In this document: positions 1 through 33,271 of the stretch, piece by piece
How the letters are laid out: every line of letters starts with the position of its first letter
Position numbering within the stretch: the first letter of the stretch is position 1
Source: Thermoanaerobacterales bacterium 50_218
GTDB taxonomy: Bacteria > Bacillota > DSM-12270 > Thermacetogeniales > Thermacetogeniaceae
NCBI GenBank assembly: GCA_001508855.1
Contig: LGFL01000012.1
Span: 1-33,271, forward strand
Direction: 5' to 3'
DNA: 33,271 bases
Position numbers and translations under genes: made by a program
Notes under the pieces: generated by a model
Told to the model about the DNA's origin: nothing
The model's database searches: none
The model's input: only the letters and a program-made list of their open reading frames with translations

Positions 1-189
1 GATACAGACAATCAGGCTTTCGATGAGCAGTCCAGGTGAGATTTTGGATCTGTCCTCATCCCATTCGACCATCTGGTTAACTATCTCTCCGATCTTTGCT
101 GTGCGGCAGAGCATGGTGATCACCGGGACAGCCCCTGGGTTTACTGTTGTGATATAGGGCATTTCAAAGGTTTTATTGCTATTTTTCAC
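1..189 (-). CDS. IS1634-type transposase, N-terminal part (runs off window)
   Basis: The minus strand encodes 63 residues before the window edge. They include PYITTVNPGAVPVITMLC followed by VEWDEDRSKISPGLLIESL, which resembles the DUF4277-type N-terminal domain of IS1634-family transposases; that domain is expected to precede a DDE catalytic core lying outside the window. I chose the GTG start at 189 because GGAGGT (197-202) sits 7 bases upstream; an internal ATG at 162 is the alternative. Only the N-terminus is visible, so I cannot tell whether the element is intact. It faces away from the VapBC pair and the stressosome and marks this end of the window as accessory DNA. Family assignment is by recognised pattern, not by a search. 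Confidence 0.7.
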   Translation of the reverse strand, partial: MKNSNKTFEMPYITTVNPGAVPVITMLCRTAKIGEIVNQMVEWDEDRSKISPGLLIESLIVCI

Positions 190-300
190 CCTTTTTACCT
201 CCAATAATGGTATCTAGAGGTAATTCGCGATTTGTTCTGAAATTCCTCCTTCTGTTTGAAAAAATTTTAGTTTTTCTTATTAATTCTTAATAACCAGTTA

Positions 301-477
301 ATGACATGCGGAGTGGCGGTAAAACAGAGCTTGAGGAAGCGTTCTCATCAGGTTGAAACAACCTTCGCTGAACTGAAACTGAAAGGGCCGCTAGGATTGG
401 CTAGAGCAACCCTGCGGGGGACAAATAAGGTACAGATCCAGCCACTGCTGGCCTTTGCTGTACATAATGGCATTTGA
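301..477 (+). pseudogene. C-terminal relic of an IS transposase
   Basis: An open frame of 58 codons ends in QVETTFAELKLKGPLGLARA and then LRGTNKVQIQPLLAFAVHNG. This matches the tail of IS1182/IS5-like DDE transposases, where a conserved Glu in an E-x-x-F-x-x-L-K context is followed by an RGL-K-type helix and a final hydrophobic segment. There is no catalytic core upstream: 190-300 is AT-rich and non-coding. The ATG at 301 is probably fortuitous. This is therefore a truncated remnant, on the opposite strand to the IS1634-type gene and from a different element. It shows that the region upstream of the toxin-antitoxin pair has taken repeated insertions. Confidence 0.65.
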
Positions 478-503
478 ATTTTATGGTCTTTGGCAACAGA
501 ACC

Positions 504-530
504 TTGATGATCAACAAATGGCTATATATT
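504..530 (+). promoter_or_regulatory. possible vapBC promoter/operator
   Basis: A perfect inverted repeat TTGAT-G-ATCAA lies at 504-514 and is followed by TATATT at 525-530. TTGATG could be a -35 box, but the 15-base spacing is short. Toxin-antitoxin operons are usually repressed through palindromes at the promoter, so this repeat is a candidate operator. The evidence is weak. Confidence 0.25.
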
Positions 531-575
531 TCTTTAGGATATTGGGATATAATTACAGGTAGGAAGGTGAGCCTT

Positions 576-791
576 ATGTCGATTGAGCGTTTAGAAAATG
601 AAATAAGAAATTTAAAGCCAGATGAGCGAGAAGAACTTTTCCGTCGGTTGGGTATTCTCAAAGGAAGAGAGGAAAGACGCCGCGGGGGAGCTGATGATCC
701 TTTAGCAAAGTTGATTGGAATAGTTGAAATTTCCTCGGATAGTTCGAAAAAATACAAGGAGGACCTCTATGGGAGGCGTACACCTCTCTAA
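576..791 (+). CDS. putative antitoxin of a VapBC-type module
   Basis: This 71-residue charged protein starts MSIERLENEIRNLKPDER and ends SSDSSKKYKEDLYGRRTPL. The N-terminus looks like a short helical segment, and the C-terminal tail is the kind of disordered stretch that wraps a PIN toxin. I cannot assign it to a named antitoxin family. I prefer the ATG at 576, with AGGAAGG upstream (561-567), over an in-frame ATG at 474 that begins inside the transposase relic. It overlaps the toxin gene by 23 bases, typical of toxin-antitoxin pairs. The role is inferred from size, order and overlap rather than from a recognised domain. Confidence 0.6.
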   Translation: MSIERLENEIRNLKPDEREELFRRLGILKGREERRRGGADDPLAKLIGIVEISSDSSKKYKEDLYGRRTPL

Positions 792-1209
792 GCTGTTCAT
801 TGATACGAGTGCTTTTATTGCCTTGATGGATAAAAAGGACGATTTACACGGGCCAGCCGTTGACTTTTATTGTTCACTTGATGAAAAAATAGTGCTGATT
901 ACTACCATATTTATAGTTTCTGAGACCTATACATGGCTTCGATACAAGAAAGATTTTAAGGTTGCAAAACTGTTCTTGAATGTTATTGGTGATGCATTAA
1001 AAACAGATTTCATTGAGATAGTATATCCTGACCAGTTTATGTGTGAAAAAATACCCGGGATTCTTGAAAAATACCAGGATCAGGATTTGTCTTATACTGA
1101 TGCATTCAGTTTTTTGGTAATAGAAAACATGGGAATAAAAGATGTCTTCGGCTTCGACAGTCATTTTTATTCGGCCAAATGCATTTTATGGCCTGCGGTA
1201 AAGAAATAA
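769..1209 (+). CDS. vapC: PIN-domain toxin, VapC-type ribonuclease
   Basis: This 146-residue protein has the PIN-domain acidic residues in order: Asp in KLFIDTSAF near the N-terminus, Glu in VSETYTWL, Asp in LSYTDAFSF and Asp in FGFDSHF. VapC toxins are Mg-dependent ribonucleases, usually cutting tRNA or rRNA, held inactive by the co-expressed antitoxin. The start is the ATG at 769, with AAGGAGG (756-762) six bases upstream, and it lies inside the end of the antitoxin frame. A terminator follows at 1236. The gene appears lower in GC than the housekeeping genes further on, which fits acquisition with the surrounding mobile DNA. The cellular target cannot be read from sequence. Confidence 0.85.
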   Translation: MGGVHLSKLFIDTSAFIALMDKKDDLHGPAVDFYCSLDEKIVLITTIFIVSETYTWLRYKKDFKVAKLFLNVIGDALKTDFIEIVYPDQFMCEKIPGILEKYQDQDLSYTDAFSFLVIENMGIKDVFGFDSHFYSAKCILWPAVKK

Positions 1210-1235
1210 CAGTGGCTCACCAGAAAAATCGAGGT

Positions 1236-1263
1236 ACCGCAAGGGTTTTGCGGTGCTTTTTTT
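1236..1263 (+). terminator. Rho-independent terminator of vapBC
   Basis: ACCGCAA (1236-1242) pairs with TTGCGGT (1248-1254) across a five-base loop and is followed by GC and a run of seven T (1257-1263). It ends the toxin-antitoxin operon and is the probable insertion target of the intron relic that starts at 1264. Confidence 0.85.
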
Positions 1264-1400
1264 GTGCGCTCGGCATGGGCGTTGGTTATAAGGGTTAGAA
1301 TCTGGTGCGAAACAGATGACAGCGAGAAGGGAGCAGTGTTAGCCAAGAATGGCATGGCAAGTAAGCTGGTGAGTGTGATGGGCGGTCTTGTGAAAGTGAA
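1264..1400 (+). mobile_element. 5' fragment of a class C group II intron (relic)
   Basis: The segment opens with GTGCGCTCGGCATGGGCG, close to the 5' end of bacterial class C group II introns such as the Oceanobacillus one (GUGUGCCCGGCAUGGGUG). It continues with a TATAAGGGTTAGAATC-like stretch and a CAGATGACAGC..GTTAGCC region resembling intron domain I. No reverse transcriptase frame and no domain V are present, so only the 5' part survives; the 3' limit given here is approximate. Class C introns insert just after terminator hairpins, and this one begins at the first base after the vapBC terminator T-run. The rest of the gap to 1568 shows no gene. Confidence 0.55.
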
Positions 1401-1416
1401 CTAAGGCGGTTATTAT
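1388..1416 (+). promoter_or_regulatory. possible sigma-A promoter of the stressosome operon
   Basis: TTGTGA (1388-1393) and TATTAT (1411-1416) are separated by 17 bases, predicting transcription from about 1423 and a leader of roughly 145 bases before rsbR. The -35 box matches consensus at four of six positions and the -10 at five. It falls at the edge of the intron relic. The hairpin CCTTC-CGGT-GAAGG near 1519-1531 lies in the leader. Confidence 0.4.
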
Positions 1417-1568
1417 AAGTTTTGCAGGAAAGTGTGCCTTCATGGAGAACTTTGAGTAAAAAAGTTTTATCTAGGAGTCTTCCAAATTTTCTTGTGTGTT
1501 GTGCTGCAGGTTGGTGCCTTCCGGTGAAGGCAGATAATTCAAGACACATAGAGAAGGAGGATGTATCG

Positions 1569-2324
1569 ATGGAAAAGAGCCAGTTGGGAATACTTGTTGA
1601 GGAGTTAGGCACCAGTGACTATGAGAGGAAACTTTGGCAAAAGCTTTTGCAGGAAGCCACTTCAGGTGCCGAGGCAAGTGAACTCCGAGAAAGACTGCGA
1701 GAACCGTTGCTTGAGTTACTTAAGGAGTTGGGGGAAGGTTCGTTTGGAACAAAACTACAACTCGTTAGCAAGAAGTTAAAGGAATTCCCAACTGTCGATA
1801 TTTTGCCTCTAGTGCTGGAGCTTTGTGGTGAATTGCGTCAGGAGAAGGAGCAAGCTCTTCAGGAGTTTCAGCAGATGCTCTCCGAATTGGCAACTCCGGT
1901 GATTCGCATCTGGACAGATGTCCTTCTGGTTCCGCTTGTTGGCGGTTTGGATAGTGACCGCGCTCAGGGTATGGTAGAACGACTTCTGGAGCGCGCCAGC
2001 AGCACCCGGGCGAAGGTGGTCATTGTTGACGTCAGTGGGGTTCCCATGATCGACACAGCGGCCGGTGGCTTTCTTATTGAAATGTTCAGTGCTGTAAAGC
2101 TGTTGGGAGCTGATGTTATTCTTACCGGTCTCAAGCCAGAAGTCGCTCACACCCTTGTGAAGCTGGGGATAGACTTCCAGATGGTGGTGATTGCTCGTGA
2201 CCTCGAAGATGCGCTGCGGCGGGCTATCGCCATGCTTGAGGAAGAGAAGAGACAGCAGCAGAAGATTGCGCGCGTGTGGGGTGGGGGGTTTCTAGGTGAA
2301 GGAGAAGAAAGTGATGAGGTTTGA
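1569..2324 (+). CDS. rsbR: RsbR-type stressosome sensor/scaffold protein
   Basis: This 251-residue protein has a variable N-terminal domain (about 1-110) and a C-terminal STAS domain (about 115-225) containing VVIVDVSGVPMIDTAAGGF. RsbR paralogues build the stressosome core with RsbS and pass a signal to the kinase RsbT. Thr163 (in MIDT) and Thr195 (in VAHTL) sit where RsbT phosphorylates B. subtilis RsbR. The N-terminal domain is helical, has no recognisable haem or flavin site, and its signal is unknown. The ATG at 1569 follows GGAGG (1556-1560) by 8 bases; upstream in-frame sequence to 1422 comes from non-coding DNA. It overlaps rsbS by 11 bases and heads a five-gene operon. Confidence 0.9.
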   Translation: MEKSQLGILVEELGTSDYERKLWQKLLQEATSGAEASELRERLREPLLELLKELGEGSFGTKLQLVSKKLKEFPTVDILPLVLELCGELRQEKEQALQEFQQMLSELATPVIRIWTDVLLVPLVGGLDSDRAQGMVERLLERASSTRAKVVIVDVSGVPMIDTAAGGFLIEMFSAVKLLGADVILTGLKPEVAHTLVKLGIDFQMVVIARDLEDALRRAIAMLEEEKRQQQKIARVWGGGFLGEGEESDEV

Positions 2325-2667
2325 AGAAAGGGTGGTTCCCACAATTAAGATCGGTGATTGCCTGCTGGTACCGATCCAGATAGACCTCGATGACAGAACA
2401 GTTGAACAGCTTCAAGCACAACTGTTGGCGGAAATTCAGGAAAAGCGGGTTCGGGCGATCATTCTCGATGTTCGCATGGTGGATGTGATTGACAGCTATA
2501 TTTCTTACACTCTTTCAGAGACCGCGGCGATGGCCCGACTAATGGGGTGTCAGGCGGTGATTTGTGGCATTCAACCTGCCGTGGCCCTCACTTTGGCCCA
2601 GATGGGGATAGAACTGCGAAATCTTATGGTTGCTCGCGATCTTGAGCACGCTTTGGCACTGGTGTAG
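2314..2667 (+). CDS. rsbS: RsbS, stressosome STAS-domain scaffold protein
   Basis: RsbS is a single STAS domain of 117 residues that forms the stressosome with RsbR and, unphosphorylated, holds RsbT. The motif MVDVIDSYIS places Ser61 at the position equivalent to the RsbT-phosphorylated Ser59 of B. subtilis. CLLVPIQIDLDD near the N-terminus and CGIQPAVALTL near the C-terminus are also typical. I chose the ATG at 2314 because the protein then starts MRFEERVVPTI, like known RsbS; GTG at 2311 or 2296 are in-frame alternatives. Its start overlaps the end of rsbR, and GGAG at 2301-2304 serves as ribosome site. Confidence 0.93.
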   Translation: MRFEERVVPTIKIGDCLLVPIQIDLDDRTVEQLQAQLLAEIQEKRVRAIILDVRMVDVIDSYISYTLSETAAMARLMGCQAVICGIQPAVALTLAQMGIELRNLMVARDLEHALALV

Positions 2668-2722
2668 TTTCTTCAGGAGAGGAGTAGGGGTTTTGGAAGG
2701 AGAAAGGGATAAGAGGGGGCTC

Positions 2723-3151
2723 ATGGACATCCAAGAAGAAGATTTTGATGTGGTTGTACGCATTAGCAGGGAGGACGATATTGCCATAGCGAGGCAGATG
2801 GCCAAACAGCTTGCCCAGGAGGCAGGTTTTTCTCTTGCTGATGTGACTAAGATAGCTACTGCAGTTTCTGAGCTTGCTCGCAACATTTATCGTTACGCTC
2901 AAACTGGGGTGATCATGATCCGTAAGCAGTACCAAGAGACGAACAATCCCACTGTTCAGGTGGTAGCCGTTGATCGTGGTCCAGGAATCGAAGACCTTGA
3001 CCTTGCTCTGAGAAGGGGTTACACCACCCATGAGCGCAGCTTGGGTATAGGTTTGTCAGGGGTAAAGCGCCTCATGGATTCTTTTGAAATTGCCTCTAAG
3101 GTTGGGGTTGGGACTACAGTAGTAGTTGAGAAGAGGAGGCGCAAATTTTGA
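2723..3151 (+). CDS. rsbT: RsbT, stressosome serine/threonine kinase
   Basis: This 142-residue GHKL-fold kinase has the N box SELARNIYRYA, the G1 box VDRGPGIEDL and the G2 box LGIGLSGVKRLMD. RsbT phosphorylates RsbR and RsbS on stress, leaves the stressosome, and binds the N-terminal domain of an output enzyme, classically the phosphatase RsbU. No RsbU follows here; the likely partner is the GGDEF protein two genes on. I chose ATG at 2723, giving MDIQEEDFDVVVRI, as this matches the family length; a TTG at 2693 with GGAG 8 bases upstream would add ten residues. A 55-base gap separates it from rsbS. Confidence 0.93.
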   Translation: MDIQEEDFDVVVRISREDDIAIARQMAKQLAQEAGFSLADVTKIATAVSELARNIYRYAQTGVIMIRKQYQETNNPTVQVVAVDRGPGIEDLDLALRRGYTTHERSLGIGLSGVKRLMDSFEIASKVGVGTTVVVEKRRRKF

Positions 3152-3774
3152 CACCTGAAAATGATTCCTCAAGAACTTTTGGGCAAGAAGAAAAAAACAA
3201 CAAGTGGGAAGTGTTTACATGTATACGCCCTCGCTGCCTGGAGAAAGCGGGTGGTGACTTCTGTTATGTCAAGGAGAAGGATGGAGATGTCCTTGTAGTC
3301 TTGGCAGATGTGCTCGGACATGGAGAGAGAGCATACCAGGATGCAGTAATTATCTCTGAGGCGCTTCAACATGCTTCCGGGGGGTTATCACAAGTCTATT
3401 TACTGTTGGAAACTGCGGCTTCCCGGACGCGGGGGTGTGCTCTTTTCCTAGCTTCGCTGAAGGAGGTAGCAATCGAATACATCCTGATCGGGAACATCAG
3501 AGGGTGGTTGGTGACACCGTTTGCGGTTGAGGGTTTAGTGAGGCAACCAGGGATCGTAGGGAAAAAGATGGTCAAACCCATTATCCGCCACAGAGAAGTA
3601 ACGGGAACTGCGTATCTTTTGGTTTGCAGTGACGGGATCAGATCCGGCTTTTCTCCTACAGTCTTGAGACACTTCTGGGAATCGTCCTTGGCGACCACTG
3701 CCTGCCATGTGCTGGGGAAGTACGGGATAGCTGAAGATGACGCCAGTGTGCTGGTAGCAAGGAGGTGCGTTTAG
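3148..3774 (+). CDS. rsbX: RsbX-type PP2C phosphatase of the stressosome
   Basis: This 208-residue SpoIIE/PP2C-like phosphatase matches the size of RsbX. The metal-site motif VVLADVLGHGERAYQDA is near residue 50-65, LVCSDGIRSGF near 160 and EDDASVLVAR at the end. RsbX dephosphorylates RsbR and RsbS to reset the stressosome. The TTG start at 3148 overlaps the rsbT stop (TTTTGA) and has GAGGAGG (3133-3139) 8 bases upstream, so translation is coupled to rsbT. Having both kinase and phosphatase implies a complete reversible switch. Confidence 0.88.
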   Translation: MTPENDSSRTFGQEEKNNKWEVFTCIRPRCLEKAGGDFCYVKEKDGDVLVVLADVLGHGERAYQDAVIISEALQHASGGLSQVYLLLETAASRTRGCALFLASLKEVAIEYILIGNIRGWLVTPFAVEGLVRQPGIVGKKMVKPIIRHREVTGTAYLLVCSDGIRSGFSPTVLRHFWESSLATTACHVLGKYGIAEDDASVLVARRCV

Positions 3775-3778
3775 CTAG

Positions 3779-4573
3779 TTGAGTGGTGATTTTTATACTG
3801 CGTACAGGAATTACCTTGAACGCTATATTTACGAAGGCGCCCCTGAAAGTGTGCTTTTAGAGGCATACCAACACCTACCACATTACTTGGAAGAAAGCGA
3901 AGCCCAGGCTGCGAACATTCTTGATGTGCACACACGTGCTCTGCGCGAGGTCATGGGAATCAGGCGGGACAACGACAGCGTGCAGTGGATATATATAGAG
4001 CGGGCTACTGAATTTTTGGCGCAATTCCTGATAGTTGTTGATTCTGTTCTACTCCAACTTAGGGAAAGAGTCGAACGCGACAACCTCACTGGGCTCTACA
4101 ACAGGCTGGGACTCCAGCGCCTGCTTACCCAGATGTTAGAAACAGCCCGGGAAAGAGGAGAACCACTGGTCGTCGCCTTATTGGATCTTGATGATTTCAA
4201 GCAAATCAACGACATCTATGGTCACCAGGCTGGTGACGATGTCCTTTGTTTCGTGGCTCGTTTGATCACCAGAACCCTGCGAAGTGATGATGTGGTGGCG
4301 CGGCTTGGAGGTGAAGAGTTTGTGATTGTTCTTCCAGCAACGGATTTTGCTAAAGCGAGGGTTCCTCTCGAGCGAATTCGGGCTCAAATCGCAGCGGAAA
4401 AAGCGCTTCCGGGATTAGAGGGTCTTACCGTAAGTATAGGTGTTGCCGGATACACCGGACGAGGTACCCCTGACCCTGAGGAACTCCTTCGTCAGGCAGA
4501 TCAAGCGATGTATCGCGCCAAAAAATTGGGCAAGAACAGGATCGTGTTCTTTGGAGGAGAGGGAGAGGAATAA
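3779..4573 (+). CDS. RsbU_N-GGDEF diguanylate cyclase, stressosome output
   Basis: This 264-residue protein has two parts. Residues 1-95 resemble the RsbT-binding N-terminal domain of RsbU: an helical domain with ANILDVHTRALREVM, similar to the I-x-x-IHRKVL segment of RsbU. Residues 100-260 form a GGDEF domain with DNLTGLYNR, LDLDDFKQIND and the active site GGEEF (177-181). An inhibitory c-di-GMP site, R168-S-D-D171, sits exactly five residues before it. The protein should make c-di-GMP from GTP when RsbT binds the N-domain, with product feedback. The TTG start at 3779 uses AAGGAGGT (3759-3766). It takes the place of rsbU, as described for Moorella thermoacetica. Confidence 0.9.
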   Translation: MSGDFYTAYRNYLERYIYEGAPESVLLEAYQHLPHYLEESEAQAANILDVHTRALREVMGIRRDNDSVQWIYIERATEFLAQFLIVVDSVLLQLRERVERDNLTGLYNRLGLQRLLTQMLETARERGEPLVVALLDLDDFKQINDIYGHQAGDDVLCFVARLITRTLRSDDVVARLGGEEFVIVLPATDFAKARVPLERIRAQIAAEKALPGLEGLTVSIGVAGYTGRGTPDPEELLRQADQAMYRAKKLGKNRIVFFGGEGEE

Positions 4574-4576
4574 CCT

Positions 4577-4657
4577 GTGGGTGAGCTTTTCAGGAGAATG
4601 TCCGAACTTTCGAGGGATCAGCAAGCAAGGGTATATCGAGAATTCAAGTACACATAG
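4577..4657 (+). CDS. short reading frame after the cyclase, possible gene remnant
   Basis: A 26-codon frame starts with GTG three bases after the cyclase stop, with GAGAGG about 8 bases upstream, and reads MGELFRRMSELSRDQQARVY before ending six residues later. The composition looks like a real helical protein start, but it stops abruptly and nothing homologous continues in other frames that I could recognise. It is either a genuine tiny protein coupled to the cyclase or the stump of a deleted gene. No function can be given. Confidence 0.25.
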   Translation: MGELFRRMSELSRDQQARVYREFKYT

Positions 4658-4793
4658 AATTGAAATAGGAGTCACGATCTCAAAAACAAGGTAAAATCCT
4701 AGACTTGCTGATAACTTCAAGTTCGAGAAATTGAAGAACGAGTTGCTTTAGCTTTTGTGGAGGTTTTTTCTCTTCTGGAAATTTCTTTATGAG

Positions 4794-4820
4794 GAAGGAA
4801 TTTTTTTATCTGTGTCGAAA
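4794..4820 (+). promoter_or_regulatory. sigma-H-like promoter upstream of the formate channel
   Basis: GAAGGAATT (4794-4802) is followed after 11 bases by GTCGAAA (4814-4820). The -35 element, spacing and first six bases of the -10 are identical to the promoter in front of spoVS at 15122; only the last base differs (GAAA rather than GAAT). A transcript would start near 4827 and have a leader of about 270 bases before the channel gene. Confidence 0.4.
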
Positions 4821-4979
4821 CAATAGTATTCTAGAGTCGGTAGGTAAATCACGCTAGGAACCACACTTTTGTCCTCTTTTTTGTGAGTTGTTGGCTTACA
4901 GCCCTTTTGGGAAGGTGGCGTTCCTGGCGTGTATTTGGTATAAGGGGGGTGGTAGTTGCATAAGGGATTGTAGGGTTCG

Positions 4980-5016
4980 GGTCACCGTGAACGATTCGTT
5001 CTGTTTTGTGGTGACC
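4980..5016 (+). ncRNA. hairpin element in the channel-gene leader
   Basis: GGTCACC (4980-4986) pairs with GGTGACC (5010-5016), enclosing a second hairpin GAACG (4989-4993) with CGTTC (4997-5001). The structure ends about 80 bases before the channel start. It does not match a riboswitch I recognise and has no T-run directly behind it, so it is not a simple terminator. Confidence 0.35.
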
Positions 5017-5099
5017 GGGAGAGGAGGCGCCAGTCTTTATTTTTCCCAATGTTGTTTTGAATCCTGTATCCTGTAGTTTGTGAAGGGGGTAATGGTAGA

Positions 5100-6038
5100 G
5101 TGGGTTTTAACACTCCTCAACAGATGACCCTGTTAGCAGGGAACACAGGAAAGTACAAGGCCAATCTTCCTGTGGAGCAGTTATTGTTAAGAGGATTTAT
5201 GGCTGGGGCTTATATCGCTGTTGGTGCTGCTCTTTGTACAGTTTGTAGCACTCAAGTATCTTCGTATCTAGGAGCAGGTATTGGCAAACTGATCGCCGGT
5301 GCCGTCTTCCCGGTAGGATTAATTGCGATCGTCCTTACTGGTATGGAGTTGTTCACAGGAGACGCGATGCTTGTGCCGATGGCTGCCCTTCAGGGTAAGT
5401 GCACGTGGGGCCAAGTTCTTCGAAACTGGGTCTGGGTCTACATCGGTAACCTGATCGGTTCTTTGGCTTATGCTTGGTTGATGATTCTGGGTCCCTTTAC
5501 CCAAGGCCATTTGAGTGCTGCGGAGCCCAATGCCTTCGGACTTACAGCGGTGTCCATTGCTGTAGCGAAAACGCTGAAGTATAAGGCAGCAGGTGCTTCT
5601 GGCTGGTGGTCGGTAGTGATAGCAGGTATCGGGTGTAACTTCCTGGTTAATGTTGCTATCATGCTGGCCATTACTGCCCAGGATGTCATTGGTAAATTCT
5701 TCGGAATCTGGTTCCCGATTATGGCGTTCGTTTCCAGCGGATTTGAGCACTGTGTTGCTAATATGTACTTCCTCCCAACCGGGTACTGGTTGACCAAGTA
5801 CTTCCCGGGTCTCGTTGACAAAATGGTTGACGGTAACTTCTGGAACCCGCTGTTGCACCAGTTTGGAGGATTGACCTGGGGAGATGTCTGGCTCTGGAAC
5901 ATTATCCCAGCTACGATAGGTAACATCATCGGTGGAATGGTCTTCATCGGATTTGTCTACTACTTCGCTTTCCGCAACGAGTTGCCCCAGGAGGCTGCTC
6001 CGAGCCAGTCGAAGGGTGCGAGTGTTTCCAAGTCTTAA
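5100..6038 (+). CDS. formate/nitrite channel, FocA/NirC family
   Basis: This 312-residue membrane protein has six predicted helices and the family signatures AGAYIAVGAAL, TGMELFTGDAM, GIGCNFLVNVAIM and SSGFEHCVANMY. FNT channels form pentamers that conduct formate, nitrite or hydrosulfide across the cytoplasmic membrane. In an anaerobic Clostridium formate is the most likely substrate, but no formate-metabolism gene adjoins it, so this is inference. The GTG start at 5100 follows GGGGG (5085-5089) by 10 bases; an ATG at 5092 is out of frame. The tail after the last helix is short and polar. The next gene starts 24 bases downstream, suggesting co-transcription. Confidence 0.92.
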   Translation: MGFNTPQQMTLLAGNTGKYKANLPVEQLLLRGFMAGAYIAVGAALCTVCSTQVSSYLGAGIGKLIAGAVFPVGLIAIVLTGMELFTGDAMLVPMAALQGKCTWGQVLRNWVWVYIGNLIGSLAYAWLMILGPFTQGHLSAAEPNAFGLTAVSIAVAKTLKYKAAGASGWWSVVIAGIGCNFLVNVAIMLAITAQDVIGKFFGIWFPIMAFVSSGFEHCVANMYFLPTGYWLTKYFPGLVDKMVDGNFWNPLLHQFGGLTWGDVWLWNIIPATIGNIIGGMVFIGFVYYFAFRNELPQEAAPSQSKGASVSKS

Positions 6039-6062
6039 CTTGGAGAAAGGGTTGAAACCTCG

Positions 6063-6530
6063 ATGCGGATGTCCGTTCCTGCGTACATCACCGTTGCCAT
6101 ATTTACTGTCCTAGTTCTTTTCGGATATGCTGTCCATCCAAGTACCCAGTACCTGATTACTGCTCTCCCAATGCTGCTTCTCCTGGCAGCGTTGCCGCTA
6201 CTTTTGACCGAAATGAGCAGGCGCTTTGTTGCCGGGATCGATACTCGTGGTGTTAAGCTTTATAAAATTAAGGACTTATCGAAGCTAGGAACAGGAACCA
6301 CGGTGCGCATCCGGGGTACTGTGGAAAAAACATCATTTAAATGGTTGAACCGCCCGCATTTTCTGATAAACGATGGGAGTGATGAGGTAGGGGTGGTGAT
6401 GTTCGCAGCCCCGCGCGAGGATATCAAACCCGGTGATCAGGTCGAGGCGGTAGGAACGATTCGTTCGTTTGGGGCCTCGAGAAACAAGAAGAAAAAAATC
6501 TGGGGTGTCCAGATGAGGAAGTTGAGCTGA
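6063..6530 (+). CDS. small membrane protein with OB-like soluble domain
   Basis: I do not recognise this 155-residue protein as a named family. Two hydrophobic helices (about residues 5-24 and 30-49) are followed by a linker and a soluble domain from about 70 to 152. That domain contains TTVRIRGTVEKTSFKWL, FLINDGSDEVGVVMF and IKPGDQVEAVGTIRSFG, a strand pattern like an OB fold of the nucleic-acid-binding or NfeD-like kind. The N-terminus lacks a signal peptidase site, so it is probably a membrane-anchored protein. It follows the FNT channel by 24 bases and ends in a strong terminator, so the two likely form an operon. A link to channel function is only inferred. Confidence 0.75.
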   Translation: MRMSVPAYITVAIFTVLVLFGYAVHPSTQYLITALPMLLLLAALPLLLTEMSRRFVAGIDTRGVKLYKIKDLSKLGTGTTVRIRGTVEKTSFKWLNRPHFLINDGSDEVGVVMFAAPREDIKPGDQVEAVGTIRSFGASRNKKKKIWGVQMRKLS

Positions 6531-6556
6531 TATAGTTTCTCGATTATTATAACTTG

Positions 6557-6608
6557 AAGGCCGGAATTAGATCGAGCATACTCCAGTCTAGTTCCGGCCT
6601 TTTTGTTT
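6557..6608 (+). terminator. strong Rho-independent terminator
   Basis: A 15-base-pair stem is formed by AAGGCCGGAATTAGA (6557-6571) and TCTAGTTCCGGCCTT (6587-6601) with one G-U pair, followed by a T-rich tract. It ends the channel operon and isolates the yceD promoter downstream. Confidence 0.93.
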
Positions 6609-6635
6609 TTTCTCTTTATCACAAGACTAGATTGA

Positions 6636-6664
6636 TTGACAGTGCTGGAGACCATCGCTATAAT
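6636..6664 (+). promoter_or_regulatory. consensus sigma-A promoter of yceD-rpmF
   Basis: Perfect consensus boxes TTGACA (6636-6641) and TATAAT (6659-6664) are separated by exactly 17 bases. Transcription should begin near 6671, leaving a leader of about 19 bases before yceD. The strength suits ribosomal protein expression. Confidence 0.93.
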
Positions 6665-6689
6665 TGGGGTAGTCGTGGGAGTGGTGCTG

Positions 6690-7211
6690 ATGAAGATCGA
6701 TGTTAGCGAAATCAGGAAAGCCAAGGGGCGAAGTGAGGATTTTGCCGGTTCTGAGCCCGATTTCCTCCTCGATCAGCAAGGCATACCGATTTCTTTTCAC
6801 CACATTGTGGTGTCTGGGCATGCCCTGAATACGGGGAAGTCTGTTCTTGTCCAAGGGAAAATTAGTGCGAAGGTTGATTTGCAGTGCAGTTTGTGCTTGC
6901 GACAGTTTACTTTGACGGTCGATCTTCCATTTGAAGAAACCTATCGGCGCACCAAAGATAATGTTTCCCAGGATGAACAGGAAGGGCATGAGCCGAGGGT
7001 TTACCAAGGAGACGAGATTGATTTAGGTGAGATGATCAGGGAAGAGTTGATACTTTCCCTCCCTATGAAACCGGTTTGTCAACCGGATTGCCGCGGTCTC
7101 TGCCCTGTGTGTGGACAAGACCTTAATGTTGCTGATTGTGGATGTTCGCGGCAGATTCCCGACCCCAGGTGGGCCGTACTCCAAAAACTACTCAATGACT
7201 CAGATGAATAA
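6690..7211 (+). CDS. yceD: YceD/DUF177 family 23S rRNA accumulation protein
   Basis: This 173-residue protein starts MKIDVSEIRKAKGRSEDF and matches the DUF177 family, whose E. coli member YceD is needed for normal 23S rRNA accumulation. Cysteines in CSLCLRQF (about residue 69) and in CQPDCRGLCPVCGQD near the C-terminus form a probable zinc site, as is usual in Firmicutes. I chose the ATG at 6690 with GGGAG (6677-6681) 8 bases upstream; an upstream TTG at 6636 is ruled out because it lies within the promoter. It precedes rpmF by 18 bases, the conserved bacterial arrangement. Confidence 0.92.
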   Translation: MKIDVSEIRKAKGRSEDFAGSEPDFLLDQQGIPISFHHIVVSGHALNTGKSVLVQGKISAKVDLQCSLCLRQFTLTVDLPFEETYRRTKDNVSQDEQEGHEPRVYQGDEIDLGEMIREELILSLPMKPVCQPDCRGLCPVCGQDLNVADCGCSRQIPDPRWAVLQKLLNDSDE

Positions 7212-7229
7212 CTTGGAGGAGGTTAGAAA

Positions 7230-7412
7230 ATGGGAGTTCCAAAGCGAAGGGTTTCAAAGGCGCGAAAGAACAAGAGAAGGTCAGTGTGGATGAAGATAGC
7301 GGCACCAACGATTAATTCCTGTCCACGTTGCCACTCACCAAAGATGCCGCACCGAGTCTGTCCAGAGTGTGGTTATTACCGTGACCGGGAAGTGATTAGT
7401 GAGGCTGAATAG
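7230..7412 (+). CDS. rpmF: 50S ribosomal protein L32
   Basis: This 60-residue basic protein starts MGVPKRRVSKARKNKRRS and has the L32 zinc ribbon CPRCHSPKMPHRVCPECGYY. L32 is a small component of the large ribosomal subunit. GGAGGAGG directly upstream gives a strong ribosome site. It follows yceD closely under the same consensus promoter. The zinc-binding (four-cysteine) form is present, with no zinc-independent paralogue in the window. Confidence 0.97.
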   Translation: MGVPKRRVSKARKNKRRSVWMKIAAPTINSCPRCHSPKMPHRVCPECGYYRDREVISEAE

Positions 7413-7448
7413 GTAAAAATGCCCTGATGGAACTGCTCAAAAGCTAGA

Positions 7449-7488
7449 AGGCAAGAGGTTTTCTTTGGAAAACCGTCTTGTCTTTTTT
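7449..7488 (+). terminator. terminator between rpmF and fapR
   Basis: GGCAAGAGGTTTTC (7450-7463) pairs, with one bulge, with GAAAACCGTCTTGTC (7468-7482) over a short loop, followed by six T. It should end the yceD-rpmF transcript and separate it from the fatty-acid operon. Confidence 0.85.
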
Positions 7489-7506
7489 GTTTTTGTATTA
7501 TATACT
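7478..7506 (+). promoter_or_regulatory. probable sigma-A promoter of the fapR-plsX-fab operon
   Basis: TTGTCT (7478-7483) and TATACT (7501-7506) are 17 bases apart. The -35 box overlaps the 3' arm of the preceding terminator, a compact arrangement. It would start transcription near 7513, about 43 bases before fapR. Confidence 0.55.
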
Positions 7507-7533
7507 GGTGTCAAAAGTATTTATAAGCTGTTA

Positions 7534-7550
7534 ATAGTAGCAGGTGTTAA
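7534..7550 (+). promoter_or_regulatory. candidate FapR operator
   Basis: ATAGTAGCAGGTGTTAA matches the B. subtilis-type FapR operator TTAGTACCTGGTACTAA at 12 of 17 positions. It lies just downstream of the probable promoter and overlaps the fapR ribosome site. Self-regulation of fapR by malonyl-CoA-sensitive binding is known in Bacillus; here it is inferred from a moderate match. Confidence 0.35.
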
Positions 7551-7555
7551 ATACA

Positions 7556-8131
7556 ATGGCGGGAAAAAGGACTAAGGCAAAGGTGGAAAGGCAACAGCAG
7601 CTGGCGGCTTACCTCCAGGAGAATCCGTTTTTAACCGATGAGGAACTCGCGGAAATGCTGGGGGTGAGTGTGCCTACGATTAGGCTCGACCGCCTGGAAA
7701 TGGGAATTCCAGAATTGCGCGTCCGCACCAAAGAGGTTGCTGAAAAGTACTACAGCAGAATCCGTTCACTTGGTGCAGGTGAGCTCATCGGTGAGCTTGT
7801 GGAGATTGAGATCGGAAAAAGGGGAATCTCCATTCTGGAAGTCGACCAGGGAATGGTTTTTGCCAAAACCAAGATCTTGCGTGGTCACTACCTCTTTGCC
7901 CAGGCCAATTCTCTTGCTGTTGCTCTTGTGAGCTCAGAGGTAGCTTTAACAGGCAGCGCGCGAGTGCGTTTTTTGCAGCCGGTGTACCTTGGGCACAGAG
8001 TTACTGCCTTTGCCGAGGTGGTAACTAGGAAGGGAAACAGTTACCTGGTGGCAGTGAGGTCAAGGGTAGGAAGTGATGAGGTGTTTCGAGGACAGTTCAT
8101 CATCGTGGCAAAGGAGTTGAGCGAACTGTGA
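7556..8131 (+). CDS. fapR: FapR, malonyl-CoA-responsive repressor of lipid synthesis
   Basis: This 191-residue protein has an N-terminal winged helix with TDEELAEMLGVSVPTIRLDR, nearly the recognition helix of B. subtilis FapR. A hotdog-fold effector domain follows, with the signature GHYLFAQANSLAVA and a C-terminal GQFIIVA strand. FapR represses fatty-acid and phospholipid genes and releases DNA when malonyl-CoA binds. The ATG at 7556 is preceded by AGGTG (7542-7546) at 9 bases; GTG at 7544 is an in-frame alternative. It heads the cluster and overlaps plsX by GTGA, as in Bacillus. Confidence 0.95.
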   Translation: MAGKRTKAKVERQQQLAAYLQENPFLTDEELAEMLGVSVPTIRLDRLEMGIPELRVRTKEVAEKYYSRIRSLGAGELIGELVEIEIGKRGISILEVDQGMVFAKTKILRGHYLFAQANSLAVALVSSEVALTGSARVRFLQPVYLGHRVTAFAEVVTRKGNSYLVAVRSRVGSDEVFRGQFIIVAKELSEL

Positions 8132-9126
8132 GAATTGCTGTCGATGCTATGGGAGGTGATTATGCCCCTCAAGAAATTATCAAGGGGGCGGTTACAGCAG
8201 CAGTTGAAGAAAAGATCAAAGTTGTCTTGGTGGGGAAGGAAAACGTTGTCAGATCGGAGTTGGGAAAATACGACTACCCTTCCGAATATATAGAGATCCT
8301 CGATGCCCCCGAGGTAATTGAGATGGATGAGCACCCGGCAAAAGCTGTGCGGAAGAAAAAGAACTCCTCCCTTGTTGTGGCCACACGATTGGTGAAAGAA
8401 GGCAGAGCCGCAGCAATTGTTTCTGCAGGGAATACTGGAGCCCAGATGGCTGCGGCTTTGTTTGAGCTGGGACGCCTTCCAGGAATTGAAAGACCAGGGA
8501 TTGCTACAGTTTTTCCTACTCCAAGTGGTGGCAAGGTGTTGATTGATTCTGGTGCTAATGTTGATTGTAGTGCCTCCAACCTGGTGCAGTTTGCTTATCT
8601 TGGCAGTGCTTATGCCTCTCAGGTACTGGGGATTCCTGATCCCCGCGTTGCTTTGCTCAACATTGGCACCGAACCGACCAAGGGAAACGAAGCTGTTGTC
8701 GCTGCCTTTAAGGCTCTGGAAAAGGACGATAACATCAACTTCTGGGGTAACCTGGAGGGTCGCGATTTTTTTACTGCCGAGGCTGATGTGATTGTTTGCG
8801 ATGGTTTCGTTGGTAATGTAGTCCTGAAGCTTACTGAGGGTATTGTGACTACTCTTTTCTCCCTGCTAAGAGAGGAAATCGTGAAAAATCCTTTGAGAAA
8901 GTTGGGTGGGGCCTTGGTAAAACCAGGGTTCAGAGAAATCTTTCGGAAGCTCGACCACACAGAGTATGGGGGAGCACCTCTTTTGGGTGTTCAGGGCATT
9001 AGTATCATCTGCCACGGGAGTTCGCGGGCGAAGTCGATTTATAATGCTCTCCGTTATGCCAGGGATGCTGTGGAAAATGGTTTTCTGGAGGTTGTTATGA
9101 AGAAGTTGCAGGTGATGGCAAAGTGA
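8128..9126 (+). CDS. plsX: PlsX, acyl-ACP:phosphate acyltransferase
   Basis: This 332-residue protein begins MRIAVDAMGGDYAPQEIIKG and has SAGNTGAQMAAALF, GANVDCSASNLVQFA and VCDGFVGNVVLKLTEG, all typical of PlsX. It converts acyl-ACP and phosphate to acyl-phosphate, which PlsY uses to acylate glycerol-3-phosphate at the membrane. The GTG start at 8128 overlaps the fapR stop, and its own stop overlaps the fabH start, so expression of the three is coupled. AAGGAG at 8111-8116 is the likely ribosome site. Confidence 0.97.
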   Translation: MRIAVDAMGGDYAPQEIIKGAVTAAVEEKIKVVLVGKENVVRSELGKYDYPSEYIEILDAPEVIEMDEHPAKAVRKKKNSSLVVATRLVKEGRAAAIVSAGNTGAQMAAALFELGRLPGIERPGIATVFPTPSGGKVLIDSGANVDCSASNLVQFAYLGSAYASQVLGIPDPRVALLNIGTEPTKGNEAVVAAFKALEKDDNINFWGNLEGRDFFTAEADVIVCDGFVGNVVLKLTEGIVTTLFSLLREEIVKNPLRKLGGALVKPGFREIFRKLDHTEYGGAPLLGVQGISIICHGSSRAKSIYNALRYARDAVENGFLEVVMKKLQVMAK

Positions 9127-10118
9127 TCCTCGAGAAACTCCGTGGGGTACGTGTTTCCGGTTTAGGTAAGAGCCTTCCTCAAAAAGTTCTCACAAATAAA
9201 GACCTGGAAAATATGGTCAATACCAGTGATCAGTGGATAACCACCAGAACCGGGATCAAAGAGAGAAGGATCACTGCGATTGATGAGTCATCATCAACCC
9301 TGGCACTGAGAGCGGCCAGAGAAGCTCTCCAAAAGGCAGGCATCAAGCCAGAACACCTTGACCTGATCATTGTGGCCACCACCACTCCAGACATGCTTTT
9401 TCCATCTACTGCCTGTCTGGTTCAGGCAGGTTTGGGTGCCCAAAAGGCCGCTGCCTTCGACCTTGAAGCTGCCTGTTCTGGTTTTATTTATGCCAGTGCT
9501 GTAGGTTCCCAGTTTGTAGCCACCGGAATGTTCGAATATGTCCTGGTTGTTGGAGTTGATACATTGAGCAAGTTTGTTGATTGGGAAGACCGCTCGACCT
9601 GTGTCTTGTTTGGAGATGCTGCTGCGGCTGCAGTTCTCGAACCGGCTCCGTGTGGCCAAGGTTTTCTTTCGTTTGTCCTGGGGGCTGATGGTAGTGGTTG
9701 CGATTACTTGAAAATGCCTGCTGGTGGTTCTTTGCTTCCTCCTTCTCACGAAACCGTGGCTGCTAAGCTGCACACGATTAAAATGAAGGGGAATGAGGTT
9801 TTTAGGTTTGCGGTCAAAGCAATGGCAGAAGCAGCTTTGGAAAGTTTGACTTGTGCTGGGCTTCGTGTTGATGAACTCGACCTTCTGATCCCTCATCAGG
9901 CTAATTACCGGATCATTGAAAGTGTCCGCAAGAGAATTGGGGTGTTATCTGAGAAAGTCTTCGTCAACCTGGAGAAGTACGGCAACACATCTGCAGCGTC
10001 TGTTCCGTTGGCTTTAAGCGAGGCTGTTGAAGAAGGATACATTAGAGAAGGTTCTAAAGTTGTCCTGACTGCTTTTGGTGCAGGGTTTACTTGGGCTGCT
10101 TGCACGATTCGCTGGTAG
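9123..10118 (+). CDS. fabH: beta-ketoacyl-ACP synthase III
   Basis: This 331-residue enzyme carries the thiolase-type triad: Cys118 in LEAACSGFIYA, His in LIPHQANYRI and Asn in YGNTSAAS. FabH starts fatty-acid synthesis by condensing an acyl-CoA primer with malonyl-ACP; in Firmicutes it often takes branched primers, but preference cannot be read here. QWITTRTGIKERR near residue 37 is the conserved substrate-entry segment. The GTG start at 9123 overlaps the plsX stop. The next gene starts 22 bases later. Confidence 0.97.
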   Translation: MILEKLRGVRVSGLGKSLPQKVLTNKDLENMVNTSDQWITTRTGIKERRITAIDESSSTLALRAAREALQKAGIKPEHLDLIIVATTTPDMLFPSTACLVQAGLGAQKAAAFDLEAACSGFIYASAVGSQFVATGMFEYVLVVGVDTLSKFVDWEDRSTCVLFGDAAAAAVLEPAPCGQGFLSFVLGADGSGCDYLKMPAGGSLLPPSHETVAAKLHTIKMKGNEVFRFAVKAMAEAALESLTCAGLRVDELDLLIPHQANYRIIESVRKRIGVLSEKVFVNLEKYGNTSAASVPLALSEAVEEGYIREGSKVVLTAFGAGFTWAACTIRW

Positions 10119-10140
10119 TTTTGATTAAGGGGGGTTACTT

Positions 10141-11085
10141 TTGATTAGGACCGTTTTGTGTGACTTGTTGGGAATTGAATATCCAATTTTGCAAGGGGGA
10201 ATGGCCTGGGTCGCCACTGGGGAACTGGCTGCCGCGGTGTCCGAGGCAGGTGGTTTAGGGATTATCGGTGCTGGTAATGCGGAACCAGAAAAAGTTCGTG
10301 AGGAAATTAGAAAAGTGAGGTCACTCACGAAGCGGCCTTTTGGGGTGAATATTTATTACATGTCACCTCATGTTGAGGCTTTGATCGATCTCGTCGTTGA
10401 GGAAAAGGTTCCAGTGATTACAACTGGTGCCGGGAACCCTGGAAAGCATCTTCCCAAGCTCAAAGAAGCAGGGATTAAAGTGATTCCTGTGGTCGCTTCT
10501 GTTGCCCTCGCAAAGCGCCTCGAACGGGCTGGGGTGGATGCCTTGATTGCTGAGGGCATGGAGTGCGGGGGTCATATCGGTGAAATCACCACGATGGCTC
10601 TTGTTCCGCAAATTGTGGACGCTGTCAAAATCCCGGTGATCGCTGCTGGCGGAATTGCTGATGGCCGTGGCTTGGTTGCTGCCCTTGCCTTGGGAGCTTG
10701 TGGTGTTCAGATTGGGACACGCTTCATTTGTGCTGCCGAGTGTACTGTTCACCAGAATTATAAGGAGGCCATTATTAAGGCCAGGGACCGGGATACAGTA
10801 GTGACAGGATACCCAGGCCATTATGTGCGTGTCCTCAAGAATAAGCTCACCAAAAAATACGAGGAATTGATGAAACAAGGGGCTTCTCCTGAGGAACTGG
10901 ATCGGTTGGGAGCTAATAAGTTGCGGGCTGCTGCTATCGAAGGAGATACAGAATACGGTTCTCTGATGGCGGGTCAGAGTTCGGCTTTGGTGAAGAAGGT
11001 CGAGCCGGCGCGGGAAATCATTCAAAGCATCCTCAGGGAGGCCGAAGATATCATCAAAAATCTTGGGGGTTTGCTGTGTGAGTAA
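10141..11085 (+). CDS. fabK: FabK, FMN-dependent enoyl-ACP reductase II
   Basis: This 314-residue TIM-barrel flavoprotein of the nitronate-monooxygenase superfamily begins IRTVLCDLLGIEYPILQGGM. It has catalytic His145 in MECGGHIGE and phosphate-binding segments AAGGIADGRG and GACGVQIGTRF. FabK reduces enoyl-ACP with NAD(P)H and replaces the triclosan-sensitive FabI. Its place between fabH and fabD supports FabK over a nitronate monooxygenase. The TTG start at 10141 follows AAGGGGGG (10127-10134) by 6 bases. Its last codons overlap fabD. Confidence 0.95.
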   Translation: MIRTVLCDLLGIEYPILQGGMAWVATGELAAAVSEAGGLGIIGAGNAEPEKVREEIRKVRSLTKRPFGVNIYYMSPHVEALIDLVVEEKVPVITTGAGNPGKHLPKLKEAGIKVIPVVASVALAKRLERAGVDALIAEGMECGGHIGEITTMALVPQIVDAVKIPVIAAGGIADGRGLVAALALGACGVQIGTRFICAAECTVHQNYKEAIIKARDRDTVVTGYPGHYVRVLKNKLTKKYEELMKQGASPEELDRLGANKLRAAAIEGDTEYGSLMAGQSSALVKKVEPAREIIQSILREAEDIIKNLGGLLCE

Positions 11086-12019
11086 GGTGGCTTTCGTTTT
11101 CCCTGGTCAGGGCTCTCAGTATGTAGGAATGGGGGCAGAGTTTTTCGACAGGTTCGAGGAGGCGGCTGCTGTTTTTAGAAAGGCTGATGAAATCCTGGGC
11201 TTTTCCCTGACAGAACTCTGTTTTCAGGGCCCACCTGAAAAGCTTAACCAGACCAGGTTTACCCAGCCCGCGGTTTTTACCACATCTATTGCCGTTTTTG
11301 AGGTACTGAAAGCGAAAGGGGTTAAGTTTGATGCCGTAGCTGGCCACAGTCTGGGGGAGTATAGTGCAGTTGTGGCTGCAGGTGTCCTCGATTTTTCTGA
11401 GGGGTTGCGGATCGTTCAGAAACGGGCAGAGTTGATGGAAGCGGCTTATCCCCAGGGGGAAGGGGGAATGTTGGCGATTCTCGGGCTTGAACCCGAAAAA
11501 GTGAAAGAAATTTGCGATCAGGCTTCGACCCAAGGGGTGGTCACCCCGGCGAATTTTAATTCTCCGGAGCAGGTAGTTGTTTCAGGTGAGAGAAAGGCAC
11601 TGGAAATAGTCACCGTTCTCGCTCGAAAAAAGGGGGCGAAGCGGGTTATCCCCCTCCAGGTCAGTGGGCCTTTTCACTCACCTTTGATGAAAGAAGCAAG
11701 CGAGCAACTTGCTCTTCTCCTTAAGGAGTTCAGATTTTCTCCTCCTCAGGTTGCTTTTGTCTCTAATGTAACTGGTGGCTATGTGTTTGCTCCTGACGAA
11801 ATTAAAAGACTCCTGATCGAGCAGTTGACGGCCCCCGTTCTCTGGGAAGGAGCAGTTAGAAGGCTTTTTCAGGATGGCTGTCAAACCTTTATTGAGGTGG
11901 GACCTGGAAAAGTTCTCTCTGGATTGATCAAGAGAATTCTTTCTGGTGTTCAGGTCTTCCAGACTGGTGACCTTCGTTCTTTAGAAAAGGTGCTTGCACT
12001 ATCAGGAAGGAGTGTTTAA
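11078..12019 (+). CDS. fabD: malonyl-CoA:ACP transacylase
   Basis: This 313-residue enzyme starts VSKVAFVFPGQGSQYVGMG. Ser91 in AGHSLGEYSA and His200 in GPFHSPLM form the catalytic dyad that moves malonyl from CoA to ACP. I chose the GTG at 11078, overlapping the end of fabK by 8 bases, with a G-rich ribosome site 8 bases upstream; a TTG at 11063 would add five residues with no support. It lies just before fabG in the usual order. Confidence 0.96.
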   Translation: MSKVAFVFPGQGSQYVGMGAEFFDRFEEAAAVFRKADEILGFSLTELCFQGPPEKLNQTRFTQPAVFTTSIAVFEVLKAKGVKFDAVAGHSLGEYSAVVAAGVLDFSEGLRIVQKRAELMEAAYPQGEGGMLAILGLEPEKVKEICDQASTQGVVTPANFNSPEQVVVSGERKALEIVTVLARKKGAKRVIPLQVSGPFHSPLMKEASEQLALLLKEFRFSPPQVAFVSNVTGGYVFAPDEIKRLLIEQLTAPVLWEGAVRRLFQDGCQTFIEVGPGKVLSGLIKRILSGVQVFQTGDLRSLEKVLALSGRSV

Positions 12020-12020
12020 A

Positions 12021-12767
12021 ATGATTTTAGAAAACAGGGTTGCCCTTGTAACAGGGGGATCTCAGGGGATTGGCCGAGCGATTGCCCTTGCCCTTGCGAG
12101 GGAAGGGGCAAAGGTGGGAGTTAATTTTTACCCTGGTGAGGAGGAGAGAGCGAAGAAGGTTGTCGAGGAAATTGAGGGGAATGGTGGTAGAGCTTTTGCT
12201 GTTGCTGCTGATGTTGGCGACAGGTCTGCGGTCAGGGAGATGGTGGATCTTCTGAGTGAGCGCTTAGGAGATATAGATATCCTGGTGAATAATGCCGGGA
12301 TTACCCGTGACAGCTTGCTCCTCCGGATGAAGGACGAAGACTGGGATCAGGTTATTGCCACCAATCTCACAGGTGTGTTCAACTGCACGAGAGCAGTTTT
12401 GAGGATGATGCTCAAGAAGCGTTGGGGTCGGATCATTAATATTGCTTCTGTTGTTGGTCTCATCGGTAACCCTGGTCAGTGTAATTACGGGGCAGCAAAG
12501 GCAGGAGTAGTAGGGTTTACCAAGTGTCTCGCCCGCGAGGTTGGAGGGCGGGGGATTACTGTGAATGCCGTTGCTCCTGGTTTCATCGAAACAGAGATGA
12601 CTGCCAAGCTCTCTCAGGAGGCGAAGGAGACGTTTTTACAGCGGATTCCACTGGGAAGGCCGGGAAAACCCGAAGATGTGGCAGGAGTTGTAGTTTTTCT
12701 AGCTTCTTCTGCTGCTGATTACGTTACAGGCCAGGTCATTCATGTTGATGGAGGAATGATCATATAG
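12021..12767 (+). CDS. fabG: 3-oxoacyl-ACP reductase
   Basis: This 248-residue short-chain dehydrogenase has the NADP-binding motif TGGSQGIG (11-18), NNAG (90-93) and the catalytic Ser143, Tyr156 and Lys160 (YGAAK). FabG reduces 3-oxoacyl-ACP in each elongation cycle. The ATG at 12021 follows the fabD stop by one base, with AGGAAGGAG 8 bases upstream. The C-terminus GQVIHVDGGMII is the standard tetramer-interface end. Confidence 0.97.
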   Translation: MILENRVALVTGGSQGIGRAIALALAREGAKVGVNFYPGEEERAKKVVEEIEGNGGRAFAVAADVGDRSAVREMVDLLSERLGDIDILVNNAGITRDSLLLRMKDEDWDQVIATNLTGVFNCTRAVLRMMLKKRWGRIINIASVVGLIGNPGQCNYGAAKAGVVGFTKCLAREVGGRGITVNAVAPGFIETEMTAKLSQEAKETFLQRIPLGRPGKPEDVAGVVVFLASSAADYVTGQVIHVDGGMII

Positions 12768-12801
12768 AAAATATGGAAACTAGGAGGGAGGTGAAGGGCA
12801 G

Positions 12802-13047
12802 GTGTCCCAGCTCAGTGAGCAGGCAATTTTTGAGAAAGTGAAAGCGATCATCGCTGAGCAATTAGGAGTAGATGAAGACGAGGTTACTCCTGAGACCTCT
12901 TTTGAGGAGTTGAATGCTGATTCTCTGGATATTGTGGAATTAATTATGGCGATTGAGGAGGAATTTGATATTGAAATCCCTGATGAGGATGCTGAGAAGA
13001 TCCTCACTGTAGGGGCGGCTGTGGAGTATATCAAGGAAAACCAGTAA
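12802..13047 (+). CDS. acpP: acyl carrier protein
   Basis: This 81-residue acidic four-helix protein has Ser41 in [13 protein letters not shown], the site for the phosphopantetheine arm that carries growing acyl chains. The GTG start at 12802 follows the G-rich ribosome site GGAGGGAGGTG (12783-12793). A hairpin at 13057 lies between it and fabF and may set the acpP to fabF ratio. Confidence 0.98.
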
Positions 13048-13056
13048 CAATTAGAG

Positions 13057-13084
13057 GTCCCGTGGGTAACCTGCGGGACTTTCT
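13057..13084 (+). terminator. hairpin after acpP, possible partial terminator
   Basis: GTCCCG (13057-13062) pairs with CGGGAC (13074-13079), with inner GG/CC pairs, followed by TTTCT. The T-run is short, so it is likely to trim or stabilise the acpP message rather than stop all transcription before fabF. Confidence 0.55.
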
Positions 13085-13121
13085 AGGTTTGCCAGATAAA
13101 TTGTGGGAAAGGGTTTGATTT

Positions 13122-14375
13122 ATGGCCAAAGACTCGAGGGAAAAGGTAGTCATTACGGGTTTAGGAGTTGTTTCCCCGATCGGTATTGGAAAGGAATCTT
13201 TTTGGAGTTCCCTTCTTGAAGGCAGATCTGGTATCAGGACTGTTACCCGATTTGATTCAACTGGTTTCGCCAGTAGAATTGCTGGTGAAGTGGCGGATTT
13301 TCGTCCCGAAGAATTTATGGAGAAAAAAGAAGTAAGAAGAATGGACCGCTTTGCCCAGTTCGGAGTCGCCGCTACCAAAATGGCTGTCGCCGATGCTGGA
13401 CTCGATCTCAGAGCCATTGACCTGGATCGAGTGGGTGTTGTGATCGGTTCGGGAATTGGGGGAATCGAAACCCTTGAACAGCAAGTCAGAGTCCTTTTAG
13501 AAAAGGGACCTTCCCGGATCAGCCCTTTCTTCGTTCCGATGATGATCAGCAACATGGCTGCAGGCCAGATCGCTATCTCTCTGGGACCGAAGGGGCCCAA
13601 CTTCACTATCGTTACCGCCTGTGCTTCAGGGACAAACGCAGTAGGGGAAGCATTTAGGATGATCCAGCGAGGGGAAGCCGATGTGGTGATCACTGGAGGA
13701 ACCGAGGCCCCGATCACCCCTATCGCTTTTGCCGGTTTTTCGGCAATGAAGGCAGTGTCGACCCGAAATGAAGAGCCTGCCAAGGCTTCACGGCCCTTTG
13801 ATAAAGAAAGAGATGGTTTGGTAATTGGAGAAGGTGCAGGGGTTCTGATTCTTGAGAGTCTTCATCATGCCCTTAAACGGAATGCAAGGATCTACTGTGA
13901 AGTTGCTGGTTATGGGACAACTGCTGATGGCTACCACATTACAGCACCTGATCCTGAAGGACGAGGTGCGGCACAGGCAATGGAGCTTGCTCTTAAAGAT
14001 GCGGGGATCTCTCCTGAGGATGTGGATTACATCAATGCTCACGGCACGTCAACTGTGCTGAATGACAAAGTGGAAACGATCGCCATCAAAAAGGTTTTTG
14101 GAGAGCGTGCTTACAAAATTCCTGTAAGCTCGATCAAGTCGATGATTGGGCATTGTATGGGTGCTGCCGGGGCGTTAGAATTGGTTGCTACTGCCTTGTC
14201 GGTCAAGTTTGATCAGGTTCCCCCAACGATTAACTACGAAGTGCCGGACCCAGAGTGTGACCTTGATTACGTACCTAATGAAGCGCGAGAATGGACTGTT
14301 GAGGTGGCGATTTCTAATTCCTTTGGTTTTGGGGGACATAATGCAGTAGTTGTCCTCCGGAAATTTCAGGGTTAG
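13122..14375 (+). CDS. fabF: beta-ketoacyl-ACP synthase II
   Basis: This 417-residue elongating condensing enzyme has Cys167 in VTACASGTNA, His in NAHGTSTVLND and a second His in MIGHCMGAAG. It condenses acyl-ACP with malonyl-ACP and is the main elongation enzyme of type II synthesis. NSFGFGGHNAVVVL near the C-terminus is typical. The ATG at 13122 lies 74 bases after acpP, and rnc begins 9 bases after its stop. Confidence 0.97.
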   Translation: MAKDSREKVVITGLGVVSPIGIGKESFWSSLLEGRSGIRTVTRFDSTGFASRIAGEVADFRPEEFMEKKEVRRMDRFAQFGVAATKMAVADAGLDLRAIDLDRVGVVIGSGIGGIETLEQQVRVLLEKGPSRISPFFVPMMISNMAAGQIAISLGPKGPNFTIVTACASGTNAVGEAFRMIQRGEADVVITGGTEAPITPIAFAGFSAMKAVSTRNEEPAKASRPFDKERDGLVIGEGAGVLILESLHHALKRNARIYCEVAGYGTTADGYHITAPDPEGRGAAQAMELALKDAGISPEDVDYINAHGTSTVLNDKVETIAIKKVFGERAYKIPVSSIKSMIGHCMGAAGALELVATALSVKFDQVPPTINYEVPDPECDLDYVPNEAREWTVEVAISNSFGFGGHNAVVVLRKFQG

Positions 14376-14384
14376 GCTTAGGCT

Positions 14385-15104
14385 ATGATGAAAACGGAAA
14401 ACTATCGGGAGAAGCTTGAAAGATTTCAGGAAAGACTAGGTATCCGTTTTGGTAACCTCGAGCTTCTGGAGTGTGCTTTTACCCATCCGTCTTATGCTTA
14501 CGAGCATTTTGGAGGTAAGGGTGACAATCAAAGACTCGAATTCCTCGGGGATGCTGTTCTTGGATTAGCTGTCGCTGATTATCTTTATCACCACTATCCG
14601 CAGTATCCCGAGGGGAGACTTACTAAGATCAGGGCAGCAGTCGTTTGTGAGCAGACATTGGCGAAGGTTGCCCAAAGCCTCGGTATAGGTGATTTCCTCC
14701 GTCTTGGAAAGGGAGAAGAGTTAACTGGAGGAAGAGAACGTTCTTCAAATCTTGCCGAGGCCTTCGAGGCTCTTGCAGGAGCAATTTTTCTGGATCGTGG
14801 TTGGGAGAAGACACGACAGTTTTTGCACTGTTTGCTGAAAGAAGAAATCGAGGATTGTGCTTCTGGTGGAGGTGCTGATTACAAGACATTACTGCAGGAA
14901 TTTGTCCAAGGCATCGGAAAAGAGAAACTGAGTTATGTAATTTTGTCGGAATCCGGTCCCGATCATGATAAAAGGTTTGTTGCAGGGGTAGTTTGGAAAA
15001 ATCGATTATTGGGAAGGGGGGAGGGGAGATCGAAAAAGGAGGCGGAGCAGCAGGCGGCCAGGGAAGCACTGGAGAAATTGAAGAATTCGCAACTTTGTGA
15101 TTAA
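14385..15104 (+). CDS. rnc: ribonuclease III
   Basis: This 239-residue enzyme has the catalytic signature NQRLEFLGDAVLG, a second acidic site in NLAEAFEALAGAIFLD, and a C-terminal double-stranded RNA-binding domain from about 165 with KKEAEQQAAREALEKL. It processes rRNA precursors and other duplex RNA. It closes the fatty-acid operon as in many Gram-positive bacteria. Unlike Bacillus, smc does not follow; spoVS does. MM at the start leaves the first codon uncertain by one residue. Confidence 0.97.
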   Translation: MMKTENYREKLERFQERLGIRFGNLELLECAFTHPSYAYEHFGGKGDNQRLEFLGDAVLGLAVADYLYHHYPQYPEGRLTKIRAAVVCEQTLAKVAQSLGIGDFLRLGKGEELTGGRERSSNLAEAFEALAGAIFLDRGWEKTRQFLHCLLKEEIEDCASGGGADYKTLLQEFVQGIGKEKLSYVILSESGPDHDKRFVAGVVWKNRLLGRGEGRSKKEAEQQAAREALEKLKNSQLCD

Positions 15105-15121
15105 TTTATTTTGGATTTTCA

Positions 15122-15148
15122 GAAGGAATTTAATTCATTTTGTCGAAT
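15122..15148 (+). promoter_or_regulatory. sigma-H-type promoter of spoVS
   Basis: GAAGGAATT (15122-15130) and GTCGAAT (15142-15148) are separated by 11 bases, fitting the sigma-H consensus (RnAGGAWWW, 11-12 bases, RnnGAAT). Transcription would start near 15155, about 55 bases before spoVS. In B. subtilis spoVS is transcribed by sigma-H, which supports the call. Confidence 0.8.
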
Positions 15149-15210
15149 ATGTAGTTTCAGAATTAATTATAAAAATTTGCAATATTTGGAGGTATGGAGG
15201 AGGAATAAAG

Positions 15211-15471
15211 GTGGAAGTGCTCAAAGTATCTGCTCAATCGAATCCCAAGTCAGTTGCAGGTGCGCTTACTGCGGTCTTAAGGGAAAAAGGGAGTGCAGAA
15301 ATTCAAGCAGTGGGAGCCGGAGCAGTAAACCAAGCAGTCAAGGCAATCGCAATAACCCGCGGATTTGTAGCTCCCAATGGTATTGACCTGGTCACTGTGC
15401 CAGCATTCGTAGAGATTACTATTGACGGAGAAGAGAGGACAGCGATCAAGTTCATCGTTGAGCCCAGGTGA
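15211..15471 (+). CDS. spoVS: stage V sporulation protein S
   Basis: This 86-residue Alba-like protein reads EVLKVSAQSNPKSVAGALTA and ends in IKFIVEPR, almost the whole SpoVS family consensus. SpoVS is needed for spore coat assembly and septation control in Bacillus; the Alba-like fold suggests nucleic-acid binding. The GTG start at 15211 follows GGAGGAGG (15196-15203) by 7 bases. It is monocistronic, between its own promoter and two terminators, and indicates an endospore former (SpoVS also exists in a few non-sporulating lineages). Confidence 0.97.
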   Translation: MEVLKVSAQSNPKSVAGALTAVLREKGSAEIQAVGAGAVNQAVKAIAITRGFVAPNGIDLVTVPAFVEITIDGEERTAIKFIVEPR

Positions 15472-15496
15472 TTTAGGGTCTTCTGAATGGTGAGAA

Positions 15497-15552
15497 AGAT
15501 GCCTTGCCGTTTCCGGAACAATTAGATTTCGATGGCAGGCATCTCTTTTTTG
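15497..15552 (+). terminator. terminator of spoVS
   Basis: AGATGCCTTGCC (15497-15508) pairs with GGCAGGCATCT (15534-15544) with one bulged T, followed by a T-rich run. It ends the spoVS transcript. Confidence 0.8.
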
Positions 15553-15574
15553 GATGGTACGAGTTGGATGGATG

Positions 15575-15605
15575 ACAGCGCGGGGTGACCCGTGCTGTTT
15601 TTTTC
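15575..15605 (+). terminator. second terminator before ftsY
   Basis: ACAGCGCGGG (15575-15584) and CCCGTGCTGT (15589-15598) form a tight 10-pair stem with a GTGA loop and a following run of T. It lies only 30 bases after the first terminator, so spoVS and ftsY are firmly insulated. Confidence 0.85.
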
Positions 15606-15617
15606 TTGCCGGCAAAA

Positions 15618-15646
15618 TTGAGCAACTAAGCCGCTTGTGGTAAAAT
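15618..15646 (+). promoter_or_regulatory. sigma-A promoter of ftsY and the MTA cluster
   Basis: TTGAGC (15618-15623) and TAAAAT (15641-15646) are exactly 17 bases apart. Transcription should start near 15653, about 30 bases before ftsY, and read into the four genes that follow without an evident stop. Confidence 0.8.
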
Positions 15647-15681
15647 TAGCTTGATTATGAGCAAAAAAGAGGGTTCAGAAA

Positions 15682-16605
15682 ATGGGATCGCTTTTTTCCA
15701 GATTAAAGCAGAGTCTCACTAAATCACGCCAGGGTCTTGTTGAAAAAGTTACCCAACTTGTTTCTATGAGAAAAAAGATCGATGAGGATTTATTTGAGGA
15801 ATTAGAAGAAATTTTGCTCCAAGCAGACGCCGGAGTTGCGGCCACAAGCCGGTTGTTAGACGAAATTCGGGCTGCAGTCAAAAGTGAAAGGATCAGAGAT
15901 CCACAACAGGTTAAGGATTTGCTGAAAACAAGGATGGAGGAAATGCTTGATACTTCTGAATATTTGAGATTTGCTGAAACTCCTCCGACAGTGATCATGG
16001 TCGTTGGGGTAAATGGTGTTGGTAAAACAACGACTATTGGAAAGTTGGCTTTTCGCTTCCAACAGGAAGGAAAGAGGGTGCTCTTTGCGGCTGCTGACAC
16101 TTTTAGGGCTGCTGCCATTGAGCAACTGGAGATCTGGGCCGAAAGAACAGGTGCTGAGGTTGTCAAACATCAGCAGGGTGCTGATCCGGCGGCGGTTGTC
16201 TTCGACACACTCCGGGCTGCCAAGAAGCGGTGCACTGATGTTGTGATTATCGATACCGCAGGTCGTCTTCATACAAAAAAGAACCTTATGGAAGAACTCC
16301 GTAAGATTAAGCGGATAACTGCGAGAGAAATTCCTGGTGCTCCTCATGAAGTGCTGTTGGTGTTGGATGCAACAACTGGACAGAATGCTCTTCAGCAAGC
16401 ACGCTTGTTTCAGGAGGCTGTTGAAGTTACAGGGATCGCTCTTGCTAAGCTTGATGGAACAGCTAAGGGTGGTATTATTCTGGCAATTAAGGAAGAATTG
16501 GGGATCCCCGTTAAGCTGGTGGGAATAGGGGAGCAGCCCGAGGATCTTAAAGACTTTAATGGAAGCGAGTTTGTCGCTGCTTTGTTTGGAGAGGAGGCTG
16601 GTTGA
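15682..16605 (+). CDS. ftsY: FtsY, signal recognition particle receptor
   Basis: This 307-residue SRP GTPase has the N domain in about the first 90 residues, the P-loop GVNGVGKTTTIGKLA, the DTFRAAAIEQL segment, IDTAGRLHTK and the TKLDG-type motif AKLDGTAKGG. It docks the ribosome-bound SRP at the membrane. The acidic A domain of proteobacterial FtsY is absent, as usual in Gram-positives. Its stop is followed within 5 bases by the phosphorylase gene, and there is no ylxM or ffh next to it. Confidence 0.97.
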   Translation: MGSLFSRLKQSLTKSRQGLVEKVTQLVSMRKKIDEDLFEELEEILLQADAGVAATSRLLDEIRAAVKSERIRDPQQVKDLLKTRMEEMLDTSEYLRFAETPPTVIMVVGVNGVGKTTTIGKLAFRFQQEGKRVLFAAADTFRAAAIEQLEIWAERTGAEVVKHQQGADPAAVVFDTLRAAKKRCTDVVIIDTAGRLHTKKNLMEELRKIKRITAREIPGAPHEVLLVLDATTGQNALQQARLFQEAVEVTGIALAKLDGTAKGGIILAIKEELGIPVKLVGIGEQPEDLKDFNGSEFVAALFGEEAG

Positions 16606-16609
16606 GAAA

Positions 16610-17422
16610 TTGCGAGTCGGAATCATTGGAGGCACGGGTTTTTACGAGCCAGGTATTTTAGAAGATGAGCAGGACGTTGTGGTGTCCACTCCGTATGGCA
16701 GTGTTGGAGTAAAGGCTGGTCGCTACGGAGACAAGGATGTCGTTTTTCTACCCCGGCATGGAGGAGACCATAGCATTCCTCCTCACCTGATCAATTATAG
16801 GGCGAATATCTGGGCCCTCCGGGAGATCGGAGTTACTAGGGTAATCGCTACTGCTGCTGTCGGCTCACTGCACCACGAACTTCAGCCAGGTGACCTCGTT
16901 GTTGTTGATCAGTTTCTCGACTTTACCAAAAGCAGACCCCAGACCTTTTACGAAGGGGGCAAAGATGGTGTCCTCCATGTTGATATGACTTCCCCTTATT
17001 GTCCTGCCTTGCGGGAGGAAATTTTTAAGGTTGCTTCTGTGATGGGAATCAAGGTTCACAAAAAGGGTACCTACGTCTGCACTGAGGGACCCCGGTTTGA
17101 AACCCCGGCAGAGATCCGCATGTTCCAGTTGCTTGGGGGCGATGTCGTGGGGATGACCAGTGTCCCCGAGGTCGTCCTTGCCCGGGAAGCTACCCTTTGT
17201 TATGCTACCATTGCCATGGTTACCAATTATGCTGCTGGAATTTCTGACCACCCTCTCTCTCACCAGGAAGTTATTGAGATGATGAGAAGTTCGAATCAAA
17301 TGCTGCGCCGGTTAATTTTTCAGGTGATTGCCCAGTTGCCAAGAGAGCGTTCCTGTTCTTGTGCATCTGCTGCAGACGAACTGGGAACTCTGGGAAAATG
17401 GCTCAAGGAGGAAGGGAAGTAG
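16610..17422 (+). CDS. MTA/MTI phosphorylase (PNP/MTAP family)
   Basis: This 270-residue enzyme of the MTAP/PNP class II family begins LRVGIIGGTGFYEPGIL, with FLPRHGGDHSIPPH, YVCTEGPRFETPAEI and GMTSVPEVVLAREA. It cleaves a methylthio-nucleoside with phosphate to methylthioribose-1-phosphate and a base. At the base-recognition position it has Asn206 (TNYAAG) where adenine-specific MTAP has Asp (TDYD), which favours a 6-oxopurine such as methylthioinosine. The deaminase three genes on would supply that substrate. I chose TTG at 16610, five bases after the ftsY stop, with GAGGAGG 12 bases upstream. Annotated alternatives are mtnP or deoD-like PNP. Confidence 0.88.
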   Translation: MRVGIIGGTGFYEPGILEDEQDVVVSTPYGSVGVKAGRYGDKDVVFLPRHGGDHSIPPHLINYRANIWALREIGVTRVIATAAVGSLHHELQPGDLVVVDQFLDFTKSRPQTFYEGGKDGVLHVDMTSPYCPALREEIFKVASVMGIKVHKKGTYVCTEGPRFETPAEIRMFQLLGGDVVGMTSVPEVVLAREATLCYATIAMVTNYAAGISDHPLSHQEVIEMMRSSNQMLRRLIFQVIAQLPRERSCSCASAADELGTLGKWLKEEGK

Positions 17423-17424
17423 CC

Positions 17425-18465
17425 TTGGAAGTCTTCTGCTGGGAAAAAGACCATCTCCTGCTCCTCGATCAGTCAAAATTACCCCTTGAGGTTGACTACA
17501 TTGCCTGCTGCAGTCACCATGATGTGGCTGAGGCGATTCGAGAAATGCGGGTTCGAGGTGCACCTGCCATTGGGGTTGCTGCTGCCTTCGGAATCGCTCT
17601 AGCTGCTTTTAAATACTCCCCGGAAAGTAAAGATTCTCTTGAAGACTTTCTTTTTGAAGCAGCGAAAGTCCTCAAGGAGACCAGGCCTACGGCAGTGAAT
17701 CTGGTATGGGCCCTGGAGAGAATGCTTGAGGTTTATCAGAAGAGGCTCAAGGAAAAGCCTTTGGATGAGGTAAGGACAGGACTTTTAGAGGCAGCCAGAC
17801 AGATTCTTGCCGATCAGAAGGCACGAGACGACAAAATTGCTTCTTTTGGCGCGACACTGATCCCAGAGAAGGCCAATATCCTTACTTACTGTAACACTGG
17901 AGCTTTAGCAACAGGTGGCTTGGGAACAGCTTTGGGAGTAATTGTGAGAGCTCACGAGGAAGGCAAAAGGGTCCATGTGTATGTTCCGGAAACAAGGCCT
18001 GTTCTTCAGGGAGCTCGCCTTACTGTATGGGAACTGAGAGAAAAGGGCATCCCCTTTACTCTGATCACTGATAACATGGCTGGTTACCTTTTTTCGCGGG
18101 GTGAGATTGACCTGGTGATCGTAGGAGCTGACCGGATTGCGGCTAATGGAGATTTTGCCAACAAAATTGGCACTTACTCACTTGCCGTTTTGGCGTTTCA
18201 CCATCAACGCCCTTTTTATGTGGCTGCACCTGTTTCTACTTTTGATCTTGGGATTGCTTCAGGTGAGGATATCCCTATTGAGATGCGGAACCCTGATGAG
18301 GTGAGGATGATTCAAGGTACACCGATCACTGATTCCCAGTGCCCTGTGCTTAATCCTGCTTTTGATGTCACTCCCCACGAGTTGGTCTCTGGTTTTATAA
18401 CCGAGAAAGGAGTGATTAAACCTCCTTTCGAATCACTGGCGAGCTTTTTGGAGAACCCTTTTTGA
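17425..18465 (+). CDS. mtnA: methylthioribose-1-phosphate isomerase
   Basis: This 346-residue member of the eIF2B-like family has Cys156 in ILTYCNTGALATGG and Asp236 in VIVGADRIAANGD, matching the catalytic Cys160 and Asp240 of B. subtilis MtnA, plus MRVRGAPAIGVAAA. It converts MTR-1-P to methylthioribulose-1-P. I chose TTG at 17425, two bases after the phosphorylase stop, because it gives the family length; the ATG at 17398 would overlap that gene by 25 bases. AAGGAGGAAGGG upstream is the ribosome site. Confidence 0.94.
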   Translation: MEVFCWEKDHLLLLDQSKLPLEVDYIACCSHHDVAEAIREMRVRGAPAIGVAAAFGIALAAFKYSPESKDSLEDFLFEAAKVLKETRPTAVNLVWALERMLEVYQKRLKEKPLDEVRTGLLEAARQILADQKARDDKIASFGATLIPEKANILTYCNTGALATGGLGTALGVIVRAHEEGKRVHVYVPETRPVLQGARLTVWELREKGIPFTLITDNMAGYLFSRGEIDLVIVGADRIAANGDFANKIGTYSLAVLAFHHQRPFYVAAPVSTFDLGIASGEDIPIEMRNPDEVRMIQGTPITDSQCPVLNPAFDVTPHELVSGFITEKGVIKPPFESLASFLENPF

Positions 18466-18477
18466 GGAGGCTAAACG

Positions 18478-19143
18478 ATGGAGGTGAAAGAAAAGGCTGC
18501 CAGAGAAATCATCAAAATAGGCCGCCAGATGCTCGAAAGCGGGCTTGTTCTGGGCACTTGGGGCAACCTAAGTGTGCGTCTTGCAGCACTTGATGGTTTT
18601 TTGATTACACCCAGTGGGATTGATTATCGCCTTTTATCAGAAGAAGACTTGGTGCTTGTTGACTTCAATGGTCGGAAGGTGGAAGGCAAACTCCGCCCCT
18701 CTTCGGAAACTCTGTTGCATGCAGCTATTTACAGGAATCGCCCTGATGTGAACGGGATTGTTCACACCCATAGCATTCATTCTTCCGTGTTTGCCGTCAA
18801 CAGGGAGGAAATCCCGCCAGTTCTTGAAGAGTTTGCCCAACTGGTTGGGGGAATTGTCAGGGTGGCTACTTACGCGCCTCCAGGAACCCCGGAGTTGGCA
18901 GAGGCTACTGTTGCTGCCCTTGGTGACCGGGGGGCAGTTCTGCTTGCTAATCACGGCCTTGTCAGTGTAGGGTCGCATCTACAGGAGGCTTTTTTGGTCT
19001 CTCAGGTTGTGGAAAAGGCTGCATATGTTTATCTTTTGGCCAAGATCAGCGGAAAACCTCATGTTTTGACTGAAGAGGAAGCTTGGAGACTCCGCCGAGA
19101 TTTCCTGGAGAACTACGGTCAAAAAGATGGAAAGGAAGGCTGA
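18478..19143 (+). CDS. class II aldolase, likely methylthioribulose-1-P aldolase
   Basis: This 221-residue class II (zinc) aldolase of the fuculose-phosphate family has GTWGNLSVR, the phosphate-site LITPSGIDY, Glu77 in PSSETLLH, His96 and His98 in VHTHSIHSS and a third His in LANHGLVSVG. After MtnA such an enzyme can split methylthioribulose-1-P to DHAP and methylthioacetaldehyde, as in the DHAP shunt, rather than dehydrate it like MtnB. MtnB also belongs to this superfamily, so that is the alternative. No mtnW, mtnX or mtnD is present, which favours the aldolase. It starts 12 bases after mtnA and sits 2 bases before the deaminase. Confidence 0.85.
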   Translation: MEVKEKAAREIIKIGRQMLESGLVLGTWGNLSVRLAALDGFLITPSGIDYRLLSEEDLVLVDFNGRKVEGKLRPSSETLLHAAIYRNRPDVNGIVHTHSIHSSVFAVNREEIPPVLEEFAQLVGGIVRVATYAPPGTPELAEATVAALGDRGAVLLANHGLVSVGSHLQEAFLVSQVVEKAAYVYLLAKISGKPHVLTEEEAWRLRRDFLENYGQKDGKEG

Positions 19144-19145
19144 AA

Positions 19146-20474
19146 ATGGAAAGGATTCTCATTAAAGATTGTCTGATCCTTCCGATGACAAGTGAGCCAA
19201 GTGGTGGGGAAGAAGCCCAGGAGGAACTTGTGATTTCTGGTGATGTGGCAATTGAAGGTGACACCATTCTTCAGGTTGGCGATCAAGGTGAACTTCCCCC
19301 TAACTGGAAACCAACCAAGGTGATCGATGGCAAAGACCACCTTTGCCTGCCGGGTTTGGTTAATTGCCACACTCACGCAGCAATGACTCTCTTCAGGAGC
19401 TATGCTGATGACCTTCCTTTGATGTACTGGTTGGAGAAAAAAATCTGGCCTGTAGAAGCCAGGCTTTCCGGTGAAGATGTTTATTGGGGGACTGCTCTTG
19501 CCCTCATCGAAATGATCAGATCGGGAACAACGACCTTCAATGACATGTACTTCTTCATGGATGAGGTTGCTCAAGCAGTAGAGAAGATCGGCATGCGGGC
19601 GTGTCTTGCCCGCGGTCTGATTGGGATCGGTGTTCAGGGCGAGGTCGCTCTTGATGAGAGTAAACAGTTGATCGCAAAATGGCATAAGCAGGCAGAGGGG
19701 CGCATCAACATCTGGTTGGGACCTCACGCACCTTACACCTGCCCACCAACCTACCTGGAGAAGGTGCTTGCTGTGGCTGAAGAATATCAGGTAGGTATTC
19801 ACATTCACCTTTCGGAAACAGAAGGCGAAATTAGGCAAATTCAAAAGCAATATGGGAAAACTCCAGTTGCCCTCCTCAGAGAACTCGGCGCTTTTCGCTA
19901 CCCTGTCGTTGCTGCCCATTGTGTCCACCTTACTGATGAGGATATTAGGTGCCTGGCGGAGAATGGAGTTGGAGTAGCTCACAACCCTGAAAGTAATATG
20001 AAACTGGCCAGTGGGATTGCTCCGGTAACTAAACTTCGAGCAGCGGGTGTAGCCGTAGGGATCGGGACCGATGGTGCTGCCAGCAACAACAACCTTGATA
20101 TGCTTGAAGAAACCCGCACAGCGGCTCTCCTCCAGAAGGTGGCTACTGGAGACCCCCAGGCCCTCCCAGCAGCAACTGCCCTTTTCATGGCTACCAGGGA
20201 AGGTGCCCGTGTCCTGGGTTTAGGAGACGAAATTGGGATGCTCAAGCCCGGGTACAAGGCCGACCTGATCCTTATTGATTTAAAACAAAGTCACTGGTAT
20301 CCCAAACACAACCTGGTTTCCCAACTCGTTTATGCAGCCCAGGCGCATGATGTGGATACTGTAATCATCAACGGTAAGGTAGTTATGGAGAACCGGAAAA
20401 TTACTACTATTGACGAGGAGCTAGTTTGGGCGCAGGTCGAGGAACGGGCAAAGCGACTTGTGGAGCCGGGCTGA
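19146..20474 (+). CDS. mtaD: MTA/SAH deaminase (amidohydrolase)
   Basis: This 442-residue amidohydrolase has metal ligands His75 and His77 in NCHTHAAMTLF, then LGPHAPYTCPP, HIHLSETEGE, AAHCVHLTDEDI and GIGTDGAASNN, in the order of the MTA/SAH deaminase subfamily. These zinc enzymes convert methylthioadenosine and S-adenosylhomocysteine to the inosine forms with ammonia release. The ATG at 19146 is two bases after the aldolase stop, with AAGGAAGG upstream; an earlier in-frame start at 19083 lies inside the aldolase gene. It closes the four-gene MTA block and no terminator is obvious before the ffh promoter. Confidence 0.93.
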   Translation: MERILIKDCLILPMTSEPSGGEEAQEELVISGDVAIEGDTILQVGDQGELPPNWKPTKVIDGKDHLCLPGLVNCHTHAAMTLFRSYADDLPLMYWLEKKIWPVEARLSGEDVYWGTALALIEMIRSGTTTFNDMYFFMDEVAQAVEKIGMRACLARGLIGIGVQGEVALDESKQLIAKWHKQAEGRINIWLGPHAPYTCPPTYLEKVLAVAEEYQVGIHIHLSETEGEIRQIQKQYGKTPVALLRELGAFRYPVVAAHCVHLTDEDIRCLAENGVGVAHNPESNMKLASGIAPVTKLRAAGVAVGIGTDGAASNNNLDMLEETRTAALLQKVATGDPQALPAATALFMATREGARVLGLGDEIGMLKPGYKADLILIDLKQSHWYPKHNLVSQLVYAAQAHDVDTVIINGKVVMENRKITTIDEELVWAQVEERAKRLVEPG

Positions 20475-20482
20475 GCTTCTAT

Positions 20483-20511
20483 TTGACATCAGCCAAACTC
20501 TGGGCTAAAAT
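20483..20511 (+). promoter_or_regulatory. sigma-A promoter of the ffh operon
   Basis: TTGACA (20483-20488) and TAAAAT (20506-20511) are 17 bases apart. A start near 20518 gives a leader of about 63 bases before ffh. It separates ffh from the MTA genes. Confidence 0.9.
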
Positions 20512-20580
20512 GCTGTTGAAGTTTATCGCTGGCAGGTTGAGGTGAGAAGTTCGCCTTCCTGCACTGGATGGTGAAAATCC

Positions 20581-21936
20581 TTGTTGTTTCAAAATCTTGC
20601 TGAGAAGTTGCAAAACACTTTTAAGAAACTGCGGGGCAAAGGGAAATTATCAGAAGCCGACATTAAAGAGGCACTGCGGGAAGTTCGCCTCGCTTTCCTC
20701 GAGGCTGATGTCAGCTTACCCGTGGTCAAAGAGTTCGTGCAGCGTGTCCGCGATCGGGCAGCTACTGCTGAGGTCCTCGAGAGCTTGACTCCAGCACAGC
20801 AGATTATCAAGATTGTTAATGAAGAGCTTACCTCCTTGATGGGGGGGACCTCGAGCAAGATCGAGTTCGCTCAAGAAGGGCCAACTGTGCTCATGTTGGT
20901 AGGCCTCCATGGAAGTGGGAAGACCACTACAGCGGGGAAGCTTGCCCTTTACTACCGGAGACAGGGAAGGCAGCCATTGTTGGTGGCAGCAGATGTTTAC
21001 AGACCGGCAGCAGAAGTGCAGCTTGAGGTTCTGGCTAAACAAATTAATGTGCGTTTTTTCGGATTCAAAGACAAACAAGCATCACCAGTGGAGATTTCCA
21101 GACAGGCTGTTGAGCTTGCCCGAGGTAGTGGTTGTGATCTGGTGATCATCGATACTGCAGGAAGGCTGCATATTGACGAGCAGTTAATGGAAGAATTGTG
21201 CGAGATCCGTGATGCGGTTAAACCACACGAAATTATCCTGGTGGTTGACGCCATGACCGGTCAGGATGCCGTCAATGTAGCCAGAACGTTCCACGAAAAA
21301 TTGGGGCTCACAGGAGTAATCTTGACAAAACTTGATGGTGACGCCCGCGGTGGTGCTGCCCTTTCGGTCAAAGCTGTAACCGGATGCCCGATCAAATTTG
21401 TAGGTGTTGGGGAAAAGCTTGATGCTCTCGAACCTTTTCATCCTGATCGCATGGCCGCCAGGATTCTCGGCATGGGTGACGTCCTGAGCTTGATTGAGAA
21501 GGCTCAAGCAACGTTTGACCAGGAAAAAGCTCGTGAGTTAGAACAAAAACTGAAGAAACAAGAGTTCACACTTGAAGACTTTTTGGAACAGATCCGCCAA
21601 GTCCGTTCAATGGGACCGCTCGATCAGCTTTTCAGTCTGATACCCGGTTTTAATGCCGGAAATTTTCAGAAACTGATCAACGAGTTTGATGAAAAAGAAC
21701 TTGTTCGCATCGAGGCGATCATCAATTCGATGACTCCCGAAGAAAGGAGGAATCCCTCGATCATCAATGGGAGTCGCAGAAAGAGAATTGCCCGGGGAAG
21801 TGGAACCACGGTTCAGGATGTAAACCGACTGTTGAAACAGTACGAACAAGCCCGGAAGCTGGTGAAGCACCTTGGTGACCTAGCTTCAGGTAAAAGAGCG
21901 CGAAAACTGAAAAAGCTTAGATTTCCAATATTTTAG
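20581..21936 (+). CDS. ffh: Ffh, signal recognition particle protein
   Basis: This 451-residue protein has the N domain (SEADIKEALREVRLAFLEAD), the GTPase motifs GLHGSGKTTTAGKLA, VAADVYRPAA, IDTAGRLH and LTKLDGDARGG, and a methionine-containing M domain from about 325 with GPLDQLFSLIPG and GSGTTVQDVNRLLKQYEQA. With 4.5S RNA (not in the window) it targets nascent membrane proteins to FtsY. The start is TTG at 20581 or the adjacent TTG at 20584; both have only a moderate ribosome site. ylxM, its usual upstream partner in Firmicutes, is missing. Confidence 0.97.
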   Translation: MLFQNLAEKLQNTFKKLRGKGKLSEADIKEALREVRLAFLEADVSLPVVKEFVQRVRDRAATAEVLESLTPAQQIIKIVNEELTSLMGGTSSKIEFAQEGPTVLMLVGLHGSGKTTTAGKLALYYRRQGRQPLLVAADVYRPAAEVQLEVLAKQINVRFFGFKDKQASPVEISRQAVELARGSGCDLVIIDTAGRLHIDEQLMEELCEIRDAVKPHEIILVVDAMTGQDAVNVARTFHEKLGLTGVILTKLDGDARGGAALSVKAVTGCPIKFVGVGEKLDALEPFHPDRMAARILGMGDVLSLIEKAQATFDQEKARELEQKLKKQEFTLEDFLEQIRQVRSMGPLDQLFSLIPGFNAGNFQKLINEFDEKELVRIEAIINSMTPEERRNPSIINGSRRKRIARGSGTTVQDVNRLLKQYEQARKLVKHLGDLASGKRARKLKKLRFPIF

Positions 21937-21955
21937 AGTTGGAGGAGGTTAAGAA

Positions 21956-22234
21956 TTGGCTACCAAAATCAGGTTGAAGAGAATAGGGGCAAAAAAGAAT
22001 CCTGCTTATCGGGTTGTTGTTGCTGATGCACGTTCTCCTCGTGATGGCAGGGTAATCGATGAAATTGGTTATTATCAACCAACCCGCAAACCTCTGGTAC
22101 TGAAGATCGATGAGGAAAAGGCTCTTACATGGCTGGCACGCGGAGCACAACCTACAGATACTGTGAAGTCACTTCTTAAGAAAGCAGGGGTCTGGCAGAA
22201 GTACTCTTCCGGTCAGGAAACTCCAGAAGGTTGA
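21956..22234 (+). CDS. rpsP: 30S ribosomal protein S16
   Basis: This 92-residue protein starts [20 protein letters not shown] and continues [20 protein letters not shown], the S16 signature. The TTG start at 21956 follows GGAGGAGG closely. It is part of the conserved ffh-rpsP-khpA-rimM-trmD-rplS group and lies 19 bases after ffh. Confidence 0.98.
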
Positions 22235-22260
22235 GCGGGCCCCAACAGGAGGGGTAACAG

Positions 22261-22491
22261 GTGCGTGAACTGATTGAGTTTCTAGCGAAATCGCTTGTGG
22301 ATGATCCAGATGCTGTTGAGGTAAATCAGATTGAGGGCGAAAAGTCAGTTATCGTTGAACTAAAGGTTGCCAGTGAGGACATGGGTAAGGTGATCGGAAA
22401 GCAGGGAAAAATAGCCAAAGCTATTCGTACTATTGCTAAGGCAGCAGGAGCGAAGGCTGGAAAAAAGGTTATCGTTGAAATCATTTCCTGA
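22261..22491 (+). CDS. khpA: KhpA, KH-domain RNA-binding protein
   Basis: This 76-residue protein is a single KH domain with the GxxG loop in VIGKQGKIAKAIRTI. KhpA partners KhpB in RNA binding and affects cell division in several Firmicutes. It starts with GTG after GGAGGGG and sits between rpsP and rimM, its conserved place. Confidence 0.95.
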   Translation: MRELIEFLAKSLVDDPDAVEVNQIEGEKSVIVELKVASEDMGKVIGKQGKIAKAIRTIAKAAGAKAGKKVIVEIIS

Positions 22492-22507
22492 GCCGAGGGG
22501 GGAACTG

Positions 22508-23026
22508 ATGGAGCAATTGATCACTATCGGTGAAGTGGTTACTTCTCACGGCTGTCGTGGGGAGATGAAGGTTCATCCGTTCACCGATTTTCCCCGGCGT
22601 TTTCTCCAAATGAAGGAGGTTTTTCTGCGACTCCCAGGTGGTGCTCTTGTGAAAAAGAAAGTTCAAAGAGCAAGGCTCCACAGGGATCGAGTGATTCTGA
22701 AGCTTGAAGGTATTGATGCCCCGGAGGAAGTTAGGAAAATCCGGGGTGCTTTGCTTCAGGTGACTTCAGAAGAGCTATGGCCACTTCCAGAGGGACACTA
22801 CTACATCTTTCAGATCGTAGGTCTCTCGGTTTATACAGAGACTGGAGATTATCTTGGGAAGGTTTCCGATGTCCTGACAACTGGAAGTAATGATGTCTAT
22901 GTGGTCAAGCGCCCAGAAGGAAAAAAAGATTGTCTGGTTCCAGCGATTAAAGATGTCGTGAAAAAAATTGATCTGGAAAACCAGGTAATGGTAATTCACC
23001 CATTACCGGGTCTGATCGATGAGTAA
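22508..23026 (+). CDS. rimM: ribosome maturation factor RimM
   Basis: This 172-residue protein has the RimM N-terminal domain (ITIGEVVTSHGCRGEMKVHP) and the C-terminal PRC barrel (YYIFQIVGLSVYTETGDYLG, VPAIKDVVKKID). It binds S19 and assists 30S head assembly. I chose the ATG at 22508 with a G-rich site at 22494-22502. It is 16 bases after khpA. Confidence 0.96.
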   Translation: MEQLITIGEVVTSHGCRGEMKVHPFTDFPRRFLQMKEVFLRLPGGALVKKKVQRARLHRDRVILKLEGIDAPEEVRKIRGALLQVTSEELWPLPEGHYYIFQIVGLSVYTETGDYLGKVSDVLTTGSNDVYVVKRPEGKKDCLVPAIKDVVKKIDLENQVMVIHPLPGLIDE

Positions 23027-23064
23027 TAAGAAGGGGATTATTTTTTGAAGAGAGAGATTCTTCG

Positions 23065-23817
23065 ATGATCATTAAGATTCTCACTATTTTTCCAGAGATG
23101 TTTACGGGGCCCTTCCAGACCAGTATTTTAAAGCGCGCTCAACAACGGGGTCTCTTGAGGATCGAGGTCATCAACATTAGGGACTATTCTCTAGACAAAC
23201 ACCGCAAAGTTGATGACTATCCATTTGGTGGCGGTGCGGGGATGGTTATCAAACCTGAACCGGTTTACAGGTGTCTGATGGCTAACAAGGAGAACCCCAA
23301 GGCACGGGTCATCCTGCTTACCCCCCAAGGTAAAACCTTTACTCAAAAAATTGCCCAGGAACTGGCACAGGAGCAGGAGGTCATTCTCATCTGTGGTCAC
23401 TACGAAGGTATCGATGAACGGGTAAAGCACTTTGTCGATGAAGAGATTTCTCTTGGTGACTTCGTTTTGACAGGTGGCGAAATCGCGGCAATGGCTGTAA
23501 CTGACTCTGTTGCCCGCTTAGTCCCTGGTGTTGTCGGGGATCAGGAATCCCTCAAAGAGGAATCCTTCAGTTTGGGTTTACTGGAATATCCCCAATACAC
23601 GAGGCCGCGCCGATTTTTAGAGTGGGAAGTCCCACAGGTCCTTCTCAGTGGGGACCACCAGGCTATTGCCAGGTGGCGAAGGGCGCAGGCTGTTCAACGC
23701 ACTTTTTTCCGGCGCCCTGACCTGCTGCGGGGTTTTGAATGGAGTGACCAGGAGAGAAAAGCTATCGATGAAATCTTTCAAACTGAAGCCCCGGCCAATG
23801 ACGGTTCAAGCAGGTGA
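23065..23817 (+). CDS. trmD: tRNA (guanine-37-N1)-methyltransferase
   Basis: This 250-residue SPOUT enzyme starts MIIKILTIFPEMFTGPF and has the knot motifs LICGHYEGIDERV and EISLGDFVLTGGEIAAM, with DDYPFGGGAGMV near residue 50. TrmD makes m1G37 in tRNA to prevent frameshifts. The ribosome site before ATG 23065 is weak (GAGAGAG at some distance). The tail VRRPDLL-type region RRPDLLRGFEWSDQE is normal. Confidence 0.97.
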   Translation: MIIKILTIFPEMFTGPFQTSILKRAQQRGLLRIEVINIRDYSLDKHRKVDDYPFGGGAGMVIKPEPVYRCLMANKENPKARVILLTPQGKTFTQKIAQELAQEQEVILICGHYEGIDERVKHFVDEEISLGDFVLTGGEIAAMAVTDSVARLVPGVVGDQESLKEESFSLGLLEYPQYTRPRRFLEWEVPQVLLSGDHQAIARWRRAQAVQRTFFRRPDLLRGFEWSDQERKAIDEIFQTEAPANDGSSR

Positions 23818-23913
23818 CTGAAAAGCAGATCGCCGCAAGCTCCACCCTTCAAGGAATGTTGAAAATTCCGCTCTGACAATATCTCAGCGGGGTGACACTC
23901 AAGAAAACTGCTG

Positions 23914-23942
23914 TTGTGAGTTGGTATCCTGTGTGCTATAAT
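23914..23942 (+). promoter_or_regulatory. sigma-A promoter of rplS
   Basis: TTGTGA (23914-23919) and TATAAT (23937-23942) are 17 bases apart. Transcription from about 23949 gives a 39-base leader before rplS, so this gene has its own promoter in addition to read-through from trmD. The preceding gap (23818-23913) has two small hairpins without T-runs. Confidence 0.8.
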
Positions 23943-23955
23943 TATCGTCAGTGTT

Positions 23956-23979
23956 GACCTTAACCAGGAAAAGGAGGTC
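23956..23979 (+). promoter_or_regulatory. leader hairpin overlapping the rplS ribosome site
   Basis: GACCT (23956-23960) can pair with AGGTC (23975-23979), which overlaps the rplS Shine-Dalgarno AAGGAGG (23972-23977 region). This resembles the position of the short L19 leader motif proposed in Firmicutes, where L19 may regulate its own gene. With only five pairs it is tentative. Confidence 0.3.
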
Positions 23980-23987
23980 TGATTTTC

Positions 23988-24329
23988 ATGGACCTGATCA
24001 GGGTAGCTGAACAGGACTATTTGAAAAAAGATATTCCCCCGTTCCGACCTGGAGATACGGTAAGAGTGCATGTTAAGGTTGTCGAGGGAGGCCGGGAGAG
24101 AACCCAGGTCTTTGAAGGAACTGTTATCAGGAGACGGGGAACCGGTCTTGGGGAAACCTTCACTGTGAGGCGGATCTCCTATGGAGTTGGAGTAGAAAGG
24201 ACATTTCCCTTACATTCTCCCCGTGTCGAGAAGATCGAAGTTGTTCGCCGGGGAAGAGTACGACGGGCAAGACTTTACTACCTCCGCGAAAGGGTCGGCA
24301 AAGCCGCCCGAATTCAGGAACGGAAGTAG
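23988..24329 (+). CDS. rplS: 50S ribosomal protein L19
   Basis: This 113-residue protein has [40 protein letters not shown] and the C-terminal [18 protein letters not shown], the L19 signatures. It lies at the 30S-50S interface. The ATG at 23988 follows AAGGAGG. lepB starts 9 bases downstream. Confidence 0.98.
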
Positions 24330-24338
24330 GGGAAGAAC

Positions 24339-24857
24339 TTGACACAGGAGAAACTCCCTTTTTGGAGGGAAATCCTGGAGTCGGTTGTCCTGGCGGTTAT
24401 CCTTACTGTGGTGATCCGGCTCTGGCTGTTCGAGCCTTTTTATATCCCAACACCTTCAATGGAACCCACCTTGTATCCTCATGACCGCATTCTGGTGAAC
24501 AAGCTTTCTTATCGTTTGCACCCGCCGGAACGAGGGGATGTGGTTGTTTTCCAATTTCCCCTTGATCCCCGGCGTGATTTCATTAAAAGGGTGATTGCTT
24601 TTGAAGGAGAAACTGTGGAAATCCGCCAGGGATATGTTTACATTAATGGCCGTCGTTTGGAGGAGCCTTACATCGCCGAAGCAGCAGTGGCTGATTTTGG
24701 ACCTGTGAAGGTCCCTGAGGACCACTTGTTTGTGATGGGTGATAACAGAAACAATAGTGAGGACAGCCGGGTTTGGGGGCCTTTGCACGAGAAGTTCTTG
24801 ATCGGGAAAGCCTTTTTGATCTACTGGCCTCCTCACCGGGTGGGGCTGATCAAATGA
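24339..24857 (+). CDS. lepB: type I signal peptidase
   Basis: This 172-residue membrane enzyme has one N-terminal helix (about 12-30), catalytic Ser40 in PTPSMEPTL and general-base Lys83 in RRDFIKRVIA, plus MGDNRNNSEDSR. It removes signal peptides of secreted proteins on the outer face of the membrane. The short SipS-like form is typical of Gram-positives. The TTG start at 24339 has GGGGAAGAA upstream. Its stop overlaps the rbgA start (ATGA). Confidence 0.97.
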   Translation: MTQEKLPFWREILESVVLAVILTVVIRLWLFEPFYIPTPSMEPTLYPHDRILVNKLSYRLHPPERGDVVVFQFPLDPRRDFIKRVIAFEGETVEIRQGYVYINGRRLEEPYIAEAAVADFGPVKVPEDHLFVMGDNRNNSEDSRVWGPLHEKFLIGKAFLIYWPPHRVGLIK

Positions 24858-25648
24858 AAAGGCTTTGCCAGTATATCAAGGTTGTTGACTTGGTTTTCGA
24901 AGTAGTCGATGCCCGCTGTCCCTTAAGCTCTCGCAGCCCTCAGATTGAGCAACTAGCACCAGGAAAGAGTCGTCTTCTCGTTCTCAATAAAGCGGATCTT
25001 GCTGATCCGTCAGTGACAGAAAAGTGGCTCTCTTTTTTTCGACAAGCAGGGGAAAAGGCGCTTGCAGTCGATTCTCGAGAAGGAAAGGGGTTCCGCAGGC
25101 TCTCCTTCCTTCTTGAGAATTTTTCCAAGGAAGTAAATGAGAAGCTGAGGAAAAAGGGAAGAAAACCTCGTGAACTCAGGGCTGCGGTTGTAGGGGTTCC
25201 CAATGTTGGCAAATCCACCTTCATTAACAGATTGATTGGGAGAAGGATTGCTTCTGTGGGAAACAGACCGGGGATTACCAAGGGCCCGCAGTGGATCCGG
25301 GTAGGGAAAGTTTTTCTTCTTGACACCCCGGGAATGCTTCCACCACGGTTGGAGAGTGAAGGAGTAATTTTCAAACTGGCAGCAGTTGGGGTGTTGAAAA
25401 TGGAGAATTACGATGTTATGGAAGTGGCGAACAGACTTTTGCAACTCCTTGAGGGTTTTTATCCTGGAGTTGTCGGGAATTACTTCGGAATTACCCCGGG
25501 GGACGATCTTTTTCTGGAACAACTCGCCCTCAAGAAAAAATTTCTCCTTCCTGATGGTGTGCCTGACCAGGACCGGGCCGCTAGGTTTTTGCTCGAACTC
25601 TTTCAGGAAGGGAGATTAGGCGCTTTGACACTGGAAAGACCTTGTTAA
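24854..25648 (+). CDS. rbgA: RbgA (YlqF) ribosome biogenesis GTPase, short N-terminus
   Basis: This 264-residue circularly permuted GTPase has the order G4 (LVLNKADLAD), G1 (GVPNVGKSTFINRL), G2/G3 (GITKGPQW, LLDTPGMLPP) and a C-terminal helical domain. RbgA matures the 50S subunit by helping L16 join. The ATG at 24854 overlaps the lepB stop with GGGTGGGG 8 bases upstream. With this start the protein lacks the family N-terminal WFPGHM-type motif; an in-frame stretch before it (SPGGADQ) only partly resembles it and lies in lepB. Either the gene uses an earlier start inside lepB or the motif has been lost. Confidence 0.92.
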   Translation: MKRLCQYIKVVDLVFEVVDARCPLSSRSPQIEQLAPGKSRLLVLNKADLADPSVTEKWLSFFRQAGEKALAVDSREGKGFRRLSFLLENFSKEVNEKLRKKGRKPRELRAAVVGVPNVGKSTFINRLIGRRIASVGNRPGITKGPQWIRVGKVFLLDTPGMLPPRLESEGVIFKLAAVGVLKMENYDVMEVANRLLQLLEGFYPGVVGNYFGITPGDDLFLEQLALKKKFLLPDGVPDQDRAARFLLELFQEGRLGALTLERPC

Positions 25649-25649
25649 G

Positions 25650-25675
25650 AAAACCCTCAAAGAAGGGTTTTTTAA
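25650..25675 (+). terminator. terminator of the ffh-rbgA operon
   Basis: AAAACCCT (25650-25657) pairs with AGGGTTTT (25664-25671) across a six-base loop, continuing into TT and an AT-rich tract. It is a compact terminator just after rbgA. Confidence 0.8.
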
Positions 25676-25738
25676 TTTTAGGGAGAAGTGAAATTCAGCA
25701 GGAAAAATAAGTTCCAGAGTTGGTCTGTGTGATAAAAA

Positions 25739-26395
25739 ATGCGAACGATAAAATTAGATGAGAAAGAGTGGTTGCGCCTGATAAAACTTCATTTTTTTGA
25801 GCAGGTTCTTTGGAGGGGTGGGGCAGACTTAGTTGCAGGTGTTGATGAAGCTGGGCGGGGTCCCCTTGCTGGCCCCGTTGTTGCTGCTGTGGTTGTTCTT
25901 GATCAGGAACTACTGATCCCCGGTCTCAATGACAGTAAAAAGGTAAACCCAGGGAAAAGAGATCTTTTAGCCCAGGAAATCAAGATGAAAGCTGTGGATT
26001 GGGCAGTAGGGATCGTGTCTCCACGGGACATTGAGGAGTTTAATATTCAAGAAGCCACCTACCAGGCAGTGAGGAAAGCATTAAAACAGCTTTCCGTTGT
26101 CCCTGATCATCTTCTTGTTGACGGGTGGGCGATACCGGGATTAGAGGTGCCTCAGACGCCTTTAGTGAAAGGGGATTGCAGGAGTGCAGCCATCGCTGCA
26201 GCCTCTCTTCTGGCCAAAACAACGAGGGATGAGTTGATGAAGTTTTATGCCAGGTTCTATCCAGAGTATGGTTTTGAAAAACACAAGGGTTACCCCACAA
26301 AGGAACACCTTAAGGCCCTGCAACGTCACGGTCCCTGTCCTCTCCACCGCCGCAACTTCCGTGGAGTCCTCGGTAGTTCGGGGGTAGAGCGGTGA
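25739..26395 (+). CDS. rnhB: ribonuclease HII
   Basis: This 218-residue enzyme has VDEAGRGPLAGPVVAA with the first catalytic Asp and Glu, LLVDGWAIPGL with another Asp, and the IAAASLLAKTTRD motif. It cuts RNA-DNA hybrids and single ribonucleotides. There is no clear Shine-Dalgarno before the ATG at 25739. Its stop overlaps the next start (GTGA). The residue after the VDG motif (Trp) is unusual, where Asn is common, but the catalytic set is intact. Confidence 0.96.
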   Translation: MRTIKLDEKEWLRLIKLHFFEQVLWRGGADLVAGVDEAGRGPLAGPVVAAVVVLDQELLIPGLNDSKKVNPGKRDLLAQEIKMKAVDWAVGIVSPRDIEEFNIQEATYQAVRKALKQLSVVPDHLLVDGWAIPGLEVPQTPLVKGDCRSAAIAAASLLAKTTRDELMKFYARFYPEYGFEKHKGYPTKEHLKALQRHGPCPLHRRNFRGVLGSSGVER

Positions 26396-27540
26396 AGATG
26401 TTTTTGAGGCCCATTTTTTCCTCGAGAGCGGATACCGGTGTCGGGAGTAGTACCCAGGAAGACCTCTTGCACATTAGGGTGCTCCAGGTTGCAGGAAATA
26501 AAGCTATCGTATCGGTCCAGGGCCTGCTTCAGGAAGTGCGCACCGATGTTGAACTGAGACCTGGTCAGGCTTTCTACGTTCGCCAGGAGCAGGGCAAAGG
26601 TGAAGTATTGTGGCGAATCGTCAAAGAAGTCGAGGGGCTGGAATTCTTGTCCCCGGCTTCGGTTCTGCAAAACCTGGGAATTACAGAAAGCCCAGAGAAT
26701 TTGGCAATTCTGGCGGCGCTTCACGATGCTGGTTTGGCCCTTTCCAAGGAAAACTTTTTCCTTGTAAAGCGCTATCTGGCTCAGTTGGGCTCATTTAATT
26801 CGGTAAATCTCTTAGTTTCCCTGACCCTGGCGAGATTGGGGGCTGGCTTTCAGCCTTTTTTGCTGAAGGCCTTATTAGAATTTTTTCAGAAGAAGTTCTC
26901 AGAAAAGCTGCCTCCGGACAAAGCGATCTCTCAGGAAAGCCTTTTGGAAAGATTCGTTGTGCAATTGCAGTCTTCAACAGAACGACTGCGAAATATTCTT
27001 CTGGCTCTTTACCATTACCTTTCTGGAAAATCTGGTGAATCCGGAGAATCTGAGGTTCTTTCAAGGGTTTTCCGTGAAGGATTTCTGAGCCGAGACTTGG
27101 AGTTGCTTGGAGGCCAGATTTTCGCCTGGGCGTATTGCCAGGAACAAGAAGAACTTTTTTACTTTATCCCGTTTTTTGTGTTTGCTGAACATGGTTCTGG
27201 TCATCGGGGAGAGGTTTATCTCTATCCCCCCAGAAAGGGAAAGGAAAAAGATTATTGGAAGCTGGTGTTGGTTTTAGAGACGGGTAATCTTGGCTGGATC
27301 CAGGTGGAACTGGTGATGAGAGGCTCTCTCATCGAAGGTAAGGTTGTTGTTGAAGAAGAAGAGACAAGGTCGCTTTTTGAGGAACACCTCCCGGAACTTT
27401 TACAGTCTTTTCAGGGCACAGGTATCCAGTTCAACTGGCTGGGTTGTGCTCTCGGGAAGGTCAGGAAATTGGCGGTTCAGCCACCTGGAGAAGTTGTTGC
27501 TGGTTTTCGGAAATATCCCCGCGTCAACCTGTTGGTTTGA
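26392..27540 (+). CDS. FliK-like protein (YlqG position)
   Basis: This 382-residue protein has no clear enzyme motif. Its C-terminal third (about 295-365), with GNLGWIQVELVMRGSLIEGK and FEEHLPELLQSF, resembles the FliK hook-length control C-terminal domain, which has an LG-x-v-x-v-x-L strand and an L-x-x-x-L-P-x-L helix. The middle (about 100-220) is helical. In Bacillus the gene between rnhB and the FlhB-like ylqH is ylqG, which matches this position. It starts with GTG overlapping rnhB and ends 9 bases before the FlhB-like gene. A role with that protein in secretion-type switching is inferred; it could be an unrelated protein with a similar tail. Confidence 0.65.
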   Translation: MKMFLRPIFSSRADTGVGSSTQEDLLHIRVLQVAGNKAIVSVQGLLQEVRTDVELRPGQAFYVRQEQGKGEVLWRIVKEVEGLEFLSPASVLQNLGITESPENLAILAALHDAGLALSKENFFLVKRYLAQLGSFNSVNLLVSLTLARLGAGFQPFLLKALLEFFQKKFSEKLPPDKAISQESLLERFVVQLQSSTERLRNILLALYHYLSGKSGESGESEVLSRVFREGFLSRDLELLGGQIFAWAYCQEQEELFYFIPFFVFAEHGSGHRGEVYLYPPRKGKEKDYWKLVLVLETGNLGWIQVELVMRGSLIEGKVVVEEEETRSLFEEHLPELLQSFQGTGIQFNWLGCALGKVRKLAVQPPGEVVAGFRKYPRVNLLV

Positions 27541-27549
27541 GGTGAGTTG

Positions 27550-27837
27550 ATGGAAAGGGACGATCGTGGTTATCAGAAGCTTGCCGTTGCCCTGAGATAC
27601 CGGCAGAACGAAGATAATGCCCCTCGAGTCGTTGCTACGGGCAGAGGTGAGCTTGCCTGGCGCATCATCAGAGAAGCAGAAAAACACGGGATTCCTCTGT
27701 ACGAAGACCCTCAACTGGTTACTCTCCTTTCCAAACTTCCTCTTGGTACAGAGATTCCTCCGGAGCTTTATGAAGCTGTCGCCAAGGTTCTTGCTTTTGT
27801 TTACACTCTTGACCTTCGAAAATCTCGACCGGAGTGA
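27550..27837 (+). CDS. orphan FlhB C-terminal domain protein (YlqH-like)
   Basis: This 95-residue protein matches the cytoplasmic C-terminal domain of FlhB/YscU: LAVALRY, then APRVVATGRGELAWRIIREA and HGIPLYEDPQLVTLL. FlhB cleaves itself at NPTH just before the AVALRY strand; here that position reads GYQK, and there is no membrane part, so the protein is equivalent to the fragment left after cleavage. B. subtilis has the same orphan (ylqH). It follows the FliK-like gene, and FliK acts on this FlhB domain in flagella. I chose ATG 27550 with GAGGTGA upstream. Confidence 0.88.
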   Translation: MERDDRGYQKLAVALRYRQNEDNAPRVVATGRGELAWRIIREAEKHGIPLYEDPQLVTLLSKLPLGTEIPPELYEAVAKVLAFVYTLDLRKSRPE

Positions 27838-27850
27838 GGTAATCGGCAGA

Positions 27851-28207
27851 GTGGCTACGAATCGTCAGATTGGAGAAAAAGGAGAGCAATTGGCCCTTTC
27901 TTTTCTTTCTTCCCAGGGCTACTTGCTCCTTGAGAGGAATTTTCGCTGCAGGCTTGGGGAAATCGACCTGATTATGAAGGACGGAAAAACCGTTGTTTTT
28001 GTAGAGGTCAAATCGAGGTCGAGCAGAAACTGGGGGCTACCTCAAGAAGCGGTTCACCCGAGAAAGCAGGCTAAGATCAGGAGAGTCGCCCAATACTACC
28101 TACTCCTGAAGAAGATCTCCGAGGTGCCTGTCAGATTTGATGTGGTGGCAGTAGATTTTTTTGAGCGAGGAAGGCCTGTTGTTAACCACCTGAAAGGAGT
28201 TTTCTGA
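27851..28207 (+). CDS. YraN/UPF0102 family, endonuclease-like
   Basis: This 118-residue protein has the PD-ExK nuclease core: GEIDLIMKDG (Asp39) and VVFVEVKSRSS (Glu52, Lys54), after the family start RQIGEKGEQLALSFL. The family is widespread, often next to rnhB, and its function is unproven. I chose the GTG at 27851, 13 bases after the FlhB-like gene. In-frame upstream sequence belongs to that gene in another frame. Confidence 0.93.
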   Translation: MATNRQIGEKGEQLALSFLSSQGYLLLERNFRCRLGEIDLIMKDGKTVVFVEVKSRSSRNWGLPQEAVHPRKQAKIRRVAQYYLLLKKISEVPVRFDVVAVDFFERGRPVVNHLKGVF

Positions 28208-28232
28208 GTCGCTGGAAGAAAAAGAATGGTGT

Positions 28233-28260
28233 ATACACGGCCGGAGTCTGTGTATTTTTT
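28233..28260 (+). terminator. terminator after yraN
   Basis: ATACAC (28233-28238) pairs with GTGTAT (28250-28255) and is followed by six T. It ends the rnhB-yraN transcript. Confidence 0.75.
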
Positions 28261-28273
28261 CGAGACCTTGTGC

Positions 28274-28279
28274 TAAAAT
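28274..28279 (+). promoter_or_regulatory. possible -10 box for glcD
   Basis: TAAAAT at 28274-28279 lies between the yraN terminator and the leader hairpins. No good -35 box is seen at 17 bases, so the promoter is doubtful. Confidence 0.3.
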
Positions 28280-28300
28280 GGGTGTGGTTGTTTTCTTGTG

Positions 28301-28371
28301 ACCTCCGTTTTCCGGAGGTTTTCCGCATTCTTGCGGATGCCTTTCCTCTTTTCTAAAATCTTCCGGGAGGT
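28301..28371 (+). promoter_or_regulatory. structured leader of glcD with possible anti-Shine-Dalgarno
   Basis: Two hairpins lie in tandem: ACCTCCG (28301-28307) with CGGAGGT (28313-28319), and TCCGCA (28322-28327) with TGCGGA (28332-28337). The same ACCTCC could pair instead with GGAGGT (28366-28371), the glcD ribosome site. The two pairings exclude each other, so the leader could switch translation. The first hairpin followed by TTT could also act as a weak terminator. Confidence 0.4.
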
Positions 28372-28377
28372 TTGGTG

Positions 28378-29757
28378 ATGTTACAGTCTTCAGTAATCGA
28401 GGAAATCAAAAGAATCGTGGGAAAGGAGCACGTTTACACATCTCTTGAGGAAAGAATATGCTACGGTTATGACAGCACACCTGAAGCCTTTTTCCCCGAT
28501 CTTGTTGTGCGACCGGCAACTACTGAAGAAATCCAAAAAATAGTCAAATTGGCTAACCACCATTTGTTCCCGATTATTCCCAGAGGTGCAGGGACTGGGT
28601 TGAGCGGTGGTTCTGTTCCCGTCAAAGGTGGTGTTGTTCTCGACTTAACGCGCATGAATAAGATTCTGGAAATAGATGAAGAGAACCTGGTTGCCGTCGT
28701 CGAGCCTGGAGTGATTACTTATGAGTTGCAGCAGGAAGTGGAAAAGCGAGGACTCTTTTACCCCCCGGACCCGGCAAGTTTGAAGACATCGACTATTGGA
28801 GGAAATGTTGCTGAGTGTGCCGGGGGCCCGCGCGCCTTTAAATATGGGGTCACGAGAGATTATGTGCTCGGGTTGGAAGTGGTTACCCCGACCGGGGAGC
28901 TTCTGAAGGTGGGAGGTAAAACCGTCAAAAGTGTTACCGGATATGACCTCATCCGCCTTTACACCGGTTCTGAAGGCACACTTGGCATTATAACCAAGAT
29001 CATTTTGCGTCTTCTGCCCAAGCCCGAGGCTAAAAAAACATTGATGGCGGTTTACCCCAGTCTCGATGACGCTGCTCACACCGTCACCATGATCATCAAA
29101 AAAGGAATTATTCCTGCTACTCTTGAGTTGATGGACGACCTTACGATCAGGTGTGTGGAAAATTACCTCCATATGGGACTCCCCCTTGATGCGGAAGCAA
29201 TTCTTATTATGGAAGTTGATGGTCCTGCTGAACTTGTAGAGAAACAAGCGGTGCAAGTTGCCGAACTCTGCCGCGAAAACGGGGCACGTGAGGTGAAAAT
29301 CGCCGCGGATGAAAAGGATCGCGATGAGATCTGGAGAGCCCGTCGGGCTGTTTCTGCTGCTGTCGTCCAGATTAAGCCCACTAAGATAAGCGAAGATATT
29401 GCGGTTCCCCGCAGCCAGATCCCCAAAATGGTGAGACGACTGAAGGAAATTGCCGCCAGGTATGACCTCAATCTGGTCATTTTTGGTCATGCTGGTGATG
29501 GTAATCTGCATCCTAACATTCTCTGCGACCAGAACGATGCCGAGGAAATGGAAAGGGTTAGGAAGGCAATAGCAGAGTTGTTTAAAGCAGCGGTAGAACT
29601 TGGTGGGACCCTAACCGGGGAACACGGAATCGGCACGATGAAGGCTCCTTACCTGAAGTACGAAACAGGAGATGTCGGCTATCAGGTGATGAAGGCGATC
29701 AAGAAGGCCCTTGATCCTAACAACATCCTTAATCCTGGAAAAATCTTTTTGGAGTGA
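28378..29757 (+). CDS. glcD: FAD-linked glycolate/D-lactate oxidase subunit GlcD-type
   Basis: This 459-residue protein has the PCMH-type FAD-binding domain (IIPRGAGTGLSGGSVPV, DPASLKTSTIGGNVAECAGG, YTGSEGTLGIITKI) and a C-terminal oxidase domain with FGHAGDGNLHPNILC and GTLTGEHGIGTMK. Such subunits oxidise a 2-hydroxy acid, glycolate or D-lactate, and pass electrons to the iron-sulfur partner encoded next. I chose ATG 28378, 7 bases after GGGAGG; GTG 28375 and TTG 28372 are alternatives. Electron-transfer flavoprotein genes are not adjacent. Substrate cannot be settled from sequence. Confidence 0.93.
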   Translation: MLQSSVIEEIKRIVGKEHVYTSLEERICYGYDSTPEAFFPDLVVRPATTEEIQKIVKLANHHLFPIIPRGAGTGLSGGSVPVKGGVVLDLTRMNKILEIDEENLVAVVEPGVITYELQQEVEKRGLFYPPDPASLKTSTIGGNVAECAGGPRAFKYGVTRDYVLGLEVVTPTGELLKVGGKTVKSVTGYDLIRLYTGSEGTLGIITKIILRLLPKPEAKKTLMAVYPSLDDAAHTVTMIIKKGIIPATLELMDDLTIRCVENYLHMGLPLDAEAILIMEVDGPAELVEKQAVQVAELCRENGAREVKIAADEKDRDEIWRARRAVSAAVVQIKPTKISEDIAVPRSQIPKMVRRLKEIAARYDLNLVIFGHAGDGNLHPNILCDQNDAEEMERVRKAIAELFKAAVELGGTLTGEHGIGTMKAPYLKYETGDVGYQVMKAIKKALDPNNILNPGKIFLE

Positions 29758-29765
29758 AGAGAACA

Positions 29766-31025
29766 ATGATCAAAGTAGAAACAGTGAAAACTTATCTCGA
29801 CCGGTGCAGCAAATGTGGTGGTTGTCAGGCTGTTTGTCCCCTTTACGGGGAAACGATGGCCGAACCACTGGTGGCCCGTGGTAAACTCTTTCTGATAAAA
29901 AACCATATCGAGGGGAAGCTGGAGCTTTCTCCAAAGATGAAAGAACTGATGAGTTTATGTTTGTTGTGTAAGGCGTGTATGGAGAATTGCCCCAACAAAA
30001 TTCCGGTTGATCAGCTGGTGCTCTGGGCGCGTCAGAAGATCGCTCAAGAAAAAGGCATTTCTTTTGTCAAGAAGAACATTTTTCAGCACCTGCTTAAGAA
30101 CAATGGCCGCCTCACTATTGCTGCTAGGTTGGGTTATTTTTACCAGCACAGCGGTTTGCAGTGGCTGGTGCGGAAGTCGAGGTTATTGGAGCTGTTTGGA
30201 GACCTTGCCAAAAAGGAAAGCTTGCTGCCTGAAATGGCGAAGGTTCCTTTTCGGAACCAGGTTCCGAGGTTGCTTCCGGTCTCCCGGCCGCAAAAGCGGG
30301 TTGCCTATTTTACCGGCTGCCTTACAAATTTTGTCTTCCCTGATATTGGTTATGCGGTGATCAATGTTCTTCGGAATAACGGAGTCGAGGTTGTAATTCC
30401 TGAGCAGTGGTGCTGCGGTATTCCTGCGCTCGCCAGTGGAGATGAAGAAACTGCGGTAGACCTCGCCAGGAAAAATGTTAAGGTTTTCCAAAGAGAAAAT
30501 GTCGATGCCATCATTACGGATTGCGCTTCTTGTGGCAGCACTCTTAAGGAATATGCCGAACTCCTGGAAACACCAGAGGCGCGTTCCTTTGCTGAGAAGG
30601 TCCTCGACTTCAGCCAACTGCTTGCTGATGTTGTTGGCTTTCAGCCAGGAGAAGAGGAACTTTCGGGTTTGGTTGTTACTTACCACGACCCCTGCCATTT
30701 GCGAAGAGGGATGGGGATCAGTGAGGCGCCCCGTTCTCTGATCAAGGCAGTTCCTGGGGTTACCTTTAAGGAAATGAAGGAATCTGACCGTTGTTGTGGT
30801 GCTGCTGGTTCTTTCAACCTTACCTATTATGAGCTGGCTGTAAGCATTGGTCGCCGAAAAGCCAAAAACGTTCAAGATACAGGTGCTAATGTGCTGTTAA
30901 CTGCGTGCCCTTCCTGTATCATGCAACTGCGCCACGTTCTCCAATTGGAAGGCTCGGATGTGCAGGTTCTTCATCTTGCTCAACTGTTAGATAAAACCTA
31001 TTCAAATGCGGAGAAAAAGTCTTAA
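29766..31025 (+). CDS. glcF: iron-sulfur subunit GlcF-type with two CCG domains
   Basis: This 419-residue protein has two 4Fe-4S motifs, CSKCGGCQAVCP and CLLCKACMENCP, followed by two cysteine-rich CCG domains: YFTGCLTNFVFP with PEQWCCGIPALASGD, and YHDPCHLRRGMG with SDRCCGAAGSF. This is the GlcF/LldE-type partner that relays electrons to the membrane quinone pool or a heterodisulfide-type acceptor. An ATG at 29766 is preferred; a GTG at 29754 overlaps the glcD stop but has no proper ribosome site. It is clearly co-expressed with glcD. Confidence 0.93.
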   Translation: MIKVETVKTYLDRCSKCGGCQAVCPLYGETMAEPLVARGKLFLIKNHIEGKLELSPKMKELMSLCLLCKACMENCPNKIPVDQLVLWARQKIAQEKGISFVKKNIFQHLLKNNGRLTIAARLGYFYQHSGLQWLVRKSRLLELFGDLAKKESLLPEMAKVPFRNQVPRLLPVSRPQKRVAYFTGCLTNFVFPDIGYAVINVLRNNGVEVVIPEQWCCGIPALASGDEETAVDLARKNVKVFQRENVDAIITDCASCGSTLKEYAELLETPEARSFAEKVLDFSQLLADVVGFQPGEEELSGLVVTYHDPCHLRRGMGISEAPRSLIKAVPGVTFKEMKESDRCCGAAGSFNLTYYELAVSIGRRKAKNVQDTGANVLLTACPSCIMQLRHVLQLEGSDVQVLHLAQLLDKTYSNAEKKS

Positions 31026-31076
31026 GCATTACTAGAGTTGTTGGTCTCCATTTGGGAAGTGAAAGGGTGAGGATGG

Positions 31077-31685
31077 GTGGAACAGTACGCCGAGACTTAC
31101 CAGGTTGCTCGAGTGGAGTTTGCCAGGAGTGACCCTCAAAGAATGGCTGAGTTGAGCGGGTGTCTCTATCGGCCAGAAGAGGGAGCTATTATCGTTCCTT
31201 ATCTGAGTAGAGACTACAAGGTTTATCATCCTAGTGGAGAAATTGTTCCCTGTGAAGGTGCTCCTGAACTCTACCATGAAGAAAAGATTCTAATTCTTCA
31301 GTATCTTGCTCAGGCTTCAGGTGTTCCGTTGGCTGGCCGGTGGATTGCTTATTCCGAACTTCCAGGTGGTATGTGTCACGATCTGCCGTGTAAGATAGAA
31401 ACTGTTAAACCACTGGCCGAAACTTTTGGGAGACAGCCTCAAAAGTTGCTGGAAGCTGCCCGTAGGTATGGAGGTTCAGACCTTGATTTAGGAGATGTGG
31501 GTGTGGCTATCTCTGTCTTTCCCAGACTTCGTGTTGCTGTTTTTTTATGGGTAGGAGATGAAGAACTTCCCCCGAGCGCCAGCTTTGTTTTCGATGCCGC
31601 TGCTTCTCAGTATCTATCAACAGCAGCCCTTTATATCGTCGGTTCATTCGTTACCAGGAGATTGTGTGAAGCTGTGTCTGTATAA
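31077..31685 (+). CDS. DUF3786 protein
   Basis: This 202-residue protein has the DUF3786 pattern: an N-terminal YRPEEGAIIVPYLSRDYKVY, then EEKILILQYLAQASGVPLAG and a C-terminal VAVFLWVGDEELPPSASFVF followed by ALYIVGSF. The family occurs mainly in anaerobes and its function is unknown. It starts with GTG at 31077 after GGGTGAGGA, 51 bases after glcF, so it may belong to the same transcript. It has no signal peptide and appears cytoplasmic. Metal or cofactor ties have not been shown here. Confidence 0.75.
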   Translation: MEQYAETYQVARVEFARSDPQRMAELSGCLYRPEEGAIIVPYLSRDYKVYHPSGEIVPCEGAPELYHEEKILILQYLAQASGVPLAGRWIAYSELPGGMCHDLPCKIETVKPLAETFGRQPQKLLEAARRYGGSDLDLGDVGVAISVFPRLRVAVFLWVGDEELPPSASFVFDAAASQYLSTAALYIVGSFVTRRLCEAVSV

Positions 31686-31751
31686 AAAGCCCCTTCCTTT
31701 TCCATAATAAAACCTGATGTAATGAAAAAAATATGTTTAGGAGGGGGTAAT

Positions 31752-32054
31752 ATGTTTGATATGCACCCGGGTTTTTCAATTTCTCCAGTTCCCAAGCGTG
31801 TAGGTGACAAGGTCAAGATCAAATATCACGGCCTGCTGGCACAATCAGGAGCCGATCAGGTCTGGTTACATACAGGCTATGGAAAAGGGCCCTGGGAGGA
31901 TATTTACGATTACAAGATGAAGAGAGAAGGGAACGAGTGGGAACAAACCGTAGAAATGAAAAGAGAGGGTTATTTCAATTTCTGTTTTAAAGATAGTGCT
32001 GATAACTGGGATAACAACAATGGTCTCAACTGGAGCTACAGGATCAGCAAATAG
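31752..32054 (+). CDS. stand-alone CBM25/CBM53-like starch-binding domain protein
   Basis: This 100-residue protein is nearly all one carbohydrate-binding module: KVKIKYHGLLAQSGADQVWL, GPWEDIYDYKM, EGYFNFCFKDSADNWDNNNG and NWSYRI. CBM25/53 modules bind alpha-glucan, normally attached to amylases or starch synthases; here there is no enzyme, signal peptide or membrane segment, so it is probably cytoplasmic and may bind glycogen-like polymer. AGGAGGGGG just before ATG 31752 is a strong ribosome site; an ATG at 31722 lacks one. It ends at a very stable terminator. Confidence 0.85.
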   Translation: MFDMHPGFSISPVPKRVGDKVKIKYHGLLAQSGADQVWLHTGYGKGPWEDIYDYKMKREGNEWEQTVEMKREGYFNFCFKDSADNWDNNNGLNWSYRISK

Positions 32055-32127
32055 CGGTCCTCGCTAGTAGTTTGGTTCTCAAAGAAGGTTCTAGAGGAAA
32101 TAGAAAGAGAAATAGAGAGAAAAGTTC

Positions 32128-32163
32128 TAGCGCTGCAGAAAAATCTGCAGCGCTAAGATTTTT
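32128..32163 (+). terminator. very stable terminator of the CBM gene
   Basis: A perfect 12-pair stem TAGCGCTGCAGA (32128-32139) with TCTGCAGCGCTA (32144-32155) and an AAAA loop is followed by AGATTTTT. It faces the convergent minus-strand gene. Confidence 0.85.
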
Positions 32164-32179
32164 AAAACCACAAAGTGGT
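32164..32179 (-). terminator. small terminator of the DUF151 gene
   Basis: Read on the minus strand, ACCAC, a TTT loop and GTGGT form a five-pair stem that runs into TTTT and then A-rich sequence. It lies 12 bases after the DUF151 stop. It is short, and the larger hairpin beyond may help. Confidence 0.5.
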
Positions 32180-32191
32180 GGCTGAGGAATT

Positions 32192-32671
32192 TCAGTGAAG
32201 AGATTTTTTAAACTCATCAGGACTTGTTAAACCAAGAAGTTTTCGCATTTCTTCCTGGTCTTCTTCACTTACCAACTCTTCTACCGAGAGGGTGTAGTTT
32301 GCCACTTTTTCAGAGATATAGACATCAGCTCCTGCTCGGAGAGCGAGTGCTATCGCATCACTGGGGCGAGAGTCAATGATCACCTCTCCTGATCTTGTCT
32401 GGAGGTGCATTTCAGCGTAGTAAGTACCCTCCTTGATGTCACTGATCACCACTCTGCGGAGGGTTGCTCCCAAATGTTCGCAAACAGATTTCATCAGGTC
32501 ATGGGTCATCGGTCGAGGTGTCAAGACCCCCTGCAGGGCCATCGCGATCGACTGGGCTTCAAAGGGCCCAATCCAGATTGGTAAGACCCGCTTCTGGCTT
32601 TGGTCAACCAGAAGGACAACAGGGCTTAAAGAAACGTCGAAAGCTATTTCTTTTACCTGGACTGGTATCAT
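32192..32671 (-). CDS. DUF151 bifunctional nuclease-family protein
   Basis: This 159-residue protein starts IPVQVKEIAFDVSLSPVVLL and has VLPIWIGPFEAQSIAMAL and IDSRPSDAIALALRAG, the DUF151 signature. Some members cut DNA and RNA (bifunctional nuclease). A C-terminal UVR-like short helix (EEDQEEMRKLLG) is present. The ATG at 32671 follows AAAGGGGG by 8 bases. It is transcribed away from comM, 39 bases downstream of it, so both may share a transcript. Confidence 0.93.
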   Translation of the reverse strand: MIPVQVKEIAFDVSLSPVVLLVDQSQKRVLPIWIGPFEAQSIAMALQGVLTPRPMTHDLMKSVCEHLGATLRRVVISDIKEGTYYAEMHLQTRSGEVIIDSRPSDAIALALRAGADVYISEKVANYTLSVEELVSEEDQEEMRKLLGLTSPDEFKKSLH

Positions 32672-32710
32672 TGAGAAACCCCCTTTCTGTAAGGTTTTTT
32701 ATAGATTTTT

Positions 32711-33271
32711 TTACCATAGCGGACGGTCAAGGCAACGATACTGAATAGACTCGGCCAGGTGAGGCACCTGGATTTGATCACAATCTTCGAGATCAGCAAT
32801 TGTCCTTGCCACTTTGAGAATCCGGTCGTAAGCTCTCATACTCAACCCAAGCTTTTCGAAGGCCTGGAAAAGCATCTTCTGAGCACTATCTTCCAGTTGG
32901 CAGAACTGTTTAATGTGCCGGGTTTCCATTTCTGCATTACATCGGATCTTCTCCTTTCGGAATCGCTTTTCCTGCTTCTGACGGGCCTTAGTAACCCTTT
33001 TTCTAATTTCTGAAGAAGTTTCTTCAGGAGTTGCACTCTTGATTTCTTTGATTTCTAGTCTGGGAACCTCCACGTGGAGATCAATGCGGTCGAGTAGGGG
33101 CCCCGAAATCCGGTTCCTATAACGGTGGACCTGGTGAGGAGTGCAGGAGCATGGCTTCTTGGGGTCCCCGAAAAAACCACAGGGGCACGGGTTCATTGCT
33201 CCCACCAGGATGAAATTTGCTGGGTAGGAGAACGATCCCGAAGTCCTCGTGATGGTGACTATTTTTTCTTC
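32711..33271 (-). CDS. comM: ComM/YifB Mg-chelatase-like ATPase, C-terminal part (5' end outside)
   Basis: The minus-strand frame is open to the window edge (187 residues visible), starting with VTITRTSGSFSYPANFILV and MNPCPCGFFGDPKKPCSC. It then has NRISGPLLDRIDLHVEVP and a C-terminal LGLSMRAYDRILKVARTIAD, as in ComM. The protein is a AAA+ helicase-like factor that promotes branch migration in natural transformation. The Walker motifs lie outside the window. The GTG at 33205 is internal, not the start. Confidence 0.95.
   Translation of the reverse strand, partial: EEKIVTITRTSGSFSYPANFILVGAMNPCPCGFFGDPKKPCSCTPHQVHRYRNRISGPLLDRIDLHVEVPRLEIKEIKSATPEETSSEIRKRVTKARQKQEKRFRKEKIRCNAEMETRHIKQFCQLEDSAQKMLFQAFEKLGLSMRAYDRILKVARTIADLEDCDQIQVPHLAESIQYRCLDRPLW

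Follow-up and report, generated by a model that had tools for sequence, protein, structure and literature searches.

A putative stressosome operon with a compact diguanylate cyclase client and no sigma-B branch in Thermoanaerobacterales bacterium 50_218

The RsbRSTX stressosome is a pseudo-icosahedral complex of RsbR and RsbS that sequesters the kinase RsbT. In Bacillus subtilis (RsbR-S-T-U/X) its output is the phosphatase RsbU, leading to sigma-B; the RsbU_N domain of RsbU is a binding module, helix 4 of RsbU forms part of the contact with RsbT, and Asp92 of RsbT makes a salt bridge to RsbU. The Moorella thermoacetica stressosome MtR-MtS-MtT-MtX-MtG (PDB entries 3ZTB, 3ZT9 and 3ZXN) has the diguanylate cyclase (DGC) MtG as its client. 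MtT has been described as binding and attenuating MtG (PMC7647112), although the case has also been given as phosphorylation of the cyclase (PMC4976288) or as control through the RsbU N-domain, RsbT clients being proposed to have a coiled-coil architecture (PMC12143880). Gram-negative stressosomes with globin-type RsbR have GGDEF, EAL or histidine-kinase outputs (PMC9237108), and in Pseudomonas the stalk of the DGC SiaD is stabilised by the protein SiaC, which thereby activates the enzyme (PMC8457831).

The window analysed here, 33,271 nucleotides of contig LGFL01000012.1, was proposed in a first-pass annotation to contain a stressosome operon feeding into a DGC, an idea rightly described there as known from Moorella, whose operon (rsbR-S-T-X-MtG) we located at L205, with an RsbX 100% identical to PDB 3ZT9. 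The order rsbR-rsbS-rsbT-rsbX-DGC and its extent (1569-4573, forward strand) were borne out, and all five reading frames are open. Both rsbR (1569..2324) and rsbS (2314..2667, with GTG at 2296 as an alternative) start at ATG; rsbT (2723..3151) has an alternative TTG start at 2693, the TTG start of rsbX (3148..3774) overlaps the rsbT stop, and the DGC gene (3779..4573) begins 4 bp past rsbX at a TTG that is preceded, about 11 bp upstream, by AAGGAGG. An intrinsic terminator-like hairpin on the same strand (1231..1266; 13-pair stem, T tail) would end the upstream PIN-domain gene and so mark the upstream border of the operon; the region holds seven such hairpins in total, only a slight excess over the shuffle mean of 4.5. 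A promoter scan gave a single weak match, whereas shuffled sequence gave more, and no Rfam elements were found within the window. Some 20 further genomes of the phylum, from many families, have the same five-gene order, and the arrangement is therefore not a matter of chance.

The first four genes encode an RsbRSTX module of adjacent RsbR, RsbS, RsbT (GHKL kinase) and RsbX (PP2C) with intact switch residues, in which the scaffold is recognised by STAS homology only. Pfam matched STAS in RsbR (aa 112-215) and in the single-domain RsbS, and HATPase_c_2 in the switch kinase RsbT. Sequence comparison places phosphosite equivalents at Thr163 and Thr195 of RsbR, the Ser59-equivalent serine of RsbS is present within VIDS, and the ATP-site motifs of RsbT (SELARN, DRGPGI, LGIGL) are intact. 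RsbX, a PP2C-type feedback phosphatase, lies under the Pfam SpoIIE cut-off; it matches Moorella RsbX (PDB 3ZT9) with E 2e-12 and has intact GGD, DVLGHG, SDG and DDA motifs, including those for metal.

The N-domain of RsbR is short, as had been claimed, with about 100 residues (aa 1 to ~108), four predicted helices and no Pfam family. It differs in this from the globin sensors of the Gram-negative systems, in which an RSTX module likewise precedes genes for kinase or c-di-GMP clients, RsbU_N being present in some of these clients (PMC9237108). A shortened globin is conceivable, but we did not adopt that reading; hhalign against other RsbR N-domains scored 17.1, a slight excess over shuffles (13.8). 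In a Foldseek search the whole RsbR model aligned to Listeria RsbR with a TM-score of 0.66 but an rmsd of 6.4 Å. Moorella RsbR, at 272 aa, exceeds the RsbR described here (251 aa) in length and has the longer N-domain.

The fifth gene encodes a compact DGC of 264 aa. Its GGDEF domain (4076..4540, aa 100-254; Pfam E 2.6e-45) contains the inhibitory site R-S-D-D (4280..4291, aa 168-171) and the active-site motif GGEEF (4307..4321, aa 177-181), both exactly where they had been placed, and across 23 aligned DGCs of this type GGEEF and the inhibitory-site residues R168 and D171 do not vary. With GGDEF above cut-off, GG(D/E)EF and RxxD, the protein is predicted to be an active cyclase. Moorella shares the gene order including RsbX, a GGDEF client with an RsbU_N-type domain, and an intact inhibitory site (REVD...GGEEF in MtG); the presence of RsbX in the operon and the retained inhibitory site, presented in the first-pass annotation as special, are therefore not new. 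However, MtG has 439 aa with a canonical RsbU_N domain (E 6.5e-19), GAF and GGDEF, an architecture that the window DGC lacks, being without GAF and having a divergent N-domain.

This N-domain (3779..4063, aa 1-95) has predicted helices at residues 3-18, 23-36, 47-59 and 67-98, the last a continuous helix (3977..4072) joining it straight to GGDEF. The claim that it is RsbU-like stood in part. By Pfam it did not: the window domain scores 11.8 bits against RsbU_N (PF08673), under the cut-off of 25.5, although nine of the 23 compact DGCs do have a Pfam RsbU_N match (best E 0.0035). A PF08673 search of the organism's own genome gave no match, nor did RsbU appear at E up to 1 when the PDB was searched with a profile of the N-domain, so that profile-profile comparison was needed. 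With hhalign the N-domain matched RsbU_N at E 5.5e-5 and a score of 31.8, whereas none of 200 column shuffles exceeded 20.7; a separate hhalign comparison gave E 2.2e-4, with no shuffle of 300 as good. The homology spans helices 1-3, and helix 4 of the DGC does not align to RsbU_N by sequence. These comparisons support the N-domain as a remote homologue of RsbU_N, and its strong conservation (22 of 93 columns invariant) is what a partner-binding surface would show. An AlphaFold2 model of the DGC has four N-terminal helices, the fourth continuing into GGDEF, in line with the proposal that RsbT clients adopt a coiled-coil architecture (PMC12143880). In a Foldseek search of this model the first 50 matches listed were all GGDEF-containing chains, and a structural match of the N-fold to the solved RsbU N-domains (1W53, 2J6Y) is accordingly unproven.

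The reported lack of sigma-B, rsbV, rsbW and rsbU downstream of the operon extends to the whole assembly of the organism (94% complete), in which none of the four was found. Its only STAS proteins are RsbR, RsbS and SpoIIAA, and its only PF07228 protein is SpoIIE; candidate sigma-B genes among the SigBFG-type factors turned out to be SigF and two copies of SigG. This locus and B. subtilis have in common the families of the scaffold proteins, the switch kinase and the feedback phosphatase, as well as an RsbU_N-type client domain, but the output here is a GGDEF cyclase in an assembly without RsbV, RsbW and sigma-B. Together these results support a stressosome operon that lacks a sigma-B branch and whose client is a DGC carrying a distant relative of RsbU_N.

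The compact lineage is present in 25 of 399 genomes of the phylum. In the RsbT tree its members form a clade, and the branch that sets them apart from the Moorella type and the RsbU type has full support (100/100); Asp92, which Moorella MtT keeps, is replaced in every one of them (by Arg in the window). The GGDEF tree, for which a contig scan with the whole DGC matched only general GGDEF proteins, kept solely as background, also parts the compact DGC from MtG. It hints at independent recruitment of GGDEF, but the AU test does not reject a single origin (p 0.076) and we did not adopt that interpretation. Solitary DGC copies without neighbouring rsb genes occur at four loci (L114, L120, L121, L125), and three of these four copies are in genomes with a compact stressosome at another locus (G396, G369, G387). 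What is novel is this distinct lineage, in which the DGC has no GAF, RsbT forms a clade of its own with a changed contact residue, and a GGDEF-EAL protein is linked.

We propose that RsbR and RsbS would build a scaffold retaining RsbT, which on a signal at RsbR would phosphorylate RsbS and RsbR and depart. Once free, the kinase would bind the DGC at its four-helix N-domain and linker helix and alter the pairing of two GGDEF domains, setting c-di-GMP in place of sigma-B, until dephosphorylation of the scaffold by RsbX allowed its recapture. From the sequences and the Moorella precedent, we consider it likely that RsbT controls the DGC by binding, whatever the sign. Speaking against a binding model are the missed Pfam cut-off, the PDB profile search that did not recover RsbU, the unproven N-fold match, the unaligned helix 4 and the loss of Asp92 from RsbT. 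Mere co-transcription, with an N-domain serving dimerisation or ligand binding unrelated to RsbT, could account for the weak RsbU_N sequence match and the orphan DGC copies, yet it appears improbable given a profile match exceeding all shuffles, a gene order kept in about 20 genomes, and the stressosomes found elsewhere in the genomes of three of the four orphan copies. We think it also improbable that RsbT phosphorylates the DGC instead of binding it stably: an RsbU_N-type domain, such as the DGC carries, serves RsbU for binding, and although the kinase motifs of RsbT are intact and one paper describes Moorella in this way (PMC4976288), other accounts have binding (PMC7647112) or control via the RsbU N-domain (PMC12143880).

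As to the sign of control by binding, the earlier claim of a rise in c-di-GMP through RsbT is not established, the sole tested case, MtT on MtG, being one of attenuation (PMC7647112). Since this is the only tested relative, we lean slightly, by analogy, towards RsbT binding lowering rather than raising cyclase activity. The opposite, in which stress raises c-di-GMP because free RsbT orders the linker into a coiled coil, dimerising the GGDEF domains and activating the DGC, is possible but on balance doubtful. For RsbU, activation by RsbT does work through the ordering of a flexible linker (PMC12143880), and the compact DGC lacks GAF and is modelled with a single helix running unbroken from its N-domain into GGDEF. 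SiaC moreover activates SiaD via its stalk (PMC8457831), and SiaD is the best Foldseek match of the DGC model; however, the GGDEF domain accounts for most of that match, and the closest tested pair attenuates. SiaABCD is likewise a phosphorylation-controlled partner switch acting on the N-terminal stalk of a DGC, but its binder SiaC is not an RsbT kinase and it has no RsbR/RsbS scaffold; the likeness is one of working principle and does not imply kinship of the N-domains.

Motility is the likely output, since a PilZ protein is encoded in the flagellar and chemotaxis operon (flhB-flhA-flhF-flhG-PilZ-cheB-cheA-cheW-cheC-cheD-sigD) and a c-di-GMP-I riboswitch lies upstream of a chemoreceptor (MCP) gene, one of each being found. 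In six relatives a GGDEF-EAL phosphodiesterase gene follows the DGC; the N-domain of this protein occurs in eight of the 399 genomes, all eight of which have the compact DGC, and the window organism encodes its copy on another contig (C104). This linked enzyme suggests that stressosome control may extend from the synthesis of c-di-GMP to its degradation. That RsbT acts on both the DGC and the phosphodiesterase, the latter via a second, very divergent RsbU_N-like domain, strikes us as rather unlikely, but if true, one stress switch would shift c-di-GMP synthesis and breakdown in opposite directions.

The lineage-wide loss of the Asp92 contact predicts insulation of these RsbT-client pairs from RsbU-type pairs. 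As far as the literature could be covered, biochemical study of stressosome control over c-di-GMP comes from one organism, and a separate lineage with a two-domain cyclase lacking GAF would offer a simpler system for the effect of RsbT and its sign. The operon probably represents stressosome control of a diguanylate cyclase, as in the related Moorella, in a separately evolved, stripped-down form.

The five genes of the stressosome operon, rsbR (1569–2324), rsbS (2314–2667), rsbT (2723–3151), rsbX (3148–3774) and a diguanylate cyclase (DGC) of 264 residues (3779–4573), all lie on the forward strand and overlap or are separated by short gaps. The operon is bordered upstream by a terminator-like hairpin 3' of a PIN-domain gene, while downstream 526 bp separate the DGC from a formate/nitrite transporter gene. 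The DGC carries its active site, GGEEF, at residues 177–181 and the I-site, RSDD, at residues 168–171. Gene order, coordinates and motifs confirm the stressosome–DGC operon of the first-pass annotation, and the domains, catalytic motifs and phosphosites described there are all present. The PIN-domain protein just upstream of the operon, with a small overlapping ORF before it (474–1209), has the look of a VapBC-type toxin-antitoxin pair.

The earlier observation that no sigma-B branch accompanies the operon holds across the assembly (1.77 Mb in 121 contigs, 94% complete; the remaining 6% could hold such genes), in which searches for STAS, PF07228 and SigBFG-family proteins recovered no member of such a branch. 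There are only three STAS proteins (RsbR, RsbS and SpoIIAA) and one PF07228 phosphatase, SpoIIE. The SigBFG-family matches were ruled out as sigma-B candidates, being SigF and two copies of SigG that adjoin sigE-type genes. The two sigE-sigG clusters differ and lie on contigs C5 (L239) and C31 (L228); C5, a contig of 5.5 kb, may derive from another strain.

The proposal that the DGC has an RsbU-like N-domain stands for the family but not for the window's member alone: as a family these N-domains appear to be remotely homologous to RsbU_N (PF08673), the domain through which RsbU is the client of RsbT in Bacillus. Searching with PF08673 gave 11.8 bits for the window's sequence, below the cut-off of 25.5, but matched 9 of 23 relatives (best E 0.0035). 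A profile of 16 N-domains was compared by hhalign with four RsbU N-domains, from Bacillus (its first 87 residues matching PDB 2J6Y and 1W53), Lysinibacillus, Listeria and Staphylococcus, giving E 2.2e-4 and a score reached by none of 300 column shuffles. A broader set including Moorella-type DGC, histidine-kinase and RsbU clients gave E 5.5e-5 and a score of 31.8 (shuffles at most 20.7, n = 200). The alignment spans helices 1–3, with a Tyr, a Leu and a central His in common; helix 4 did not align to RsbU_N. An AlphaFold2 model (mean pLDDT 87.6, N-domain lower at 63–90) predicts helices at residues 3–18, 23–36, 47–59 and 67–98, the last continuing into the GGDEF domain. The best 50 Foldseek matches listed for this model are all GGDEF-containing chains, and so speak neither for nor against an RsbU_N-type fold of the N-domain.

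What is new here is a distinct compact lineage with an altered contact residue and a linked phosphodiesterase; RsbX in the operon and a retained I-site, previously given as differences from the Moorella system, are not differences. The compact DGC N-domain was found in 25 of the 399 genomes searched in the phylum. These include the window's genome but none of the 19 other sampled members of its family; about 20 of the compact loci have the full rsbR-S-T-X-DGC order. Other stressosomes of the phylum, collected by an RsbT-query search, have as clients RsbU-type phosphatases (L207, L210, L214, L219, L220), histidine kinases with (L206) or without RsbU_N (L201, L209), a GAF-GGDEF-HD-GYP protein (L213), or Moorella-type DGCs (canonical RsbU_N, GAF and GGDEF), assigned by Pfam (L204, L205) or by profile and length (L202, L211, L212, L216, L224). 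The RsbX of L205 is 100% identical over 191 residues to the Moorella thermoacetica structure 3ZT9, so that L205 represents either the known Moorella operon or its counterpart in an almost identical strain. All 21 compact-type sequences in the RsbT tree are set off from the rest by a long branch of 1.21 changes per site (support 100/100), and Moorella-type RsbT is closer to RsbU-type RsbT than to that of the window. The two DGC types are likewise distinct in the GGDEF tree (98–100% support for the compact group), while an AU test does not reject a single origin for the GGDEF domains of both (p 0.076).

Within genus g21, which contains L205, the compact type is found in G115, G273, G318 and G378 and the Moorella type in G032 and G250; no sampled genome was found to carry both. 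Four compact DGC copies stand alone with no adjoining rsb genes (L114, L120, L121, L125), and at L125 an RsbR N-domain fragment directly upstream looks like an eroded operon. At L109 (1703–3865) an insertion encoding a DUF772/DDE transposase splits rsbT but leaves rsbR, rsbS and rsbX open, as well as the genes for the DGC and the EAL protein. In one subclade (L119, L122, L123, L124, L127, L128, L130, L131, L132, L218) an additional RsbT-like HATPase domain precedes RsbX in a fusion (about 320 aa), and fusions of this kind occur in several other stressosome types of the phylum (L201, L209, L213, L222).

A salt bridge between RsbT Asp92 and RsbU Arg91 is required for activation (PMC12143880). 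Asp occupies this position in all RsbU-type (6/6) and Moorella-type (7/7) RsbTs examined and in the RsbT encoded with the RsbU_N histidine kinase, whereas it is replaced in all 21 compact-type sequences, by Arg or Lys in the window's subclade and by Gly, Ala or Ser in the other; the compact contact with the client has thus probably diverged from that of Bacillus. Arg19 is invariant, and Lys stands in place of Arg23. The Asp92 contrast rests on the sequences of the loci compared; numbering is that of Bacillus RsbT, and the residues agree with those given in PMC12143880.

In six relatives (L109, L110, L111, L112, L119, L126) the gene directly 3' of the DGC encodes a GGDEF-EAL protein some 575 residues long; at L218 the gene for this protein follows rsbX, the DGC having been lost from that place. 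The protein has intact EAL motifs, and its GGDEF motif is degenerate in several members. The window genome's orthologue lies at a contig end, away from the DGC (C104:300–2039, L244); this genome and G387 retain both genes, though apart. The N-domain profile of this phosphodiesterase was found in 8 of 399 genomes, all among the 25 with a compact DGC (hypergeometric P 7e-11, an overstatement, since adjacency had first drawn attention to seven of the eight, the profile was built from the same eight, and the genomes are related). Its resemblance to RsbU_N is faint, a lead and not a result: the L110 domain matches PF08673 at E 0.22, and hhalign scored 23.8 against shuffles of at most 19.6 (n = 150), but a reversed profile reached 20.

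RsbR residues 1–108 comprise four predicted helices (pLDDT mostly 78–92), show far lower conservation than the STAS part (mean majority residue 0.45 versus 0.82) and matched no Pfam family. Such low conservation and lack of a Pfam family are typical of RsbR sensors.

On the model of the known stressosome cycle, stress would cause RsbT to leave the scaffold and act on its client, here the compact DGC, and RsbX would dephosphorylate the scaffold so that RsbT is recaptured. The first-pass annotation identified the right system, a stressosome with a DGC client, but its proposal that released RsbT raises c-di-GMP is doubtful in sign: in the sole DGC client tested, MtG of Moorella, binding of the RsbT homologue MtT leads to attenuation (PMC7647112). 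RsbU is activated through linker ordering (PMC12143880) and SiaD by a stalk-binding partner (PMC8457831); the Moorella event has been described as phosphorylation (PMC4976288). By analogy, we lean slightly towards attenuation rather than activation of the compact DGC by RsbT.

A membrane GGDEF gene adjoins the genome's one c-di-GMP-I riboswitch (C120:4529–4617, reverse strand, L237). This riboswitch lies upstream of a methyl-accepting chemotaxis protein gene and the only PilZ protein is encoded within a flagellar and chemotaxis operon, pointing to motility as the downstream output. As the genome encodes several further GGDEF proteins, the compact DGC would be one c-di-GMP input among some.

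What the first reader, a model, noticed from the sequence alone, without database searches (positions are those of the whole stretch)
26392..27837. FliK-like and orphan FlhB C-domain gene pair outside a flagellar cluster
The pair joins a protein with a FliK-like tail and a soluble FlhB C-terminal domain whose NPTH cleavage site is replaced by GYQK. In flagella FliK tells FlhB to change export specificity, so a soluble pair could modulate the flagellar or another export system, perhaps by decoy. The linkage to rnhB is conserved in Bacillus (ylqG-ylqH), but the function is unknown.
Basis: partly seen in the sequence, partly recalled or inferred. Interest (0 to 1): 0.5.

Follow-up and report, generated by a model that had tools for sequence, protein, structure and literature searches.

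The report
Stand-alone flagellar export switch pair
Next to a housekeeping gene lie two small genes that resemble the two halves of the switch telling a growing flagellum to stop building its hook and start its filament; the same pair recurs in many bacterial phyla, often beside flagellar genes, so it is probably a real but little-studied part of flagellum assembly.

Summary
ORF 26392-27540 (YlqG-like) passes Pfam's cut-off for the FliK switch domain; ORF 27550-27837 (YlqH-like) is a membrane-free FlhB C-terminal domain with GYQK in place of NPTH. The pair is not local: in 116 of 128 orphan-FlhB loci from many phyla a YlqG relative is adjacent, in either order. 'Outside a flagellar cluster' is true here but not in general: 18 of 80 named loci have rod/ring genes (flgF/flgG, flgA, flgH, flgI types) just downstream, and in three genomes of this phylum the pair precedes flgB-flgC-fliE. 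Orphans group apart from true FlhB, lack NPTH (0 of 129), yet keep the early-substrate pocket. YlqG does not align to the FliK ruler half but keeps the switch domain and a C-terminal motif at the place of the five residues needed for switching in Salmonella. Best reading: a trans-acting switch module, YlqH a free, replaceable FlhB 'lock' and YlqG its non-ruler FliK-type partner. The flagellar link is well supported; the mechanism is inferred. Free FlhB C-domains were known before (FlhX/HP1575, TIGR00789).

The parts
25739..26395 (+). rnhB (ribonuclease HII, name by eye), upstream gene, overlapping the GTG start of the next ORF by 4 nt
   Evidence: ORF list, sequence; no promoter-like site found in 25600-28400, 1.5 expected in shuffles
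26392..27540 (+). YlqG-like protein, 382 aa (GTG start; ATG at 26398 also possible)
   Evidence: full-length family HMM
26464..26628 (+). N-terminal beta-barrel of YlqG (residues 25-79), OB/SH3-like
   Evidence: AlphaFold2 model, pLDDT mostly above 80 there; similar barrels (Z about 5)
27154..27453 (+). T3S4 / FliK substrate-specificity-switch domain of YlqG (residues 255-354)
   Evidence: PF02120, AlphaFold2, Foldseek first two hits PscP SS domain 5cuk and FliK C-domain 2rrl (E 0.022 and 0.029), VIA Z 5.8 to 5cuk
27523..27537 (+). last five residues VNLLV, a hydrophobic-[D/N]-x-x-[V/I]-type C-terminal motif shared with true FliK (own FliK ends INYLV)
27550..27837 (+). YlqH-like protein, 95 aa (ATG; TTG at 27547 possible), free FlhB C-terminal domain
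27568..27579 (+). GYQK, in place of the FlhB autocleavage motif NPTH (269-272)
   Evidence: alignment; 0 of 129 orphans have NPT[HEN]
27619..27624 (+). A24-P25, equivalent to FlhB A286-P287 of the early-substrate pocket
   Evidence: numbering; same residue in 119 and 129 of 129 orphans; pocket residues from PMC13344023
27781..27792 (+). A78 to L81, equivalent to FlhB A341 to L344; A341 and L344 are pocket residues
   Evidence: numbering; same residue in 127 and 117 of 129 orphans
27851..28207 (+). yraN-like (UPF0102) downstream gene, probable end of the rnhB-ylqG-ylqH-yraN run
   Evidence: ORF; the name is recalled and by eye, the start codon is my choice; YraN-like neighbours

Best explanation
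The two genes encode a conserved accessory module of the flagellar type III exporter: YlqH is a stand-alone copy of the removable C-terminal lock of FlhB (FlhB-CCD), and YlqG is a FliK-type switch protein without the known ruler half. Proposed action: YlqH docks in trans at the FlhB site of the export gate, where CCD provides the early-substrate pocket and holds the gate in rod/hook mode; it is made without cleavage, so it can be loaded or replaced. YlqG binds YlqH (or FlhB-CCD) through its T3S4 domain and five-residue tail and loads, holds or ejects it, independently of hook length. This would guard or reset the early state, most likely during rod and hook building. Shown here: homology, pairing, co-occurrence with FlhB, rod/ring gene neighbourhood in part of the loci, kept pocket, lost cleavage site, kept tail motif. 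Inferred: direct binding, docking in trans in these bacteria, and the direction of the effect.
For: Co-occurrence: orphan in 47 of 64 genomes with FlhB, 0 of 12 without (counted by me from frame lengths; Fisher p 1.7e-6, no correction for kinship). Pairing: a second Flg_hook protein in 29 of the 47 and in 0 of the 17 genomes with FlhB but no orphan (p 5e-6); adjacent YlqG in 116 of 128 loci, 112 in order G-H and 4 in order H-G. Neighbourhood: 32 of 80 named loci have flagellar-type neighbours, 18 of them rod/ring genes (one representative of each cluster identified by Pfam); H-G-flgB-flgC-fliE in G006, G035 and G075. Tail: loose motif in 112 of 125 partner ORFs, 45 of 47 true FliKs, 25 of 738 control frames (the motif was defined after seeing the tails). 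Pocket kept, NPTH absent. Literature: FlhB-CCD holds early mode, docks early substrates and is ejected by FliK, whose last five residues and folded 301-350 region are needed (PMC13344023; PMC10965912). H. pylori HP1575 'acts as a spare part' when FlhB-CC is deleted (title only).
Against: No interaction was shown: the read-through G-H model has pTM 0.48 and places the tail with low confidence. The pocket may be kept for fold reasons: it is as conserved in FlhB (41, 44, 43 and 41 of 44). 17 of 64 FlhB-bearing genomes lack the orphan, so it is dispensable. Five of 30 genomes from other phyla have the orphan but no full FlhB, four of these with no FlhA either; they are MAG records whose completeness is not told, and 18 of 20 orphan-bearing genomes in the family of two of them do have full FlhB. 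37 of 80 named loci show neither flagellar nor rnhB-type neighbours. One YlqG with a Flg_hook match (G027) ends ERRFM, without the motif. D or N at position -4 is not matched between FliK and YlqG of one genome (FliK/YlqG: 18 D/D, 12 N/D, 5 D/N, 3 N/N, 5 other/D). In this genome the pair follows a housekeeping gene, so its expression need not follow flagellar genes.
Confidence: 0.5

Rival explanations
1. Cytoplasmic decoy: YlqH mimics FlhB-CCD and soaks up FliK switch domains or early substrates, delaying the switch; YlqG competes with FliK for it.
For: YlqH is small and looks soluble: by a crude 19-residue hydropathy mean none of 129 orphans exceeds 1.80. It keeps the early-substrate pocket and lacks NPTH.
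Against: A decoy does not need strict pairing with its own FliK-type partner (116 of 128); the reported spare-part activity of HP1575 (title) is replacement, not titration.
Confidence: 0.2
2. YlqG is a second, secreted ruler or timer (for the rod, for instance) and YlqH its private switch target or chaperone.
For: Partner ORFs vary from 81 to 838 aa (median 390 of 120; some short ones are not YlqG), as rulers do; neighbours in part of the loci are rod genes.
Against: The YlqG N-terminus is modelled as a folded barrel plus helices, unlike an extended ruler, and true FliKs do not align to it.
Confidence: 0.12
3. YlqH is an early-substrate carrier and YlqG its release factor: together they bring rod and hook subunits to the gate.
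For: Residues equivalent to A286, P287, A341 and L344 are kept; rod-gene neighbourhood in part of the loci.
Against: No substrate binding tested; does not by itself explain the FliK-type tail motif.
Confidence: 0.15
4. Non-flagellar role tied to rnhB/rbgA housekeeping genes.
For: Position in this window, in 11 of 80 named loci and 17 of 48 phylum loci; OB-like barrel in YlqG; five MAGs with the orphan but no full FlhB.
Against: 0 of 12 genomes without FlhB in the phylum sample have it; elsewhere it sits in flagellar clusters.
Confidence: 0.03

Closest known systems
FlhX / H. pylori HP1575 ('spare part' FlhB C-terminal homologue) and NCBIfam TIGR00789 flhB_rel
   Same: Short FlhB C-domain encoded apart from FlhB; PMC9321776 mentions 'flhX-fliK' together outside the main cluster of Nitratiruptor (passage).
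   Different: The window protein scores 102.8 bits, under the TIGR00789 cut-off of 117.35, and 0 of 76 genomes of the phylum pass it. HP1575 itself was not compared here and the spare-part work was seen only as a reference title.
FliK, flagellar hook-length control protein
   Same: T3S4 switch domain (PF02120) and a C-terminal five-residue motif.
   Different: N-terminal barrel and helices in place of the FliK ruler half; the significant alignments of 14 true FliKs to the YlqG model start at position 55 or later, in 10 of 14 at 207 or later.
FlhB (export gate switch protein)
   Same: C-terminal cytoplasmic domain, early-substrate pocket, residues equivalent to G293 and A298.
   Different: No membrane part, no NPTH, a one-residue gap after window position 62 in the orphans against FlhB, and a changed helix where FlhB mostly has P-L-A-R-x-L-Y; separate branch.
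Fluke/Flk and SwrB (guard or activator of early secretion)
   Same: Proposed role: keep the exporter in early mode (PMC13344023). A gene of a cluster whose scanned member matches DUF6115, perhaps SwrB-like (recalled), lies upstream of YlqG in 8 of 80 loci.
   Different: Functional analogy only; no sequence comparison was made.

Membership tests
FlhB | C-terminal cytoplasmic domain homologous to FlhB-CC | tested here: met
   PF01312 79.9 bits, positions 261-335; PDB FlhB chains
FlhB | N-terminal membrane domain | tested here: not met
   95-aa ORF, match begins at profile position 261
FlhB | NPTH autocleavage motif | tested here: not met
   GYQK; NPT[HEN] in 0 of 129 orphans
FlhX / TIGR00789-type FlhB C-domain orphan | Short separate protein homologous to the FlhB C-terminus, in a genome that also has FlhB | tested here: met
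FlhX / TIGR00789-type FlhB C-domain orphan | Score above the TIGR00789 curated cut-off | tested here: not met
   102.8 against 117.35 bits; 0 of 76 genomes of the phylum pass. So it is called a relative, not filed as that equivalog
FlhX / TIGR00789-type FlhB C-domain orphan | Separate from FlhB in a tree | tested here: met
   one branch, 100/96; weaker, 86/71, with 17 FlhB of other phyla
FlhX / TIGR00789-type FlhB C-domain orphan | Can replace deleted FlhB-CC in trans | not testable with these tools
   reported for HP1575 (title only)
FliK | T3S4 / Flg_hook switch domain | tested here: met
   PF02120 39.7 bits, cut-off 29.8; PscP SS and FliK C-domain are the first Foldseek hits, E 0.022 and 0.029, probability 1.00, none at E 0.001 or better
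FliK | C-terminal five-residue motif | tested here: met
   VNLLV; loose motif in 112 of 125 partner ORFs, 45 of 47 FliKs, 25 of 738 control frames
FliK | N-terminal secreted ruler half | tested here: not met
   No significant alignment of 14 FliKs to the first 54 model positions; folded barrel modelled instead. Secretion itself not tested
FliK | Controls hook length | not testable with these tools
   needs deletion and hook measurement

The most novel reading that the evidence does not exclude
Many bacteria carry a second, trans-acting specificity switch for the flagellar exporter: YlqH is a free lock that can be reloaded onto FlhB after FliK has thrown out the original one, and YlqG is a FliK without a ruler that places or removes it. 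The early-to-late switch, described as irreversible in Salmonella, would then be guarded or resettable in the many lineages that have the pair.
Probability: 0.3. Interest if true: 0.75.

Novelty: new variant of a known kind. Interest (0 to 1): 0.5.

Why it matters
The FlhB/FliK switch papers seen here are on Salmonella; the free FlhB C-domain and its YlqG partner are spread over many phyla but I found no study of the pair (searches named in Tried and rejected). If it works as proposed, a widespread part of the flagellar exporter has been overlooked, and the 2026 lock-ejection model (PMC13344023) can be tested with a natural, separately encoded lock.

Tried and rejected
Decoy versus lock could not be separated by sequence. 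Matched choice of D or N at the -4 position between FliK and YlqG of one genome: none seen. The read-through G-H AlphaFold2 model (mean pLDDT 71.1, pTM 0.48; a weak strand at 380-384, block means 33 and 54 there) is inconclusive; it has no free YlqG C-terminus and no control. The SUI1/eIF1 hits of the YlqG N-terminus (18.7 bits against a cut-off of 143.9; E 0.31) were dropped; the OB-like resemblance has Z about 5, a common fold, and no function is drawn from it. Papers: ylqG only as a mutation in a table, ylqH only as a gene name, FlhX as a listed component in two papers, HP1575 in a table and in reference lists. Searches listed no study of the pair. The Wand 2006 paper is not held.

Rows dropped or doubtful: my FlhB parse kept 27 of 31 loci (the window genome's own FlhB, L001, is among the 4 lost) and 17 of 24, so 'NPTH in 27 of 27 and 17 of 17' is biased by that selection and is not used as evidence. 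One orphan (L185) branches next to FlhB at 83/85. For the tail comparison I used 43 of 47 genomes: G008, G017 and G051 have no recognised YlqG, and G027 was left out although its YlqG ends ERRFM, without the motif; for G039 and G046 one of two copies was used. The motif was defined after seeing the tails; its controls are open frames of 200 aa or more in the named loci, not curated genes. Among the 110 partners that match the switch HMM, -4 is D in 62, N in 33, S in 8 and other in 7; in the wider alignment D is no longer nearly invariant. 4 of 128 loci had no usable neighbour ORF. The 47-genome orphan count is mine from the open-frame lengths. Twelve of 128 loci lack a recognised YlqG; in L180 and L189 the locus begins within 500 nt of the orphan. 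The 116 count uses HMMs trained partly on the same proteins; the independent Pfam count is 99 of 125 (E up to 0.01, not the curated cut-off). G069 has a YlqG N-terminus in a 211-aa frame but no orphan; not followed.
Full report
What is there. Two ORFs in the same frame and direction follow rnhB: 26392-27540 (382 aa, overlapping rnhB by 4 nt if the GTG is used) and 27550-27837 (95 aa), then a yraN-like gene (rnhB and yraN named by eye). The first passes the Pfam cut-off for Flg_hook, the FliK switch domain, over residues 284-348 (39.7 against 29.8 bits). The second is the last quarter of FlhB (79.9 bits, profile 261-335), with GYQK where FlhB has NPTH. The assembly has a full-length FlhB and another FliK together on contig C90 and two Flagellin_N matches, so this is a second set of switch-type proteins.

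Not chance. In 76 genomes of the phylum searched with TIGR00789, 64 have a match. From the open-frame lengths I count 47 genomes with a free short copy; stretches around 48 copies in 46 of these genomes were fetched besides the window. Of the 47, 46 also show a match in a longer FlhB-type frame (in G071 only a 252-aa frame); in the exception, G023, the PF01312 search gives a weaker match (3.2e-50) and contig C36 ends near where flhB would be expected (my inference). Taking G023 as having FlhB, the orphan occurs in 47 of 64 genomes with FlhB and 0 of 12 without (Fisher p 1.7e-6, not corrected for kinship). A second Flg_hook protein appears in 29 of the 47 and in 0 of the 17 genomes with FlhB but no orphan (p 5e-6).

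The pair across bacteria. With the 48 phylum loci this makes 128. In 116 of them a YlqG relative is adjacent, 112 upstream and 4 downstream of the orphan; 12 have none. By Pfam alone 99 of 125 neighbour C-terminal halves, window included, match Flg_hook at E up to 0.01. A model grown from the window protein matches most partners over nearly all of its 335 positions, whereas the significant alignments of 14 true FliKs start at position 207 or later in 10 and at 55 to 111 in 4. YlqG is thus a family of its own that shares the switch domain with FliK.

Neighbourhood. By BLAST clusters, 32 of 80 named loci have flagellar-type neighbours within about 5 kb, 11 have the rnhB/rbgA/rplS/lepB/yraN set, none both, 37 neither. 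One representative of each flagellar cluster was identified by Pfam; the FliA and FlhG labels are mine, on sigma-70 and MinD/ParA-type matches. Eighteen of the 32 have rod/ring-type genes downstream; the fullest order, in Thermodesulfobacteriota and others, reads FlhG, FliA, (DUF6115), YlqG, YlqH, FlgF/FlgG, FlgA, FlgH, FlgI, FlgJ. The other 14 show only FliA-, FlhG- or FliS-type neighbours. In G006, G035 and G075 of the window's phylum the order is YlqH, YlqG, then rod genes of FlgB and FlgC type and FliE, with flagellin upstream in G035 (Pfam; the FlgB of G006 by tblastn only). Of the 48 phylum loci 5 have flagellar and 17 rnhB-type neighbours, 26 neither, by single-sequence tblastn, which undercounts. 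Of 30 genomes from the named loci that I chose, 24 have full FlhB, one (G204) a broken one, five none; of those five, four show no FlhA and one a fragment. All five are MAG records; in the family of two of them 18 of 20 orphan-bearing genomes have full FlhB. These exceptions may be incomplete assemblies but were not resolved.

What is kept and what is lost. Orphans and FlhB C-domains are split by one branch (100/96 for 128 against 27; 86/71 and 89% of bootstrap trees for 39 against 24 with FlhB of other phyla added); few columns, so rough. None of 129 orphans has NPT[HEN]. The orphans show a one-residue gap after window position 62 against FlhB. The early-substrate pocket named in PMC13344023 (A286, P287, A341, L344; section 12) is kept in 119, 129, 127 and 117 of 129 orphans, and in 41, 44, 43 and 41 of 44 FlhBs. 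In 43 YlqG proteins of the phylum position -4 from the end is D in 35 and N in 8 (G027, ending ERRFM, and three genomes without a recognised YlqG are not in the 43). A loose motif, hydrophobic-[DNSE]-x-x-[VILAGTSM]-end, is in 112 of 125 partner ORFs, 45 of 47 true FliKs and 25 of 738 control frames; a strict form in 89, 36 and 5. The window YlqG ends VNLLV, its genome's FliK INYLV. In Salmonella the last five FliK residues and residues 301-350 are needed for switching (PMC10965912 passage; PMC13344023 section 14).

Structure. AlphaFold2 gives YlqG a beta-barrel (25-79), helices (88-252) and a confident switch domain (255-354), then a disordered tail (pLDDT 74.6, pTM 0.54). Foldseek's first two hits are the PscP substrate-specificity domain and the FliK C-domain (E 0.022 and 0.029, probability 1.00; no match at E 0.001 or better); the second aligner puts PscP first at Z 5.8, modest. 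The barrel resembles OB/SH3-like domains at Z about 5, which says little. A joined G-H model did not settle an interface.

Mechanism. PMC13344023 (abstract, sections 7, 12, 14 and 15 read) reports that FlhB-CCD keeps the exporter in early mode, that without it early export stops and late export is locked on, and that FliK ejects it. YlqH is such a domain made separately, without the cleavage site and with the pocket; YlqG resembles the ejecting half of FliK without the known ruler part. The simplest joint role is to supply, hold or remove a lock in trans. The H. pylori homologue HP1575 is titled a spare part that permits export when FlhB-CC is deleted (reference title only). Rod and ring neighbours suggest the time of action is rod and hook building. 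Binding, docking and direction are inferred. Decoy, carrier and second-ruler readings remain open.

Novelty. Free FlhB C-domains are known (FlhX, TIGR00789), and PMC9321776 mentions flhX-fliK together in Nitratiruptor (passage). I found no study of YlqG or of the pair as a unit; most subscription papers are not in that library.

Noticed in passing
L088/L089 and L094/L095 (genomes G039, G046): These two genomes carry two YlqG-YlqH pairs each; one lies beside a flagellin gene, the other beside rnhB-type genes.
   Followed up: partly
L205:4202-4927 and 7 other named loci: A gene of one BLAST cluster, whose scanned member matches DUF6115 and may be SwrB-like (recalled), sits between FliA-type and YlqG genes in eight loci.
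   Followed up: partly
window 31722-32054: A small stand-alone protein that by eye resembles a starch-type carbohydrate-binding module (recalled, no search run).
   Followed up: no
window 28372-31025: Two ORFs that look like a glycolate-oxidase-type FAD subunit and an iron-sulphur subunit (by eye).
   Followed up: no
G241:C11:58628-59634: An flhB-like stretch in a genome of the Sulfurihydrogenibium family, broken by several stops.
   Followed up: no
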